Shown in pieces: positions 1 through 64,000 of a stretch of 64,000 bases of DNA (within the stretch, counting starts at the first letter, position 1; every line of letters starts with the position of its first letter). This DNA comes from Pantoea wallisii (lineage in GTDB: Bacteria; Pseudomonadota; Gammaproteobacteria; Enterobacterales; Enterobacteriaceae). Under the pieces are notes generated by a model, which saw only the letters and a list, made by a program, of their open reading frames with translations, made no database searches and had not been told where the DNA came from. A program made the position numbers and the translations under genes. Location: the NCBI RefSeq assembly GCF_002095485.1, contig NZ_MLFS01000017.1, forward strand, positions 1-64,000, in the 5' to 3' direction.

Positions 1-99
1 TGTGAACGAGGCGCATATTAATGGCACCCCACGTGTGTGTCAACAGCAGGAAACATATTTATATTCAACTGGCTAGCAAAAATACAAAGCGATCGCGAT

Positions 100-876
100 T
101 TAAGCAGATTCTGGTGTTAACGGCGCCAGCCGGGCAATCGGGTCCTGCCGGTAAAACTGCGTCAGGTGGTGATACATGGCGGGAAAGCGCTGCGCCAGCA
201 GGTCCGGTGCGCTAAAGAAGTACTCGGAGAGCACGGCGAAACACTCGGCCGGATCGCTGGCCGCATGGGGATCAATGGTCGCCGCCTGTTCGCCTGCCAG
301 CTCGACCTCTGCTTCAATTTCTGCCATCGCCTGCAGCAGATCTTTCTCCCAGCGGGCGACATTACGCAGGGCAATAGCCGGAATACCGCTGGTATAGCCG
401 CTGCCGCGCGCATCGAGTTTGTGCGCGACTTCATGAATGACCAGGTTATAACCGGAGAGATCCCAGGAGTCGGCGATATCCAGCGCGTTCAGCACCACCG
501 GACCCTGCGTCCAGCTCTGCCCGGCGTGTACCGCTGGCGCCTGATGCACCAGGCCACTCTCATCTTCCCAGCGGTCATCAACATTGAAAGGTTCCGGGTA
601 GATCAGCACTTCGTGGAAACCGTCCAGCCACTCCAGGCCGAGTTTCAGGACCGGTAAACAGAACAGCAGTGCCAGGCGCGTCAGCAGCAGCTCGTTAAGT
701 GTGAGCCCCTGCAGCGGGGTGATTTTTTTCTGCTGCAGAAAACGCTGTGCCAGCGCGATCAGCATCTGCTGATCATCCGGCATCAGTAGCGAGAAGATGG
801 GTTGTGCCAGCGCCTGTTGCCACGGCAGGGCCGTAACGGCAGCATCGGGTTGCGCACTCCACGGCCATTTGAACAT
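100..876 (-). CDS. mtfA: MtfA zinc metallopeptidase (Mlc titration factor)
   Basis: Cytosolic zinc peptidase that in E. coli binds the repressor Mlc and so influences ptsG expression. The protein shows the HExxH zinc motif (HEVAH near residue 150, with the third ligand expected in the downstream [14 protein letters not shown] block) and the FKWPW start and [15 protein letters not shown] block of the family. Length of about 258 residues is normal. An in-frame GTG lies four codons upstream (888), but the ATG at 876 matches the E. coli start (MIKWPW). In E. coli mtfA also lies close to the yed/dcm region. Identification is by remembered similarity. Confidence 0.93.
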
Positions 877-1079
877 CGCGTTACTCACTCTGCAGGGAGG
901 AAATCATATCCTGACGCGGCAGCGCGTTCATTGCCAGCGGGGAATCAAAGCGCAATATTCAACCTGTTAGCGGCGGGCTTGTCTGTGACTGAAGTGGCAA
1001 AGCTGACATTTGAGGGCGGGATAAAAGGTGAGGTCGCCGGTAAGGGCGCCCTCACACAGTACGCGGGCGAACAACACCA

Positions 1080-1760
1080 TTACCCCTCGCGCATGACGCG
1101 CTGAAACGCAATCACCCATACCCACGGGTTCACTTCCCAGCTGGTGGCGCCATACTGCTTCTGCCACGCTTTGCGGTAAGCCTCTTTTGGTGATTCGGCG
1201 TTCATGTTCATGGTGAAGAAATTGTTCAGGAAGTGCGAATCGGTCTGTACGCCCTCTGCCATGATGTCATCTTCGCTGATGTCCTGAATCTTTTCGGCGC
1301 GCACCGACGTGATCTCCAGATCAATGCGGCTGGCCCAGCGCGGCATATGGATGGCGGTCTGCCAGCCAAACTGCTCAGCGTCCTGTAGATTCTCATCCAG
1401 CTGCCCCAACTCGTTGCTGTCTGCGCGGTACTGACAAAACGCCGGATGGCGGAAGGGGAGTGGATCGCGATCGTACTCGGCCAGCTGCTCCTCCGGCACA
1501 ATCGGACCGCGCCAGGTTTCGCGTACCCACAGACGATCGCCAACCTGACCAAACGGACAGTGCGCGCTGATATCGGACATCGACATCAACTTGTAGCCAT
1601 GCAAATGGTTGGCACTGACGTCAAACGCGTGCACGCCCTCATGATGATCCTGACCCGGGCCAAAAGCCTGGGTCTTCATAATGCGTCGGGTCTGTGTTTG
1701 CTGGCCAATCAACAGGGCGCGGACCCGCTGTTCGGAAAAAAGAATCGGCCGTTCTTTCAT
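1080..1760 (-). CDS. Phage-type ASCH-like hypothetical protein
   Basis: A 226-residue protein of a type common in lambdoid phages and as a chromosomal single gene. It has an N-terminal KERPILFS...TQTRRI segment, a GDRLWVRETW motif, IHMPRWASRI in the middle and a terminal NPWVWVIAF. These are hallmarks of the phage family often annotated as ASCH/PUA-like or 'morphogenetic' protein; the biochemical function is unknown. A Shine-Dalgarno AGAGG precedes the ATG at 1760. It stands alone, with no integrase or other phage gene beside it, so it is probably a captured phage gene. Confidence 0.75.
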   Translation of the reverse strand: MKERPILFSEQRVRALLIGQQTQTRRIMKTQAFGPGQDHHEGVHAFDVSANHLHGYKLMSMSDISAHCPFGQVGDRLWVRETWRGPIVPEEQLAEYDRDPLPFRHPAFCQYRADSNELGQLDENLQDAEQFGWQTAIHMPRWASRIDLEITSVRAEKIQDISEDDIMAEGVQTDSHFLNNFFTMNMNAESPKEAYRKAWQKQYGATSWEVNPWVWVIAFQRVMREG

Positions 1761-2346
1761 TTTTTACCTCTTGTTATGTCACGAACCCGGAAAACGTTAC
1801 TTCAGCATCCTTAATCACGGATGAGAGCGTTAGCATAATGACTTTAAATCAATTTGCTTAATAATTTGTCGCCTTACCATCAGGCGATTCCTGCATTTTC
1901 CGGTTTAAAAAATGGCTCATAAGTAAAATGCGGACGGTTTAAGCGTTCGCAAGCGTGAGCAAGTCGGAAATTTCCCCTATACAGTACGTTATAACGGCCA
2001 GAATGGGAATCTTTTCAGATTAAGACACTATACACCCGCCACAATTAATGCTGGGCTGTCGCACTCTTAACTGGAATTAATCGGTAACAGATGATTTATA
2101 TCGTGCATTAATACATAAATACTGTTAACCAGAGCGCTTTAACGGCAATTAAGTAAGGAAAAGCTTAAAACGCAGTCTGCGCTGGGCATCAGGCGGTAAC
2201 AACGCTATAACATGATTGCCGTCACATTTTACGCTTTCTGCCGCCAGGATGCGTGTCAGAAAAGTGTCATCACCGGGCCGTTATGATGTCAGCAGGACGA
2301 CATCCGGCCACAGGGTGCGGAAAACAGCCATAACAGGAGAAGCACG
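1761..2346. other. Noncoding gap, no gene recognised
   Basis: A 586-bp stretch between the divergent ASCH-like gene and yedJ. It is more AT-rich than its surroundings and has no credible ORF, tRNA or clear terminator. It should hold the promoters of both flanking genes. A small hairpin (GCGTTCGCAAGCGTGAGC region, about 1942-1960) is the only structure I noticed. Confidence 0.5.
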
Positions 2347-3051
2347 ATGTCACTGACTCACTGGCAACAACGTTATGAGAACTGGCTGCAGCAGAACTGG
2401 CTGCACGACGATAAAGCCCATGATATCGCGCACCTGCGTCGCGTCTGGATGAGCGCGAACCGCATTATGCAAGACACGCCCGCTGATCCCATGGTGGTGC
2501 TTACCGCCTGCTACTTCCACGATGTGGTTAACCTGCCGAAAAATCATCCCGAGCGTCATCTTGCATCAACATACGCAGCGGAAGAGACCCGTCGTATTCT
2601 GCAGCAGGATTTCCCGGACTTCCCGTTTGAGCGACTGGATAGCGTGGCCCATGCCGTGCAGGCGCACAGTTTCAGTGCGCGCATCATGCCGCACACGCTG
2701 GAGGCTAAAATCGTTCAGGACGCCGATCGGCTGGAGTCACTGGGTGCCATTGGTCTGGCGCGGGTGTTCTATACTGCGGGTGCGCTTGGTCGTCCCTTAT
2801 TCGATAGCGAGGACCCGCTGGGTAAAGCGCGTGAACTGGACGATGTGAAGTGGACGCTGGATCACTTCCAGAAGAAGCTGCTGCGCCTGCCGGAGACCAT
2901 GCAAACCGAAACCGGGCGTCTGCTGGCGGCGCATAATGCTGATTTTCTTGTGCAGTATATGGCAAAGCTGTGCGCCGAGTTACAGGGCAACCTCACAGAA
3001 CTTGATGCCTCAGTGTTAAACGATTTTAGTCCCCTACAGGCAGAATATTAA
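2347..3051 (+). CDS. yedJ: HD-domain phosphohydrolase YedJ
   Basis: Soluble HD-superfamily metal-dependent phosphohydrolase of 234 residues. The metal-binding HD pair is visible as YFHDVVNL (around residue 58), with an upstream H in AHDIAHLRRVW and a further conserved D in KIVQDADRLESLGAIGLARVF (near residue 125). The natural substrate is unknown for the family. A good ribosome site (ACAGGAGAAGCACG) precedes the ATG. In E. coli yedJ is the neighbour of dcm/vsr, as here, with a chemoreceptor and a small DNA-binding gene inserted between. Confidence 0.9.
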   Translation: MSLTHWQQRYENWLQQNWLHDDKAHDIAHLRRVWMSANRIMQDTPADPMVVLTACYFHDVVNLPKNHPERHLASTYAAEETRRILQQDFPDFPFERLDSVAHAVQAHSFSARIMPHTLEAKIVQDADRLESLGAIGLARVFYTAGALGRPLFDSEDPLGKARELDDVKWTLDHFQKKLLRLPETMQTETGRLLAAHNADFLVQYMAKLCAELQGNLTELDASVLNDFSPLQAEY

Positions 3052-3121
3052 ATTTTTATGACAGTCTGTTAACTTTCATCCTCTTCCGCTACGTTGAGGT
3101 AAATCAACAGGGAGTACCAAG

Positions 3122-3370
3122 ATGACCGAAAGCGTTAACGTAACTATCAAAATTGACCCGGCGCTGAAAGAGCACATTAAACAAATTGCCGCGGATAACC
3201 AGGTTTCCATGAGCCAGGAGATTGTTAACCGCCTGCAGGCCAGCTTAGATTCGGCGGCGGAACCGGCGGTGGATAATCTGCATACCGAAGAGGCGGTGAG
3301 CGATCAACTCTCCGCCGCCGAGCTGAAGCAGGTACGTGCGCTGCTGAAGAAGGGCAAAAAGAGGAAGTAA
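3122..3370 (+). CDS. Arc-like ribbon-helix-helix DNA-binding protein
   Basis: An 82-residue protein. The N-terminal 45 residues (VNVTIKIDPALKEHIKQIA then VSMSQEIVNRLQ) fit the Arc/MetJ ribbon-helix-helix fold: one beta strand followed by two helices. The C-terminus is acidic, then a basic tail (LLKKGKKRK). It is likely a small dimeric repressor with unknown target; no toxin gene is adjacent, so a toxin-antitoxin role is not supported. It has an AGGGAG ribosome site and its own rho-independent terminator. Confidence 0.75.
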   Translation: MTESVNVTIKIDPALKEHIKQIAADNQVSMSQEIVNRLQASLDSAAEPAVDNLHTEEAVSDQLSAAELKQVRALLKKGKKRK

Positions 3371-3383
3371 CAGACGCAAAAAG

Positions 3384-3406
3384 CCCGTCATCTGACGGGT
3401 TTTTTT
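3384..3406 (+). terminator. Rho-independent terminator
   Basis: Stem CCCGTCA / TGACGGG with a 2-nt loop followed by a T tract, 13 bases after the stop of the ribbon-helix-helix gene. The preceding A run makes it usable from the minus strand for incoming transcripts too. Confidence 0.85.
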
Positions 3407-3417
3407 AGGGTGTTACT

Positions 3418-5016
3418 TTACTCCGCGATAACGCGGAACTGCTGCGCGCGCTGTGCCAGGCGCGCAGAGAGCTCACGCAGCTGCGCCGCGGCCTGAACCT
3501 GCTGCGCATTCAGCGCTTCGCTCTGCTGCAGCTGCTCGCTCATTCCCGTCACTTCCTGCGCAATCTTACTGACGCGATGGCTCTGCGCGGCCGTATTGTG
3601 CTGCAGTTCGTCCAGCTGGCTGACAACGCCGGAAACGGCATTGCTGATTTGTGTAAACAACACCTCCAGCGCCTGAACTTGCGTGAAGCCGTCATGAATG
3701 TGCTGCTGAGTATGCTGAATCAGGCCATCAATCTGGCGCGTTGAGTCACCGCTCTGCTGCGACAGCGCGCCCATCTCTTTCGCCACGACCGAAAAGCTGC
3801 GGCCGTAAGCTCCGGCATGGGCAGACTCGATCGCCGCATTCAGCGAAAGCAAGCGCGTCTGCATCGAGAGGCTATCCAGCATGCCGACGATGCCGGCAAT
3901 ATCGCCCGCCGCCGCGACAATCTGCTGCATCTGGTTTTCCATATTATCCACTTCCCGGGCACAGTGACGCATCAGCGTATCTGCTGATTGCGCCTCACGC
4001 GTGGCCTGCTGTGAAAACTGCGCGCCGTTCTCCACCTCTTCTGAGACGCGATGCAGACGCTGCGACAGGTGATGGAAGCTGGCGTTTTGCGCCTGATGCT
4101 GCTGCATCACCTGTTCATTATGCTGCTGCATACGCTCTGCGCCCGCCGCCACGCTGATGGCTACCGTATTGATGTCGCTGACAATCTGTAGCAATCCGTG
4201 GCGCATGGTATCAATAGAGTGGAACAGCTGGCGCGTCTCCAGTGACTGACGGCGCGGGGTAGCATGGCTGGCGACCAGATCGCCGGTGGCAATGCGCGCC
4301 AGCCGGGTATTGGCGTGGCGCAACGGCAGCAGAACACCGCGCATCAGCAGGCTGGCAGCCAGCACCAGCAGCGCCATCAGGATTGCGCTCACCGCCAGTG
4401 AGAGATTACGGCTCTGCTTCAGTGAGCTGAGCGTGCTCTGATTCACGCCGCTCAGCTGCTGGTTAGCCTGTTCAATCTCACTGAACCATGCGTCATTAAA
4501 CTGCTGCTGGAATGCCTGCATAGGCACCATAAAGAAGGCGTTTATATCGCTGGCGGCCAACCCTTTCAGCTGCTCCTGCAGCCCTTCGTCCAGCAGCGTA
4601 AAGCCCTGCGCCAATGGGCTATCGGCCCGGGCATGATATTCCGTGAACAGCGTTTGCGCCTGCGTCAGCGATGCCTTTGCCGCAGCGGCCAGGCTCTGCC
4701 AGCTATCGACTGAGCCGCTCTGTTGATCCTGCATCAGATAGATGCCGGCACGATGGCTGTTGTCGCTGGCGGTCAGCAGTTCAATACGCGCCTTATCCAG
4801 CAGGGCGAGACGCTCGCGTAGCTGGCTGGCCTGCTGTAGCGAGTGCTGCGTCCGGGTGACGTGATTATTCAGCAGCAGCACGCCCGCAAATTGCAGCAGG
4901 CAGAACAGAACGATAAACAGGAGAAACTGACTGCGCAGGCTGGTGAGCCATAGCGGCAGACGCAAAGTAATGCGGTGGCGCAGCCGTGGCAGAGAGATAA
5001 CAGACAGGCGTGACAT
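3418..5016 (-). CDS. Methyl-accepting chemotaxis-like protein with divergent tip
   Basis: A 532-residue transmembrane receptor: N-terminal membrane segment (about residues 28-52, FLLFIVLFCLLQFAGVLLL), a helical periplasmic sensor, a second membrane segment (about 205-228), a HAMP-like linker and a coiled-coil signalling domain. The hairpin tip reads LSLNAAIESAHAGAYGRSF instead of the near-invariant LALNAAVEAARAGEQGRGF of true chemoreceptors, and no CheR/CheB pentapeptide is present at the C-terminus. The ATG at 5016 has a GGAG ribosome site; a TTG lies one codon upstream. Coupling to the standard chemotaxis array is therefore uncertain. Confidence 0.85.
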   Translation of the reverse strand: MSRLSVISLPRLRHRITLRLPLWLTSLRSQFLLFIVLFCLLQFAGVLLLNNHVTRTQHSLQQASQLRERLALLDKARIELLTASDNSHRAGIYLMQDQQSGSVDSWQSLAAAAKASLTQAQTLFTEYHARADSPLAQGFTLLDEGLQEQLKGLAASDINAFFMVPMQAFQQQFNDAWFSEIEQANQQLSGVNQSTLSSLKQSRNLSLAVSAILMALLVLAASLLMRGVLLPLRHANTRLARIATGDLVASHATPRRQSLETRQLFHSIDTMRHGLLQIVSDINTVAISVAAGAERMQQHNEQVMQQHQAQNASFHHLSQRLHRVSEEVENGAQFSQQATREAQSADTLMRHCAREVDNMENQMQQIVAAAGDIAGIVGMLDSLSMQTRLLSLNAAIESAHAGAYGRSFSVVAKEMGALSQQSGDSTRQIDGLIQHTQQHIHDGFTQVQALEVLFTQISNAVSGVVSQLDELQHNTAAQSHRVSKIAQEVTGMSEQLQQSEALNAQQVQAAAQLRELSARLAQRAQQFRVIAE

Positions 5017-5203
5017 CAAACAGCTCCAAAAAATAAAACGGAGTATTGGTTTGATGCATGACAGTTCGGTGACAGCGGACGCGACTCGCCAAAAAACAGC
5101 AGAATACGCGCCCCTAAATAAAATTGTGGTCCTGAATCACTGTGCTTTAAGCCACAAGGCTTCGCACGCTCGATCGGTGCAAATGATAGCGCGTTAATAA
5201 GGA

Positions 5204-6604
5204 TCAGCCATTGTGACGCGCGTGCTCCTCAATTAACGGTAACAGTAGCTGCGCCACCGCAGCAAACACCGGCACCACAACCGAGTTACCAAACTGCTTA
5301 TACGCCTGAGTATCCGAGACCGGGATACGAAAACGCGCTTCGCCAGGCGCTTCAAAACCCATCAGACGTGCGCACTCGCGCGGTGTGAGACGGCGCGGCC
5401 GGCGTGCCATATTCTCTGCCTGCTGAAAGTCCTGTTCCCCCAGCGCAGAGTCCCAGCCGCGATCGATGAGGATCTCCGAACCGTCTTTGTAATAACGCGC
5501 CGACAGCGTCCGTACGCAGCCGTGAAGATTGCGCGGATCGTTCAGACCAAAGCCAAACCCGTTGCCTTTGGCTTTATGCTTTTTGGCATACTGGTAGAGG
5601 TAGTTCCACAGCGTCGGGGAGAGGGTATATTTGGCCTCCGGCTCAGGTTCCAGCAGGCTGTGCAACGATGGCACCTCGCGGGGATAGAGCGCCGGAAGCG
5701 CCCGCAGCGAAAATCCCTGGCTCAGACCGCTATCGCGGCGAATGCCCACCAGAACGATCCGTTCACGATGCTGGGGCAAGAAGTGACGCGCATCGATCAC
5801 CTTCGCATCCGGCAGGCCTTCGTCAGCGGCATCGGCCACGTCGTACCCCAGCTCATCCAGCGTCGCCATAATGATGGCGAACGTCCGCCCTTTATCGTGG
5901 CTCTTGAGATTTTTAACGTTCTCCAGCACGAAAAACGGCGGCTTTTTCGCCGCCAGAATGCGCGCGACGTCAAAAAATAGCGTGCCCTGTGCTTCACACT
6001 CAAAGCCGTGCGCGCGGCCCAGCGCATTCTTTTTACTGACACCGGCCAGGGAGAAGGGCTGGCAGGGGAAGCCGGCCAGCAGCACCTGGTGATCGGGAAT
6101 AGTCTGATCGATATGTTGGTAAATCGCCTGCTCGTCCTGCAGGCCGGCGGGCTGCGTCACCAGACGGATATCGCTATTGAACTGGTGCAGCTGCGGGTCG
6201 CTGTAGTGATTGGCTTTGTAGGTGCGCACTGCCTCTTTGTTCCACTCGCTGGTGAATACGCACTGTCCGCCAATCTGCTCAAAGCCGCGACGAATGCCGC
6301 CAATACCGGCAAACAGATCGATAAACTGAAATTTTGGCGCCGCGTAGTGTGCCGGGCGCGATGGTAGCAGCGCCTGCAGATGGGCGATCTCCATTGAGGA
6401 GAGCGCCGGCGCGGCGCTTTTGCCGCTGCGAATACGATTGAGTTTCGGCACGCTCCAGTCGCGGCCGCCCGCCTCACTTAACACGGTGACCAGATCGCGC
6501 GGTGCATAGATGTCCAGCACCTGCATCAACAGCGATGTGGCGTCATCCGGAGCAGCGGGTAACGGGGAGGGCGAAGCCGTTGCGGCGGGATCAAGTGCAA
6601 GCAT
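5204..6604 (-). CDS. dcm: Dcm DNA cytosine methyltransferase
   Basis: C5-cytosine methyltransferase of 466 residues, expected to methylate the inner C of CCWGG. Motif [11 protein letters not shown] lies near residue 93, the catalytic PCQ loop near residue 180 (GFPCQPFS), ENV motif (FVLENVKNL) near 230, QHRER near 280 and the C-terminal GNSVVVPV motif. The N-terminal non-catalytic segment matches E. coli Dcm. Unlike E. coli, vsr does not overlap its 3' end but is transcribed divergently 156 bp away. Confidence 0.93.
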
Positions 6605-6760
6605 GCGTTTTTCCTTAACAGTAAGGCGGCTATGCTACCACTCCTGGCGCGAGGTGGAAATTGGCGCGACGCTGGAGATGGCTCGCACTCTTTCGCTGGC
6701 TGGCTTTCGCTTTTGCCCCAAACCGCTAAAGTTGAAGGAGCCCCATAAAAAGGAGACGCC

Positions 6761-7237
6761 ATGGCCGACGTTCACTCGCACGATATTCGCAGCAAAAATA
6801 TGCGCGCTATCCGCACTCAGGATACGGCGATTGAACAGCGTATCGCGCTGCTTCTCAAAGACCGCGGCTTTAGCTATCGCGTGCAGGATAAGGCGCTGCC
6901 GGGCCGGCCTGACTTTGTGTTGTCGCAGCAAAAAGCCATCATATTCGTTCACGGCTGCTTCTGGCATCGGCACCACTGCTATCTGTTTAAAATGCCGGCG
7001 ACGCGCACCGAATTCTGGACCGGAAAAATCAACAGTAATGTGGAGCGCGACCGGCGCTACATTCAGCAGTTGCAGGAGGGCGGCTGGAAGGTGCTGATCG
7101 TATGGGAGTGCGCCCTGCGCGGCAAACTCAAGCTGGAGGATGCCGATCTGGTCGAACGGCTGGAGGAGTGGCTGCTGGCGGCAGCGCACAGCAGTGAAAT
7201 CGACCATCAGGGACTGCATCACTATCGCGTTGATTAG
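6761..7237 (+). CDS. vsr: Very short patch repair endonuclease Vsr
   Basis: Mismatch endonuclease that nicks 5' of the T in T:G mismatches created when 5-methylcytosine in Dcm sites deaminates. The 158-residue protein has the start MADVHSHDIRSKNMRAIRT, the catalytic Asp in LPGRPDFVL (near residue 51), the zinc/active-site motif HGCFWHRHHC and the RTEFWTGKI block. It is divergent from dcm, so the two genes are not translationally coupled here. A GGAG ribosome site precedes the ATG. Confidence 0.93.
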   Translation: MADVHSHDIRSKNMRAIRTQDTAIEQRIALLLKDRGFSYRVQDKALPGRPDFVLSQQKAIIFVHGCFWHRHHCYLFKMPATRTEFWTGKINSNVERDRRYIQQLQEGGWKVLIVWECALRGKLKLEDADLVERLEEWLLAAAHSSEIDHQGLHHYRVD

Positions 7238-7307
7238 CGTGCAGATATTGCTTTCCAGCGCGATAACCGTTTAGATCACCTCTTTCTCTGGGACGCGGAA
7301 AAGAACC

Positions 7308-7583
7308 ATGAGCAGTATCAAACTGACGGTCAAACGCCTGTATCAACTGCGCGATGAGCGCATGGTGAACGCCAGCGCCACGGCACGCATCTACGTAGGC
7401 GACCAGCTGGTCGCCACGGAGGAGATCAGCGGCATGACGGAAAGCCCGGTGAGCAAATATCTGCACGCCGGGGATCTGCACGGGAAAACGTTACGCGTCG
7501 AATGGGACTGTGCGGGCATCGCCGATATAACAGTCACGGCGGTTGAGCGATGCCCCTGTTGTCAGGATCACCAACCGGAATAA
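7308..7583 (+). CDS. Small hypothetical protein, C-terminal CPCC
   Basis: A 91-residue soluble protein, not recognised. It looks like a small beta-rich domain ([38 protein letters not shown]) ending in the cysteine motif [12 protein letters not shown], which could bind metal. The stop lies 12 bp before the yedI start, so the two are probably cotranscribed. The ATG follows a purine-rich GGAAAAGAACC site. Confidence 0.6.
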
Positions 7584-7594
7584 GGATAATTACT

Positions 7595-8505
7595 TTGGCA
7601 GGAACCAGTTTACTTACGCTTCTGGATGATATCGCTACGCTGCTGGATGACATCTCTGTCATGGGCAAAGTGGCCGCAAAAAAGACCGCCGGCGTATTAG
7701 GGGACGATCTGTCGCTTAACGCGCAGCAGGTTACCGGCGTCAAAGCCAACCGCGAGCTGCCCGTTGTCTGGGGCGTGGCGAAAGGCTCTTTTATTAACAA
7801 ACTGATTCTGGTGCCGCTGGCGCTGCTGATCTCCGCGTTTGCGCCCTGGCTGATTACGCCGCTGCTGATGCTTGGCGGGGCCTATTTGTGCTACGAAGGG
7901 GTGGAGAAGGTCCTGCACAGTTTGCATCAGGACAAGGCTGAAAAAAGCCCGGAAGCGCGCCAGCAGCGGCTGGATAAGCTGACCCAGCAGGACCCGCGCC
8001 AGTATGAAAAAGACAAAGTCAAAGGCGCAGTGCGGACGGATTTCATCTTGTCGGCAGAGATTGTCGCCATCACGCTTGGCATTGTCTCTGAGGCGCCGCT
8101 GCTGAACCAGGTGCTGATCCTGGCCGGCATCGCGATTTTGGTGACCGTTGGCGTATACGGCATTGTGGCGATGATCGTGAAGATTGACGATCTCGGCTAC
8201 TGGCTGCGCGAAAAAAATTCTACGCTGGCACAAGCGGTGGGCGGTGCTTTACTGGCCATGGCGCCGTGCTGATGAAAATTCTCTCGGTTGTCGGCACCAT
8301 CGCGATGTTCCTGGTAGGTGGCGGGATCATTGTGCACGGGATTGCGCCGCTGCATCACGCCATTGACGCGTACAGCAGCGGTTTCCACGGGATAGTCTCT
8401 GCACTGCTGAGCAATGGTGCCAGCCTGGTACTCGGCTTTCTCGTTGGGTCGATCGTGCTGTTAGTGGTAAATCTGGTTGCGAAGCTGCGCGGGAAATCGG
8501 TATAA
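7595..8505 (+). pseudogene. yedI: YedI (DUF808) inner-membrane protein, frame broken at 8268
   Basis: Inner-membrane protein of unknown function. Start chosen at TTG 7595 because E. coli YedI begins [19 protein letters not shown] and an AAGGA ribosome site lies 9 nt upstream. The first frame ends prematurely with ...LLAMAPC; the remaining part (MKILSVVGTIAMFLVGGGI onward, from 8274) continues in another frame to 8505. Restoring one G (GCCGTGCTG to GCCGTGGCTG at 8268) gives a continuous protein of about 303 residues. Either a real frameshift mutation or, more likely, a sequence error. Confidence 0.9.
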
Positions 8506-8542
8506 AGCGCAGGAATTTTTTTAATCACGGGTCAGGAGAACG

Positions 8543-8677
8543 ATGATGAACGACGATATGTTTGAATTTGATATCGATGCACAGCTGGAGCAGGCAGAAG
8601 CGAAAGCGGCTGAGAAAGCCAGTGAAGTCCCGGCAGACATCAGCGATGAAGCAGACTGTGAAGGCTGCAAAATCTGA
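8543..8677 (+). CDS. Small acidic protein with C-terminal CxxC
   Basis: A 44-residue ORF (MMNDDMFEFDIDAQL...) with a good ribosome site (CAGGAG) and an immediate downstream terminator. It is very acidic and ends in DCEGCKI, a CxxC pair. I do not recognise a characterised family. The second ATG (8546) could also be the start. Placement directly after yedI suggests the same transcript. Confidence 0.55.
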   Translation: MMNDDMFEFDIDAQLEQAEAKAAEKASEVPADISDEADCEGCKI

Positions 8678-8700
8678 TAGCCTTACCCGCTAAACTGCTT

Positions 8701-8733
8701 AAAAGCCGATAATAATCTTTATCGGCTTTTTTT
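8701..8733 (+). terminator. Rho-independent terminator
   Basis: Ten-base stem AAAAGCCGAT / ATCGGCTTTT with a T tract, closing the 7308-8677 gene group. Confidence 0.9.
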
Positions 8734-8859
8734 ATTAACAACATTTTTAACTGCTTATTCCGATTTTGTCACAGTAATAGCAATATCCTATAGGCAAAAA
8801 GCCTGCACAGCTGCTATACCTAAAACCGTTCATTCAACGGTTAGAAGGGAGGGCGCGGT

Positions 8860-9039
8860 ATGACCTTTGCGATCAGTGACGAAGTTCAGCATAAAGAGGG
8901 CGGACCCACTATGGTGGTGACCGGCTATGCCAGCGGAATGGTAGAGTGTCGTTGGTATGATGGCTACAGCGTACGCCGTGAGGCGTTCCATAGTGACGAG
9001 CTCAGTCACTTGTCGACCGCGCAGCAGCTGGCCAGCTAA
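8860..9039 (+). CDS. yodC: YodC family small protein
   Basis: A 59-residue protein resembling E. coli YodC (DUF2158): EVQHKEGGPTMVVTGYASG followed by VECRWYDGYSVRREAFH. The compact SH3-like family has no established function. It keeps the E. coli neighbourhood (yedI, yodC, dgcQ). AGAAGGGAGG provides a strong ribosome site. Confidence 0.88.
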   Translation: MTFAISDEVQHKEGGPTMVVTGYASGMVECRWYDGYSVRREAFHSDELSHLSTAQQLAS

Positions 9040-9169
9040 GCAGTTCGGGACGGTCGTTACCGTCCCGATGCCACGCGCTTACCCTCTCTTTCCCTGATCC
9101 CTGCCTGTACGCTTATCCGCCCTCTGACTACACTTTTCGCATTCGTCGCCACCCGGAGTCAGGCTGCTG

Positions 9170-10822
9170 ATGCCCATTACGCTACCCCCGCAACGCCGCA
9201 TCAATCCCTATGCGCGCGTGCATCTCTGCTTTTTGGCAGTGTTCCTGTTCTCTGCTTTTCTCACCGCGCATGAAGCGCTGGAGCTGAAAAATAATTATGA
9301 GCAGCGGCAGAGTGCGCAGCTGGCGGAAATTCAGAAAGCGCTGGATAGCCAGTTTCAGGAGAGCGTGGACGAACTCAACTACTACCAGAAGATGCTTAAC
9401 TATGCGCTGACTCATCCGCTGGATGCGGATTACGGACGCGAGGCGCTCCGGCGCTTTCAGCTACTGCGTCATCAGCCCACCTGGCAGCTGCAGCTCCCCA
9501 ATGCCCGCAGTATGCCGCTGAATGGCGTTGGCGATAGTTGGCTGGCGCGCGACCCACTGCTGGTGCGTAATCCTGCCACGCTTGAAGCCGAGCTGCGCGC
9601 GGCGCTGGAGTTCAGCTTTATTATGCAGTTTGGCAACCAGACGCAGGATTTTCATTCGCGCTTCTGGTACACCTCACGTGCCGGCTACTTTATCAGCTCA
9701 CGCCCGCCTGAGAACGCGCAGGCGCTGGAGCAGAGCTACGCCACCATGATCCAGCGCGGCTATTTTCGCGATCAAAATCCGGCGGGCGCACAGCATGCGC
9801 AGCGGCGCTGGACCGGGGCCTATCAGGGCGAGTTCGGTGAAGGCTTAATGCTCACGGTCAGCTCGCCGGTGGTCAGTCAGCACTATTGGTATGGCGTACT
9901 GTCGATGGATTTTACCCGGCAGCGTATGCACAGCGTGTTGCAAAGCGCGCGGCACAGCCTGCTGCAGGGTAAGCTGCTGCTGGTTGACCACAATCTGCAG
10001 GAGATTACCCGCCTTAGCGCCCCGGACGATCGCCCCTTAACGTCGCAGCAGCAGGCCAGGCTGGAGCAGCGTATGCGGCAGCAGACCACCGGCGTACTGC
10101 GGCTCGGTACGCAGTTTGCCAGCTGGAGCAAACTGAATAATGTCGATGCCTGGCTGGTGAATATTCAGAGTTTGCAGCAGGGACTTTCGCAGGAGCTGGG
10201 GCGTCTGGCGCTCTTTCTGTTCGGGATGTGGCTGCTGTTTGTGCTGCTGCTGCTGCTGGCGCATCAGATCATTTTTCGTCTGGTTCGGCGCATGGATGCG
10301 TTATCCGCGCGGCTCTCGTGGCGCGCCAACTATGACGGTCTGACGCGGCTGCTTAATCGCAGCGCCTTTTTTGAGCAGTTTGTGGCGCTGGCCGCTCGCT
10401 GCCAGCAACAGCAACAGCCGCTGGCGGTGATTCAGCTTGATATTGACCACTTCAAGCAGGTCAATGACCGTTGGGGACATCAGGCCGGCGATCAGGCGTT
10501 GATGCATGTGGCGGCGGTGATTAGCCATACGCTGCGCCGCTATGATGTCGCTGGCCGTATCGGCGGCGAGGAGTTTTGTATTGTGCTGCCTGAAACAACG
10601 CTGTCAGACGCGCAGGCAGTGGCCGAACGCATCCGTATCCGGTTGGCGGGCAAAACCATACTGCTCAACGCCACCACTGTTTTTAACGTGACGCTATCGG
10701 CCGGCGTCACCAGCAGTGAAGAGCAGGGCGATTACAATGCGGAACGATTGCAGGCGGTAGCGGACCGCCGCCTGTATCAGGCCAAAAGCGGCGGCCGCAA
10801 CCGGGTCTGTGCTGAAGATTAG
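9170..10822 (+). CDS. dgcQ: Diguanylate cyclase DgcQ (YedQ)
   Basis: Membrane-bound GGDEF enzyme making cyclic di-GMP from two GTP; in E. coli it affects cellulose production and motility. Architecture of the 550-residue protein: N-terminal transmembrane helix (about 20-40), a periplasmic CHASE7-like sensor, a second membrane helix (about 345-368) and a C-terminal GGDEF domain. The active-site loop is RIGGEEF, with DGLTRLLNR and IQLDIDHFKQVNDRWGHQ upstream. Its stop overlaps the convergent glycosyltransferase stop by about 3 bp. Confidence 0.92.
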   Translation: MPITLPPQRRINPYARVHLCFLAVFLFSAFLTAHEALELKNNYEQRQSAQLAEIQKALDSQFQESVDELNYYQKMLNYALTHPLDADYGREALRRFQLLRHQPTWQLQLPNARSMPLNGVGDSWLARDPLLVRNPATLEAELRAALEFSFIMQFGNQTQDFHSRFWYTSRAGYFISSRPPENAQALEQSYATMIQRGYFRDQNPAGAQHAQRRWTGAYQGEFGEGLMLTVSSPVVSQHYWYGVLSMDFTRQRMHSVLQSARHSLLQGKLLLVDHNLQEITRLSAPDDRPLTSQQQARLEQRMRQQTTGVLRLGTQFASWSKLNNVDAWLVNIQSLQQGLSQELGRLALFLFGMWLLFVLLLLLAHQIIFRLVRRMDALSARLSWRANYDGLTRLLNRSAFFEQFVALAARCQQQQQPLAVIQLDIDHFKQVNDRWGHQAGDQALMHVAAVISHTLRRYDVAGRIGGEEFCIVLPETTLSDAQAVAERIRIRLAGKTILLNATTVFNVTLSAGVTSSEEQGDYNAERLQAVADRRLYQAKSGGRNRVCAED

Positions 10823-12039
10823 ACGTTGCCGTTGTTATCCTCTTCGACAGCCTGATAGATGCGCTGCAGGATATCCGGGAAAGCGGACTGCACGCGGCTC
10901 CAGCTGGGTATAAACGGCTTTTCATTTGGACGCTCGATAAATGACTGGCCGGCGTCCAGAATCGCCTGCGTAAACATCTCAACCGCCGCTTCTTCGATGT
11001 GCTGGTCAAACTTCAGCCCATTCATCGTCGCTTCGTGGTTGTAAATCTCCATCATGTCCAGCGCGTTGCGGTAGTACGTGGCTTTCAGAACGCGGAATGA
11101 ATCGCTGGTGAGCGGAACGCCCATGGTTGCCAGCTTACGTAACAGCGACTGCACGATGTCGTTGCTCATACGTTTCAGGCCGCCGGTGCCATCATCTTCA
11201 GCCAGCGGCTGGTGTTTGTGATCGTAATTGTCGGCGATCTCTACCTGGCAGGTTTGACGCGTGGTGTAATTGCGATAGATCTCTGAAAGCACGCCAATCT
11301 CCAGCCCCCAGTCGCCTGGAATTTTGATGCCGTTGAGCACGTGGGTGCGCATGGCGAACTCACCGGAGAGCGGATAGCGGAAGCTGCTGAGATAGTCGAG
11401 ATACTCCGAGTGGCCGTAGACTTTCTGCAGGGAGCGCAGCAGCGGGCCGACCAGCAGACGTCCGACGCGACCATTGAGTTTGCCATCCGCCACCCTGGCG
11501 TAGAATCCTTTACAGAACTCATACTGAAAAGCGGGATTGGCAAGCGGATAGAGCAGCCGCGCCAGCATGCCGCGCTCATAGGTGACGATGTCACAGTCGT
11601 GCAGCGCGACGCACTGGGTGCGATCGGAAGCCAGCGTATAGCCGGTACAGAACCAGACATTGCGCCCTTTACCCGGCTGACTGGGGGATAAACCCTCTTT
11701 ATCCAGTTCAGCATCCAGCGCTTTGAGACGCGGGCCATCGTTCCACAGGATGCGATGGCGCTGCGGCAGGCGCGAGAAGAACTCACGCGCAAAGAGAAAC
11801 TGATCGCGATCGGCACGATCGAGGCCAATGACAATCTCTTCCAGATAGGGCACTTTCGCCAGCTCATTGACGATGTTATCCAGTGCCGGGCCCTCCAGCT
11901 CAGAGAACAGCGAAGGCAAAATCAGCCCCATTTTGCGTTTACGGGCAAAGCGCACCATCTCTTTTTCCAGCGACTCTACGCTGCGGTGGGTGAGATTATG
12001 AAAGTTGGTAATTACGCCATTTTGGTAAAAATCACTCAT
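10819..12039 (-). CDS. Glucosyl-3-phosphoglycerate synthase-like glycosyltransferase
   Basis: A 406-residue GT-A fold transferase of the GT81-like group (glucosyl-3-phosphoglycerate or related glucosylglycerate synthases). Visible are LPSLFSELEGPALDNIV, IVIGLDRADRDQF, WNDGPR, GKGRNVWFCTGY and the DxD-like HDCDIVTYE metal/nucleotide-sugar motif (near residue 150). It lies 26 bp downstream of yedP, a sugar-3-phosphoglycerate phosphatase homologue, so the two likely form synthase plus phosphatase for glucosylglycerate, a compatible solute known in Dickeya. The substrate is inferred. Confidence 0.8.
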   Translation of the reverse strand: MSDFYQNGVITNFHNLTHRSVESLEKEMVRFARKRKMGLILPSLFSELEGPALDNIVNELAKVPYLEEIVIGLDRADRDQFLFAREFFSRLPQRHRILWNDGPRLKALDAELDKEGLSPSQPGKGRNVWFCTGYTLASDRTQCVALHDCDIVTYERGMLARLLYPLANPAFQYEFCKGFYARVADGKLNGRVGRLLVGPLLRSLQKVYGHSEYLDYLSSFRYPLSGEFAMRTHVLNGIKIPGDWGLEIGVLSEIYRNYTTRQTCQVEIADNYDHKHQPLAEDDGTGGLKRMSNDIVQSLLRKLATMGVPLTSDSFRVLKATYYRNALDMMEIYNHEATMNGLKFDQHIEEAAVEMFTQAILDAGQSFIERPNEKPFIPSWSRVQSAFPDILQRIYQAVEEDNNGNV

Positions 12040-12065
12040 CGTCTCATCCTTCTTATCGGTTGCCG

Positions 12066-12869
12066 TTAAACGGATTGGGCAAGAAAATAGTCAAGGCCTT
12101 CACGCCAGCCTTCAGGGCCCGGGCGTGCGGTGTGATAAACGTTCTCCTCATCGGGGCGCTGTAGCACCACCGGGGTTTTACTGAAGCCTTTAATCACCAC
12201 GGCGTAATCGACGCGCTCCAGCATTGGCGCGTCATTCGGACCATCGCCCAGGCCGATAGTCGTGCGCTGATGCCCCTCCTGTTCAGCCAGATGCTGCTGC
12301 AGCTGCGCCAGTGCGACGCCTTTGCCGCTGCCGGCAGGCATAACGTGCCAGAAGCGGCCACCCTGCGTTAGTGCAAGCTGGTGCTGCGCCAGGGCGTGAC
12401 GAAAATCATCCAGCTTCTCTTCGTCATCACGCCATAGCACTACCTCGGAAGCGTCCCGCAGGCGGCTCTGGCTGGCCTCTGTTAACGTCAGGCCGGTAAA
12501 GCGCGCGACCTCAGCATCGCTGAACTGGTGGAAGCCGTCGAAACGGAAGTCGGCCTGCAGCGTTTGCAGGGTCTGACACAGTGCCCGATAAGAGGCAGAG
12601 GGCTCCTCGGTGAGCGGCTCATCGCCGCCGAAGGCGACGCGTGCGCCGTTCTCGGCAATAAAAGGCGCACCGGCAATGCCCAGACGTTTTTGCAGCGGAA
12701 TGATTTCAGCGGCGGTTTTGCTGGAGCAGATTACCAGCGGGATATGGTGCGCGTTGAGACGTGCCAGCCACTCGCTGGCGGCATCCCAGTTGTAGTCGTG
12801 ATGGTCCAGAAGCGAACCGTCAAGGTCAGTTACGATCAGCAGGGACGAATCAAGCGGGATCATCATCAC
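12066..12869 (-). CDS. yedP: Mannosyl/glucosyl-3-phosphoglycerate phosphatase YedP
   Basis: HAD-superfamily Cof-type phosphatase of 267 residues. Motif I is VTDLDGSLLDH (near residue 13), motif II SSKTAAEI, and motif IV GLGDGPNDAPML (near residue 215). Homologues dephosphorylate mannosyl- or glucosyl-3-phosphoglycerate. It is first in a two-gene operon with the downstream glycosyltransferase. Three consecutive ATGs (12869, 12866, 12863) follow a GGAGTGTG ribosome site; the exact start is uncertain by a few residues. Confidence 0.85.
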   Translation of the reverse strand: MMMIPLDSSLLIVTDLDGSLLDHHDYNWDAASEWLARLNAHHIPLVICSSKTAAEIIPLQKRLGIAGAPFIAENGARVAFGGDEPLTEEPSASYRALCQTLQTLQADFRFDGFHQFSDAEVARFTGLTLTEASQSRLRDASEVVLWRDDEEKLDDFRHALAQHQLALTQGGRFWHVMPAGSGKGVALAQLQQHLAEQEGHQRTTIGLGDGPNDAPMLERVDYAVVIKGFSKTPVVLQRPDEENVYHTARPGPEGWREGLDYFLAQSV

Positions 12870-13109
12870 ACTCCTTAAGCCCGGAGGGCATCCGTAAAGC
12901 GAAGTGATATCAGTATAATAGCGTAATCACGATCACACTTTGGCGTGCCACTGGCGCAGTCAATATCCAGGATAATTCTTAAAAGGCCGGCATGCTAAAA
13001 AGTTTGATGCACGCTTTGTGCACCGCTTTTATCAGTCGTGAAGCGATGTTTTCGGTAACAGCTACGCATGATTATGCAGATTTGTTCGATTAGCGTGCAG
13101 AAATGAGAC

Positions 13110-13137
13110 TTGTCTTAATACAGTTAAAGCGTAATCT
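13110..13137 (+). promoter_or_regulatory. Candidate dsrA promoter
   Basis: TTGTCT, 16 bp, TAATCT, placing a start near 13144, immediately before the DsrA-like sequence. Sequence match only. Confidence 0.5.
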
Positions 13138-13143
13138 GGCCCG

Positions 13144-13212
13144 GTGTTAAGATTTCCTGGTGTAACGAATTTACTGATCTCTTTTACCCGGCCATCCCGC
13201 CGGGTATTTTTT
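13144..13212 (+). ncRNA. dsrA: DsrA regulatory RNA, short form
   Basis: Positions 13150-13172 are identical, as far as I can recall, to the E. coli DsrA segment (core ATTTCCTGGTGTAACGAATT) that pairs with the rpoS leader to activate its translation. A terminator hairpin follows (ACCCGGC / GCCGGGT then seven T). The location near yodD and dsrB matches E. coli synteny. The RNA would be about 65-70 nt against 87 in E. coli: the middle hairpin that carries the hns-pairing segment is replaced by a linker of about 13-14 nt. The 5' end is estimated. Confidence 0.85.
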
Positions 13213-13223
13213 TGAAATCGATT

Positions 13224-13460
13224 TCAGCGGTTCACTTCGGAGATGGTGAAGTCCCGGATGTCCAGTTCAAAAGCGTCGGCCAGCTCAGTATAAGAGTCGA
13301 ATGCCTGACCATTAACGTGCACGCGGTGCGCGTGTTCCGCTTCCATAAACTCTTTCACCTCGCCTGAAGTCCTCTTTTGAATCGCTTCCAGTAACGATTC
13401 AACGTCAATGTTCACTTCACGCTGTACGTTGTCGCTGTACTCTTTTGCTGTCGTCATCAT
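13224..13460 (-). CDS. yodD: YodD peroxide/acid-stress protein
   Basis: A 78-residue protein matching E. coli YodD in its start (TTAKEYSDNVQREVNIDVE) and end (LADAFELDIRDFTISEVNR). Function is unknown; the E. coli gene is stress-induced and RpoS-dependent. The ATG at 13460 has a GGGAGG ribosome site; longer upstream readings run into unrelated sequence. A CTATACT element, typical of RpoS promoters, lies on this strand near 13490-13496. Confidence 0.88.
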   Translation of the reverse strand: MMTTAKEYSDNVQREVNIDVESLLEAIQKRTSGEVKEFMEAEHAHRVHVNGQAFDSYTELADAFELDIRDFTISEVNR

Positions 13461-13536
13461 AGCCTCCCGGAGGCGGATGGGTTCTCTGACAGTATAGACG
13501 CTGGTTGAAAGGGGCGGCGGGCGGTACAAAACAGGC

Positions 13537-13561
13537 AAAAAAAAGCCCGCGCTGCGCGGGC
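13537..13561 (-). terminator. Minus-strand terminator without an upstream gene
   Basis: On the minus strand GCCCGCGC-AGCGCGGGC is followed by eight T. No minus-strand ORF lies between this and the chemoreceptor gene at 14392, so it may end a small RNA (see findings). Confidence 0.65.
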
Positions 13562-13772
13562 AAAAATCCTTGTTACTTTTAGGTTGACTGCGCCTTTGGG
13601 GTTGGTGCAGTGAGGAGAGTGTAAAGCCAGGGCGCGTCAAAAATCTCTCTGCTAAACGTTAAGAAAGTGAAAAGGTATGTTTTGACACATCTTTACCCGC
13701 TAACACCCCCCTTTCTGTGTAAATCAGCTATGCTTAGTGTTTGTTGATAATGATGTTTATCAGGGAGTTAGT

Positions 13773-13931
13773 ATGGATCTTATTCGAATTATTATTGCTA
13801 TTCTGCTGCCGCCGCTGGGCGTGTTCTTACAGGTTGGATTTGGCGGGGCGTTCTGGCTGAACATTCTGTTGACGCTGTGCGGTTACATTCCAGGTATTGT
13901 GCACGCGGTATGGGTTATCGCACGTCGTTGA
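13773..13931 (+). CDS. Pmp3/YqaE family membrane peptide
   Basis: A 52-residue, two-helix membrane proteolipid of the Pmp3/UPF0057 family: [20 protein letters not shown], then [23 protein letters not shown]. Family members are stress-induced and affect membrane potential in yeast and plants. Start at the ATG with CAGGGAG upstream. It sits between dsrA/yodD and dsrB, a position I do not recall from E. coli. Confidence 0.9.
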
Positions 13932-13998
13932 TCCGGATCGGGCAGCGCCGGTTATCTTCCGTTACACTGAGCACAGGATTTTTTCTGGAGAGCGCTCG

Positions 13999-14190
13999 AT
14001 GAAGGTCAATGATCGTGTAACGGTTAAAACGGATGGCGGCCCGCGTCGTACCGGTACGGTGCTGGCTGTTGAGGGATTTAATGAAGGCACCATGTATCTG
14101 GTGGCGCTGGAGGATTATCCGCTGGGGATCTGGTTCTTTAATGAGAGCGATCACGCTGAAGGGGTGTTTGTGGAGCCTCTGCAGGAGTAG
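13999..14190 (+). CDS. dsrB: DsrB small protein
   Basis: A 63-residue protein nearly identical at its start to E. coli DsrB ([17 protein letters not shown]) and containing [15 protein letters not shown]. The function is unknown; in E. coli the gene lies beside dsrA and rcsA and depends on RpoS. Start chosen by homology with a TGGAGAG ribosome site. Confidence 0.92.
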
Positions 14191-14217
14191 ATCGTTACCC
14201 GGATAGTAATCACCTTC

Positions 14218-14252
14218 TCCGGCGTGGCGACCCACAGGAGCGCCACGCCGGA
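14218..14252. repeat. REP-like perfect palindrome
   Basis: Twelve-base arms TCCGGCGTGGCG / CGCCACGCCGGA around an 11-nt loop, with no T tract. It lies between convergent dsrB and the chemoreceptor gene. It could be a REP-type element or a rho-assisted transcription barrier. Confidence 0.55.
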
Positions 14253-14391
14253 AGTCAACGGCATCAAGATGTTCAGAAACAGCGATACTCCATTAACCCT
14301 CTATCCGCAGTGAGAACATCCACGCAAATTCGCCAGCCCCTCAGGCCGGCGCTATGGATTCAGTGTTAATTAATTTCCCTGCCTTCAACCC

Positions 14392-16095
14392 TTAAAACGT
14401 CTCCCAGTTATCGCTCCCGGGTGCCGCTAAAGCCGCGCGCGGGGCCAGCACCGGGGATTTCAGAGCCGGTGCTGGCGCGGCCTTCACCAGCGAACCCGGG
14501 CTATCGTTCAGGCGGAAGGCGGCCACCGCCTGCGTCAGTTTACCGGCCTGATCTTCCAGCGAAGCCGCTGCCGACGAGGCCTCTTCCACCAGCGAGGCGT
14601 TCTGCTGCGTCACGTTATCCATCTCTGTCACTGCCAGACTCACCTGCTGAATGCCGCGGCTCTGCTCATCTGACGCTGCCGCAATCTCCGACATAATGTC
14701 CGTCACGCGGCGGACGGCCTCAACGATTTCGCCCATCGTGGTGCCCGCTTCACCCACCTGGTGTGAGCCGTTGGTGATCAGAGCCACCGATTCTGCAATC
14801 AGCGACTCAATCTCTTTGGCTGCCTGCGCACTGCGCTGGGCCAGATTACGAACTTCACTGGCCACCACGGCGAACCCGCGTCCCTGCTCACCGGCGCGTG
14901 CCGCTTCAACCGCCGCGTTTAGCGCCAGGATATTGGTCTGGAAAGCGATGCTGTTAATAACGTTGGTAATCTCCGCAATCTTCTTCGAGCTGCCGGAGAT
15001 ATTGTTCATGGTTTTCACCACGCCGCTAACCAGATCGCCACCGCTCTGCGCTTTGCCGGACGCATCAGCAGCCAGCTGGCTGGCATGGTGCGCGTTCTCG
15101 GCATTCTGCTTCACGGTTGCCGTAAGCTGCTCCATGCTGGCGGCCGTCTGCTCCAGCGCGGAGGCCTGCTGCTCGGTACGGGAAGAGAGGTCGGTATTGC
15201 CCGCGGAGATTTCGCTTGATCCCTGATAAATAGCGACGGCACCTTCGCGCACTGTCCCGACGGTACGCACCAGCGCCGCCTGCATCAGCTGCAGGTTGTG
15301 TTGCAACGTGCCAATCTCGCTGCGGCCATACGCCTGCTCCGGCGCGGTGAGGTCGCCCTGTGCGATACGCTCGATAAGCGATACGGAGTGACGCAGCGGA
15401 TTAATCACCACGCGGCGCAGGAAAATAAACGTCAGCAGCACCAGCACCACGGCGCTGGCAAAGGCAACAGCCATGGCGATAAAGCCGAGCCGTGACTGAT
15501 GCTCCGCCTGGGCACTGATATCCGCCGCGCGATCGGTGCGAATCTTAATCGCTTTCAGCAGCACTTCGTTATAGGCATCATCCAGCTTGCGCGTCACGTC
15601 GGTCTCCTGCGCGATAATGCCCTCAAAACTGCCCTGTTTCGCCGACTCAATCATCGGTTTCAGCCCCTTCTCAACGTAATCGTTGAAACGGGTGGCAAGC
15701 GGTTCATCCAGTGCAATACCCGCAGGCGTTTTTGCCGGACGATTCATATAGAAGTTAAACCCTTCGCGCGCCTGCGTAATGCGTGTTTCAGTACGCGCCA
15801 GATCGGCCCGGTAGCTATCCATCTCACCAATACGCGCGGCTGCGCCAGCCTGAATTACGTTCAGACGTGCAGTACGTAAATGGTTCGAACTGTTTGAGAG
15901 CCCCATGCGAATCTGGATTTCATTTGTGGCGTCATCCAGCGAGTTATTACTCAGAATTAAAAAGTAGCTGGCGAGTCCAATACACAGGGCAAAAAGCAGC
16001 AGAATGCCACCAAAGATCATGCTGAATAGAGGCATCAGGCGCAGGTTCTGCCAGATGCTGAGCTTATACTGCCCATCGATCGATGCTGTTTTCAT
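14392..16095 (-). CDS. Methyl-accepting chemotaxis protein
   Basis: A 567-residue canonical chemoreceptor: first membrane helix (about 22-45), four-helix-type periplasmic ligand domain, second membrane helix (about 205-228), HAMP, and a methylated signalling coiled coil with the invariant tip IAFQTNILALNAAVEAARAG. It ends in NWETF, the CheR/CheB tethering pentapeptide, so it is a high-abundance type receptor like Tsr/Tar. The ligand cannot be told from sequence. Start chosen at MKTASIDGQYK (AAGGATAT upstream). Confidence 0.92.
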   Translation of the reverse strand: MKTASIDGQYKLSIWQNLRLMPLFSMIFGGILLLFALCIGLASYFLILSNNSLDDATNEIQIRMGLSNSSNHLRTARLNVIQAGAAARIGEMDSYRADLARTETRITQAREGFNFYMNRPAKTPAGIALDEPLATRFNDYVEKGLKPMIESAKQGSFEGIIAQETDVTRKLDDAYNEVLLKAIKIRTDRAADISAQAEHQSRLGFIAMAVAFASAVVLVLLTFIFLRRVVINPLRHSVSLIERIAQGDLTAPEQAYGRSEIGTLQHNLQLMQAALVRTVGTVREGAVAIYQGSSEISAGNTDLSSRTEQQASALEQTAASMEQLTATVKQNAENAHHASQLAADASGKAQSGGDLVSGVVKTMNNISGSSKKIAEITNVINSIAFQTNILALNAAVEAARAGEQGRGFAVVASEVRNLAQRSAQAAKEIESLIAESVALITNGSHQVGEAGTTMGEIVEAVRRVTDIMSEIAAASDEQSRGIQQVSLAVTEMDNVTQQNASLVEEASSAAASLEDQAGKLTQAVAAFRLNDSPGSLVKAAPAPALKSPVLAPRAALAAPGSDNWETF

Positions 16096-16132
16096 ATCCT
16101 TGCTCTCATTTAGGTAAGTGTTCTGAGAGCTA

Positions 16133-16159
16133 TCATCGGCAGGGCAGGGCAAAGGATGA
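16133..16159 (-). promoter_or_regulatory. Possible sigma-28 promoter of the chemoreceptor
   Basis: On the minus strand GCCGATGA (7 of 8 to the FliA -10 GCCGATAA) with a weak -35 (TCATCCTT) 11 bp upstream, just ahead of the receptor gene. Confidence 0.4.
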
Positions 16160-16245
16160 GATGGAGAAGTGAGACGCAGGTCGCAAAACCGCTAAAATGC
16201 AACAGGGCCAGTCACATGACTGGCCCTGACGCTTATCGCACGAAA

Positions 16246-16881
16246 TTATCGCACGTTTACATAAATACCGGAGGTAACATTATCCGTCAGTCGTACCACA
16301 TGGTAGATAACCTGTTTATTATGCGTTTTAATTTTACGCTTAATATTACCTTTATGTGACGAAACTGTTTTCGCTTTAATTTGCATCTTGTCTGAAATCT
16401 GAATGGTGTCATGGCCTGACATCCACATTTTCAGCATGTTCGATTCAGTCTGACTTAATGTCAGTGGATGAATATCGAGCCCGGCAGAAATACGCGGGGA
16501 TGCATTGAGTTTCTTTTGCAGATAAGTGCCTAACAGCGAGTCCAGCGTCGAAGTTTTTATCGATTTTGACGTAATAATCAAGTTCTTACGAACGTAGAGA
16601 TATTCCTCAAAATGGATATTCGAGATCGCCATGAAGATAAAGAATAGCGTATCAGGATGCTGCATAATAATGGAGCGAATACGATCGCTGGAATCGGATT
16701 CATGAATAAAACATTCTTCATTGATAAATACTACGCCCGGCTTTAATTGCTCACATCTTTGTTGCAATTGTTCGATATCCGATGCGGAGGTAATATTTTT
16801 CTTTTTGACTCCTTTTGCCGACATATAGTCCGACAAACCCAGGCGTGTGTAGTTACATGAATCCATAATAATCGTTGGCAT
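16246..16881 (-). CDS. rcsA: RcsA, capsule regulator
   Basis: LuxR-type auxiliary regulator that heterodimerises with RcsB to activate exopolysaccharide genes and repress flagella. The 211-residue protein starts [20 protein letters not shown] and has a C-terminal helix-turn-helix ([19 protein letters not shown], then [19 protein letters not shown]) almost as in E. coli. It is a Lon substrate in E. coli. Start by homology; an upstream in-frame ATG (16899) is not conserved. It lies between flagellar fliR and dsrB as in E. coli. Confidence 0.95.
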
Positions 16882-17510
16882 TATAGCGACCCTCACCAAT
16901 TTGTTATCCGTTTAAATCAACGATGAATACGCGTTTGCGGTACGAGAGAGATTTCCAAAGACACTTTTTTTATTCTGCTCTGCAGCCTGGCGAAATATAC
17001 CCGTGCGCCATCATGACTCGTCCCTGACCCGTTCTGCGAAGTTTTTTGTGTTACATCCACGTCACGCTTAATCCCGCGATAGTGGGAATCGCCGGGAATT
17101 TGTTTTAAGTATGTAATTCGCTCTGTTTTTGAGAGCCCTGTCACTATCGCGCAAGTCACAGACAAATCTGATAGGACAAATCTTAAAAACATTTGTATCG
17201 CGAAAGTGTGACGTTTCAGCGAGCGTTGACAATGCCGGAAAAAAGGGATTTAGACAAGAAAAATCGCTTTTAAATTTTTTTTGTTTAAAAACAGCCCTTT
17301 GAGCATTTTATCAACCAATTCGCAAGGTGAAGCACCTTAAGAATCGTCTGAGTAAAATACGCGAAGTGCCGTTTAATAAGAATAATTTTCACCAAAAATG
17401 CGTATTTATCAGAATAACCTCAGTTGATTTCTGAGAAATATGGTTCGAAAAATACACAGAATGATTTTGAATACTTAACTATCAGATAAGGATGGCAACA
17501 GTATCGTTAA
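16882..17510. other. AT-rich rcsA upstream region
   Basis: A 629-bp gap upstream of rcsA, downstream of fliR. The part 17200-17510 is markedly AT-rich, as expected for an H-NS-silenced rcsA promoter. A sequence TAAGAATCGTCTGA near 17339-17352 resembles an RcsAB box (consensus TAAGAATATTCCTA) but is far from the start. The 91-codon ORF at 16917-17192 (minus) shows no recognisable protein and is not counted as a gene. Confidence 0.45.
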
Positions 17511-18299
17511 TCATCCGGCAGGGGAGAGCTCTGACACAAACTGGGCGAGTAAATCAAAGACTTCGCTAAACAGATGTTCGCAGAAAGGGGCAAGAAGCGG
17601 CATCATCATACCCAGGCTAAGAATGCCTACCGTTAAGGTAATCGGGAAGCCAATAGCAAAAACCGACAGTTGAGGTGAAACACGGTTTAACAAACCTAGT
17701 GCCAGGTTTAGCGTGAGGAGCAGAACTATTAAGGGCAGCGCTAACATCATGCCATTAAGGAAAATTAAACTCGCTGATTTCGTCAGCGCCATGAACGCGT
17801 TTGCGTTCAGCGGCTGATCATTAATCGGCAGCGTATGAAAACTGTCCACCAGTAACGAGATCAACCACAGGTGACCGTTAAAGGTCAGGAACAGTAACAT
17901 CGCCAGCATATCGAGAAAGCGAGCCAGCAGCGGCATGTTCACCCGGCTATTGGGATCGAGCAGCGTTGCGAACGATAACCCCATCTGCAGGCCAATCATC
18001 TCACCGGCCAGACGCACCGCTGAAAAAGCAAACTGCATTGTCAGGCCAATCCCGACACCAATCATCAACTGCTGTACCAGCATCCAGAAGCCAGACGGAG
18101 TAAAGAGCGTCACTTCAACCGGCGGCAGCAGCGGCATCAGAATCCAGGTGGTAACAACCGCCAGACCAATTTTGACCCGCTTGGGAATGTTTCGTTCATT
18201 CAGCACCGGTGCGCTGGCAAAAAGAGCCAGTAAGCGCACCATGGGCCAGAAGAATTGAGCCACCCAGTGAACCAGCTGGCTGCTATCGAGCGTAACCAT
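17511..18299 (-). CDS. fliR: Flagellar export protein FliR
   Basis: Polytopic inner-membrane subunit of the flagellar type III export gate (FliPQR). The 262-residue protein has several hydrophobic helices and the family segments [31 protein letters not shown] and [20 protein letters not shown]. Its start overlaps the fliQ stop by one base, indicating translational coupling. Last gene of the fliL-R operon. Confidence 0.95.
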
Positions 18300-18568
18300 C
18301 AGCCGATGAGATAGGGCAGGTTGCTAAACAGCGTGCGGATATAATCCAGCATCAGGTTCAGCATCCACGGACCGGCGACCACGGCAGTCGCAGCAACGGC
18401 CAGGATTTTCGGGATAAAGGACAGCGTCTGTTCGTTAATCTGCGTGGCGGCCTGAAGAATACTGATGATCAAACCGCTCACCATAGCGACCAGCAGCAGT
18501 GGAGCGGCCATCATCAGGGCGACGCGCATCGCTTCCTGGCCCAGTACCATTACCGATTCCGGTGTCAT
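18299..18568 (-). CDS. fliQ: Flagellar export protein FliQ
   Basis: An 89-residue, two-helix membrane protein of the export gate: [19 protein letters not shown] and [18 protein letters not shown] match the family. It follows fliP after 41 bp and overlaps fliR. Confidence 0.95.
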
Positions 18569-18609
18569 GTTGTGCTCCTGTCGGAAGAGAAGGGAGGGGC
18601 GGATGCCAC

Positions 18610-19347
18610 TCAGGAGTAGAAACTTTGCGCCAGTGAACCCACCAGCAGCTGCCAGCCATCAACCAGCACGAACAGCATGAGCTTGAACGGCAGTGAAATG
18701 GTGGCCGGCGGTACCATCATCATCCCCAGCGCCATCAGTACGCTGGCGACCACTAAATCGATAATCAAAAACGGGATAAAGACGGTAAAGCCAATCTGGA
18801 AAGCGGTTTTCAGCTCGCTGGTGACGTATGCCGGCAGAAGGATACGCATCGGCACGGCTTCCGGTCCCTGAATCGGGGCGGTATTTGCCAGGCGGGCAAA
18901 CAGCGCGAGATCCGCTTCACGCGTCTGGCGCAGCATAAATTCGCGCAGCGGCTGCGCGCCTTTATCAATTGCCACTTCCATGCTGATCTTGTCCTGACTA
19001 AACGGCAGATAAGCGTCGGTGTAAATCTTGTCGAAGGTCGGCGCCATAATAAAGAAGGTCAGAAACAGCGCCAGGCCGAGCATCACCTGATTAGGCGGTG
19101 CGGATGGCGTGCCGAGTGCGTTACGCAGCAGGCCAAATACGATAATGATGCGCGTAAAGCTGGTCATCATCAGCAGAACGGCAGGAATAAACGTCAGCGA
19201 GGTGATAAACACCAGCGTCTGCACCGGCAGCGACCAGCTCTGGCCACCGTTTGCCAGCGGCTGGCTGATTAAACCCGGCAGCTGCGCATGGGCAGCCGGT
19301 GCCAGCAGCATCAGCAGTGGCAAAAGGGGAAGCAATCGACGCATCAT
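18610..19347 (-). CDS. fliP: Flagellar export protein FliP
   Basis: Core subunit of the export gate, 245 residues. It has a cleavable N-terminal signal sequence ([17 protein letters not shown]), then hydrophobic helices and the signatures [16 protein letters not shown] and [19 protein letters not shown]. The start overlaps fliO's end by 4 bp. Confidence 0.95.
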
Positions 19348-19739
19348 TGGGGTTTTCCGGGACGTTTAACCAGAGTGTGTAACAGCTGACGAAAATCCTG
19401 CGCGGGGGCAGCGTGAGGTGCCAACGCTTCAGGGGCCACCGGCGGCAGCGAGTGCAGATGCGTAATCTGCTGCGCCGTCACGCCCAGCACTAAACGCGCA
19501 TCGGCGATATCCACGATCACCACCCGCTCCTGGCGGCCAACCTGGACGCTGGCGCTCACCTTCAACGCCTGGCCGCTGACGGCTTTTGGCGCAAAGCCGA
19601 GACGTTTAGCGATCCAGCCACACGCCAGAATCAGCAGCACAATGACCGCCAGCACGCTGCTGACTTGCCCGACGACGGAACCGGTGGAGACCACCGGCTG
19701 TGCGTGGACCGGCTGCACGGTTTGTGCGCTCTTTAACAT
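19344..19739 (-). CDS. fliO: Flagellar protein FliO
   Basis: Bitopic membrane chaperone needed for FliP assembly. The 131-residue protein has one helix ([20 protein letters not shown]) followed by a cytoplasmic domain with [20 protein letters not shown]. It sits between fliN (2-bp gap) and fliP (overlap). Confidence 0.93.
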
Positions 19740-19741
19740 GC

Positions 19742-20149
19742 TTAGCGACTCAGACGACGCATACGTTCGGATGGCGTAATAATGTCAGTGATGCGTACGC
19801 CATATTTGTCGTTCACCACAACTACTTCGCCCTGTGCGATAAGATAGCCGTTGATCAGGATATCCAGCGGTTCACCCGCCAGCCCATCCAGCGCCACCAC
19901 CGAACCCTGTGTCAGACGCAGCAGCTCTTTAATGGTCATCTTGGTGCGGCCAAGTTCAACCGTCAGTTTGACCGGGATATCCATGATCAGATCGATATCC
20001 TGCAGCGAACCGCTGACGCCGTTACTGTCGAGCGACTTAAACACGTTCTCAGTCGGGTCCGGCGTGCTGGTTACGGCCTGCTCGTTCATCGCTTCAGCCC
20101 ACAGATCGTCCGCAGAGATATCATCGGACGGTTTTTTGCTGTCACTCAT
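19742..20149 (-). CDS. fliN: Flagellar switch protein FliN
   Basis: C-ring component with the SpoA fold, about 135 residues: LMDIPVKLTVELGRTKMTIK and GSVVALDGLAGEPLDILING. Start at MSDSKKPSDD, overlapping the fliM end by 8 bp as in E. coli; a codon five residues upstream is not conserved. Confidence 0.95.
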   Translation of the reverse strand: MSDSKKPSDDISADDLWAEAMNEQAVTSTPDPTENVFKSLDSNGVSGSLQDIDLIMDIPVKLTVELGRTKMTIKELLRLTQGSVVALDGLAGEPLDILINGYLIAQGEVVVVNDKYGVRITDIITPSERMRRLSR

Positions 20150-21149
20150 TGGGCTGTTCCTCATTCAGCGAATTCAAAATCGGGTTAATCAGGTGTTCAA
20201 CACGCAGCGCATACTGGCCATTGAGCGTGCCATATTGGCTCGTCAGTACCGGTACGCCATCAACGTGGGCAATGATGCGGTCCGGCTTCTCAATGGGCAG
20301 GACGTCACCAGGTTTCAGTTGCAAAATACGTGACAGGCGCAGCGATGTTTCGGCAAAGTGGGCAATCAGCTCCAGCTCCGAGTGCTGTACCTGTTTCACC
20401 AGATTGTCACGCCAGTGGTTATCCTCCTGACGCGAGTTCTCCAGTGGTGGATTGACCAGCAGCTCGCGCAGCGGCTCAATCATGGAAAACGGAATACAGA
20501 TATTAAACTCACCGACCAGGTTACCAATCTCCACCTGGAACGGGGTGTTAACCACGATATCGTTCGGTGAGGTGGTGATATTGGTAAATTTCACCTGCAT
20601 CTCGGAGCGCACATACTCCACTTCCAGCGGATAGATCGCTTTCCATGCATCGCTGTAGCCCTCCAGCGCCAGCTTCAGCATGCGGCGAATCACGCGCTGT
20701 TCGGTATGGGTAAACTCACGGCCTTCCACTTTGGTTGGAAAACGACCGTCACCGCCAAACAGGTTATCGACAGCGATAAACACCAGGCTGGGTGAAAACA
20801 CCACCAGCGCCGTCCCGCGCAGCGGCTGCAGGTGGATCAGGTTCAGGTTGGTTGGCACCGGCAGGTTGCGGGCAAACTCATGGTACGGCTGAATCTTGAT
20901 CGCGCCGACGCTGATATCCGGGCTACGGCGCAGCAGGTTGAACAGCGCCATACGAAAATGACGCGCAAAACGCTCGTTAATGATCTCCAGCGCCTGCAGA
21001 CGCTCGCGTACCACGCGACGCTGGGTATTGGGATCATAGGGGCGGATATCGCCATCGGCCCCTTTGGAACTGTTCTCTACTTCCGCGCTGTCACTGTCGC
21101 CATTGAGCAGCGCGTCAATCTCAGCCTGGGAGAGAATGCTATCGCCCAT
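20142..21149 (-). CDS. fliM: Flagellar switch protein FliM
   Basis: C-ring protein that binds phospho-CheY and controls rotation direction. The 335-residue protein begins MGDSILSQAEIDALLNGDS, the conserved CheY-binding peptide, and carries the middle domain with the GGDGRFP motif and a C-terminal SpoA domain. It lies 4 bp after fliL. Confidence 0.96.
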   Translation of the reverse strand: MGDSILSQAEIDALLNGDSDSAEVENSSKGADGDIRPYDPNTQRRVVRERLQALEIINERFARHFRMALFNLLRRSPDISVGAIKIQPYHEFARNLPVPTNLNLIHLQPLRGTALVVFSPSLVFIAVDNLFGGDGRFPTKVEGREFTHTEQRVIRRMLKLALEGYSDAWKAIYPLEVEYVRSEMQVKFTNITTSPNDIVVNTPFQVEIGNLVGEFNICIPFSMIEPLRELLVNPPLENSRQEDNHWRDNLVKQVQHSELELIAHFAETSLRLSRILQLKPGDVLPIEKPDRIIAHVDGVPVLTSQYGTLNGQYALRVEHLINPILNSLNEEQPNE

Positions 21150-21153
21150 TAAG

Positions 21154-21639
21154 TCACCTCAAAATGAAGGCGGTAAACAGCACGTCACTGACTACCTGTG
21201 CAGGTTGACCTTTTACCAGCGGCGGCAGCAGCACCTGTTTGATCTGTTCAATCAGGGCCTGTTTGCCTTGCTCCGTTGCCAGTGCGCCCGCGTTCTGACG
21301 CGAAAGCAGCAACAGCAGACGGCTGCGTACCTCTGGCAGGTAGTCATTCATCCGACGACGGGTATCCTCATCGGGCAGACGCAGCGTAAAGCCGACGTAC
21401 AGCACGCGATCGGGATCGTTATCGGGATTGACCAGGTTAACCGTAAACGTATCCATTGCAAAAAATACGGGGGCGGCCGGTGGCTCAACTTTCGCCGCTT
21501 CTGGCTTATCGCCCTCGTGTTTGTTCATCATTCGCCAGACTGCATAGCCTGCCACGCTGCAAGCGGCCAGCGTTACAATCAGTAACACCGGAATAAGTAG
21601 TGAACGTTTGCGGCCTTTAGCTTTCGCGTTATCAGACAT
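21154..21639 (-). CDS. fliL: Flagellar basal-body protein FliL
   Basis: Stator-associated single-pass membrane protein, 161 residues: basic N-terminus ([10 protein letters not shown]), one helix, and a periplasmic domain with [19 protein letters not shown] and [11 protein letters not shown]. First gene of the fliLMNOPQR block. Confidence 0.94.
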
Positions 21640-21769
21640 GTTTGCAGTTACTTCCTGTGAATTATGGGCAAGCCTCTCGGCTTACCTGGACAGATTATCC
21701 CGCGTCTTAAGTCAAACAATGGGAAGAAAAGACGCGGGTTTTACGCTTACCTTCAGCGTTTAGTCGCTG

Positions 21770-23039
21770 TCAGGCAAAGATATCGACAGCGCCGTTGCCG
21801 GTCGCGCGCGCCTGGAGGGCTGCCGGGACGGCAATAGGCGTTATCTCGTTGTCACTGTCCTGGGAGAGGGTAAAGCTACCGTGCTGGCCATCACGACGTC
21901 CTTCCTGCTGGCCCTGATAGTTCTGGCCCTGTGCGAAGGCGTCACTGCTGACGTTACTCTGTCCCAGGTTTATGCCGCTCTCCGCCAGCGCTGTACGCAG
22001 CTGTGGGAGCGCCGCTTCCAGCGCGGCCCTCACGTGGCTGTGGCTGGAAACCATAGTTAACTGTGCCTGATCCTTATCCAGCGTCAGGCTGATCTGGATC
22101 GCACCCAGATCTTCCGGATGCAGACGTAACTCGGCGTTCTGCTGCCCGTTACGGCTGAACATCACAATTTGCTGGCTCAACGCCTGCTGCCACTCGTTGC
22201 TGCCCAGCTGGCATTCAGCATTGGCGTTGAGGGCGCAGCGCTGGTGCTGGCCGTATGCGTCACCAGCGGTGCCGTACTGCTTAGCGCACTCTGTGCGGTC
22301 GGCAGGCTGCTGTCCTGGTAAGTGGCGCTGCTCTGCCGCTCTTCCGGTTTGCTCAGTGCGTTTAATACCTGCTGAAAGCTCTCATCCAGCGTCATACCGT
22401 TACTGCTGCTGGCGGACGGCGTAGCGGTAGCGTGCGTGCTGGCCTGCGTACCGCTGGCAAGGTTGCTCGCTGTCGCCAGGGTTTCGCTGCCGCGCTTCGC
22501 CGCGCTATCCGGCTTTGCCGTCTCCTCTTTCGCTGCGCTCTGCAGCGAACCGTTGAGCAGCGCGGCATTCAGCGTGGCGCGGGCATCAGCAGGCTTCATC
22601 TCCGCCGTGGCATTTTCAGCGACCGGGCTGCTGCGGCTTTCTACAGCAGCTGGTAACATGGCAAACAGCGCCTGCACATTCTCTAAGTCGCTGGCAGTTA
22701 ACGAAGTTGCCTCACGCTTGTCATTATCATCGGCTGATTTCAGCCCGGCTTTAGTGTTTTCCGGCTGTAAAAGTGCGTTTAACGCGTCGGGTTTCTCCAG
22801 CGCCTGCAGCAGCGCACTCAGCGACGCTTTAGTGACGTCTTTATCATCAATTTCTGCTGCCAGATCAGTCGATTGCGCGCTATTTCCCTGCTGCTTAGCC
22901 AGCGTAAGCAGGCGGTTGCCAGTTCGGTGATAAACCCCTGTGGCAGGGTATCAGCAGCAAACGGGTTCTCCGATGCGGCTGAAGGCTCGGCTTTACCGGC
23001 TTTTGCGGTGTGCGTCAGCAGTGTTGGCAGCGTATTCAT
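21770..23039 (-). pseudogene. fliK: Hook-length control protein FliK, two 1-nt frame breaks
   Basis: FliK is the secreted molecular ruler that sets hook length and switches export specificity. The C-terminal domain is clear ([20 protein letters not shown], then [20 protein letters not shown]). As given, three frames are needed: residues from 23039, a second frame from about 22912, and a third from about 22210. One missing base at about 22911 (CGCCTGCTT, expected CGCCCTGCTT) and one at about 22210 (AATGCCAGCTGG, expected AATGCCCAGCTGG) would restore one protein of about 423 residues. Its start overlaps the fliJ stop. Confidence 0.9.
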
Positions 23040-23479
23040 TCGCCTTTCCTCAATGCGGCCCGTTGGGCAAATTCATCCATCCGTTTCTGATCGAGACGGT
23101 TTTCTTGTCGTAATGCGTTTTCTTCAGCGCGGGTAATCAGCGTTTGGTAGGCGTTCAGCTTTTTATGCTTCTCGCGCCAGTTGGTCAGCGCCTGCTCCAG
23201 ACGCTGATTCCACTGGCTCAGCTGCTGGCGATGCTGCTCAATCGCTTTCTCCAGCGTCTGGATAAACTGGTGATAGTTACTCCAGCGCGTGCTGGCGATA
23301 CCGCCGCTCATGTCCTGGTTCAGCTTATTGCGATACTCGTCCTGGTAATCCAGCAGCATATTCAGCTGCTCATCAGCCTGCTGCTGGCCCCGGCGCATAT
23401 TGCCCAGATGGATAACCGCCTGCTCCAGATCCTGCTCTGCCAGGTCACGCAGGGTGTCGATTGCATTCGCCGTTTTCAT
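23036..23479 (-). CDS. fliJ: Flagellar export chaperone FliJ
   Basis: A 147-residue, almost entirely helical coiled-coil protein that couples the FliI ATPase ring to FlhA. It carries the family features ([15 protein letters not shown] at the N-terminus, long Gln-rich heptads). It follows fliI by about 20 bp and overlaps fliK by 4 bp. Confidence 0.92.
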
Positions 23480-23499
23480 CGCTTACCTCGCTTACCGCG

Positions 23500-24855
23500 T
23501 TAACCGAACATCGCCTGCAGATGCAGGCAGGCGTCGTCATAATCGCTGCGCTCGAAAATGCCCTGCTGCAGGAAGGCTTCCATCTGCGGATAGAGCTTGA
23601 TGGCGCGGTCCAGCATCGGATCGCTGCCGGCGGCATAGGCGCCCACACTCACCAGGTCGCGGTTTCGCTGATAGCTGGAGAGCAACTGCTTGAACTGGCG
23701 TACGCGCGCATAGTGCGTTTCATCAATCAGCGACGTCATGGCGCGGCTGATTGAGGCTTCAATATCGATGGCCGGATAGTGGCCGGCTTCCGCCAGGCGG
23801 CGCGACAGCACAATGTGGCCGTCGAGAATGGCGCGCGCGGAGTCGGCAATCGGGTCCTGCTGGTCATCGCCTTCCGTCAGCACGGTATAGAAAGCGGTGA
23901 TAGAGCCGCCGCCGTGCGTGCCGTTACCGGCGCGCTCTACCAGCGCCGGTAGTTTGGCAAACACCGAAGGCGGATACCCTTTGGTCGCCGGCGGTTCGCC
24001 GATGGCCAAAGCGATCTCTCGCTGCGCCATGGCGTAGCGGGTCAGGGAGTCCATGATCAGCAGCACATGCTGGCCGCGATCGCGAAAATCTTCGGCAATA
24101 CGCGTCGCGTAGGCGGCGCCCTGCATACGCAGCAGCGGCGAGACATCCGCCGGCGCGGCGATCACGACCGAGCGCGCCCGGCCTTCCGCACCGAGGATGT
24201 TCTCAATAAACTCTTTGACTTCGCGGCCACGCTCACCAATCAGGCCAACCACAATGACGTCCGCCTTGGTGTAGCGTGCCATCATGCCGAGCAGCACTGA
24301 CTTACCGACGCCGGAGCCGGCGAACAGGCCCATACGCTGTCCGCGACCGACGGTGAGCAGGGCGTTGATCGCCCGCACACCGGTATCCAGTACATCGTGA
24401 ATCGGGGTACGCTGCAGCGGGTTGAAGGGGGCGGTGATCAGCGGAGCGCGATAGCCGGTTTCCGGTGAGGGCAGGCCATCGAGCGGTTTACCGCTGCCAT
24501 CCAGCACGCGACCCAGCAGCTCCGGGCCAAGCAGCAGCTGTTTACCGCTGTGCTCGCCATTCACGCGAGCATAGACGCGGGCGCCAGGCAGAATGCCGTC
24601 CACCTCTTCCAGTGGCATCAAAAACAGTTTCTGGCCGTTAAAGCCCACCACTTCGCTCTCAACTTCGTTCACATTGCCGTTATCGTGGCGCTCAATAATG
24701 CAGGTGGCACCCAGCGGCAGCTGCAGGCCAGTAGCTTCCAGCACCAGGCCCGTGGCGCGGGTTAAGCGGCCATAGCGGCGCACGGTCTGAACCTGACTGA
24801 TACGGGATTCGAAGGCGTCGAGCGCGCCAAGCCAGCGTGACAGACGAGAGGTCAT
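23500..24855 (-). CDS. fliI: Flagellum-specific ATPase FliI
   Basis: ATPase of the flagellar export apparatus, about 451 residues. Walker A is [16 protein letters not shown] (near residue 165), Walker [14 protein letters not shown], and the family block [19 protein letters not shown] is present. The start [13 protein letters not shown] at 24855 overlaps the fliH stop; the longer reading to 24885 is not conserved. Confidence 0.96.
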
Positions 24856-25559
24856 CAGAAGGCTCCCGGTGCTGCCAGGCGGCACAGCTCTTGCCAGCGC
24901 GTTGCCACGCTGGCATCCAGATCGCCATCTTCGGCGCTCAGTTTGCAGCCGCCCGGGTGCAGCGTGCTGTCGGCCAGCAGGCGCCAGCCGTGCAGATCGA
25001 GTGTCGGACCGAGCGTCTGCTCAATCCGCTGTAAATCATCCGGATGGACGCGCAGCTGCGGCTTACCGCTGAACATCGGCTCCTGCTGAATCAGCTGCTG
25101 AATCTGGCGCAGCAGGGCGCTGCCATCCACCTGCGTGGCTTGGCCAATCACCGTGCGGGCTGCTTCCAGCGCCAGCTGCATCAGGCGTGAAGCAATCACG
25201 CTATCCAGCGCCTCCAGCGTGTGGTGAAACTCGGTCACCAGCTGCTGCATGCGCGCCTGTAACGGCGCCTGCTGCTGCTGGGCATCGGCTAAGCCCTGCT
25301 GGAATCCGGCGTCGTAGCCGTTCTGCTGCGCTTCAGCAAAACCTTTCTGGTAGCCTTCGCTATAGCCCTGCGTCTGCGCATCTTTGCGCATTTGCTGCTG
25401 CATCCGCTCCAGCTGTTGCTGCTGCTCATCCTCTTCGCTGAGTTCGATATCAGCGTCAGGCTCATCCGGCAGCAGTGGCTCCGGGGTCATCTCCAGCGGG
25501 CGGCCCAGATCGTCAGGCTGCCAGGGTTGCCATGCACGGGCGGAAAAGGCATCAGACAT
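24855..25559 (-). CDS. fliH: Flagellar export regulator FliH
   Basis: Stator-like partner that binds FliI. About 234 residues: acidic/Gln-rich N-terminus, then repeated GxxxG-type helix ([20 protein letters not shown]), and a C-terminal domain with [13 protein letters not shown]. The start [10 protein letters not shown] overlaps the end of fliG by 8 bp, as in Salmonella. Confidence 0.94.
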
Positions 25560-26544
25560 AGGTTTCCTCGCCACCACCAATTACCATCTCGCCTGCTTCC
25601 GCCAGACGGCGCACGATAAGCAGAATCGCTTTCTGTTCGTTCTCCACCGCGGACATACGAACCGGACCACGGTTGGCGAGGTCGTCGCGCAGGATATCGG
25701 CCGCACGGGCGGACATGTTCTTGAGGAACTTCTCGCGCAGCGGCTGCTCTGCACCTTTCAGCGCAATCAGCAGCTGCTCGGACTCCACTTCCTGCAACAG
25801 ACGCTGGATGCTGCGATCGTCCACTTCCACCAGGTTTTCGAACAGGAACATCTCGTCGATGATCTTCTGCGCCAGTTCGCCGTCGAAGTCGCGTACCGCT
25901 TCGATAACCGCCTCTTCCTGCTGAGTTTTCATCAGGTTGATGATCTCTGCTGCGGTTCTCACGCCGCCCATCTTCGCGCGCTTAAGGTTGGTACCATCCA
26001 GCAGGCCGTTGAGCACTTCGGTCAACTCGGCCAGCGCCGCTGGCTGGACGCCACCAAAGGTGGCAATACGCAGCATGACATCGTGACGCAGACGCTCGTC
26101 GAACAGCGCCAGGATATCCGCCGCCTGGCCACGTTTGAGGTGCACCAGGATGGTGGCGATGATCTGCGGATGCTCGTCGCGGATAAGATCGGCTGCGGCC
26201 TGCGGCTCCATAAAGTTGAGCGTTTCCATACCGCTGGTGGTCTCGTTTTTCTCGAGAATATCTTCCAGCAGGCTGGAGGCGCGCTCCTCGCCCAGCGCTT
26301 TTACCAGCACCGAACGCAGGTAATCGTTGGAGTTGAGGCTCAGCGCCGCGAACTGCTCAGCATCCATCTCAAACTCACGCAGTACTTCGGTGAGCTGCTT
26401 GTGGGAGACCTGACGCATGCTCGCCATCGCAGTACTCAGGTGCTGGACTTCACGCTGGTTGAGGTGTTTGAACACCTCAGCCGCGCGCTCTTCACCAATC
26501 GTCATCATCAGAATGGCGCTCTTTTCAGTACCGGTCAGACTCAT
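25552..26544 (-). CDS. fliG: Flagellar motor switch protein FliG
   Basis: C-ring torque protein, 330 residues: [19 protein letters not shown] start, [19 protein letters not shown] (the middle EHPQ motif) and a charged C-terminal torque helix ([20 protein letters not shown]). Its start overlaps the fliF stop by 4 bp. Confidence 0.96.
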
Positions 26545-28252
26545 AGTTCTTTACTCATCCATTCGCGGATAACCAGCGCCACGACGCGCGGATCGTTTTC
26601 AGACATATCGCGGATGCGCTGGCTCATCACCTCGGCGCTCATGCGGTTACTCGATTTGCGCTCCTGATCCAGTTCGTCTTTGCTGAGCTGGACGCTGTAC
26701 GCTTCTTCTTCTTCACGGGCTGCGGCACGAACTGCAGCAGCGTCGGCAGCGGCTTTCTCCGCTTCACGTTTACGCATCAGCTGCGGACGCACCATCTTGC
26801 GATAGAGGATGAAGGCAACCAGCGCCACCAGCAGCCAGCGACCGGCACTCATCAGCTGATCAAAGAACGCCTGCTGCTGCCAGAAGGGCAGGTCGCCGCC
26901 AGTCGGTTCAGTAAGGTTGAACTGCGAGTTCACCACATTGACGCTGTCGCCACGCGTCTGCGAATAGCCCATCGCTTCACGGGTTAAATCTTCGATCTGC
27001 TTAATCTGCTGTTCGTTAAGCGCAATCGCTTTGCCTTTGCCGTCATCGCGATAGTTCACGACTACTGCAACCGACAGGCGCTGTACATCGCCCACGTTCA
27101 GTTTGGTATGACGGATGGTGCGGTCCAGCTCGTAGTTAACCGTGTCGTTGCGGCTGGAGCTGCTCGGGCCGCTGCTCTGCGCGGTGCTGGTTGAGGTGCC
27201 GGCGTTCTGTGCGGCGTTATTCTGCGCCGTGGCGTTGTTGTTCTGCTGCTGAGGAGTGTTGACCGGTGCCGTGTTAGCCGGTGCCGGCTGATTCGACAGG
27301 GCACCCGGCACGCCGCCCGGGTAGGCGCTGCCGTTCTGATCGCTGGTGCTGGTCTGGCGTGAACGCACCGCGCTGTTCGCCGGATTAGCGTTCGGCTGGT
27401 ACTTCTCGTCAGTCTGTTCGCTACGGTCAAAGTTGATCTGCGCCGTCACCTGCGCGTGAACATTGCCCTGGCCTACAATCGGATTCAGGATAGCTTCGAT
27501 GCGCTGCTGGTAGCGGCTCTCCACTTCAGAGGCATATTTCAGCTGCGCGTCATTGAGATCGCGGCCTTCGCTATCGGAGCGCGTCAGCAGACGGCCGGTC
27601 TGATCAACCACCGTAACGTTACCTGGCGGCAGGCCGGCCACGCTGCTGGACACCATGTGCTGAATCGCCTGAATCTGGCCTTCATCCAGCGCACGGCCCG
27701 GCTGCAGGCTCAGCGTCACTGACGCCGAAGGCGATTTCTGTTCGCGCACGAACAGGGTCGGTTTTGGCATCGCCAGGTGCACGCGCACGCTTTTCACCGG
27801 CCCAAGGGTTTCGATGGTGCGCGCCAGTTCACCCTCCAGCGCACGCTGATAGTTGATCTGCTCACTGAACTGGCTGATGCCGAACTTCTCTTTATCCATC
27901 AGCTCAAAGCCCACGGAGCCACCTTTCGGTAGCCCCTGCTGGGCTAAGCGCAGACGCAGTTCATGCACTTTTTCCGCCGGCACCATCAGGCACCGCCGTT
28001 TTCAGCGAACTGGTAAGGGATGTTCATCTGGGTCAGCTGCGTGACGATCGCACCACCATCTTCATCGGAGAGGTTGTTATAGAGGACGCGATAGTCGGGC
28101 GCTTTTGCCCAGAGCACCAGTGCCAAAACCACTGCAATAGCAGCGGCGGCGGCGACGATTAAGGGAATTCGCGGATTGGCGCGCAGGCGGGCGAGAAGGT
28201 CATTGAAGCCTTTCTTTGCTGTATCCTGTGTAGCGGCTGCACTCGCATTCAT
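26541..28252 (-). pseudogene. fliF: MS-ring protein FliF, frame broken near 27989
   Basis: FliF builds the MS ring, the base on which the flagellum assembles. The first frame (28252 to 27986) holds the N-terminal helix and ring domain and stops at ...FAENGGA; the second (from 27986) resumes as MVPAEKVHELRLRLAQQGLP, which E. coli FliF reads without interruption. Adding one C (GGTGCCTGATG to GGTGCCCTGATG) gives ...GGALMVPAEK and a full protein of about 570 residues. The second membrane helix (LLVALVAFILY) and C-terminal FliG-binding tail (IREWMSKEL) are intact. Confidence 0.93.
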
Positions 28253-28544
28253 GACCGATTCCTGCCTGACATAATTGACCGGGTAAGTTGTGGTGACAAA
28301 ACTGACTCCCTGACGTCCCCCCTTTCTGCTCTGTGCTGTCGCCGCTTAGCGACCGCCGAAACACGCCGGAGGGCAAATGAAAATGAAATTCCAATTCAAT
28401 GGGTGGCATTATTTGATGAAGTGCTTCACTTCGATGGCTGGATAAGCCGGGTTTTTTGCGGTCATTTAGCGCCTTTGTCCTATTGACAGTGTGCTAACTT
28501 TTGCTTCGTGAAAATTTGAACCCTTCATCTATGAGGTACAGGCA
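28253..28544. promoter_or_regulatory. Divergent fliF/fliE control region
   Basis: A 292-bp intergenic region between divergent fliF and fliE. By analogy with E. coli it should carry the FlhDC-dependent class II promoters of both operons; I could not place the boxes with confidence. Confidence 0.5.
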
Positions 28545-28856
28545 ATGTCGATTCAGGCAATTGATGGCGTTCTGCAGCAGCTGCAGTTAACGTCGCTGCA
28601 GGCCAGTGGCAAATCAAACGAAAGTGCAAACCAGATGGATTTTGGCGCTACCATGAAAGCGGCGCTGGACAAGATCAGCTCGACCCAAACGGCTGCCCGC
28701 GCGCAGGCGCAGGACTTTGAAATGGGCAAACCGGGCATCCAGCTTAACGATGTAATGGTGGATCTGCAGAAGTCATCCATCTCTATGCAGATGGGTATTC
28801 AGGTGCGTAATAAGCTGGTTAACGCTTATACAGAGATGATGAGCATGCAGATCTAG
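28545..28856 (+). CDS. fliE: Flagellar hook-basal body protein FliE
   Basis: Rod-MS-ring adaptor, 104 residues. Family signatures are the N-terminal IQAIDGVLQQLQLTSLQA and the C-terminal VMVDLQKSSISMQMGIQVRN followed by LVNAYTEMMSMQI. GAGGTACAGGCA precedes the ATG. It is monocistronic, divergent from fliF. Confidence 0.95.
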   Translation: MSIQAIDGVLQQLQLTSLQASGKSNESANQMDFGATMKAALDKISSTQTAARAQAQDFEMGKPGIQLNDVMVDLQKSSISMQMGIQVRNKLVNAYTEMMSMQI

Positions 28857-29020
28857 TGCGCTTTTTGCGCATGATTAGCTGACCTGAGCAGATAAGCAAA
28901 GCGCTTAAAGAGAAGTAGTTCACTTCTTACGCTTGATTCACAGATATGCCACAAACAGGGCAGGCAAGGCCGTGACAGCGCTAAACTCTCTAATACCCAA
29001 CGTAGGGTGTGGAGGTGAGT

Positions 29021-29134
29021 ATGTCTGAGCGTCCTGATGATCCTGTACCAATGCCAGATGATGAGCCATTACCAGATGATGACGATGAAGATGGCACAAT
29101 GTTCCCGGATGAGAACGCACCGAAATCTATCTGA
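29021..29134 (+). CDS. Small very acidic protein
   Basis: A 37-residue ORF with a near-perfect ribosome site (GGAGGTGAGT) and an immediate terminator. The protein is dominated by Asp, Glu and Pro (MSERPDDPVPMPDDEPLPDD). No known function recognised. The strong translation signals are the main evidence that it is real. Confidence 0.55.
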   Translation: MSERPDDPVPMPDDEPLPDDDDEDGTMFPDENAPKSI

Positions 29135-29140
29135 ATAAGA

Positions 29141-29162
29141 AACCTCCTGCGGGAGGTTTTTT
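29141..29162 (+). terminator. Rho-independent terminator
   Basis: Stem AACCTCC / GGGAGGTT with a 3-nt loop and T run, 6 bases after the small acidic ORF. Confidence 0.88.
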
Positions 29163-29435
29163 ATGCCCTGACCTTAAGAGCCTGTGTGGGACCAAAAGTG
29201 CAATGCAGAAAAGTGGTACTGCACAGGCGTTTCCTTTACCGCTCATGAGTGCTTTCTTTACAAAAGTCGCACTGTGCCTTTGAACATGTATTTTGTCCTT
29301 ATCAAAATCAGGGTGTTACAGACATTTCGTCTGTTACACTGGAAACATTTTGTCATAACTACCGATTTTAGGGGGTGAAATACTGAGACGATTCTTATAT
29401 GATTTTCGCACTTATTAAAACGATGGATTGTACAG
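29163..29435. other. AT-rich gap without a recognised gene
   Basis: About 270 bp before the secreted-protein gene, with no convincing ORF. A single TTGTACAG half-dyad lies directly before the GTG start (29428-29435), similar to the halves of the operators at 30829, 31061 and 36741. Confidence 0.4.
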
Positions 29436-29813
29436 GTGAAAAAGTTACTTCTTTCAGTTGGCGTTGCAGCGGCATTGATGGCAACTGCGGCTTATGCGGG
29501 TTTCGCGCAAGGATACGGCAAGCCTGATTATGTAGTCAGCGCTGCGGCTACAACGAATAACTTCCTTAAATACTCTTATGGCCCAGGTAAATGCGAGATC
29601 GGTGCTTCACCACAACAGGCGTGGGATATGGTATGCAGCTACGATAACGGCGATCGCTTGATTAAATATACCGTTCATCCGGTAAATCAGGATTTACGCC
29701 GTAATGCGGATAAATTTTATCTTGAAGCGCAAAATGCACTGGCGGTGGAGAGCGCGAAGCAAGGCCTGTCACGTTACCTTGATATTCGTACCACTGAAAT
29801 CAAGGGCGCGTAG
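29436..29813 (+). CDS. Small secreted/periplasmic hypothetical protein
   Basis: A 125-residue protein starting at GTG with a clear signal peptide (KKLLLSVGVAAALMATAAYA, cleavage after AYA). The mature part contains two Cys (GKCEIGAS, DMVCSYDNG) that could form a disulfide. Not recognised. The ribosome site is weak (ACAG). Confidence 0.65.
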   Translation: MKKLLLSVGVAAALMATAAYAGFAQGYGKPDYVVSAAATTNNFLKYSYGPGKCEIGASPQQAWDMVCSYDNGDRLIKYTVHPVNQDLRRNADKFYLEAQNALAVESAKQGLSRYLDIRTTEIKGA

Positions 29814-29843
29814 GGCTGCCACTGACGATAATCTGTCCGATTA

Positions 29844-29866
29844 AGCCAGCGCTAAGCTGGTTTTTG
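29844..29866 (+). terminator. Rho-independent terminator
   Basis: CCAGC / GCTGG stem (29846-29860) and five T, downstream of the secreted-protein gene. Confidence 0.65.
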
Positions 29867-29874
29867 ATGAGCAC

Positions 29875-29903
29875 AAAAAGAAAACCGCCCGTAAGAGGCG
29901 GTT
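29875..29903 (-). terminator. Rho-independent terminator (minus)
   Basis: On the minus strand AACCGCC-TCTTACG-GGCGGTT is followed by TTCTTTTT; it closes the minus-strand gene ending at 29910. Confidence 0.85.
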
Positions 29904-29909
29904 AGATCA

Positions 29910-30086
29910 TTATGGTAGCGAGAGTCGTTCGCCAATCACTTTATAGCCAAGATCGGCGAATTTTTGCTGGCCGATTGACTCATTTTTGGTGGGCTCAAAC
30001 CAGGCATCGGCTTGTTCACCTGAGAAAAACCAGACCTCAGGCTCATTCGTGCCCAGCTGCACCCAATAAAATCCTTCCTTCATCAT
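29910..30086 (-). CDS. Small YWV/PEVW family protein, copy 1
   Basis: A 58-residue protein, MMKEGFYWVQLGTNEPEVWF with a later GYKVIGERLSLP end. It shares the pattern GFYWV-x-EPEVW-x-W/F-aromatic-P-x-KVxGERL with the genes at 30178 (minus) and 31770 (plus). Start chosen at 30086 (or 30083) because of GGAGG upstream; a longer reading exists but lacks a ribosome site. Function unknown. Confidence 0.65.
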   Translation of the reverse strand: MMKEGFYWVQLGTNEPEVWFFSGEQADAWFEPTKNESIGQQKFADLGYKVIGERLSLP

Positions 30087-30177
30087 CGCATCCTCCAGTG
30101 AGGAATATAGTCCAGCTACGCTGCGCTTAACAGCGCAACCGGCGATATTCTCAGAAAGAGACGAAAACTGAGGTAGC

Positions 30178-30354
30178 TTATGGCTCATCCGGCGGCGTCA
30201 GTTTGCCACTGAGAAGTTTAAAGCCTGCAGATTTAAAACGAGGCAGAGAAAGCGGAATTGGCTCCATGGGACGATAAAACCCCCGTCCTGCATCCCAATA
30301 CCATACCTCCGGCTCCGTTGTACTGCTGCCAACCCAGTAAAAACCCGTTTCCAT
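30178..30354 (-). CDS. Small YWV/PEVW family protein, copy 2
   Basis: A 58-residue ORF beginning METGFYWVGSSTTEPEVWYW and containing GFYRPMEPIPL and KLLSGKLTPPDEP. It lies directly upstream of copy 1 on the same strand, so the pair looks like a tandem duplication. CTGGAGAG precedes the ATG. Function unknown. Confidence 0.65.
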   Translation of the reverse strand: METGFYWVGSSTTEPEVWYWDAGRGFYRPMEPIPLSLPRFKSAGFKLLSGKLTPPDEP

Positions 30355-30523
30355 CAGTGCTCTCCAGAAATGAATGAAGGCACGCCTTCTCTAATTTCCG
30401 CAAAATAATGTATTAATTAAACTCAATGATCAATCCTGATAGCCGCTTCGCTTATTTCAGCGAAGTTAAGCCAGCAAGGAAAATAACGTCCGGTGGGTCG
30501 GTCCTGGCGTCATCAAATGGCCA

Positions 30524-30724
30524 TCACTGATCCTGATAGGGATCTTTTTTGTGATCATCACTGTCATCACGCGTGCGTGGTATTTCGCCATGTTCATTAG
30601 CGTTATCTGTCGCTGGATGATCATCTTCCTCATAAGCATTACCGGCATTTGGAGCGGCTTCCGGTAATCCTTTATGTACTTCACCTTCGTCTTTGCGCTC
30701 CTTATTCGTACTATGTTGCTTCAT
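30524..30724 (-). CDS. Small hydrophilic, probably disordered protein
   Basis: A 66-residue protein (MKQHSTNKERKDEGEVHKGL...) with almost no hydrophobic residues, rich in Asp, Glu, Lys, His and Asn; likely intrinsically disordered. Start chosen at 30724 behind GGAGAG. It resembles small stress/desiccation-type proteins in composition only. An overlapping frame (30466-30684) is considered a shadow. Confidence 0.5.
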   Translation of the reverse strand: MKQHSTNKERKDEGEVHKGLPEAAPNAGNAYEEDDHPATDNANEHGEIPRTRDDSDDHKKDPYQDQ

Positions 30725-30828
30725 ATTGCTCTCCATCTTTTAACGTAATGTAATGATGAATTTCATGTTCCGCGCAGCGGTTTTCTGCCACGGGGAAGCC
30801 TGTTCCTACTGTACACGCAGTAGGGTTA

Positions 30829-30858
30829 ACTTGTACAGTTTTGCAAACCTGTACAAGT
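30829..30858. promoter_or_regulatory. MlrA/BluR-type operator dyad, site 1
   Basis: Perfect ten-base inverted repeat ACTTGTACAG / CTGTACAAGT with a 10-nt spacer, i.e. TTGTACA-N12-TGTACAA. This matches the architecture I recall for the MlrA box in front of E. coli csgD (TTGTACA-N12-TGTACAA core); BluR is an MlrA paralogue. It lies upstream of the divergent 30524 gene and the ariR region. The regulator gene is not in this window. Confidence 0.6.
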
Positions 30859-31060
30859 TTGAGATGGTTGTATAGAAGGCTGTGATGCCTTTTTTAAGCA
30901 AATATTTTTTGTTCAATAGAATGAGGGATTTAAAATACATTTTTGAGAAAAATTATCATTAACCTAATGATTTTATAACTAAAAGCAATCGATATGATTG
31001 CTGTAAATACGCGATTTTAACCTTTACCTCTCATCAGACCACACGATTTGCTAACTGCAT

Positions 31061-31092
31061 AGTTGTACAACATTGCAAAGTTTGTATAACTT
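31061..31092 (+). promoter_or_regulatory. Operator/promoter of sRNA A, site 2
   Basis: AGTTGTACAA...TTGTATAACTT dyad. Within it TTGTAC (31063-31068), 16 bp, TATAAC (31085-31090) form a plausible sigma-70 promoter, so a MerR-type regulator would sit between -35 and -10. The same layout recurs on the minus strand at 36741-36772. Confidence 0.65.
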
Positions 31093-31096
31093 CTCG

Positions 31097-31183
31097 GGGT
31101 GGCAATCAGTCACACGTAACGAATGATGCATTGCATCGCCTCTGAAGGTGTTGTGGATTTCCACCTTCAGAGGCTCTTTTTTT
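31097..31183 (+). ncRNA. Candidate small RNA A (ariR leader or free sRNA)
   Basis: Predicted RNA of about 87 nt from the promoter above to a strong intrinsic terminator. Structure: hairpin 1 GATGC-ATT-GCATC (31125-31137), then terminator hairpin with 13-base arms (31138-31150 and 31162-31174) and a T tract to 31183. A second, diverged copy exists at 36639-36735 with compensatory changes in both stems. Since ariR starts only 75 bp downstream, it may be an attenuating leader. No family is recognised; the 5' end is estimated. Confidence 0.65.
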
Positions 31184-31257
31184 ACCTGACTGATTCAATA
31201 TTCACTCTGACAGTAATGGTCATCGCACCGGCTGTTAAGCAACTTGTGAGGCTTGTA

Positions 31258-31521
31258 ATGGAACTAAGGTCATTGGCATCAACTGAGTCTCAGCTATCTG
31301 AATATTTTAAAAACGCCGGTGCACAATACACCAGTGAAAAAGAAGTTATTGCAATCATCTACAAACAGCTGGCTGCCGTGAAACTCCGCGTAAGTAATAA
31401 AGATATTATTCTGGCACTGCTTGAGAGGTTAGAATCTGAGCATGATGTTGTCCAGCTGGATATTTATCGCCAGGCGTTGGAGCTGATCGTTCAGCGGGCA
31501 CCAGAGGAAACAGCACCGTAA
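31258..31521 (+). CDS. ariR: AriR/YmgB-type biofilm and acid-resistance regulator
   Basis: An 87-residue helical protein resembling E. coli AriR (YmgB): SEYFKNAGAQYTSEKEVI, NKDIILALLERLESEHDVVQ, DIYRQALELIVQ. In E. coli the ycgZ-ymgA-ariR-ymgC operon is repressed by BluR, relieved by the blue-light photoreceptor BluF and acts on biofilm through the Rcs system. Here a BLUF-EAL gene lies about 460 bp downstream and rcsA elsewhere in the window. Start chosen at MELRSLAST; the frame open further upstream runs through a terminator hairpin and is not used. Confidence 0.75.
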   Translation: MELRSLASTESQLSEYFKNAGAQYTSEKEVIAIIYKQLAAVKLRVSNKDIILALLERLESEHDVVQLDIYRQALELIVQRAPEETAP

Positions 31522-31582
31522 ATATTGTCTCCAAAGAAGTGACGGTGATTCGCTGACAGTGATGTAAGTTGCGTAAATTAAT

Positions 31583-31607
31583 GGCCCCTCAGCGCAGGGG
31601 CTTTTTC
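31583..31607 (+). terminator. Rho-independent terminator after ariR
   Basis: GCCCCT / AGGGGC stem followed by TTTTT. Confidence 0.8.
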
Positions 31608-31769
31608 ATTTCTTGCGCTTCGCTTATTCAATGCATAAACCGCTGACTGGATTCGCGCGCGTTATACTCTGCTAAGATTAGTGGTTAAGGCTGGATTCTC
31701 CATCGCGCCAAAAGCGTGTTCATCAGGCGTGCAGAACAGCCTGAACAACGATTATCTTCAGGTAAGACT

Positions 31770-31949
31770 ATGCAAGACGGCTATTACTGGGTCAAAGATG
31801 GTGAACGCTTTCCGGAAGTGTGGCTCTATCAGCGGCAATTTGGCTGGTTTCGTCCCTGCAGCGCGGTCCCCATGACGCAGAAAACCTTTGAGCTGATGAA
31901 GTACAAAGTACTCGGCGAGCGCCTGAACCAACCGCTCAGGCAGTATTGA
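31770..31949 (+). CDS. Small YWV/PEVW family protein, copy 3
   Basis: A 59-residue protein, MQDGYYWVKDGERFPEVWLY then GWFRPCSAVPM and YKVLGERLNQP. It shares with copies 1 and 2 the GxYWV, PEVW, aromatic-RP and KVLGERL elements, although it is on the other strand 1.4 kb away. CAGGTAAG precedes the ATG. Function unknown. Confidence 0.65.
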   Translation: MQDGYYWVKDGERFPEVWLYQRQFGWFRPCSAVPMTQKTFELMKYKVLGERLNQPLRQY

Positions 31950-31950
31950 T

Positions 31951-31975
31951 CGTCAACCGCAGCAAGCGGTTGACG
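31951..31975. terminator. Hairpin between convergent genes
   Basis: Perfect ten-base stem CGTCAACCGC / GCGGTTGACG with a 5-nt loop between copy 3 and the bluF-like gene. No T tract, so termination activity is uncertain. Confidence 0.5.
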
Positions 31976-31983
31976 CCAGGGCA

Positions 31984-33195
31984 TTACTTAATTTCCGGCC
32001 AGGCAACCACGGGGAATCCGCTGAACTGCGGACGGGCAAACAGATATCCCTGGAACTGGCTGATGCCAACCGCTTCCAGCCACATCCACTCTTCCGCTTT
32101 CTCCACGCCTTCTGCAACAACGGCAATCTCCAGCGATGCACAGCACTTGATGATGGCATGCACAATGGCCTGCTTGGGGCCGCTTTTATGCACATCGCTG
32201 ATAATTTCGCGGTCGATCTTGATCTTATCCGGCTGAAACTTAGAGAGCAGAGACAATCCCGCAAAGCCGGCGCCAAAATCATCCAGCGCCAGGCTAATGC
32301 CGGCGGCCTTAAGTTTTTTCACTTCCGCCGTAAACTCTTCGGCGCGGGAGATAATCTCATTCTCCGTGACTTCTACCACGATCTGTTCCGGAATCAGCCC
32401 GTTAGCATTGATCTCTTTCAGCAGAAATTCCACCGCATCAGGCACCGTCACCAGCGACATCGGTAACAGATTGATGGTCAATGTCTGGTTACCGATGCCC
32501 AGTTTCTTTGCCAGGCTGAACGCCAGGCTTTTGGCCTGAATGTCAGCGTGATAGATGGCCTCTCCGCCGAATGCAGCAAAATACTCCTGCGGTGAACCGC
32601 CGGTGGGGGTACGGATCAACGCTTCATAGGCGGTGATGCGACGGGAAAACGGATCGACAATCGGCTGGAATGCAAAGCGGCAATCCTGGACGTGATGCTG
32701 GAAGCTCTCCAGCTCGCGATACGAGTCACTGTCGGCTACAAACTCCCAGGTGCTGGCCGGCGGGATTTCGAAGTAGTTCTCTTTCTCGCGCGCCTCAACA
32801 AAGGTACGCAGAAACTGGAGTGCGCGATCGTCGTAAGTCAGCTGATAGCGCGAGGTACCTTTATCCAGTACGGCCTGTAGCACGCTGGATTTTTCGTGTT
32901 CGCGTAGATCAAACAGCTCCATCCCGACATTACCAAAGCGGCGGGCAGGGGCGAAGTCATGCATCAGTTCAACGAGGTTATGGTGGCGTGCGTCCTGGCA
33001 AATACGATTGTAAATTCCCTGTACCTCCTGATCCGGTCCTTCCAGTAACTGGAAGAAATGCAGCCCATCAAAAAGTAATATTCCTGTCACGCTCGACAGT
33101 TCATTTTTTTTGTTGGCCTTTGCCACCATGTCTTGCAGCGTTTTCACTGGAACATGGTCATAAAGGTGGCTGCGATAAAGGATGGTGGTCAGCAT
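31984..33195 (-). CDS. bluF: BLUF-EAL blue-light photoreceptor (BluF/YcgF-like)
   Basis: A 403-residue protein. The N-terminal BLUF flavin domain (1-95) shows the photocycle Tyr7 (TILYRS), Asn31 and a Gln at about 49 (FFQLLEG). The C-terminal EAL domain (about 165-395) contains EALIR (191-195), INLLP (N242), VVEVTE (E275, E278), LDDFGAG (D305, D306), IKID (K326), AEGVE (E362) and QGYLFARP (Q382). E. coli BluF has no phosphodiesterase activity and instead antagonises the repressor BluR; here the catalytic residues look complete, so activity cannot be excluded. Confidence 0.9.
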   Translation of the reverse strand: MLTTILYRSHLYDHVPVKTLQDMVAKANKKNELSSVTGILLFDGLHFFQLLEGPDQEVQGIYNRICQDARHHNLVELMHDFAPARRFGNVGMELFDLREHEKSSVLQAVLDKGTSRYQLTYDDRALQFLRTFVEAREKENYFEIPPASTWEFVADSDSYRELESFQHHVQDCRFAFQPIVDPFSRRITAYEALIRTPTGGSPQEYFAAFGGEAIYHADIQAKSLAFSLAKKLGIGNQTLTINLLPMSLVTVPDAVEFLLKEINANGLIPEQIVVEVTENEIISRAEEFTAEVKKLKAAGISLALDDFGAGFAGLSLLSKFQPDKIKIDREIISDVHKSGPKQAIVHAIIKCCASLEIAVVAEGVEKAEEWMWLEAVGISQFQGYLFARPQFSGFPVVAWPEIK

Positions 33196-33441
33196 GTAGA
33201 TTATCCGGCTGTATAATTATTTTGGCTCATACAGTAGCAGGCGCATAGCGGGGTCTGTCCAGCGCTAAGCGGCATGATCGTCCACTATTTCGTAAAATTA
33301 GCGTTAAACGAAACGGCTAAAATGGCTCGTCAAGTCAATTTGTTCATGCTGTACGCAACGCATGCATTATCGATAAATAAATTCGATTGAATAGATAAAT
33401 GAAAAGCGTATGGTTGCTCACGTTAACCAGAGGTGAGAAAC

Positions 33442-33690
33442 ATGTTACGTGATTATTTGAAGATTGATGAGAGCGATCGTTTAGTTGAACAGAGTGTGTT
33501 GCGCCAAAATAACCGGGGCCAGGAAGATGTCACCGAGTGGCGCATTATTGCCGCCAATGGCGAAGCGAAAGGCCGCGTTGTGCTGTTTGATAAGCTCAGC
33601 AATCGTCGCTCCTGGCCTGTCAGCTATCGCATTATGCAAACAGACATGCAGGGCAAAGTTGTAGTCGATCATCTGACCGACGTGCTGTAA
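33442..33690 (+). CDS. Small hypothetical protein
   Basis: An 82-residue protein (MLRDYLKIDESDRLVEQSVL...) with a probable beta-rich core (EWRIIAANGEAKGRVVLFDK, SYRIMQTDMQGKVVVDHL). Not recognised. A good ribosome site (AGAGGTGAG) precedes ATG 33442, and a terminator follows. Confidence 0.6.
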   Translation: MLRDYLKIDESDRLVEQSVLRQNNRGQEDVTEWRIIAANGEAKGRVVLFDKLSNRRSWPVSYRIMQTDMQGKVVVDHLTDVL

Positions 33691-33716
33691 TTTTTGCCGT
33701 AGTGCTTGCAAGACTT

Positions 33717-33740
33717 AACCCGCGCTGCCGCGGGTTTTTT
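33717..33740 (+). terminator. Rho-independent terminator
   Basis: AACCCGCG / CGCGGGTT stem with a 4-nt loop and T run. Confidence 0.88.
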
Positions 33741-33745
33741 GCATC

Positions 33746-34396
33746 TTATCCCTGACTCATACGCCGGCGCAGCTCAACCAGCGTGCCGATTATCTGCAGT
33801 TGATTATCTTCACTGTGCAACGCCGGAAAATCCGGGTTTAGCGGCCGTAACGAAAAAACAGGCGCGTCATTGCGCTGCTCATGTACCCGGTAAATTCGCA
33901 CCTGCACGTGGCTGTTTACCAATGCCAGCACGACGACACCCGGTTTCGCCTCCAGCGCAGGCTCAAAGATTAATCGATCGCCAGGTCGAAAGTCCGGCTG
34001 CATCGCCGCATCTTCCAGCGTCACCGCCAGCGCGCCGTCACTGAGTGGCGTATCACTGTAGAGAAAGTGTGTCGCCTGCGTCTGCAGGCGCAAACGCTCT
34101 TCGCCTGACCAGCCTGCGGCCTGGGCCAGACTCAGTAAAGGCACCGCGGTGACAGCATGCGGATGAGTGGCGTGATCAAACACCTCGCCATCGCCATCAA
34201 TGATCCACGCCGGCGTACACTGCAGCAATTCTGCCAGCCGGAGCAGATTCTCTCCACGCGGTACGGTTTCTTCCTTTTCCCATTGTGAAACAGCCACATG
34301 TGATACGCCGATACCACTGGCCAGCGCTTGCTGCGTATAGGCCAGCGCTTTGCGCCGCGTACGGATACGTTCACCCATCGATTCTTTCATCATCAT
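33746..34396 (-). CDS. P22 c2-like phage repressor, S24 dyad degenerate
   Basis: A 216-residue XRE/S24 repressor. The N-terminus (MGERIRTRRKAL...GVSHVAVSQWEKEET) closely resembles the P22 c2 helix-turn-helix. The C-terminal S24 domain keeps an Ala-Gly linker (LAQAAGW) but the position of the catalytic Ser (usually DSM) reads DAAM, and the Lys of the dyad appears as Arg (HVQVRIYR). If so, it cannot self-cleave under RecA. Two c2-type operators lie in its promoter region, between it and the divergent three-gene set. Start chosen behind AGGAG. Confidence 0.85.
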   Translation of the reverse strand: MMMKESMGERIRTRRKALAYTQQALASGIGVSHVAVSQWEKEETVPRGENLLRLAELLQCTPAWIIDGDGEVFDHATHPHAVTAVPLLSLAQAAGWSGEERLRLQTQATHFLYSDTPLSDGALAVTLEDAAMQPDFRPGDRLIFEPALEAKPGVVVLALVNSHVQVRIYRVHEQRNDAPVFSLRPLNPDFPALHSEDNQLQIIGTLVELRRRMSQG

Positions 34397-34420
34397 CTTG
34401 ACAACTCCTGATTGGTTGAC

Positions 34421-34434
34421 TTAAGTATACTTAA
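34421..34434. promoter_or_regulatory. Repressor operator O1
   Basis: Perfect palindrome TTAAGTATACTTAA, matching the P22 c2 operator pattern TTAAG-N4-CTTAA. It lies about 25 bp upstream of the repressor start. Confidence 0.7.
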
Positions 34435-34443
34435 ATTCATTAA

Positions 34444-34458
34444 TTAAAGTAAACTTAA
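34444..34458. promoter_or_regulatory. Repressor operator O2
   Basis: TTAAAGTAAACTTAA, an imperfect copy of O1 whose AAGT-N2-ACTT core is centred 24 bp away, allowing cooperative binding. Confidence 0.65.
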
Positions 34459-34538
34459 ATAACGGCGCTGGCTGCACATCTGGCAAGGGCAGTCAGCGAA
34501 TCTAAGTCAGGCATATTGCCAGTGTTGAGAGGTGAGGC

Positions 34539-34928
34539 ATGGAGAGTAGTTTGGTCACAAGCGTTGGCGCACTGCTTCTCGGCGGGGGGGCAGCAGCGGT
34601 GTTCTGGAAACCGTTAATGGCGGGTATTGCCGCTATCGTCACCAGCAATCGCGCAGGCGGCGAGATCATCACCAGCTACAAAGAGCAGGTGCTGCTTCTC
34701 AAAGAGAGCCATGTGCTGATGCGTCAGGAGAACGATGAGCTACGTATCCGCCACGATAAGAATCTGCGGCGTATCTCATCGCTGGAGACCGATCTGCGGC
34801 TGATAAAGAACGCCCTTGGCATTCTGCTGGCAACAACGGAAGCCGATCACAGCGATAAGTTCCGCAGTCAGATTAATCAACTGATCACCACACTGGAGGA
34901 GAACCGCGATGGTGCAGATAAACAGTGA
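34539..34928 (+). CDS. Membrane-anchored coiled-coil protein
   Basis: A 129-residue protein: a Gly/Ala-rich hydrophobic N-terminus (SSLVTSVGALLLGGGAAAVF, one likely membrane segment up to about residue 35) and then a charged coiled coil (YKEQVLLLKESHVLMRQEND...). Not recognised. First gene of a set divergent from the c2-like repressor and probably controlled by O1/O2. TGAGAGGTGAGGC precedes the ATG. Confidence 0.6.
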   Translation: MESSLVTSVGALLLGGGAAAVFWKPLMAGIAAIVTSNRAGGEIITSYKEQVLLLKESHVLMRQENDELRIRHDKNLRRISSLETDLRLIKNALGILLATTEADHSDKFRSQINQLITTLEENRDGADKQ

Positions 34929-35238
34929 GTTCGTTGTGAAGAGCCATCGGCGGCACCTGCTGCTGGGAGGGCTGCTAATGCTGTTATCGCTGCTGTGCGT
35001 AGCGATGACCATCATGTTTGTTTATGTCAACAACAGCGCTAACCGGCGCGTCGAAGATATCCGTCATCAGTATCGGGTGATTTCCGATCGGCGCGAAGCA
35101 AAAGTCGCAGAGTTAACCAATCAGGTGATTGTGCTGCAGAAAAAACTTGAGAGCCCCCAGGGCCAGGCCAGCAGTAAGGCTGCGGGCAAAGCCAATCCGA
35201 CGGCAGGGCAGGCGTCGCCGCCAGCGACATCCCGCTAA
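34909..35238 (+). CDS. Single-pass membrane protein
   Basis: A 109-residue protein whose start overlaps the previous gene by 20 bp. It has one strong membrane helix (LLLGGLLMLLSLLCVAMTIM, about residues 18-45), a short coiled coil and an Ala/Pro/Ser-rich disordered tail. The topology recalls an i-spanin, but there is no overlapping o-spanin or lysozyme, so a lysis function is not claimed. Confidence 0.55.
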   Translation: MVQINSEFVVKSHRRHLLLGGLLMLLSLLCVAMTIMFVYVNNSANRRVEDIRHQYRVISDRREAKVAELTNQVIVLQKKLESPQGQASSKAAGKANPTAGQASPPATSR

Positions 35239-35248
35239 GGAGGCCAGA

Positions 35249-35841
35249 ATGCGTATTACCGAGCAGATCGCAGACAGTTTCCATCGACTGTGGTCTTTAT
35301 TAAGCAAGAAGGAGAAAGTTATGAGTGAACAAACTGTCATCGCACCAACGAATACCGAGGCGGAGCACGATCTGTCGCCACTGGAGAGTTTTGCTAATGA
35401 GACAGCCACCACATCAGCGGTGGCGACGCCAGCCACAGGCGCGCCGGCGGCCGCGCTGTTCAAAAACAGGAGGATACCGCTGCGCAGGCTGATAGCACTG
35501 GCGTGGCGCCAATCGTAGCAGAGCAGCCGGCTGCTGCAGACGCACCTGTCGATCTGGATCAGCAGCTGGCGACGCAGGATCCGCTGGCAAATGGGTCTGC
35601 CAGCGCTGGTGCATCATCTGCCTCGACACCGGGCTTACGCAACGATCAGCAACCTGATGCATCGGTAAGCCCGCCAGCACCTGCTTCATCTGCATCCGCG
35701 GCGACAGACACCGTGCGCCAGGACATTGCTGCCGGTGTGAAGGATTTTGCCCAGGCTTTCAGCTTCGTCGAACAGGGCGTACTGAAACTGGGGTCGGCAG
35801 CAAAGGATGAGCTGATCGCGCTGGCGAAGAAGTATATGTAA
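35249..35841 (+). pseudogene. Ala/Ser/Pro-rich unknown protein, frame broken at 35462-35466
   Basis: Third gene of the repressor-linked set, with a strong AAGGAGG ribosome site. The first frame reads MRITEQIADSFHRLWSLLSK... to ...ALFKNRRIPL and stops at 35518; the second is open upstream of its nominal GTG at 35503 (QEDTAAQADSTGV) and ends ...ELIALAKKYM. Restoring one A in the CAAAAAC run fuses them into about 197 residues: low-complexity middle and a helical C-terminus. An alternative start at 35321 also has a good ribosome site. Confidence 0.55.
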
Positions 35842-35979
35842 GGCTCAAATAATATGGGAACAGGATGTTCCCAGCTTGCACTGCTTCCGATTATTCTTAG
35901 AGCGGTCTCGCTATTTTCTACTATCTTTAATCGTTCGAGCGTTATTTTAACTGGCTTTTACAGCGAAAAGGAAAATAGC

Positions 35980-36246
35980 ATGAGTGATACAGAGGCAATC
36001 AAAACCAAAACTGAATACCTGCGTGATGTCACCTCACAGCTAAAAGAGATGCGTCACTACGCGCAGACAAATACCGAGACGCTCTCAAGCCACTGGCTGG
36101 CCTTTGACGCCGGAGAGTATAAGGACAAAGAGAATGCAGCACGGTTTGATGCGCTGATAAATAAGCAGGGCAAGTTGCTGGATGATATTGATCTGGCGAT
36201 TCAGGATCTGGAAATCGCCATCAACCACAGTGAGCAGGAGAGCTAA
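35980..36246 (+). CDS. Small helical hypothetical protein
   Basis: An 88-residue, acidic, all-helical protein (MSDTEAIKTKTEYLRDVTSQ...). Start chosen at 35980 behind AAAAGGAAAATAGC; the upstream extension of the frame is not protein-like. Not recognised; convergent with the DinI-family gene. Confidence 0.55.
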   Translation: MSDTEAIKTKTEYLRDVTSQLKEMRHYAQTNTETLSSHWLAFDAGEYKDKENAARFDALINKQGKLLDDIDLAIQDLEIAINHSEQES

Positions 36247-36264
36247 GCCCGCTCTGCTGGTGGC

Positions 36265-36507
36265 TTAATCAGCCACCAGCCACATTTCCGCTTCATCGAA
36301 CATCTCTTCTACGATACGCGCGATGGTCGCTTTATCATTTTTACTCATATCCGTATCAATCGCGTTACGCTCCATTGGCTTAACGCGTACTTCCAGATCC
36401 GGAAAGACGCGGTGAACGCGCTTCTCCAGCTCCTCTAAAATCATCTCACGCGCGCCAGGCAGGCCGGCGACATTGCGCTTGTCGTAAATCAGTTCCACAA
36501 ACATCAA
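36265..36507 (-). CDS. DinI/MsgA family DNA-damage-inducible protein
   Basis: An 80-residue protein of the DinI family, closest in memory to Salmonella MsgA: MFVELIYDKRNVAGLPGARE, VHRVFPDLEVRVKPM, and the acidic C-terminal helix IARIVEEMFDEAEMW. DinI modulates RecA filaments and UmuD/LexA cleavage. A LexA box lies 34 bp upstream of the start. The second ATG (36504) may be the true start. Confidence 0.85.
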   Translation of the reverse strand: MMFVELIYDKRNVAGLPGAREMILEELEKRVHRVFPDLEVRVKPMERNAIDTDMSKNDKATIARIVEEMFDEAEMWLVAD

Positions 36508-36540
36508 AGCGATCCATTAATCAAAGTGGGAGCGTAATAA

Positions 36541-36560
36541 TACTGTAAATAAAAACAGTG
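36541..36560 (-). promoter_or_regulatory. LexA box upstream of the DinI-family gene
   Basis: TACTGTaaataaaaACAGTG: perfect CTGT-N8-ACAG core, one mismatch in the outer dyad. Indicates SOS control of the gene starting at 36507. Confidence 0.85.
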
Positions 36561-36638
36561 GCAAGCGGCGTTCAGGCAAAAATTTCTATTTCTGGCAAAC
36601 GTCGCACAAACGGGTGAGGAAGAAGCAGGGCAGAAGGG

Positions 36639-36735
36639 AAAAATTGAACCTCTGGAGGTGGAAATCCAGCAACACCTCCAGAGGCGGTGCAAGCGCACCA
36701 TTCGTTCAAGGACAATCTACGACACACGTCGTGAG
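36639..36735 (-). ncRNA. Candidate small RNA B
   Basis: Predicted RNA of about 97 nt on the minus strand, a second copy of the structure at 31097. Hairpin 1 is GGTGC-GCTT-GCACC (36699-36686); the terminator hairpin has 12-base arms (36684-36673 and 36660-36649) followed by TTCAATTTTT. Against copy A, hairpin 1 changes an A-T pair to G-C and the terminator stem changes an A-T pair to G-C, so pairing is kept. Shared sequence blocks are AACGAATG, CGCCTCTG, AGGTGTTG and TGGATTTCCACCT. No family is recognised. Confidence 0.65.
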
Positions 36736-36740
36736 CATTA

Positions 36741-36772
36741 AGTTATACAACTTTTTCTTTGTTGTACAACTT
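36741..36772 (-). promoter_or_regulatory. Operator/promoter of sRNA B, site 3
   Basis: On the minus strand TTGTAC, 16 bp, TATAAC inside AGTTGTACAAC...GTTGTATAACTT; spacing and outer bases equal those of site 2 at 31061, while the inner spacer differs. This argues that the outer dyad is the selected element. Confidence 0.65.
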
Positions 36773-36818
36773 TTCCTGAGGGATTTGTGTAAAATGCCTG
36801 AAAATCACTCACGGGGGC

Positions 36819-37142
36819 TTAAAGTTCGTTCTTGATACAGAACGCTTCCCACGTCATGCCAAGTGCAGCAGCATGTGATTTAAGATAGGTTTCAATCGCT
36901 TCAGCAGCAACGGCTTTATCCGGTTCAGCCAGTTGAATAGAGAACAGCATCCCGTCCAGCTTCTTCTGACGCAGAAACGCAGCATAGATGCGCTCCGCAT
37001 GCCATTCGCGCAGTTCGCGTAAGGAGAGGTTAGCGGCCCGGGCGTCACTTTCGGTTAGCTCGTCCAGCGCAGCCTGAAAATCGGGGTGGGCGGTAAAAAA
37101 CATGCTGCGTGCCAGCGCATAGTACTCTTGCGGGGTTTTCAT
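36819..37142 (-). CDS. Small helical hypothetical protein
   Basis: A 107-residue soluble protein (MKTPQEYYALARSMFFTAHP...) that appears wholly helical and ends AAALGMTWEAFCIKNEL. It resembles an uncharacterised enterobacterial family that I cannot name with certainty. Monocistronic, upstream of sRNA B on the same strand. Confidence 0.6.
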   Translation of the reverse strand: MKTPQEYYALARSMFFTAHPDFQAALDELTESDARAANLSLRELREWHAERIYAAFLRQKKLDGMLFSIQLAEPDKAVAAEAIETYLKSHAAALGMTWEAFCIKNEL

Positions 37143-37290
37143 TCGGGATACCTGCTAATTAACTTGCGCGCTAGTGTAGCCTGAACCAGGCAGCTTGTCA
37201 GGAACTCAGGGGTTTTGCAGCAGATGCCTTGCGTAACTCCCGGGAAAAATTATAACGTAGCCGCCATTGATGCGAGTGTAGGGACTGAAA

Positions 37291-37761
37291 ATGAAAAAGT
37301 GGATGGTACTGGCCGCGCTGGCGCTGGGCGGATGTGCGCAAATCAATAGCTATGACGAAGCAGTGAAAACCCCGGCACCGCTGGCGCTCAAAGGCATCTG
37401 GCAGACAACGGGTCCGCAGGGCAAATTAATCAGCGACCAGGCATTGGGCAGCCTGATTATCGGCGCTGAGGGCGATACGCTGGATTGTCGCCAGTGGCAA
37501 CGCGTTATCGCCAAACCCGGTAAGCTGACGCGCCTTGACGATGAGTGGGTCAACGTGAACCGGCAGGCACGTGTTATGCCACTGACGCTGGAAAATGGTG
37601 AACTGCACTATGATGGCTTAACGCTGCGCAAAGTTGAACGGCCAACCGTGGAGTGTCAGCAGGCACTGGAAGAGGTGGCGAAGCGCCCTGGTGATGCAGT
37701 GATTCAGGATATTGAGCCGGAGATATTAAAGCCGGTGTCGAATACAGCGCCGCAGTCTTAA
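37291..37761 (+). CDS. yedD: YedD-type lipoprotein
   Basis: A 156-residue lipoprotein: signal MKKWMVLAALALGG with lipobox LGGC (Cys15). The mature part matches E. coli YedD in KTPAPLALKGIWQTTGPQ and EGDTLDCRQWQRVIAKPGKL. Function unknown. In E. coli yedD also lies near fliT. Confidence 0.88.
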   Translation: MKKWMVLAALALGGCAQINSYDEAVKTPAPLALKGIWQTTGPQGKLISDQALGSLIIGAEGDTLDCRQWQRVIAKPGKLTRLDDEWVNVNRQARVMPLTLENGELHYDGLTLRKVERPTVECQQALEEVAKRPGDAVIQDIEPEILKPVSNTAPQS

Positions 37762-37770
37762 TGCAATGCG

Positions 37771-37795
37771 CGGGTGAAGTCAGGTGCTTCACCCG
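37771..37795. terminator. Hairpin between convergent yedD and fliT
   Basis: Nine-base stem CGGGTGAAG / CTTCACCCG, loop 7, no T tract. Possible bidirectional transcription end. Confidence 0.45.
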
Positions 37796-37807
37796 GCAGC
37801 ATTTGCG

Positions 37808-38167
37808 TCAGAGATTTCCTGGATACAAAACCTGATTGGAGATTCGCCCATAAGCAGAAGTCACTTTCTGTTGTTGCGACGTCGTTTGTACCAGCGCACG
37901 CAGTTCATCCATGCGGTGTGCCAGTAATCCCTTTATCTCGTTTTCATTATCCAGTACTTGTTTGAGCATCGGGCGAATTTGCATGCGGAGTCCGGAGGGC
38001 AGTGCACTGGTATCCTGATCGCGTGCGACACTCTCCACGTTACGCAGATAGGTCATTTCACAAGCAATCAGCTCATCCCACTGGCCCTCTTTAGCCTGTG
38101 CGAGCATGGCGTTACTCAGCTTCAGCAGCTGCTGATAGCCCTGCAGTAAATCAACGTGTATCGTCAT
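37808..38167 (-). CDS. fliT: Flagellar chaperone FliT
   Basis: Export chaperone for the cap protein FliD; also binds FlhDC. A 119-residue helical protein (MTIHVDLLQGYQQLLKLSNA...). Its ATG overlaps the fliS stop by one base (TAATG), which fixes the start. Last gene of fliDST. Confidence 0.9.
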   Translation of the reverse strand: MTIHVDLLQGYQQLLKLSNAMLAQAKEGQWDELIACEMTYLRNVESVARDQDTSALPSGLRMQIRPMLKQVLDNENEIKGLLAHRMDELRALVQTTSQQQKVTSAYGRISNQVLYPGNL

Positions 38168-38571
38168 TAATACGAGTCCTGCGGTTGGTTGGGGCCGATT
38201 TCCTTCCACGCATCTGCAATGTTTTTCAACAGCGCTTCGACTTCAGCAATTGCCTCAAAATCGTTACGCAAGTTGGCCTCCAGCAGGCGGCGCGTCATAT
38301 ATTCATACAGGTCGTCGAGATTGGCGGAGAGCTCTCCGCCAACTTCATGATTCAAGCCGGCACGCAAGCCGTTAGTGATGATATTGATTGCCTTTGTCAG
38401 CGCCAGACCCTTACCGGGAATATCACCCTGTTCCATCAAAATAGTGGCTTTTTTCATGGCGCTCAGTGCGCCATCAAACAGCATTACCACCAGTTGATGC
38501 GGGCTGGCGCTCAACACGGCACTCTCTAAACCGACCTGCGCGTAGGCCTGAATTCCCGATTTAGCGTACAT
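38167..38571 (-). CDS. fliS: Flagellin chaperone FliS
   Basis: A 134-residue chaperone that keeps flagellin unfolded before export: MYAKSGIQAYAQVGLESAVL, HQLVVMLFDGALSAMKKA and RLLEANLRNDFEAIAEV are family hallmarks. Follows fliD by 12 bp. Confidence 0.95.
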   Translation of the reverse strand: MYAKSGIQAYAQVGLESAVLSASPHQLVVMLFDGALSAMKKATILMEQGDIPGKGLALTKAINIITNGLRAGLNHEVGGELSANLDDLYEYMTRRLLEANLRNDFEAIAEVEALLKNIADAWKEIGPNQPQDSY

Positions 38572-38583
38572 TTTTAACTCCTG

Positions 38584-39989
38584 TTAACTGCTCATGTTCG
38601 CAAACTGCTGCGTCAGATAGTTCTGCGTTTGCGTCATGGATGAGACCAGCGTATTCAAGTTGGTAAATTGCGTTTTATAACGCGCCATGGTGGCGGTAAT
38701 TTGTGCATTTACGCGATCGTAATCGTCCGACAATTTCTTAAGGGTTTTATTAATACCGTCAGTAGCGTTCTGTACCGAACCGTTAGTTCCCAAAATCTGG
38801 TCCAGATAATTACTGGTCTGGGTGGCAAAACCTGTGGTTTTACCGTCACCTGACAGGAAACTCACCACATCAGCGGATTTTTCATCCAGCGCTTTGCCCA
38901 GCTTAGTGCTATCAACAGTCAGCTTGCCATTAATATCCTGTGTAATACCAATCTGCGAGAGCAGGGAGATACTGCCACCGCCTTGTGCACTGGTTGAGAG
39001 CCTAGAGCGCAGACTGGTCTGGATATTACGCAGAGTGCCGTCACCCAGCAGATCGCCATTACCAGAGTTCTGGGAGCTACTGCCCTGATCCACCGCTGTG
39101 TATTTAGTCTGATTGCTGATGGTCGTTTGCAGCGAGTTATAGGCGTCAACATAAGCCTGAACGGCTGCTATCATCGGCGCATTGTCTTTCGTTACCGCCA
39201 GCGTTTCCGGGCTACCGGTATTGGTTTTCGTCAGATTCAGCGTCACACCTTCCGGCGCATCGGTAATAGTGTTGCTGCTACGGGTAATAGCAACCCCGTT
39301 GATGTTCAGTTTTGCATCGGCGGCTTCTACCTGCTGCGTCATGCCGTTATTGCTGCCGCCTTTGGTAAACCCAATGTATTTTGCTAGCTCGCTATCGTCT
39401 GTTGCGACCGTCATCTCATTGGTTGTACCGCTATCACGCGAAGTCAGTGCCAGATAGTAAGTGTTGTCATCAGATTTAATGATGCTGGCGGTAACGCTAC
39501 CTTGTTGTTTATTGATAGCATCTTTAATGTCCGTCAGGCTGGTTTGATCTTTACCAAGCGTGACGGTCATCGGGGTTTTCTGCCCGGCTGCGTAATCGTG
39601 ATGGTGCGTGAAGCCTGGCTGCTGTCACCTAAATCCGCATCTTTACTGGTCGCGCTTGCTGAAAGTAAAGACTGGGCTTTTGCAAGCTGGGTTACCTCTA
39701 CTGAATATGTTCCAGAGGTAGCATTATTGGCCAGCGTGGCGGCAAATGCGGTATTAGTGCTGCTGACTTTGGTGCTAGCGATAGCAGACGTATTTTTTAA
39801 TGCTGCGGCAGCACTTTGCACTTTTTGTAGTGCGGTTTGCACAATGCCCCATGCTGACAGTTTGGCTTTATAAGAGGTCTGTTGCGTCGTAATCGGCGTC
39901 AGGTTAGCCTGTTCCGCCGTTTGCAGCTGATCATACAAATCGCTTAAGCCGAGGTTAGTACCGGCATTCAGGTTACTTACACTTGCCAT
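38584..39989 (-). pseudogene. fliD: Flagellar cap protein FliD, frame broken at 39583-39585
   Basis: Cap protein (HAP2) that promotes flagellin polymerisation. The first frame (MASVSNLNAGTNLGLSDLYD...) ends at RTITITQPGRKPR; the second resumes at MTVTLGKDQTSLTDIKDAIN. One missing G (CCGGGCAG, expected CCGGGGCAG) would give ...QPGQKTPMTVTLGK and about 468 residues, a normal length. The C-terminal coiled coil (MTQTQNYLTQQFANMSS) is intact. A sigma-28 promoter lies upstream. Confidence 0.93.
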
Positions 39990-40026
39990 AGTTCAATCCT
40001 TAGTTGATGGACAATCACTGGAAGCA

Positions 40027-40053
40027 GTATCGGCAGCGACGCAAAAAAGGTTA
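40027..40053 (-). promoter_or_regulatory. Sigma-28 promoter of fliDST
   Basis: Minus strand TAACCTTT, 11 bp, GCCGATAC: FliA consensus is TAAAGTTT-N11-GCCGATAA. Confidence 0.8.
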
Positions 40054-40146
40054 ATCCTTCAAACAAAAAACAATAGGTGGATAAAAACCCCTTCTTTATT
40101 GCACTTCGGCCATTTGAGATTTTTTAAATTTTCGCAGAAATTTTTC

Positions 40147-40173
40147 TAAAGGTTGATTGGGGGGTGACGATAA
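40147..40173 (+). promoter_or_regulatory. Sigma-28 promoter of fliC
   Basis: TAAAGGTT, 11 bp, GACGATAA, about 70 bp upstream of the fliC start and back to back with the fliD promoter. Confidence 0.85.
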
Positions 40174-40243
40174 TCAGGTTGACGGTGATGAAGCCGCAGG
40201 CCAAATGCCGAAACCTAACCATTTAATTTGAAGGATAAATATC

Positions 40244-41194
40244 ATGGCTGTTATCAATACTAACACCCTGTCCCTGGTGACGCAGAACAACCTGAGCAAA
40301 TCTCAGTCTTCACTGGGTACTGCGATCGAGCGTCTCTCATCTGGTCTGCGTATCAACAGCGCGAAAGATGATGCTGCAGGTCAGGCCATCGCCAACCGCT
40401 TCACTTCTAACATCAACGGCCTGACCGTTGCTGCACGTAACGCTAACGATGGTATCTCTCTGGCGCAGACCGCTGAAGGCGCGCTGTCAGAAATCAACAA
40501 CAACTTACAGCGTATCCGTGACCTGACCGTTCAGGCGCAGAACAGCTCTAACTCTGCATCAGACATCGACTCTATCCAGGCTGAAGTTAACCAGCGTATG
40601 GAAGAGATTGACCGTGTTACTACTCAGACAGACTTTAACGGCAAAAAAGTTCTGAACAACACTGGCTCAGCTGCGAAATCTTATGATTTCCAGGTGGGTT
40701 CTAAAGACGGTGAAACCATCTCCATCAAAATTAATGGTGCAGCTGGCTGGAACCTGGCTTCTGCAGGCTCTGACGGCACCACAACTGCTGCTGCCAGTGG
40801 TGTATATGCAAATACTGCGGCTGCATCTGGCCTGACTGCAATTGATGGCGATGCCCGTAAAGTTGACGCAGTAGGTTTTGACGTTAAGAGTGGTAAAGTT
40901 ACAGGTAGTGCTTTAGGTGGTGGGGAGCCTTTGAAAGATATCGACGCTGCGATTAAAGCTGTTGATGAACAACGTAGCTCACTGGGTGCTTCTCAGAACC
41001 GTTTTGAGTCTACCATTACGAACCTGAACAATACCGTCAACAACCTGTCAGCTGCCCGTAGCCGTATCCAGGATTCTGATTACGCGACCGAAGTCTCGAA
41101 TATGTCTCGTGCACAGATTCTGCAGCAGGCTGGTTCTTCTGTACTGGCACAGGCTAACCAGGTACCACAGACCATGCTGTCTCTGCTTCGTTAA
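40244..41194 (+). CDS. fliC: Flagellin FliC
   Basis: Filament subunit of 316 residues. The conserved D0/D1 ends are intact: [32 protein letters not shown] (the TLR5/FLS2-type region) and the C-terminus [20 protein letters not shown]. The central variable region (about 165-235) is very short and rich in Ala, Ser, Thr and Gly, so the surface D2/D3 domains are minimal; those Ser/Thr are plausible sites for the glycosyltransferase encoded next door. Confidence 0.97.
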
Positions 41195-41228
41195 TCTTAG
41201 TTCGCTAATCCTCACAATTAGCAGTAAA

Positions 41229-41260
41229 AATAACGGGTGCTCCACCCGTTATTTTTTTTT
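41229..41260 (+). terminator. fliC terminator
   Basis: Eleven-base stem AATAACGGGTG / CACCCGTTATT and a long T tract. Confidence 0.92.
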
Positions 41261-41344
41261 GTATTTTTTAAACTAATGAAAAAGACAGTAGCTGTTTACC
41301 CAGATGATTAGCTACTCACTGTTTTCATTCGAGAAAATACAATT

Positions 41345-44300
41345 ATGAAAAAAACAGCTGTAAAAACTAAACCCACTAATCGCTCTCAAGTCATCCATAA
41401 TGCTGGACTATTGAGTAAACAGCTTTTTGAGATGCTTGATGTCAATCCTCAGGCTGCTTTGGTCAAAGTCAAAAAAATACTGGATAAAAACCCACAAAAT
41501 GCAGATCTGTGGGAGTTTATGGGCCGCACGCATCATAAACTAAATGATTTCATCGCCGCAGAGAAAGCTTTTAACAAAGCACTCTCATTTCAGGCAAATC
41601 ATCAGAAGGCCTTATATTCTAAGGCAGGTATGCTTTATTCGCTAGAACGCTTTGATGAAGCTGAGATTTTAATAAACGACGCTATGACTGCAATGGGTGG
41701 AAAGCAAGCAGTCCCCATGAAAGTATTGCTGGCAAACGTTCTGCAAAAGCAAAAGAAATACAAAGAATCAATTGAATGCTTTGAGCAACTCATTCTTTTG
41801 GAACCTGATAAATGGTCCAACTGGAGTCACCTGGCACTTATTTATCAAGAAATGGCCAATTTTGATAAAATGCATGAAGCTTACAATAAAGCTAAGGCGC
41901 TTACTGACTCCAATCCGCTACCTTATTTCAATCATATTGTCAGTTCTCATTATGACCCTGCTATGGATATTAATGATTTACAGAAGCTTTGCTTTGATTG
42001 GCAGAAAAAATTCAAGCCATTAAAAAATATTCAGCCAGCAATGCCGCTGAATAAAGAAAAAAACAAAAAGCTCCGGATTGGAATGATCTCTGATGGTTTT
42101 AGATCTCATCCTGTGGGTATGATGATAGCCATTGGTTTATCTCATGTTTTTAATCATGAAATGGAATTTTACGCCTACAGTACAACTTCTGCTTCAGATC
42201 ACATCACACAGCGCTTACAAAGGATTACAGCAAAATGGGTACAAGTTGAAAGTATCTCTGATTTGGAATTGAATGACTTAATTCGGCAACACGAAATAGA
42301 CATTCTTTTTGATTTGAATGGTTATAACTCTAATAGCCGCATGCGAACTTTACAGCTTAAACCTGCACCTATCATGGTTAAATGGGTAGGAGGTTTAATA
42401 AGTAGCACTGGTCTTGAAGGAATGGATTATCTGCTCAGCGATAATGTTGAAACGCATGAAGGTACTGATGATTACTATACAGAGAAGTTAATAAGGCTTC
42501 CAGTAGATTATATATGTTATGATCCACCGGGATATTTACCACCTGTTTCATCTTTACCCTATGAAGAAAAAGGTTTTATTACTTTTGGGTGCTTTAATAA
42601 TGCAGCAAAAATAAATGATGTTTTGTTAGAACAGTGGGCTTTGTTACTTAATGATATTCCAAACTCTCAACTGTATTTGAAAAGTTTCAATTTTAAAGAT
42701 GTTACGCTGAGTGATCGTATTTACACTACGCTTGAAAAGTACGGTATAAAACGCAGTAGAATTATTCTGGAAGGCGCATCTCCACATAAAGAATTACTTG
42801 AGAGCTATAATAGGGTTGATATAGCGCTTGACCCCTGGCCTTATTCAGGAGGGTTAACAACATGTGAAGCCATGGTAATGGGAGTGCCGGTTATAACGTT
42901 ACCCGGGCCAACCTTTGCTGGCCGTCATTCTGCTTCGCATCTTGTTCATGCAGGGATGCCAGAATTAGTTGCAGAAAGCTGGGGGGATTATTTAACTATC
43001 GCTAAAAGCCTGGCGAATGATACTGAAAACCTGGCCTTAATTAGGCGCCATTTGCGAGAGGTTCTTTTATCTTCTTCTGTATGTGATGGGAAAATTTATG
43101 CTCGTCATTTTACTGATGCTATGCGCGCTATTTGGCAGCGATATTGTGAGGGGAAGTTACCTGCGGCATTATCCTTTATAGAGAACGAAGGACTTTTCTT
43201 TGAGCCAGAAAAAAAAGCAATTAAATTAAACCATCCTATCGAGGTTGAGAATTCATCTTTAATAGATAATGAGTTAGGGTTTTCTTTCAACCTTGATGGC
43301 CAGGTTAGGGCTTTAGACTATGGTGGTATCCTTGCTTGCCAAGATAAGTTCAAGGCATTAATGGCAACAAATGGTATATTTGTAATTATTATCGATCCTT
43401 TAGGCATTGTAGGAGACACCCATCTTCCCTTAAAAAGAAACTCTCTGCAGAAAGTTCAAATGCAATTACTAGGCGATGGTAACGATACACAATTAAATAT
43501 GTGTCTCGATGCTAAATATAGTAGCGACCTGGATGCAATTACTTTTACCTCAAAACGTGAAGGATGGTATCCTCAAAGAGTAATTACTAAGATTAAAGTG
43601 CCATCGCTAAAACTTGATGAAATTTATGGGCTTGATAGAGTTGACTGGTTAATTTTAGATAACAGATTCAATCTTAAAGAGCTTTTCGCATACGGAGCGC
43701 GAATCTTAAAATCTTGTCTCTTTGTGGCGGTACATTATCGTTTTGAAAATACTCACGAAGGACAACTGTCATTTAGCAACATATGCGACCAATTAAGAAA
43801 TGTAGGCCTGGATTTTCACTCATTTGTGAATATCGAATATCAACAGCTTGTAGAAATAGAAGGTAATCAACCATTCGAATCTTCGCAAATGATAGCAGCA
43901 GAAGCCCTTTTCATTGCATCTAAAGATCGTAGAGCGAAGCTTAGTATTCAACAATGTGAAAAGCTGGCATTTATTCTACATACCGGATATGGTCTTTATG
44001 ATATTGTAGTCTCCTTATTGCAGATGCAATCTAAAAATCGGGTTGCTAATTATATAAAAGAAGTTGCTTTTGATAGCAAGTCATCTATATCTAATGTAAG
44101 TAACAAAAGAGGACATTCTCTGCCGCAAAAGCTTATTGTCAGCTTAACGTCATATTGTAAACGTTTTGATACGCTCCATTTAACACTTAATTGTCTCTTA
44201 AACCAAACAGTAAAAGCTGACAGAATCATTTTGTGGATTGCTGAGTCAGAAAAAAATATAGTTCCTGATAATGTTATTAAGTTTATTAGTCATGGTTTAG

Positions 44301-44995
44301 AAATAAAGTATTGCAAGGATATTAAATCATATAAAAAAATCATTCCTACACTTAAGGATGATCCTAACTCTTTTATTGTTACGGCTGATGATGACTTATA
44401 TTATGCCGAAGACTGGCTTGAAAATTTAATCGGCGCATGGAATGGGGATTACAAAGTCGTGGTTGCTCATCGTGCGCATAAGATCATTTTAGATAAAAAT
44501 GGCCTACCTGTTCCTTATAAAGAATGGGGATGGGAGTATGATGTATCCAATGATATTTCATCATTAAATTTCCCGACATCGGGGGCTGGAGTTTTATATC
44601 CGCCACACTGTTTTTATCATGATATTATTAATGAAGAGCTTTTCTCCGAGTTATCGCCAGGCACAGATGATATCTGGCTTTATTGGATGTGCCGCATGAA
44701 TGGAGTCAAAGTTAAAGTAGTAGGTAAAAAGATGGAATTGCTTGAGTGGGAAGGTGCTTTAGCACAACCCTTATGGCATGATAATTTATTAAATGGAGGT
44801 AATGACAAAAATATTAAAAAAATGCTCAAGCATTATGGCTTTAAAAATAATGAGCATAATAATGAAGAAGATATGAGTGTTGTCAATGATGCTTTCAGTT
44901 TTAGTCATGAGGATAAACTCGTATGCATGCACTTGCCAAATAAAGATGATTATATTCAGAATGTAATCAAATCTACAGTTCATTCTATGAACTGA
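41345..44995 (+). CDS. TPR - GT41 (OGT-like) - GT2-like flagellin glycosyltransferase
   Basis: A 1216-residue multidomain protein: TPR helices (about 20-210), a GT41/SPINDLY-type catalytic region (about 240-600; SDGFRSHPVGMM with the OGT-like His, FGCFNNAAKINDVLLEQW with the Lys, DPWPYSGGLTTCEAMVMGVP for UDP-sugar binding), a linker, and a C-terminal GT-A/GT2-like domain (about 940-1170; SLTSYCKRFDTLHLT, ADDDLYYAEDW). The last 30 residues (HEDKLVCMHLPNKDDYIQNV) look like the start of an FkbM methyltransferase continued in the next ORF. Low GC against its neighbours and position after fliC mark a flagellin-modification locus. Confidence 0.85.
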   Translation: MKKTAVKTKPTNRSQVIHNAGLLSKQLFEMLDVNPQAALVKVKKILDKNPQNADLWEFMGRTHHKLNDFIAAEKAFNKALSFQANHQKALYSKAGMLYSLERFDEAEILINDAMTAMGGKQAVPMKVLLANVLQKQKKYKESIECFEQLILLEPDKWSNWSHLALIYQEMANFDKMHEAYNKAKALTDSNPLPYFNHIVSSHYDPAMDINDLQKLCFDWQKKFKPLKNIQPAMPLNKEKNKKLRIGMISDGFRSHPVGMMIAIGLSHVFNHEMEFYAYSTTSASDHITQRLQRITAKWVQVESISDLELNDLIRQHEIDILFDLNGYNSNSRMRTLQLKPAPIMVKWVGGLISSTGLEGMDYLLSDNVETHEGTDDYYTEKLIRLPVDYICYDPPGYLPPVSSLPYEEKGFITFGCFNNAAKINDVLLEQWALLLNDIPNSQLYLKSFNFKDVTLSDRIYTTLEKYGIKRSRIILEGASPHKELLESYNRVDIALDPWPYSGGLTTCEAMVMGVPVITLPGPTFAGRHSASHLVHAGMPELVAESWGDYLTIAKSLANDTENLALIRRHLREVLLSSSVCDGKIYARHFTDAMRAIWQRYCEGKLPAALSFIENEGLFFEPEKKAIKLNHPIEVENSSLIDNELGFSFNLDGQVRALDYGGILACQDKFKALMATNGIFVIIIDPLGIVGDTHLPLKRNSLQKVQMQLLGDGNDTQLNMCLDAKYSSDLDAITFTSKREGWYPQRVITKIKVPSLKLDEIYGLDRVDWLILDNRFNLKELFAYGARILKSCLFVAVHYRFENTHEGQLSFSNICDQLRNVGLDFHSFVNIEYQQLVEIEGNQPFESSQMIAAEALFIASKDRRAKLSIQQCEKLAFILHTGYGLYDIVVSLLQMQSKNRVANYIKEVAFDSKSSISNVSNKRGHSLPQKLIVSLTSYCKRFDTLHLTLNCLLNQTVKADRIILWIAESEKNIVPDNVIKFISHGLEIKYCKDIKSYKKIIPTLKDDPNSFIVTADDDLYYAEDWLENLIGAWNGDYKVVVAHRAHKIILDKNGLPVPYKEWGWEYDVSNDISSLNFPTSGAGVLYPPHCFYHDIINEELFSELSPGTDDIWLYWMCRMNGVKVKVVGKKMELLEWEGALAQPLWHDNLLNGGNDKNIKKMLKHYGFKNNEHNNEEDMSVVNDAFSFSHEDKLVCMHLPNKDDYIQNVIKSTVHSMN

Positions 44996-44996
44996 A

Positions 44997-45560
44997 ATGC
45001 TTATGGATATTTCTTCAAGGGCTAAAAAGAGGAGCACTATCCTTGATGTAGGTGCAAATATTGGCAACCACACTATATATTTCTCTCTATTATGCGATGT
45101 GGAAAAGGTTATTTCATTTGAACCACAAAAGAATGTCTATGACACCCTGTGTAGAAATATAAGGCGTAATTTAAAGGAAGGTAAGGTTATTGCCCATCAA
45201 ATGGGACTTGGTAGTATTGAAACCAAAGCCAACCTTGGTGAAGTAGATGACAAGAATATAGGCATGACTAAGCTGGATGTAAATGATACTGGTGAGATAA
45301 GGATTTCTACGCTTGATTCTGTCGTTGAGAAAGAACCAGTGAATTCCATATCTGTCATTAAGGTCGATGTCGAAGGTATGGAAATGGAGGTTTTAAGAGG
45401 AGCAATAAAAACTCTTGAGCGACATAATCCTGTGCTATACATTGAAGCAGCGACCAATAAAGAATTTGACGAAATTTCTGGTTTTCTTAAGAAGTTTAAC
45501 TATATTCCCTTAAAAAGATTCAATGCAACAGCGACGTATCTTTTTTCAAAAGTTAACTAA
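44997..45560 (+). CDS. FkbM-family SAM methyltransferase, N-terminus displaced
   Basis: A 187-residue reading with motif I TILDVGANIGNHTIYFSLL, SFEPQKNVYDTL, ISVIKVDVEGMEMEVLRGA and YIEAATN, i.e. an FkbM methyltransferase that would methylate the sugar on flagellin. The family normally has about 40 more residues before motif I; these appear in the end of the upstream ORF. Adding a G at 44978 and one at 44994 reads ...IKSTGSFYELEMLMDISSRA, giving one fused protein of about 1405 residues. Confidence 0.85.
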   Translation: MLMDISSRAKKRSTILDVGANIGNHTIYFSLLCDVEKVISFEPQKNVYDTLCRNIRRNLKEGKVIAHQMGLGSIETKANLGEVDDKNIGMTKLDVNDTGEIRISTLDSVVEKEPVNSISVIKVDVEGMEMEVLRGAIKTLERHNPVLYIEAATNKEFDEISGFLKKFNYIPLKRFNATATYLFSKVN

Positions 45561-45574
45561 ATTAATCTTTGCGC

Positions 45575-45604
45575 ATAAACACCCTTTGAAAAAAGGGTGT
45601 TTAT
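45575..45604 (+). terminator. Terminator of the modification locus
   Basis: AAACACCCTTT / AAAGGGTGTTT stem. Self-complementary A/T flanks allow function in both directions. Confidence 0.8.
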
Positions 45605-45885
45605 GTCATAGTAATATAAGCACAATGAGATTTGTTAGAGTTAGTTATAATTCTGTTAGATGTAACAGTAAATATTTAATAAATCCTTGAAGCTTTAATT
45701 TTTTAAATAACGTTCAAGATATTATTACTTCCTAAATTAACTCTGCTTTACTGCGATACGAATATTTTGTGGGTAACATGATGTGAATAAGTCACACATT
45801 GTGTTACAGCCCGCCGCACATCTGCCGATAACTCCCCTCAGAATCACTCATTTTTTGTCGTACGTTTCCTGTTTCTGGGGTGTCT

Positions 45886-46853
45886 ATGCGCTTCAATTAT
45901 GACTTGTTACCGGGTGAGTTGCTGACCTCGAAGAGATCGCCCTGCGCTATGCGCAGCAGCATCCGGATGAGAAGGAGCTCACCGCACGTGGCCTGCTGAG
46001 CCCGTCGACCAGCTATCGCAACCTGATTATCCGCGCGCTGTTTGCGCAGGAAGAGCTCAACAGCCCGCTGGAGGATCTGCTGTTTATCTCTGACGATAAC
46101 GAACGCAAAAACTACCTGCGCCGCTTTGAGCACTACCTGAAAAACCAGCAGGCGTTTCTCTACTTCCGGCGCAACGATGAGACGCGTAAAACCGGCCGCT
46201 GGAGAGTGGTGGGCGAAGCGCAGGTCTACGCCATGCTCGATCCGCGATCGGCGGAGGCGCAGAACCTGCTAAGCAGCCGCGGTTTTAAGCTGGTGCTGAT
46301 GCGCCAGACCGAAGAGGAGGAGTACTGGCAGCTGTTCGATCCGCAGGCGCATCCGTGTTTTCCGCTGTCGCGCAAGATCCAGTTTCTGGTGGTGCTGAGC
46401 ACGCCACAGCAAAAAGTGCCCACCGCCGTAATGCCGGGCACGGAGGTTGGCCGCCGCGTGAAAGCCCGCGTGTTCCAGCGCGCCAGCCAGGCGGAGTTTA
46501 CCTCGGCGGTGAAAGCGCGCTACGGCGCCTGCATCATTACCGGTACGCGCTTAACCGAGCGGCACAGCTGGCCGTGGGTGGAGGCCTGTCATATTGACAC
46601 CCAAGAGAACGAAGAGGGGTTTCTCGCGGATAACAGCGTGGATAACGGCCTGTTTTTACGCAGTGATTTACAGCGACTGTTCATCAATAAAATGATAAGC
46701 ATCGACGCGGAAACCGGGCAGGTGCTGTTTAATGCAGCACTTGAAAACGACGAGTCCATAAGTTCCTGTTATCAGGCGCTGGCGGGCAAAACCTGTGCGC
46801 TGTGGCACGCCGTGCCGCCCGGCACGCGGCAGCGGCTGCGTAATCTGCGCTGA
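45886..46853 (+). pseudogene. HNH endonuclease-like protein, frame broken near 45921
   Basis: The frame from ATG 45886 (MRFNYDLLPGEL) shifts by one base near 45921; the correct frame then runs DLEEIALRYAQQHPDEKEL... to 46853, about 322 residues in all. The C-terminal HNH_2-like domain shows ACIITGTRLTERHSWPW, EACHIDTQENEEG, VDNGLFLRSDLQRLF; the usual final His (LH.LF) is Gln here, so nuclease activity is doubtful. Only the part from 46206 has its own ATG. It lies between the flagellin-modification locus and fliA; no role in motility is known. Confidence 0.75.
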
Positions 46854-46996
46854 GCGATCCCTTTCTGGCGGTGCGATCCACCGCCAACCATAACAAATTT
46901 GAAATAACCTCGCTTTTGCCTGCCTATTCTGCCAATCGAAACCTCTACAGAATTGGATAATCATGCCGATAACTTTATTAACGCAGGGTAGTCAAT

Positions 46997-47718
46997 GTGA
47001 ACGATCTCTATACCGCCGATGGCGTGATGGATAAACATTCGCTCTGGCAGCGCTATGTTCCTCTGGTGCGGCATGAAGCGCTGCGCCTGCAGGTGCGTTT
47101 GCCAGCCAGCGTTGAGCTTGACGATCTGCTGCAGGCCGGTGGCATTGGTTTATTAAATGCCGTGGAGCGCTACGACGCGCTGCAGGGCACCGCCTTTACT
47201 ACCTACGCCGTGCAGCGTATCCGGGGCGCAATGCTGGATGAACTGCGCAGCCGCGACTGGGCACCGCGCAGCGTGCGTCGTAATGCGCGTGAGGTGGCCG
47301 GTGCGATGCATCAGGTAGAACAAACGCTGGGGCGTGCGGCTACCGAGCAAGAAGTGGCTGAGCGGCTGAATGTTTCGCTGGAAGAGTATCGGCAGATTTT
47401 GCTGGATACCAACAATAGTCAGCTCTTTTCATACGACGAGTATCGGGAAGAACACGGCGACAGTGCGGAGCTGGTCACGGAGGGGCATGAGGAAGCCAAC
47501 CCGTTGCATCAGTTATTGGAAGGAAATCTGCGTGAACGCGTCATAGAAGCGATCGAGCGCTGCCCGAGCGTGAAAAATTGGTGCTCACACTGTACTACCA
47601 GGAAGAACTGAACCTGAAAGAGATTGGCGCGGTGCTCGAAGTGGGGGAATCCCGCGTCAGCCAGCTGCACAGTCAGGCCATCAAACGCCTGCGGGCCCGG
47701 TTATCGGGAGCGCGCTGA
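46997..47718 (+). pseudogene. fliA: Flagellar sigma factor FliA (sigma-28), frame broken near 47560
   Basis: Sigma factor for class III flagellar genes. Region 2 (HSLWQRYVPLVRHEALRLQV, ELDDLLQAGGIGLLNAVERY) and region 3 are in the first frame; region 4 ([40 protein letters not shown]) is in another. GAGCGCTGCCC should read GAGCG(C)CTGCCC, giving [11 protein letters not shown] and a normal 240 residues. As written the protein would lack promoter -35 recognition. The start is GTG 46997 behind AGGGTAGTCAAT. Confidence 0.93.
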
Positions 47719-47767
47719 CAGACTCAGTTCCTGGGGAAACAAAAATAAAAAAACCGGGGACTCAGCA

Positions 47768-48271
47768 ATGGGAGCCAAAGTCAAAGCCAGACCTTTAAGT
47801 CGCTACCTTAAAGACTATAAACACAGCCAAAGCAACTGTTCACATTGCGGCAAAGTTTTAGACCGCATGGCGTTAGTATTCCGCGGCCAGATCATCAATA
47901 AAGAGGCCATCGCCCGCATGGACCAGATGATTGACGATCAGGTCTGGATGAAGCTTCAGCCGGAACTGACGGCGCTGTGCCGTTTCTGCAGCGATATTTT
48001 TTGTAATACCCATCCGAATTACTTCGACATTATGGCGTTTAAACAATATCTGTTTGAACAGACCGAAATGAGTCACAGTACCATTCGTGAATATGTGGTG
48101 CGCCTGCGTCGTCTCGATGACATGCTAAAAGCGAAAAATTTCCCGGCAGAAAGATTACGGGGCAATAGCTGGCATGAGTGTCTGGAAAATGATCTGCCCG
48201 ATGCCGGTAATAACAACTACCGTATCGCGCTGCGTAAATATGACCAGTTTTTAGGCTGGCAGCGCAGCTAA
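47768..48271 (+). CDS. fliZ: Flagellar regulator FliZ
   Basis: A 167-residue regulator that antagonises RpoS promoters and supports FlhDC activity in E. coli/Salmonella. Recognised by RPLSRYLKDYKHSQ, a Cys-containing HCGK motif, FKQYLFEQTEMSHSTIREYV and NNYRIALRKY. Start at ATG 47768; the frame is open further upstream only as fliA overlap. Confidence 0.92.
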   Translation: MGAKVKARPLSRYLKDYKHSQSNCSHCGKVLDRMALVFRGQIINKEAIARMDQMIDDQVWMKLQPELTALCRFCSDIFCNTHPNYFDIMAFKQYLFEQTEMSHSTIREYVVRLRRLDDMLKAKNFPAERLRGNSWHECLENDLPDAGNNNYRIALRKYDQFLGWQRS

Positions 48272-48317
48272 GGGTGATTTTACATCAGTTGCTGGCGAGC
48301 ATGCCGGCAACTGACGA

Positions 48318-48349
48318 TCGCACCCGATCAATTCCGGGTGCGACTTTTC
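48318..48349 (+). terminator. Terminator after fliAZ
   Basis: TCGCACCCG / CGGGTGCGA stem followed by CTTTTCT; a second hairpin (CAGTTGCTGGC / GCCGGCAACTG) lies just upstream at about 48286-48313. Confidence 0.8.
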
Positions 48350-48403
48350 TCATCTTCTGCAACACTGTATGGATAATCGCACACTGCCCGAATGGAGGCT
48401 GCA

Positions 48404-49390
48404 TTGTCCTTACATCTTCTGCACCAGTTCCCGCGTCTTGAACTACTCGGTGCACCTACACCGCTTGAGCATCTTCCCCGCCTGTCTGATTATCTCGGAC
48501 GCGATATCTTTATTAAACGCGATGACTTCACCCCGGTTGCGCTGGGCGGCAATAAGCTGCGCAAGCTGGAGTTCCTGGCGGCGGATGCGCTACGTGAAGG
48601 CGCAGATGTGCTGCTGACTGCCGGTGCCATTCAGTCCAACCATGTGCGCCAGACGGCGGCGGTCGCGGCGCGTCTTGGCCTCAAGTGCGTGGCGTTGCTG
48701 GAGAATCCTATCGGTACGACTGCAGAGAACTACCTCCACAATGGCAACCGTCTGCTGCTGGATCTGATGGATGTCGAGGTCGTGATGGTAGATGCACTGC
48801 ACAATCCTCCGGCCCAGCTGGCAGAGCAGGCGGAGCGGCTTGAGGCGCAGGGTTTTCGTCCCTATAGCGTGCCGGTGGGCGGCTCAAACGTGCTGGGGGC
48901 GCTGGGCTACGTGGAGTGCGCGCAGGAGATCGCCCATCAGAGTGAAGGCGTGGTGGATTTTGCGGCGGTGGTGGTCGCCTCCGGCAGTGCCGGTACCCAT
49001 GCCGGGCTGGCGGTAGGGCTGGAGCACCTGCTGCCCAATACCGAGCTGGTAGGCGTAACGGTTTCACGTAAAGCGGAGGCGCAGCTGCCGATCGTGGAGC
49101 GCATCCGCATGCCGCTGGCTGAGCAGTTGGAACTGCAGGCGCAGGCACCGGTGACATTGTGGGATGACTACTTCGCGCCGCGCTACGGCGAACCCAATGA
49201 CGAAGGCATGGAAGCGGTGAAGCTGCTGGCGCGCCTTGAAGGCATCATGCTCGATCCGGTTTACACCGGCAAAGCGATGGCTGGCCTGATCGATGGCATT
49301 AGCCAGAATCGCTTCCGTCGTGACGGGCCGCTGCTGTTTGTCCACACCGGGGGATCGCCGGCGTTATTTGCTTATCATCCTTCGGTCTGA
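48404..49390 (+). CDS. dcyD: D-cysteine desulfhydrase DcyD
   Basis: PLP enzyme converting D-cysteine to pyruvate, H2S and ammonia. About 328 residues with the PLP-lysine motif [12 protein letters not shown] (Lys near 50), [14 protein letters not shown] and [16 protein letters not shown] 48404 is preferred: the protein then begins [13 protein letters not shown], as in E. coli, and GGAGG lies 5 nt upstream, overlapping the alternative ATG 48392. Cotranscribed with the cystine transporter. Confidence 0.92.
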
Positions 49391-49538
49391 GACAGCGGCA
49401 TAAAAAAGTTTATAATCCGGCGGTTAGGAATTAACAGGTCGCCTCAAAGGGCGGCCTGATTATAACAATCAGGTGCGCAACCCTGCGTACCGGTTGGGCA
49501 CACAACAATCACAACACATCACAATAAATGGGGTAATT

Positions 49539-50339
49539 ATGATCTTCTCTCCAATTCGTCGCCAGCTGGTGATGGGAATGATGGCGGTCGCACTGGTGGC
49601 GGGCGTCAACGTGAAAACCTTTGCCGCCGAAGATTTGCTGGCGCAGGTGAAGAGCAAGGGCGAGCTGCGCGTGGGTCTGGAAGGCACCTATCCGCCGTTC
49701 AGCTTCCAGGATGAGCGCGGCAAACTGACCGGCTTTGAAGTGGAGTTTGCACAGGAGCTGGCGCAGCACCTTGGGGTGAAAGCCGCACTGAAACCGACCA
49801 AATGGGATGGCATGCTGGCTTCGCTGGACTCCAAACGTATCGACGTGGTGATCAACCAGGTGACCATTTCACCTGAGCGTAAGAAGAAGTATGACTTCTC
49901 TACGCCGTACACCATCTCCGGCGTGCAGGCGCTGACCATGAAGAAAAACGCCGGCACCATCAGCAAACCGGACGATCTCTCCGGCAAGAAAGTGGGCGTG
50001 GGCCTGGGCTCCAACTACGAGCAGTGGCTGCGTGATAACGTCAAAGGCGTGGATATCCGCACTTATGATGATGACCCGACTAAATATCAGGACCTGCGCT
50101 CTGGCCGCGTTGACGCCATTCTGGTGGACCGCTTAGCCGCACTGGATCTGGTGAAGAAAACCGGTGACACCATGGCGGTAGCGGGCCCGGCCTTCTCACG
50201 TCTGGAGTCGGGCGTGGCGCTGCGTAAGGGCAACGAGGATCTGCTGAAAGCGATCAACGCGGCAATCGCGGACATGCAGAAAGATGGCTCGCTGAGCAAA
50301 CTCTCTGAGAAGTGGTTCGGCGCGGACGTCACGAAATAA
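49539..50339 (+). CDS. tcyJ: Cystine-binding periplasmic protein TcyJ (FliY)
   Basis: Solute-binding protein of the cystine ABC importer, 266 residues. It has a signal peptide ending VNVKTFA, then LRVGLEGTYPPFSFQDERG, FDLDW-type binding blocks (TKWDGMLASLDSKRIDVVIN) and SKLSEKWFGADVTK at the end. ATG 49539 is chosen by homology. Its stop overlaps tcyL by one base. Confidence 0.95.
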   Translation: MIFSPIRRQLVMGMMAVALVAGVNVKTFAAEDLLAQVKSKGELRVGLEGTYPPFSFQDERGKLTGFEVEFAQELAQHLGVKAALKPTKWDGMLASLDSKRIDVVINQVTISPERKKKYDFSTPYTISGVQALTMKKNAGTISKPDDLSGKKVGVGLGSNYEQWLRDNVKGVDIRTYDDDPTKYQDLRSGRVDAILVDRLAALDLVKKTGDTMAVAGPAFSRLESGVALRKGNEDLLKAINAAIADMQKDGSLSKLSEKWFGADVTK

Positions 50340-51007
50340 TGCAGGAGAGCTTACAGCTGGTGCTGGATTCAGCACCTTTTCTCCTTAAAGGCGCGCTGTT
50401 TACGCTGCAGCTGAGTATCGGCGGGATGTTCTTCGGTCTGATACTCGGCTTCGTGCTGGCGCTGATGCGCCTGTCGCACTTCTGGCCGATCAACTGGCTG
50501 GCGCGTATTTACGTGTCGATTTTTCGTGGCACACCGCTCATCGCCCAACTGTTTATGATCTACTACGGTCTGCCGCAGTTTGGTATCGAGCTGGATCCGA
50601 TCCCGTCAGCGATGATTGGCCTCTCGCTTAACACTGCCGCTTACGCGTCTGAATCACTGCGTGGCGCGATTGCCGCCATTGAGCGCGGTCAGTGGGAGGC
50701 GGCCGCCAGTATCGGTATGACGCCGTGGCAAACGCTGCGGCGCGTGATCTTGCCGCAGGCTGCCCGCACCGCGCTGCCGCCGCTGGGTAACAGCTTTATC
50801 AGCCTGGTGAAAGATACCTCGCTGGCGGCCACGATTCAGGTGCCGGAGCTGTTCCGTCAGGCGCAGCTGATCACCTCACGTACGCTGGAGGTCTTTACCA
50901 TGTATCTGGCGGCCTCGCTGATCTACTGGGTAATGGCAACCGTGCTGTCGGCACTGCAGAACCGCCTTGAAGCGCATGTGAATCGTCAGGATCGGGAGGC
51001 GAAATGA
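50339..51007 (+). CDS. tcyL: Cystine ABC transporter permease TcyL (YecS)
   Basis: A 222-residue inner-membrane permease of the His/Glu/Gln type, with the cytoplasmic coupling loop EAAASIGMTPWQTLRRVILP. Start MQESLQLVLDSAPF overlaps the tcyJ stop (TAATG); end overlaps tcyN by 4 bp. Confidence 0.95.
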   Translation: MQESLQLVLDSAPFLLKGALFTLQLSIGGMFFGLILGFVLALMRLSHFWPINWLARIYVSIFRGTPLIAQLFMIYYGLPQFGIELDPIPSAMIGLSLNTAAYASESLRGAIAAIERGQWEAAASIGMTPWQTLRRVILPQAARTALPPLGNSFISLVKDTSLAATIQVPELFRQAQLITSRTLEVFTMYLAASLIYWVMATVLSALQNRLEAHVNRQDREAK

Positions 51008-51756
51008 GTGCGATTGAAGTACGTCAGCTGGTAAAGCGGTTTAACGGGCAGACCGTGCTGCACGGCATCGATCTGGATGTGGCGCCGGGCGAGGTGGTCG
51101 CGATTATCGGCCCAAGCGGCTCCGGTAAAACCACGCTGCTGCGCAGTATCAATCTGCTGGAGGTGCCTGAAAGCGGTCAGGTAATGGTGGGAAGTATCAC
51201 CATCGACGCCAGCCTCGGGCTCAGTAAGCAGAAAGAGAAGGTACGGCAGCTGCGGCAGCAGGTTGGGTTTGTGTTCCAGAACTTTAACCTGTTTCCGCAT
51301 CGTTCGGTGCTGGAGAACATCATCGAAGGCCCGGTGATTGTCAAAGGCGAGCCAAAAGCGGAAGCGGTGGCGCGTGCGCGCACGCTGCTGGAGAAAGTAG
51401 GGCTGCACGGCAAAGAGGAGAGTTTTCCGCGTCGCCTCTCCGGTGGTCAGCAGCAGCGCGTGGCGATCGCCCGCGCGCTGGCGATGCGTCCGGAGGTGAT
51501 CCTGTTCGATGAGCCGACGTCGGCGCTCGATCCGGAGCTGGTGGGCGAAGTGCTGAGCACCATTCGGGCGCTGGCGCAGGAGAAACGCACGATGGTGATC
51601 GTCACTCATGAGATGAGCTTTGCGCGTGACGTGGCCGATCGCGCCATCTTTATGGATCAGGGGCGCATCGTGGAGCAGGGCGCGGCAAAAGCGCTGTTCA
51701 GTAATCCGCAGCAGCCCCGTACCCGGCAATTTCTCGATAAATTCCTCAATCAATAA
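51004..51756 (+). CDS. tcyN: Cystine ABC transporter ATPase TcyN (YecC)
   Basis: ABC ATPase of 250 residues: Walker A GPSGSGKTT (near 37), Q-loop FVFQNFNLFPH, signature LSGGQQQRVAIARAL, Walker B ILFDEPTSALD, and H-loop VTHEM. Energises cystine import with TcyJ and TcyL. Confidence 0.96.
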   Translation: MSAIEVRQLVKRFNGQTVLHGIDLDVAPGEVVAIIGPSGSGKTTLLRSINLLEVPESGQVMVGSITIDASLGLSKQKEKVRQLRQQVGFVFQNFNLFPHRSVLENIIEGPVIVKGEPKAEAVARARTLLEKVGLHGKEESFPRRLSGGQQQRVAIARALAMRPEVILFDEPTSALDPELVGEVLSTIRALAQEKRTMVIVTHEMSFARDVADRAIFMDQGRIVEQGAAKALFSNPQQPRTRQFLDKFLNQ

Positions 51757-52171
51757 TCCCCCGGGCCGGCACGCTGGCCCGTTTTAATTCCCCCGCGCTA
51801 ACATATTAATAAAATATTCTCTTACCCTTTTGGTGCATCAATATATCTTTTTTCATTACGGTAAATGTAACGCTGGTTTTCATTATCGCGGATAGTTCTT
51901 AATTTCCGGTGCATTTAACCGCAGCATCTGTTTCTTCTGATATTACCTTAGCCTCTCTAATCTCAGTGGAATTACGCAGCATTATTTCAGGTCAATTAAT
52001 ATATGGTACTGTAAAGTATTGTTAGATCAGGACCATTTAAAACACTTTAAGACTTTCGCTACAGTCACCACCACAGGGTTGTTGAATAATCGTTTAAAAA
52101 TCATAAATGCATCAGCGCTTATTTCTTCACTCTTCTCCTTTAAGACCTACACTGCAGCGGGAGCTAATCCA
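51757..52171. other. AT-rich gap before the acyltransferase gene
   Basis: A 415-bp, AT-rich region. A GGGCCGGC...GCTGGCCCG hairpin with TTTTAA (about 51762-51785) probably ends the tcy operon. Nothing else recognised; the frame open upstream of 52172 is not protein-like. Confidence 0.5.
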
Positions 52172-53254
52172 ATGAATAACGCCAGGAAAGAAGATATTGC
52201 ATGGGTAAATACCCTGAAAGGGGCCTGTATATTACTGGTCGTGTTGTATCACACCGTATTACCGGGATTTGAAGGGACGGTAAAATATTTGAGCGCCGGC
52301 TGGATCCCGGCAGAAATATGGGTGCAGTTTAATACCGTATTATCACCCTTACGTATGCCAGCCTTTTTCTTTGTATCCGGGCTGCTGGCGACCAACGGCA
52401 TTGTAAATCGTCCATGGAAGCAGGTGTTTACCAGCCGCATTACCAACCTGTTCTATCTCTACATCCTGTGGGGCTTTATCCAGTGGTGGTCCATTGTCGG
52501 CATCTCGACGGAGATCACCGGTCAGCGCATCTCACAAAACCTCAACGCCGCGTATGCCGGTTCGCTGTTCGAGTTTCTCAAGCTGACCTTTATGGCCATG
52601 AGCACCTCCTGGTATCTCTACGGTTTAGCGCTCTACTTCCTCTGTGCCAAAATCTTCCGCCAGCACAAAGTGGCGCTGCTGGTGGTGGCCGTGGTGCTCA
52701 ATTATCTGGCAGCGGAGAAGGTTATTCCCTTCTGGGGGCCGCAGAGCCTGGCGCAGTACTTCCTGTTCTTCCTGCTGGGGGCATTCTGGAGCCCGCTGAT
52801 GCTGCGCCTGAGTGAGCTGCGCCGTGAGAACATCAGCGCGTGGGCAGTGCTGGCGGCGCTGGCTGGCATTCACGTCATCTTCGGTCTCGATAAGAGCCTG
52901 TTCATGTGCATTATCGCCATACTGTTCAGCGTGGCGGCGTGCCGCTGGCTCAATGCGCACTTCGCGATGACATTCTTCAACTGGGTCGGGCGTAATACGC
53001 TGCAGATCTATGTGATACACCGCATCTTTATTGAGTTCTTTGGTATGTCGGCGATTCTGTTTGCTCAGCGTCACCATCTGTTCGAGCACGCGTGGTTTTC
53101 ACTGCTTTGGGCCTGCCTGTACCCGCTGGCAATCGTGGGGATCTGTTCGCTCTGCTCCGTGGCGGTGTGGTCGCTGACCAACCGGGGGATGGGACAGTCG
53201 CTGTTTGTGTTCCCGACGCTGATTGGCTTAAAGCGCAGTAAGTCGGCGGCGTAG
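52172..53254 (+). CDS. Acyltransferase-3 family membrane protein
   Basis: A 360-residue integral membrane acyltransferase (about ten helices). The N-terminal NTLKGACILLVVLYHTVLPG contains the conserved His of the family, followed by RMPAFFFVSGLL and FLLGAFWSPLM. Such enzymes O-acetylate or acylate polysaccharides or glycans; the substrate here is unknown. Start at ATG 52172 behind GGGAG. Confidence 0.85.
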   Translation: MNNARKEDIAWVNTLKGACILLVVLYHTVLPGFEGTVKYLSAGWIPAEIWVQFNTVLSPLRMPAFFFVSGLLATNGIVNRPWKQVFTSRITNLFYLYILWGFIQWWSIVGISTEITGQRISQNLNAAYAGSLFEFLKLTFMAMSTSWYLYGLALYFLCAKIFRQHKVALLVVAVVLNYLAAEKVIPFWGPQSLAQYFLFFLLGAFWSPLMLRLSELRRENISAWAVLAALAGIHVIFGLDKSLFMCIIAILFSVAACRWLNAHFAMTFFNWVGRNTLQIYVIHRIFIEFFGMSAILFAQRHHLFEHAWFSLLWACLYPLAIVGICSLCSVAVWSLTNRGMGQSLFVFPTLIGLKRSKSAA

Positions 53255-53330
53255 CGGTTGGGTGAGGGTTGCGCATCCGTGATCGCGATGCGAAGAGGTT
53301 GGCGGCCCGGGCGGATCACTTCTGCGGGAT

Positions 53331-53367
53331 AAAAAAACGGGCGGCCCGCAAAGGCCGCCCGTTTTGT
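53331..53367. terminator. Bidirectional terminator
   Basis: AACGGGCGGCC / GGCCGCCCGTT stem flanked by an A tract and T tract, between the convergent acyltransferase gene and putA. Confidence 0.9.
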
Positions 53368-53384
53368 TTACTGCGTGCGCTGTG

Positions 53385-56300
53385 TTAACCAATGGTCATC
53401 AGGCTGGCATTGCCGCCTGCTGCAGCGGTGTTCACGCTCAGCGAACGCTCAATCAGCAGACGCTCCAGCAGCAGGTTAGTCTCACCGCGGGCAAAGCCTT
53501 GCACCGACACAATCGCGCCTTCGCGTGCGGCAATCTGCTCGCACAGGCTGCGCAGCTGATCGGCATCGCCATGGTAAATCACCGCATCAAACTCTGCGGC
53601 CAGCGGATCTTTCGCCAGCTCAATGCGCTGCTGTACGGCTGCCGGCAGCGACTGGCGCAGCGTGCGATGCAGCTCATCATCCTGCCACAGCGCCTGACTG
53701 CCTACGCTGGTCACGGCGGCCAGCTGAATCAGCGCATCCTCCTGGTTATCCGCGATACAGAGCACGCGCTCGCGCGGCAGCAGGGTAAAGGTGTTGCGCT
53801 CGCCGGTTGGGCCAGGCAGCAGTCGCACGGTACCGGCCTGCGCCAGCTCGTCGTAACGCTGGCACAGCGCCAGCAGCGCCGGCTTATCCTGCGCCCAGCT
53901 TTGCAGCGCCTGATGCGCCTGCAGCAGCATCGCACGCGCGGTGCTATCTACCGGACGCTCAGCATCCTGACGATCGAACGTCAGGCGCAGGCGCCGTCCG
54001 GACGGTTCGCCAGCAGGCGGTAGAGATAGAGTGGTCCACCGGCTTTCGGCCCGGTGCCCGACAAGCCTTCGCCGCCGAACGGCTGCACGCCCACTACCGC
54101 ACCAACCATATTCCGGTTCACATAGAGGTTGCCCACTTTGGCACCGGCCGTGACCTGCGCAATGGTCTCATCGATACGGGTGTGCACGCCGAGCGTCAGG
54201 CCGTAGCCGGATGCGTTAATCTGCTCAATCAGCTGCGGCAGGTTGTTACGGGTGAAGCGCACCACGTGCAGCACCGGACCAAAGATCTCTTTATCCAGAT
54301 CGCTTACCTGATCCAGCTCGATCAGCGTCGGTTTAATGAAGGTACCGCTCTGCCACTCTTTACTGTCCTGCGGGTTCTCCTGCACCGCCTGATACACGGT
54401 GAAGCCCTTATTACGTAACGCCTGAATGTGACGCTCAATATTGGCTTTGGCTTCGGCGTCAATCACCGGGCCAACATCCGTTGACAGACGCTCCGGGTTG
54501 CCCATGCGGCACTCCGCCATGGCGCCACGCAGCATTTTCAGCGTGTGGTCAGCCACATCGTCCTGAATACAGAGCAGACGCAGCGCCGAACAGCGCTGGC
54601 CGGCGCTATCGAAGGCCGACGCCACGATATCCACCACCACCTGCTCAGTCAGAGCGGAGGAGTCAACGATCATGGCGTTCATGCCGCCGGTTTCTGCAAT
54701 CAGCGGAGTCGGGCGGCCCTGTGGATCAAGACGGCCCGCCAGGTTGCGTTGCAGCAGGGTCGCTACCGCCGTTGAGCCGGTGAACATCACGCCGCGCACG
54801 CGCTCATCGCCGGTCAGCTGTGCCCCCACGGTTTCACCCTGGCCCGGCAGCAGCTGCAGTACGCCCTCCGGTACGCCGGCATCCAGCATGATCTGCACCG
54901 CCTGCGCGGCGATCAATGGGGTCTGCTCGGCCGGTTTGGCCAGCACGCTGTTACCGGCGGCCAGCGCCGCGGCGATCTGCCCGGTGAAGATCGCCAGCGG
55001 GAAGTTCCACGGGCTGATACAGACCACCGGACCGAGCGGGCGATGGGTTTCGTTGTCGAAATCGTCACGCACCATGCCCGCGTAGTAATAGAGGAAATCG
55101 ACCGCTTCACGCACTTCGGCGATGGCGTTGTTGTAGGTTTTACCGGCTTCACGCACCAGCAGACCAATCAGCTGCTGCATCTGACCTTCCATGGTTTGGG
55201 CGGCGCGCTCCAGAATGGCTGCGCGCTCCTGCGGCGGTGTGGCAAACCAGATCGGACCGGCATTGACCGCGGCATCCAGCGCGCGGGAGACCTCCTGCGG
55301 TGTTGCTTCGCGTACGCTCCCGACCACATCGCCCGGTGCTGAGGGGTTGAGCACCGGACGGCTCTCGCCGGTATCGCACCTGCCTGCAATCATCGGCTCA
55401 GCGATCCACGGCTGGCTGGCGCTGGTCAGCAGGGCGCTGGAGAGCGACGCCAGACGGTGTTCGTTTGCCAGGTCGAGACCCGCCGAGTTCACGCGCTTAT
55501 CGCCATAGAGATCGCGCGGCAGGGGGATCTTCGGATGCGGCAAGCCAATGGCACCTTCGCTGATGCCCATCTTCTCCACGGCGGAGACCGGATCGGCCAC
55601 CAGCTCATCGATCGGCAGTGTGTTATCGGCAATACGGTTAACAAAGGATGTGTTGGCACCGTTCTCCAGCAGGCGGCGCACCAGATACGCCAGCAGCGTT
55701 TCGTGCGTACCAACCGGCGCATAGATGCGGCATGGGCGGTTCAGTTTGCCATCGGCCACTTTCCCCACCACCTGCTCGTACAGTGGTTCACCCATGCCGT
55801 GCAGGCACTGGAACTCATACTGGCCCGGATAGTAGTTATTGCCCGCCAGCTGATAGATCGCCGCCAGCGTATGGGCGTTGTGCGTTGCGAACTGCGGGTA
55901 GATCAGGTTTGGCACGGCCAGCAGTTTACGGGCGCAGGCGAGATAGGAGATATCGGTATACACCTTACGGGTGTAAACCGGATAGCCCTCCAGGCCCTCC
56001 ATCTGCGCGCGCTTGATCTCGCTATCCCAGTATGCGCCCTTCACCAGACGGATCATCAGACGGCGACGGCTGCGCTGCGCCAGATCCACCAGCGAGTCGA
56101 TGACAAACGGACAGCGTTTCATGTAGGCCTGAATCACGAAGCCGATACCGTTCCAGCCCTCCAGCTCGGGCTCGAAGCAGAGCTTCTCCAGCAGGTCGAG
56201 CGACAGCTCAAGGCGATCCGCCTCTTCTGCATCGATGTTGATACCGATGTCATACGAGCGGGCCAGCAGCGTCAGGGATTTGAGAATAGGGTAGAGCTCC

Positions 56301-57328
56301 TCCATCACGCGCTCATACTGCGCACGGCTGTAGCGCGGATGCAGCGCCGAGAGCTTAATGGAGATGCCCGGGCCTTCATAAATGCCGCGCCCATTGGAGG
56401 CTTTACCGATGGCGTGGATCGCCTGCTGATAGGAGAGCAGATACGCTTTGGCATCGCTGGCGGTCAGCGCCGCTTCGCCCAGCATGTCATAGGAGTAGCG
56501 GAAGCCTTTCTCCTCCAGCTTGCGTGCGTTTGCCAGCGCCTCGGCAATGGTCTCACCGGTGACGAACTGCTCGCCCATCAGGCGCATCGCCATATCCACA
56601 CCTTTGCGAATCAGTGGCTCACCGCTTTTGCCGATGATGCGGTTGAGTGATTTCGACAGATTGGCTTCGTTGTGCGTAGACACCAGACGTCCGGTAAACA
56701 GCAGGCCCCAGGTTGCGGCATTCACAAACATTGATGGGCTGCGGCCAAGATGTGACTGCCAGTTACCGTTACTGATTTTGTCGCGAATCAGCGCATCGCG
56801 GGTGGGCTTGTCAGGAATACGCAGCAGCGCTTCCGCCAGACACATCAGCGCCACGCCCTCTTGTGAGGAGAGGGAGAACTCCTGCAGCAGGCTTTGCACC
56901 ATACCGGCGCGTCCGGTTGCACCTTTTTGGTGCCGCAGCTTGTCGGCCAGGCTGTAGGCCAGCTGATGTGTTTTCTCTGCCAGCGGCGCAGGCAGACGTG
57001 CCTGCTCCAGCAGCATCGGTACCGCATCGGTCTCCGGGCGACGCCAGGCTGCCGTAATGGCAGAGCGGGTAACCGACTGCGGCAGAATGTGTTCGGCGAA
57101 GTCGAGGAAAGGCTGCACTGACTCATCCGGCGCGCTTTCTGCGCTCTCAGCGTCCGTGAGCTGCAGCGGGATTTCCGGCAGTGTTTCACCGGCCTCCAGC
57201 TGCGTCAGATAGTTAAAAATGGCCTGTTTGATCAGCCAGTGCGGCGTGCGATCAATCTTACCGGCGGCCAGTTTAATGCGATCGCGGGTGGCTTCATCCA
57301 GCTTCACCCCCATGGTCGTCGTTCCCAT
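53385..57328 (-). pseudogene. putA: PutA proline utilisation enzyme/repressor, frame broken at 53983-53985
   Basis: Trifunctional protein: N-terminal ribbon-helix-helix repressor (MGTTTMGVKLDEATRDRIKL), FAD proline dehydrogenase (about 260-600; KGAYWDSEIKRAQMEGLEGY), and P5C dehydrogenase (about 650-1120; GPVVCISPWNFPLAIFTGQI, catalytic Cys in SAGQRCSALR). The main frame stops at ...RPDGACA; the C-terminal 200 residues (LLQAHQALQSW... to NTAAAGGNASLMTIG) are in another frame. Adding one C (GCGCCTGACG to GCGCCCTGACG) gives ALTFDRQDAERPV and about 1314 residues. Start by homology. Confidence 0.94.
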
Positions 57329-57769
57329 GATTTCCTCATCTTCAAAATGAATCAACATCAGCGTGGGCTGCACTATCACTCATGTTGCAACTTTGTGCAA
57401 CCGTGTTAAATGTGACCTCAGTTGCACGTTTTACACCGCCTTTTTGATGCCTGTGGTAAAAGCGGCATAAAACTTGCTGCAAGAATCTCGCCAGTTGTGC
57501 AGGGCACCTCAATAAAGGGCAACCAGAGTGCATTGGGTGCAACCAAAGTGTGAGCAGGCGCAACCTGTGAGCACAGAAAGGTAAAAGTGAGGTGAAACCC
57601 AGGTAACAGCTGTGTTAAATGCATTGTGCGCGCCGCACCTTTGCGGCAGGATACCGCGCCTTAAGAGAAATCGCTTTCTCTGGATGCGGTAAAGCCCTGG
57701 CTGCTATCCCGTTCCGATAGCGCAGGTAAAAGATTTCTCTTACGAGATCAAATAATAAGTGGAGAGAGT
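57329..57769. promoter_or_regulatory. put control region with PutA operator motifs
   Basis: Divergent putA/putP intergenic region. GTTGCA, the PutA recognition motif known from E. coli, occurs at 57384-57389 and 57421-57426, and in reverse orientation (TGCAAC) at 57386-57391, 57396-57401 and 57538-57543. Clustering near the putA start fits autoregulation. Confidence 0.75.
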
Positions 57770-59254
57770 ATGAGTGTAAGCACACCGATGCTGGTGACCT
57801 TTGTCATTTACATCCTTGGGATGGTGTTGATTGGTTTCATTGCCTGGCGATCAACCAAGAACTTTGACGACTATATTCTGGGCGGCCGCAGTCTGGGCAG
57901 CGTAGTGACGGCGCTCTCGGCGGGCGCATCAGACATGAGTGGCTGGCTGCTGATGGGCCTGCCGGGCGCCATTTTCCTGTCAGGCATCTCTGAGAGCTGG
58001 ATCGCTATCGGCCTGACCATCGGCGCGTGGCTTAACTGGAAGATTGTGGCGGGCCGCCTGCGCGTGCAGACCGAACACCACAACAACGCCTTAACGCTGC
58101 CGGACTTCTTCACCAGCCGCTTCGAAGACAACAGTAAACTGCTGCGTGTTATCTCGGCGGTGGTCATTCTGATCTTCTTCACTATCTACTGTGCTTCAGG
58201 TGTTGTAGCGGGCGCGCGCCTGTTTGAGAGCACCTTCGGCATGGATTATCAGACCGCGCTGTGGGCCGGGGCAGCTGCCACTATCCTCTACACGCTGGTG
58301 GGTGGATTCCTTGCGGTGAGCTGGACCGATACCGTGCAGGCCAGCCTGATGATCTTCGCGCTGATCCTGACGCCGGTGTTTGTGATTATCGCCGTGGGCG
58401 GCCTGGACGACTCGCTGGCGGTGATTGAAGCGAAGAGCCTGGAAAACCTCGACATGCTGAAAGGGCTGAACTTTGTCGCAGTGATTTCGCTGCTGGGCTG
58501 GGGGCTGGGCTACTTTGGTCAGCCACATATCCTGGCACGCTTCATGGCGGCGGATTCACATCGCTCAATCCGTACGGCACGACGTATCGGTATGGCGTGG
58601 ATGATCCTGTGCCTGGCGGGTGCGGTGGCGGTTGGTTTCTTCGGCATCGCCTATTTCCAGAACCACCCGGAGCAGGCGGCTGGCGTAAGCGAGAACGGCG
58701 AGCGCGTGTTTATCGAACTGGCGCGTATTCTGTTTAACCCGTGGATTGCCGGTATTCTGCTCTCCGCGATCCTGGCGGCAGTCATGTCAACCCTGAGCTG
58801 CCAGCTGCTGGTGTGTTCGAGTGCGCTGACGGAGGATCTCTACAAAGGTTTCCTGCGTAAAAACGCCAGTCAGAAAGAGCTGGTGTGGGTAGGGCGCCTG
58901 ATGGTGCTGCTGATTGCGCTGATTGCCATCGCGCTGGCCGCTAACCCGGAAAACCGCGTGCTGGGCCTGGTGAGCTACGCCTGGGCTGGATTCGGTGCCG
59001 CATTCGGACCGGTGGTGCTGTTTGGCGTGTGCTGGAAGCGCATGACGCGCAACGGCGCGCTGGCCGGCATGGTCGTGGGTGCCGCCACCGTTCTGCTGTG
59101 GAAACAGTATGGCTATACACCGCTGTATGAGATCATCCCTGGCTTTATCTTCGCCAGCATCGCGATTGTGGTGTTCAGCCTGATTGGCCGTGCGCCTTCA
59201 GCGGCGGCTCAGCAGCGTTTTGCGGCAGCAGAAGCGGAATATAACGCGAAGTAA
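57770..59254 (+). CDS. putP: Sodium/proline symporter PutP
   Basis: SSS-family transporter of 494 residues with about 13 helices. Family blocks: STKNFDDYILGGRSLGSVV, LSAGASDMSGWLLMGLPG, ASGVVAGARLFESTFG and GWGLGYFGQPHILARFM. Imports proline with sodium for the PutA pathway. Start at ATG 57770 with a GGAGAG ribosome site. Confidence 0.96.
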   Translation: MSVSTPMLVTFVIYILGMVLIGFIAWRSTKNFDDYILGGRSLGSVVTALSAGASDMSGWLLMGLPGAIFLSGISESWIAIGLTIGAWLNWKIVAGRLRVQTEHHNNALTLPDFFTSRFEDNSKLLRVISAVVILIFFTIYCASGVVAGARLFESTFGMDYQTALWAGAAATILYTLVGGFLAVSWTDTVQASLMIFALILTPVFVIIAVGGLDDSLAVIEAKSLENLDMLKGLNFVAVISLLGWGLGYFGQPHILARFMAADSHRSIRTARRIGMAWMILCLAGAVAVGFFGIAYFQNHPEQAAGVSENGERVFIELARILFNPWIAGILLSAILAAVMSTLSCQLLVCSSALTEDLYKGFLRKNASQKELVWVGRLMVLLIALIAIALAANPENRVLGLVSYAWAGFGAAFGPVVLFGVCWKRMTRNGALAGMVVGAATVLLWKQYGYTPLYEIIPGFIFASIAIVVFSLIGRAPSAAAQQRFAAAEAEYNAK

Positions 59255-59272
59255 GCGCGTTTGAGTTGAAAG

Positions 59273-59302
59273 ACCCGCGTCATAAGTGATGCGGGTTTTT
59301 TT
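59273..59302 (+). terminator. putP terminator
   Basis: ACCCGC...GCGGGT stem with TTTTTTT. Confidence 0.88.
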
Positions 59303-59353
59303 ATGCCTGCAGCATCCTTACCGTTTCTACCGCTGGAATGATGGAGCAGGTCA

Positions 59354-59448
59354 GAAGGGGTGCTGAGCACGCCGGATCGGCAACACCCGCGTCCTGCGGG
59401 CCTCGGCATCCCTGCCGCGTGACGTCCGGCTTACCTCAACATCCCTTC
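59354..59448. repeat. Long imperfect palindrome 1 (95 bp)
   Basis: Outer arms GAAGGGGTGCTGAG (59354-59367) and CTCAACATCCCTTC (59435-59448), with inner GCCGGA / TCCGGC pairing and small central hairpins. Noncoding; possible palindromic repeat element or structured RNA. Confidence 0.5.
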
Positions 59449-59511
59449 TTCCTCCATACAGATGAGCCGCTTTAAATCATCAGCAACGCCCAGGCTCAAA
59501 GGGCAAACGAG

Positions 59512-59601
59512 GTTATATGGCTTGCAGCTGCCTCCGCGCCAGGGAAGGCGCGGCGGCAGGCCTCATGGATGCGTTTATGCCGGTGCAGCAAGCCATATAA
59601 C
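59512..59601. repeat. Nested palindrome 2 (90 bp)
   Basis: Perfect 14-base terminal inverted repeats GTTATATGGCTTGC (59512-59525) and GCAAGCCATATAAC (59588-59601). Inside is a second strong hairpin, CTGCC-T-CCGCGCC / GGCGCGG-C-GGCAG (59528-59559). No flanking target duplication seen. MITE-like or RNA-structural element. Confidence 0.6.
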
Positions 59602-59694
59602 TTTGTTAGCCCGGATGCAAAACCAACAGCGATACTGAGCAAGGGCCCCGCAAAACAAAATTAATTTCGCACGGTGACTTGTATTTTTTAGCGC

Positions 59695-59713
59695 GATAAT
59701 GATAATCGATATC
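59695..59713. promoter_or_regulatory. Fur box upstream of efeUOB
   Basis: GATAATGATAATCGATATC matches 17 of 19 positions of the Fur consensus GATAATGATAATCATTATC, 61 bp upstream of the efeU start: iron repression of the operon. Confidence 0.85.
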
Positions 59714-59773
59714 GTTCGCACTTTACGTAATTTTACTTTCGATTTACCCTTCTTAATATTCAAGAGGTTGGTG

Positions 59774-60607
59774 ATGTTTGTACCTTTTCTCATCATGCTG
59801 CGCGAAGGTCTTGAAGCAGCGCTCATCGTCAGCCTGATTGCCAGCTATCTGAAACGCACCCAGCGCACCCGGTGGTTTCCCGCCATGTGGGCAGGCGTCT
59901 TCATTGCTGCTGCGCTCTGTCTGGCGCTTGGCCTCTTTATCAACGCCACCACCGGTGAATTCCCGCAGAAACAGCAGGAGCTGTTTGAAGGCATCGTGGC
60001 CGTCATCGCCGTCATCATTCTCACCTCAATGGTGTTCTGGATGCGCAACGTGGCGCGCAACATTAAAGCCACGCTGGAAAAATCGGTCGATCAGGCTCTG
60101 CAAAACCGCGGTGGCAGTGGCTTACCGCTGGTGCTGATGGTGTTTCTGGCCGTAGCGCGGGAGGGGCTCGAATCCGTCTTCTTCCTGCTGGCGGCTTTCA
60201 CCCAGGATGTCGGGTACGCACCGCCTGTTGGCGCCGTGCTGGGTCTGGTCACCGCCGTGGTGCTGGGGATGTTGATCTACTATGGCGGTATCCGCCTCAA
60301 TATGGCGCACTTCTTCCGCTGGACCAGCCTGTTCATCCTTTTCGTGGCGGCCGGGCTGGCCGCCGGTGCGATTCGCGCCTTCCACGAAGCCGGACTCTGG
60401 AACCACTTCCAGACGACGGCGTTTGACTGGAGCAACATCCTCTCTACGCACTCGATATTCGGCACGCTGCTGGAGGGCGTTCTCGGTTATCAGGAGGCGC
60501 CCAGCGTCAGCGAAGTGGCGATGTGGCTACTCTATCTGATCCCGGCACTGCTGCTGTTTTTCTTCCCGGCACGTCCGACGCCTGGCGCCGCACGTACCGC
60601 ACGCTAA
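59774..60607 (+). CDS. efeU: Ferrous iron permease EfeU
   Basis: Ftr1-type iron permease with about seven helices, 277 residues. The two REGLE iron motifs are present ([13 protein letters not shown] near residue 10; [11 protein letters not shown] near 130). Intact here, whereas E. coli K-12 efeU carries a frameshift. Start at ATG 59774 by homology; the upstream open frame overlaps the Fur box. Confidence 0.94.
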
Positions 60608-60657
60608 CTTCTTCAGGCGCTGCGCGCGCCTGCTTCTTCTGTAACAGGGATAACACT

Positions 60658-61776
60658 ATGACGATTCGCTTCCGCCGCAAGGCGCTGTTGGTCTCCATGC
60701 TGGCGCTCTCCGGCGCGGCGTCTGCCGCTGCCGTTCCGCAGGTCACCGTCACCGTGACAGACCAGCAGTGTGAGCCCATGTCGCTCAACGTTCAGGCCGG
60801 TAAAACCCAGTTCATTATCAAAAATAACAGCCAGAAAGCGCTGGAGTGGGAGATCCTCAAAGGCGTTATGGTGGTGGAAGAGCGTGAAAATATTGCGCCG
60901 GGCTTCAGCCAGAAGCTCACTGCGAATCTTGAAGCGGGCGAATATGAGATGACCTGTGGCCTGCTCAGTAACCCGAAAGGCAAGCTGGTGGTGAGCGGCG
61001 CCAGCAAAACGGCCACTAACGGCAAGCCCGATGTGCTGCAGCTGGTTGGCCCGATTGCCGATTACAAACTCTATGTGATGAACGAAGTCAGCGCGCTGGT
61101 CGCGGGCACCAAAGCCTTTACCGATGCGGTCAAAGTCGGCGATGTGGCAAAAGCCAAAGCGTTGTACGCGTCCGCACGCGTGCACTACGAGCGCATCGAA
61201 CCCATTGCAGAGCTCTTCTCTGACCTGGATGGCAGCATTGACGCGCGTGAGGATGATTTTGAGAAAAAGGCGGATGATCCGAAATTCACCGGTTTCCACC
61301 GCCTTGAGAAGCTCCTGTTTGCGGACAACACGACCCACGGGGCGGACGCATTTGCTACCCAGCTGAATCAGGATGTGCTGGAGTTGCAGACCCGCATCAG
61401 CGCCCTGGCATTCCCGCCGGCAAAAGTGGTGGGTGGCGCAGCGGGCCTGATCGAAGAGGTGGCCTCCAGTAAAATCTCCGGCGAGGAAGATCGCTACAGC
61501 CGTACCGATCTGTCAGATTTTCAGGCCAATATCGATGGCGCGCAGAAAATCGTTGAGCTGTTGCGTCCCCTGCTGGAAAAAGCCAATCCACAGCTGCTGG
61601 CGAAGGTGGATACGAACTTTAAGAAAGTGGATGGCATTCTCAGCAAATACCGCACGCCGGACGGCTTTGAATCCTATGAAAAACTCACCACCACCGATCG
61701 TAATGCGCTGAAAGGGCCCATCACAACCCTGGCGGAAGATCTCTCCCTGTTACGTGGCACGTTAGGTCTCGATTAA
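60658..61776 (+). CDS. efeO: Iron uptake protein EfeO
   Basis: Periplasmic component of EfeUOB, 372 residues. It has a signal peptide ([16 protein letters not shown]), an N-terminal cupredoxin-like domain ([34 protein letters not shown]) and a C-terminal peptidase-M75 domain with the HxxE-type motif ([12 protein letters not shown]). Thought to bind iron for EfeU. Confidence 0.94.
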
Positions 61777-61778
61777 TC

Positions 61779-63059
61779 ATGAGTAAGCAAAATGACGCGG
61801 CGCAACCGTCGCGTCGCCGTCTGTTGCAGGGGTTAGGGGTGCTGGGCGGCGCAGCTGCCCTTGCCGGTGGCTGTCCGTTTCATGCAGCGGCCGCCGGTGA
61901 ACGTTTCTCGCCGGGTACGGTAACACCCGGTGCGCGTCAGCAGGTGCAACCGTTTTACGGCGCGCATCAGGCAGGCATCCTGACGCCGCAGCAGGCATCC
62001 ATGATGCTGGTGGCATTCGACGTGCTGGCTACTGAGAAAACCGAGCTTGAGCGCCTGTTCCGTTTGCTGACGCAGCGCTTTGCATTTCTCACGCAGGGCG
62101 GACCGGCGCCGGTGGTACAGAACCCGCAGCTGCCGCCCATGGACTCCGGTATTCTGGGCGCCGATATCGCGCCCGATAACCTGACCATCACGCTGTCGGT
62201 TGGCCACAGCCTGTTTGATGAGCGCTTTGGGCTGGGGGCGCATAAACCGGCGCAGCTGCAGGCCATGACGCGCTTCCCTAATGATTCGCTCGACGCTGAG
62301 CAGTGCCATGGCGATATCCTGCTGCAAATCTGTGCCAATACGCAGGATACCGTTATCCACGCACTGCGCGACATCATCAAACACACGCCGGATTTGCTGG
62401 CGGTGCGCTGGCGGCGCGACGGCTTTATCGCCGATCACGCCGCGCGCAGTAACGGTAAAGAGACGCCGATTAATCTGCTGGGTTTCAAAGACGGTACGGC
62501 AAATCCGGACACGCAGAACAGCGCGCTGATGGACAAACTGTTGTGGGTCACGGCGGACCAGCAGGAGCCGGCATGGGCGCGCGGGGGCAGCTATCAGGCG
62601 GTGCGCATTATCCGCTTTCACGTTGAGATGTGGGATCGCACGCCGCTGGGCGAGCAGCAGACAATCTTTGGCCGCGAAAAGTTATCGGGTGCGCCGCTGG
62701 GCATGCAGCATGAGCACGATGTGCCTGACTACCGCAGCGATCCGGACGGTGAACGCATTGCGCTGGACGCACATATCCGTCTGGCCAATCCGCGAATGCC
62801 AGAAACCGAGAGCAGTCTGATGCTGCGACGTGGCTATAGCTACTCTGCGGGCATCACCGGGGCAGGGCAGCTGGATATGGGGTTATTGTTTATCTGTTAC
62901 CAGCATGATTTAACGAAAGGTTTTATTACCGTGCAAAAACGGCTGAACGGTGAAGCGCTGGAGGAGTATATTCGCCCTATCGGTGGCGGATACTTTTTTG
63001 CGCTGCCCGGCGTAACGGATAAAAGTCATTATCTCGGCCAGTTACTGCTGCAGGCCTGA
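61779..63059 (+). CDS. efeB: EfeB Tat-exported DyP-type peroxidase
   Basis: A 426-residue dye-decolourising heme peroxidase. The N-terminus has a twin-arginine signal ([20 protein letters not shown]). DyP features are GFKDGTANP (the GxxDG motif, near residue 240) and RRGYSYSAG with the proximal region. It follows efeO after 2 bp and is exported folded with heme to act with EfeU/O. Confidence 0.95.
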
Positions 63060-63074
63060 TTAATTAATGCACAG

Positions 63075-63103
63075 CGCCCGGTAGACAAAAACGTTACCGG
63101 GCG
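63075..63103 (+). terminator. Hairpin after efeB
   Basis: Nine-base stem CGCCCGGTA / TACCGGGCG; the following sequence is only moderately T-rich. Confidence 0.55.
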
Positions 63104-63634
63104 TGATTGTTAAATTCTGCTTAAATTTCCCGCGCAAGCTCCCTATTTCCGAATGTTCTGAAAAATCTCAAATACGGGATAATAATCCATCCTGTTGAAT
63201 TTAATAATGAAATTAATTTAAGTACGATGCGCCTGGGCTGCGCTTATCATTAATTCTTTAACTCCAGGTAAATTTACTGTTGCAAATTGCCACTAATATG
63301 ATTCACTTTACTTATAAGCGTTGTCAGTTGTGTGGCTAAGTCCACTGGAGTTCGCGCATGACCTCGTCCATCTTCGGACAGTTAAATAGACATCATCAAG
63401 CGCAGTTCGCCGCGGGGGATATCCTCCCGCCTGAAAATCTCCTTCTTTTTTCACTTCTTAACGCGCAACAAAATTCACTTCTCTACCGGTGCGCGACAGC
63501 GTTTCGGCGCTATCGCACACTTTTCCTGCTGTCTCAATACGGCTTACAAGGAAGCCATCGAAACCTCTAAAGCGTTCAAGTCATCGCCGCGGGTGATCCG
63601 TCGCGATTAATGAAACCAACTGTAAGGTGCCACT
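63104..63634. other. Gap before phoH with one doubtful ORF
   Basis: About 530 bp. The first 250 bp are AT-rich without a gene. An ORF of 70 codons (63358-63570, MTSSIFGQLNRHHQAQFAAG...) has a GGAG ribosome site but no recognised similarity; it could be a leader peptide or chance. I saw no Pho box. Confidence 0.35.
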
Positions 63635-64000
63635 ATGGGAAGACAGAAAGCAGTGATCAAAGCGCGTCGTGAAGCTCGTCGGGTGCTTCGTAATGACTCT
63701 CGCAGTCATCGTCAGCGTGAAGAAGAATCGGTCACTTCGCTGGTGCAGATGGGTGGGCTGGATGCAATTGGCATGGCGCGCGATGTGCGTGACCGGGCAC
63801 CGATTGAAGCCCGAAATGAAGCTCAGGCGCACTATCTTAACGCCATAGAAACGAAACAGCTGATATTCGCCACCGGTGAAGCCGGTTGCGGTAAAACCTG
63901 GATTAGCGCAGCGAAAGCCGCTGAAGCCCTGATCAATAAGGATATCGAAAGGATTATTGTGACGCGCCCGGTGCTACAGGCGGATGAAGACCTCGGTTTC
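63635..64000 (+). CDS. phoH: PhoH-family ATPase, partial (runs off the window)
   Basis: The first 122 residues match E. coli PhoH: MGRQKAVIKARREARRVLRN, HRQREEESVTSLVQMGGLDA, and Walker A ATGEAGCGKTW (near residue 85). PhoH proteins are cytosolic ATPases with predicted RNA helicase-like function. The 3' end lies beyond the window. The order putA, putP, efeUOB, phoH equals E. coli. Confidence 0.93.
   Translation, partial: MGRQKAVIKARREARRVLRNDSRSHRQREEESVTSLVQMGGLDAIGMARDVRDRAPIEARNEAQAHYLNAIETKQLIFATGEAGCGKTWISAAKAAEALINKDIERIIVTRPVLQADEDLGF

Follow-up and report, generated by a model that had tools for sequence, protein, structure and literature searches.

The window, the 64,000-nucleotide stretch of Pantoea DNA analyzed here, contains two copies of a small RNA (sRNA) gene on opposite strands, together with the features listed in Table 1. 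Both units were found where the original prediction had placed them, with their elements re-read at those coordinates, and whole-genome BLAST pairs one with the other (copy 2 has 85% identity over 70 nt, E=3.2e-14). The count of two was too low, as BLAST and a model search both locate a third copy on a separate contig (G000:C3:37290-37387). The model match for copy 1 covers 31086-31181 (E=6.2e-21), in agreement with BLAST. Copy 1 sits before ymgB and near bluF; after copy 2 come a CTG-N10-CAG box, which we take to be a LexA box, and then dinI.

Table 1. Coordinates of the sRNA copies, their elements and neighboring features in the window
Feature	Position	Strand	Remarks
DsrA-like sRNA candidate, diverged	13140..13213	+	E. 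coli dsrA position, between yodD and yedP; comparator
Further putative operator, N12 spacing	30831..30856	.	Upstream of 70-codon minus-strand ORF 30524-30736
Copy 1 putative operator, TTGTACA-N13-TGTATAA	31063..31089	+	Overlaps putative -35 (TTGTAC) and -10 (TATAAC)
sRNA copy 1	31096..31181	+	5' end estimated from -10; 3' end within T-run
Stem-loop 1, copy 1 (GTGGC..GTCAC)	31099..31113	+	Sequence varies, stem conserved
Unpaired GTAACGAAT, copy 1	31116..31124	+	Complementary to rpoS leader AUUCGUUAC (-105)
Stem-loop 2, copy 1 (GATGC-ATT-GCATC)	31125..31137	+	
Intrinsic terminator hairpin, copy 1	31138..31181	+	11-nt loop, T-run
GGATTTCC, copy 1	31155..31162	+	7 of 8 bases inside terminator loop; complementary to rpoS leader GGAAAUCC (-92)
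ymgB/ariR-family gene	31207..31521	+	Downstream of copy 1; Pfam PF10798, E=1.6e-23; start codon uncertain
bluF, BLUF-EAL protein	31984..33195	-	Pfam BLUF and EAL; alignment with E. coli BluF
sRNA copy 2	36641..36739	-	Model match E=4.5e-16
GGATTTCC, copy 2	36660..36667	-	Inside terminator loop
CCTTGAACGAAT, copy 2	36700..36711	-	Antisense to rpoS AUUCGUUACAAGG, one base bulged
Copy 2 putative operator and promoter	36743..36769	-	BluR/MlrA-type

The sRNA is a multi-copy family in Pantoea and other Enterobacterales genera. BLAST found one to four matches in 34 of 35 same-genus relatives (the match in G013 is to the terminator part only) and none in 24 genomes of other families, and model R1 matched 45 of 392 family genomes, spread over 21 of 154 genera with the own genus counted in. 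The 62 named homologues used below are 66 pattern matches minus four chance matches (a Burkholderiales MAG, Paenibacillus, a proteobacterial MAG and Sphingobium), dropped because by eye they had no hairpin and terminator. Counts concerning rpoS use 65 of 67 sRNA copies, two being dropped for want of an rpoS leader; several of the weakest model matches among the 67 (e.g. L099, L102, L104-L106) may be false members and were left in. The earlier statement that no named family fits agrees with Rfam, which at its cut-off matches neither the sRNA copies in the 64-kb window nor the sRNA in 16 homologous loci, where its two matches are unrelated flank elements. By this measure the family is apparently undescribed; RNA-seq catalogues have been published for P. 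ananatis (PMC6749038) and E. amylovora (PMC4070566). A coding reading of copy 1, with an open frame running from ATGATG at 31123 into ymgB, was rejected: from copy to copy the loop length shifts by one or two bases, breaking the frame, so coding is not conserved.

The predicted layout, probably common to these RNAs of about 85-100 nt, is stem-loop 1, an unpaired GUAACGAAU, stem-loop 2 and a terminator whose large loop carries GGAUUUCC. The stems named in the original prediction are all present, while the further 5' hairpin, stem-loop 1, had been overlooked. In copy 1 the terminator arms lie at 31138-31150 and 31162-31174, with the T-run after them; copy 2, on the minus strand, has a GGTGC-GCTT-GCACC hairpin at 36699-36686 and a CTGGAGG/CCTCCAG terminator. 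That sequence differences keep base pairing, as had been proposed from these two copies, is borne out by paired changes in excess of shuffles in both alignments. Among 30 distinct copies aligned with MAFFT, 35 cells had both sides changed versus 9.5 in shuffles, with 0 of 500 shuffles reaching 35; weaker covariation measures gave 7 pairs versus 4.5 (2 of 500 shuffles) and 19 further pair types versus 16.8 (28 of 500) in the same alignment. The 86 distinct model-aligned rows gave 239 such cells versus 63 (0 of 500 shuffles), in an alignment that leans towards structure because it was fitted to the model. A Rho-independent terminator with a U-tail and an unpaired seed, the features by which Hfq-type sRNAs are recognized, are both present. 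A generic terminator scan listed neither sRNA terminator, presumably because their loops exceed its 8-nt limit, and a generic sigma-70 scan listed neither sRNA promoter; both scans are uninformative here.

The dyad TTGTAC-N16-TATAAC, previously read as a promoter, is present in both copies (TTGTAC at 31063-31068 and TATAAC at 31085-31090 on the plus strand in copy 1; within 36769-36742 on the minus strand in copy 2). What had escaped notice is its identity: judged by its sequence, it is a putative BluR/MlrA-type operator, TTGTACA-N13-TGTAYAA. The dyad is not a chance occurrence, as shuffled windows average 0.00 matches and a reversed control pattern has 0 matches genome-wide. Six distinct operator sites occur in the 4.65-Mb genome, three at the sRNA promoters, two elsewhere and one in the promoter of the single gene that is close to the BluR/MlrA type. 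Across 16 Pantoea genomes, picked by us from 36, there are 53 distinct sites (15 at the regulator gene, 25 at sRNAs, 4 at ycgZ-like genes and 9 elsewhere) and 0 control matches; assignment to sRNAs was by coordinates against BLAST or model matches, and by sequence for two copies. The regulator-gene site is present in each of the 15 genomes having any operator site. The sRNAs thus have their operator in common with the regulator's own promoter, as would be expected of a BluR/MlrA regulon. Loss of stems or promoter in homologues had been named in advance as evidence against the family; the stems are kept, and the operator is exact in 39 of the 62 named homologues and has at most one mismatch in 47, versus 3 of 620 random 110-mers; since these were taken from the same loci, true operators are among them. 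Many distant homologues have no operator. Overall, conserved stems and an operator common to the copies support the earlier view that these are structured sRNA genes forming one family under a common operator-promoter.

The two most conserved unpaired motifs, GTAACGAA and GGATTTCC, are complementary to adjacent parts of the rpoS leader that are also matched by DsrA. The pattern TTCGTTAC-N0-30-GGAAATCC occurs once per genome in 12 genomes, always as TTCGTTACAAGGGGAAATCC; coordinates, compared for all of these genomes but G003 and G023, put 10 of the 12 places in the rpoS leader, and the backwards control pattern had one match, in G178. An rpoS 21-mer covering the site is present in 44 of 44 leaders, and 53 of 65 sRNA copies complement it perfectly over a run of 8 nt or more, a run that the other 12 do not have; shuffled copies reach 0-4, and none of 3000 random genomic 21-mers exceeds 32. 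Conservation of the site itself is uninformative, since in E. coli it lies inside the nlpD reading frame. Complementarity past the motif is not general (0 extra bases in 39 of 62 named homologues), and a 5' extension of it, reaching 14 nt in L058, was dropped as confined to single cases. Predicted pairing with rpoS is -11.4 to -15.2 kcal/mol for the GUAACGAAU segment and -14.7 to -17.1 kcal/mol for the loop segment. When the GUAACGAAU segment is scored against 411 sampled leaders of the own genome and the three copies are added up, rpoS comes eighth, behind leaders that include those of bluF and of the gene preceding rpoS (apparently nlpD); with single copies, 19-37 of the 411 score as well as rpoS. 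The two motifs are wrongly ordered for one continuous antisense duplex. Complementarity to an upstream leader site, which marks the class of rpoS-pairing sRNAs, is present. An accessibility model of the rpoS ribosome site gives an equivocal picture: blocking the site opens the Shine-Dalgarno region and closes the start codon, with the E. coli leader used as yardstick deviating from its known behavior. The Erwinia-type loop variant GGGTTTCC would keep pairing with rpoS through a G-U pair.

DsrA folds into three stem-loops, with the GUAACGAAU element unpaired between the first two, and the new sRNA is predicted to place the element likewise. Both RNAs combine GUAACGAAU with a second element, GAUUUCC, complementary to the same rpoS leader site. 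In DsrA, GAUUUCC precedes GUAACGAAU, whereas in the new sRNA the order is reversed and GGAUUUCC lies in the terminator loop. The contiguous GAUUUCC-N4-GUAACGAAU is accordingly absent from the new sRNA, which has both motifs; among the loci compared it is confined to E. coli dsrA and the antisense strand of rpoS leaders, and within the window it is found at the DsrA-like candidate. The new sRNA also differs from DsrA in locus, promoter and copy number, and its model scores 4.8 bits (E 0.94) at E. coli dsrA. No copy lies between yodD and yedP, an interval (12870-13226) that holds the DsrA-like candidate instead, and the idea that the new sRNA replaces DsrA was dropped for that reason. This candidate has the full antisense element and a predicted rpoS pairing of -25.7 kcal/mol, and scores 17.6 bits with the Rfam DsrA model versus a cut-off of 60. 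That model (RF00014) has no match in the window at cut-off, none near the two copies (E up to 10) and none in six loci (E up to 5), and exceeds its cut-off in 0 of 60 genus genomes (one weak match lies below) and 0 of 5 genus members of the family sample. As the model passes over a DsrA-like candidate that lies, in this Pantoea, where DsrA would be expected, absence of DsrA from other genomes by Rfam is unreliable. The sRNA resembles RprA (RF00034) in having AACGAAU, an element (AACGAAT) common to E. coli DsrA and RprA; no further similarity was seen, and RprA has no BluR operator as far as known. RprA acts on rpoS and is induced through Rcs in E. coli, and ArcZ opens the ribosome site of rpoS and thereby activates it (PMC11331407). 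The proposed activation of rpoS would be shared with ArcZ (RF00081; no Rfam match in the window), unlike the ArcZ pairing site (-91 to -63) and processing by RNase E described in that source (PMC11331407).

On the strength of what computation shows, namely the gene family with its conserved stems, an operator linked to the regulator gene and complementarity to a leader site that each of 12 genomes has once, we think it rather probable that the sRNAs of this family are of the Hfq type, pair with rpoS and are repressed by a regulator of BluR/MlrA type. The genes, if transcribed, would encode a trans-acting RNA that probably binds and depends on Hfq. A MerR regulator of BluR/MlrA type on the operator would most likely repress the sRNA promoters, as E. 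coli BluR does ycgZ; once it left the DNA (in E. coli, through BluF upon blue light), the sRNAs would be made and, using GUAACGAAU and the terminator loop, pair in the cell with the rpoS leader at the DsrA-matched site, with more rather than less RpoS translation as the most likely outcome. We regard as doubtful a bolder version in which a light- and temperature-responsive regulator of this type directly represses a permuted-DsrA, multi-copy sRNA whose linear seed and kissing terminator loop grip the rpoS leader in crossed order, passing blue light or c-di-GMP signaling directly to RpoS in leaf-dwelling Pantoea.

It is conceivable, if on the unlikely side, that an sRNA under the same regulator acts mainly on other mRNAs, such as those of biofilm, motility or the bluF/ymgB pathway, with the rpoS match secondary. 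The rank of rpoS among the sampled leaders, below that of bluF, is consistent with this, as are the much stronger rpoS match of the DsrA-like candidate in the same window and the habit of sRNAs of acting on many targets. Against it, a single 20-nt site, which each of 12 genomes out of 12 has once, is complementary to both conserved unpaired motifs, and the Erwinia-type loop variant would still pair there. The position of the sRNA between the operator and a ymgB/ycgZ-like gene, found on the same strand within 400 nt in 42 of the 62 named homologues, could also suggest a cis-acting leader whose hairpins and terminator attenuate the downstream ymgB. We consider this improbable, because 20 of the 62 have no such gene (a few of those loci end early, at contig ends or stretch limits), dinI and its CTG-N10-CAG box follow copy 2, a strong terminator closes the stretch, and the unpaired motifs are conserved whatever gene lies downstream. 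Least probable of all, and very much so, is that GGAUUUCC is a sponge for RprA-type sRNAs rather than an rpoS-pairing segment: E. coli RprA does contain GGAAAUCC, and GGAAATCC with it, but the equally conserved GUAACGAA would be left unexplained.

If the rpoS-pairing reading is true, a single RNA step would join the BluR/BluF light-biofilm pathway to the general stress response, and rpoS pairing would have a second architecture, in a genus with up to four sRNA copies; three copies that combine the putative BluR operator with two rpoS-matching motifs suggest that light or biofilm signals may be linked to that response. The locus resembles the E. coli BluR-BluF-ycgZ-ymgAB system in its BluR/MlrA-type regulator, BLUF-EAL protein, ymgB gene and GTACA half-sites. 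The EAL domain is degenerate in E. coli BluF, whereas in Pantoea BluF its residues look intact upon alignment, and the regulator gene occupies the mlrA locus, so the light mechanism of E. coli may not apply here. In the portions of the literature on BluR and MlrA that were searched, we did not meet an sRNA directly under either regulator; the sections consulted of PMC3509220 describe none as a direct target of E. coli BluR, with RprA reached through Rcs. GTACA half-sites compose the E. coli BluR and MlrA sites as well (PMC3509220), and the Pantoea spacing appears nearer to the MlrA site of csgD than to the ycgZ promoter. An AGCAC-like element lies upstream of the promoters in 34 of the 62 named homologues, versus 23% of random stretches, and such an element is present before E. 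coli ycgZ too.

The two small RNA (sRNA) units claimed for the window by the original prediction were found in place on inspection of the sequence, and whole-genome BLAST detected a third copy on another contig (see the table). The short hairpin and the terminator likewise stood, but the count of two stems did not: the RNA is modelled with three, a 5' stem-loop that varies between copies, the short hairpin and a terminator with a loop of ~11-13 nt. Paired changes that keep the stems, noted from two copies, recur across the family. In a MAFFT alignment of sRNA copies both sides had changed in 35 cells, versus 9.5 in shuffles, and 96.9% of cells were paired, versus 37-48% with partners slid; the pair and pair-type counts were less extreme, being reached by 2 and 28 of 500 shuffles. 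Among 86 distinct model-aligned rows, in which the alignment leans to the model, both-sides-changed cells numbered 239 versus 63 (the set has 99 matches, of which three are weak additional hits, with E above 0.003, to loci already represented). The covariance model was built from 30 distinct copies, including the three of P. wallisii itself, which match it at E=1.6e-22, 6.2e-21 and 4.5e-16. In line with the original prediction, which knew of no fitting named family, no Rfam match reached cut-off in the window or at the sRNA in 16 homologous loci, where only two unrelated elements appeared in the flanks. The gene family is almost certainly real. A P. ananatis RNA-seq study gives 615 sRNAs, including RprA and ArcZ (PMC6749038), and some copies may already be in that list under pPAR numbers.

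Features of the P. wallisii genome discussed in the text (window coordinates unless a contig, C, or fetched locus, L, is named)
Feature	Location	Strand	Remark
sRNA copy 1	31096-31181	+	
sRNA copy 2	36641-36739	-	
sRNA third copy	G000:C3:37290-37387		
Operator, copy 1 promoter	31063-31089	+	pattern scan
Operator, copy 2 promoter	36743-36769	-	pattern scan
Operator, third copy promoter			pattern scan
Operator, BluR/MlrA-type gene			pattern scan; TTGTACA-N13-TGTACAA, in the gene's own promoter
Operator	30831-30856		pattern scan
Operator, contig C76	C76:658 (L043 658-684)		pattern scan
BluR/MlrA-type regulator gene	L035 1498-2232 (G000:C28:23406-24131)		
DsrA-like candidate	13140-13213	+	diverged, shortened; full rpoS antisense element, at the E. 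coli dsrA position
BluF gene	31984-33195	-	
Three small similar proteins	29910-30354; 31770-31949	-; +	around copy 1
LexA-like box, CTG-N10-CAG	36543-36558	-	before dinI, downstream of copy 2

By BLAST, the sRNA core is present in 34 of 35 same-genus relatives, with the terminator part only in G013, and in none of 24 genomes of other families. The model matched in 45 of 392 family genomes and 21 of 154 genera, although the weakest matches may be false members. When named genomes were scanned with a pattern, 66 stretches were returned, 62 of which are genuine homologues by inspection, with record titles naming Pantoea, Erwinia, Mixta, Izhakiella, Winslowiella, Serratia, Franconibacter and a few labelled Enterobacter. 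Four Pantoea megaplasmid records also match (43-53% of the query, 85-87% identity), and the incomplete gene table lists no gene beneath the match. Copy 2 has a DUF6388 gene and dinI as its neighbours in P. wallisii and three compared genomes (G002, G009 and G017), and this stable place argues that the duplication is old. The box before dinI resembles the LexA consensus. Of the 62 named homologues, 42 have a ymgB/ycgZ-type gene no more than 400 nt downstream in the same orientation. The three small proteins around copy 1 share a GFYWV...EPEVW-type motif and gave no Pfam match (two tested) and no NCBIfam match (all three).

The dyad promoter that the window copies were said to share is indeed there, as TTGTACA-N13-TGTATAA overlapping the putative -35 and -10. 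The whole P. wallisii genome holds six distinct sites of the operator pattern and none of the reversed control pattern. The site on contig C76 is upstream of a small stress-type operon, presumably of KGG-repeat and YciF-like genes, none of which had an NCBIfam match. Sixteen same-genus genomes, hand-picked from 36, were surveyed; 15 had sites, G023 had none, and the control pattern was absent from all 16. The 53 distinct sites, assigned by hand from tblastn on loci, match coordinates and, for two copies, sequence, fell at the regulator gene (15), sRNA genes (25), ycgZ-like genes (4) and elsewhere (9, one of which, in G026, has a YcgZ-like match ~600 nt off). Among the 62 named sRNA homologues the operator is exact in 39 and has one mismatch in 8 more, compared with 3 of 620 random 110-mers of the same loci at that level. 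By eye it is absent from some distant homologues (e.g. L069-L073 and L088), so the BluR link belongs to part of the family. E. coli BluR and MlrA sites have GTACA half-sites as building blocks, the MlrA site being AAAGTTGTACA(12N)TGCACAATTTT (PMC3509220). We hold with high confidence that the sRNA promoter dyad is a BluR/MlrA operator; a literature search, mostly without full texts, found no sRNA under either regulator. A recurrent TTAGCACNAATTGC-like element, at which a second regulator may act, lies upstream of operators in many sRNA promoters (e.g. L010, L044) and in the E. coli ycgZ promoter (L034).

P. wallisii has one close BluR/MlrA relative, with two further hits at 25-26% identity. 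The protein shows 67% sequence identity with E. coli BluR and 55% with MlrA, its gene adjoins yehW and yehX, the mlrA neighbourhood, and it scores 310 bits against a cut-off of 417 for NCBIfam MlrA; it is therefore best named a BluR/MlrA-type regulator. This combination, a sequence nearer to BluR at the mlrA locus, is relevant to the question of which regulator is the ancestral one. With both searches run on the 392 family genomes and counted by hand from the lists, such a protein (E<=1e-60) is found in 41 of the 45 genomes with an sRNA model match versus 98 of the 347 others.

The alignment of 30 copies has two near-invariant stretches outside the stems: GUAACGAA, which separates stem 1 from stem 2, and GGAUUUCC, within the loop of the terminator. 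In the folding model both are mostly unpaired in the three P. wallisii copies (unpaired probabilities of 0.55-0.73 and 0.89-0.93). Of the 65 copies in a larger set, 45 retain an intact GTAACGAA, 36 an intact GGATTTCC and 29 the two together. The sequence in E. coli DsrA is GATTTCCTGGTGTAACGAATTT, and that in the rpoS leader is AATTCGTTACAAGGGGAAATCC. The 21-mer ATTCGTTACAAGGGGAAATCC is present in 44 of 44 rpoS leaders (G087, 49% complete, yielded no rpoS), a conservation expected from the encoded protein because in E. coli it lies at the end of nlpD. Of the 65 copies, 53 contain 8-14 consecutive nt perfectly complementary to ATTCGTTACAAGGGGAAATCC, compared with 0-4 for shuffled copies and at most 32 for 3000 random genomic 21-mers, 57 of which reach 10 or more. 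The pattern TTCGTTAC-N0-30-GGAAATCC, selected after rpoS had been seen, occurs exactly once per genome in 12 of 12 genomes, with the same 20-mer each time; the 10 places compared by coordinates (all but those in G003 and G023) are in the rpoS leader, and the backwards control gave a single match, in G178. The opposite motif order gave three hits, two being the antisense strand of the sRNA genes themselves. Counting against rpoS, it ranked only eighth of 411 leaders sampled from ~480 kb when judged by pairing energy alone. We consider rpoS a probable direct target of the sRNAs.

DsrA over the Rfam cut-off was found in none of 60 Pantoea genomes. The genes that surround dsrA in E. coli (rcsA, dsrB, yodD, yedP) are, however, present in the window, and the yodD-yedP interval there carries AAGATTTCCTGGTGTAACGAATTT, then a terminator. 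The Rfam DsrA model gives this candidate 17.6 bits, its cut-off being 60, and hence misses it; the candidate's predicted pairing with the rpoS leader is far better than that of the new sRNAs and also speaks against rpoS as their target. Given this element and terminator between yodD and yedP, a short DsrA is very probably present in P. wallisii too, and the new sRNAs come on top of it.

In the most likely scheme, the regulator would occupy the sRNA promoters, its antagonist would release it, and the sRNAs would then base-pair with the rpoS leader and promote translation. In this they would resemble DsrA, RprA and ArcZ (PMC11331407). Activation is the slightly favoured effect on rpoS. Control of the sRNAs by blue light is a tentative proposal, somewhat below even chances, and the weakest step. 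At 7 of the 8 EAL positions altered in E. coli BluF, Pantoea BluF carries the consensus residue, and reverting E. coli BluF to consensus at such positions weakened BluR antagonism (PMC3509220). Judged by these residues, Pantoea BluF may have kept c-di-GMP phosphodiesterase activity. Because of their order, the two motifs cannot form a single continuous sRNA-rpoS duplex; the sRNA might instead combine a linear seed with a kissing terminator loop, or make one or the other of two contacts. The bluF leader (upstream of 33195, minus strand) is among seven sampled leaders that outpair rpoS for the GUAACGAAU segment; it is a possible feedback target.
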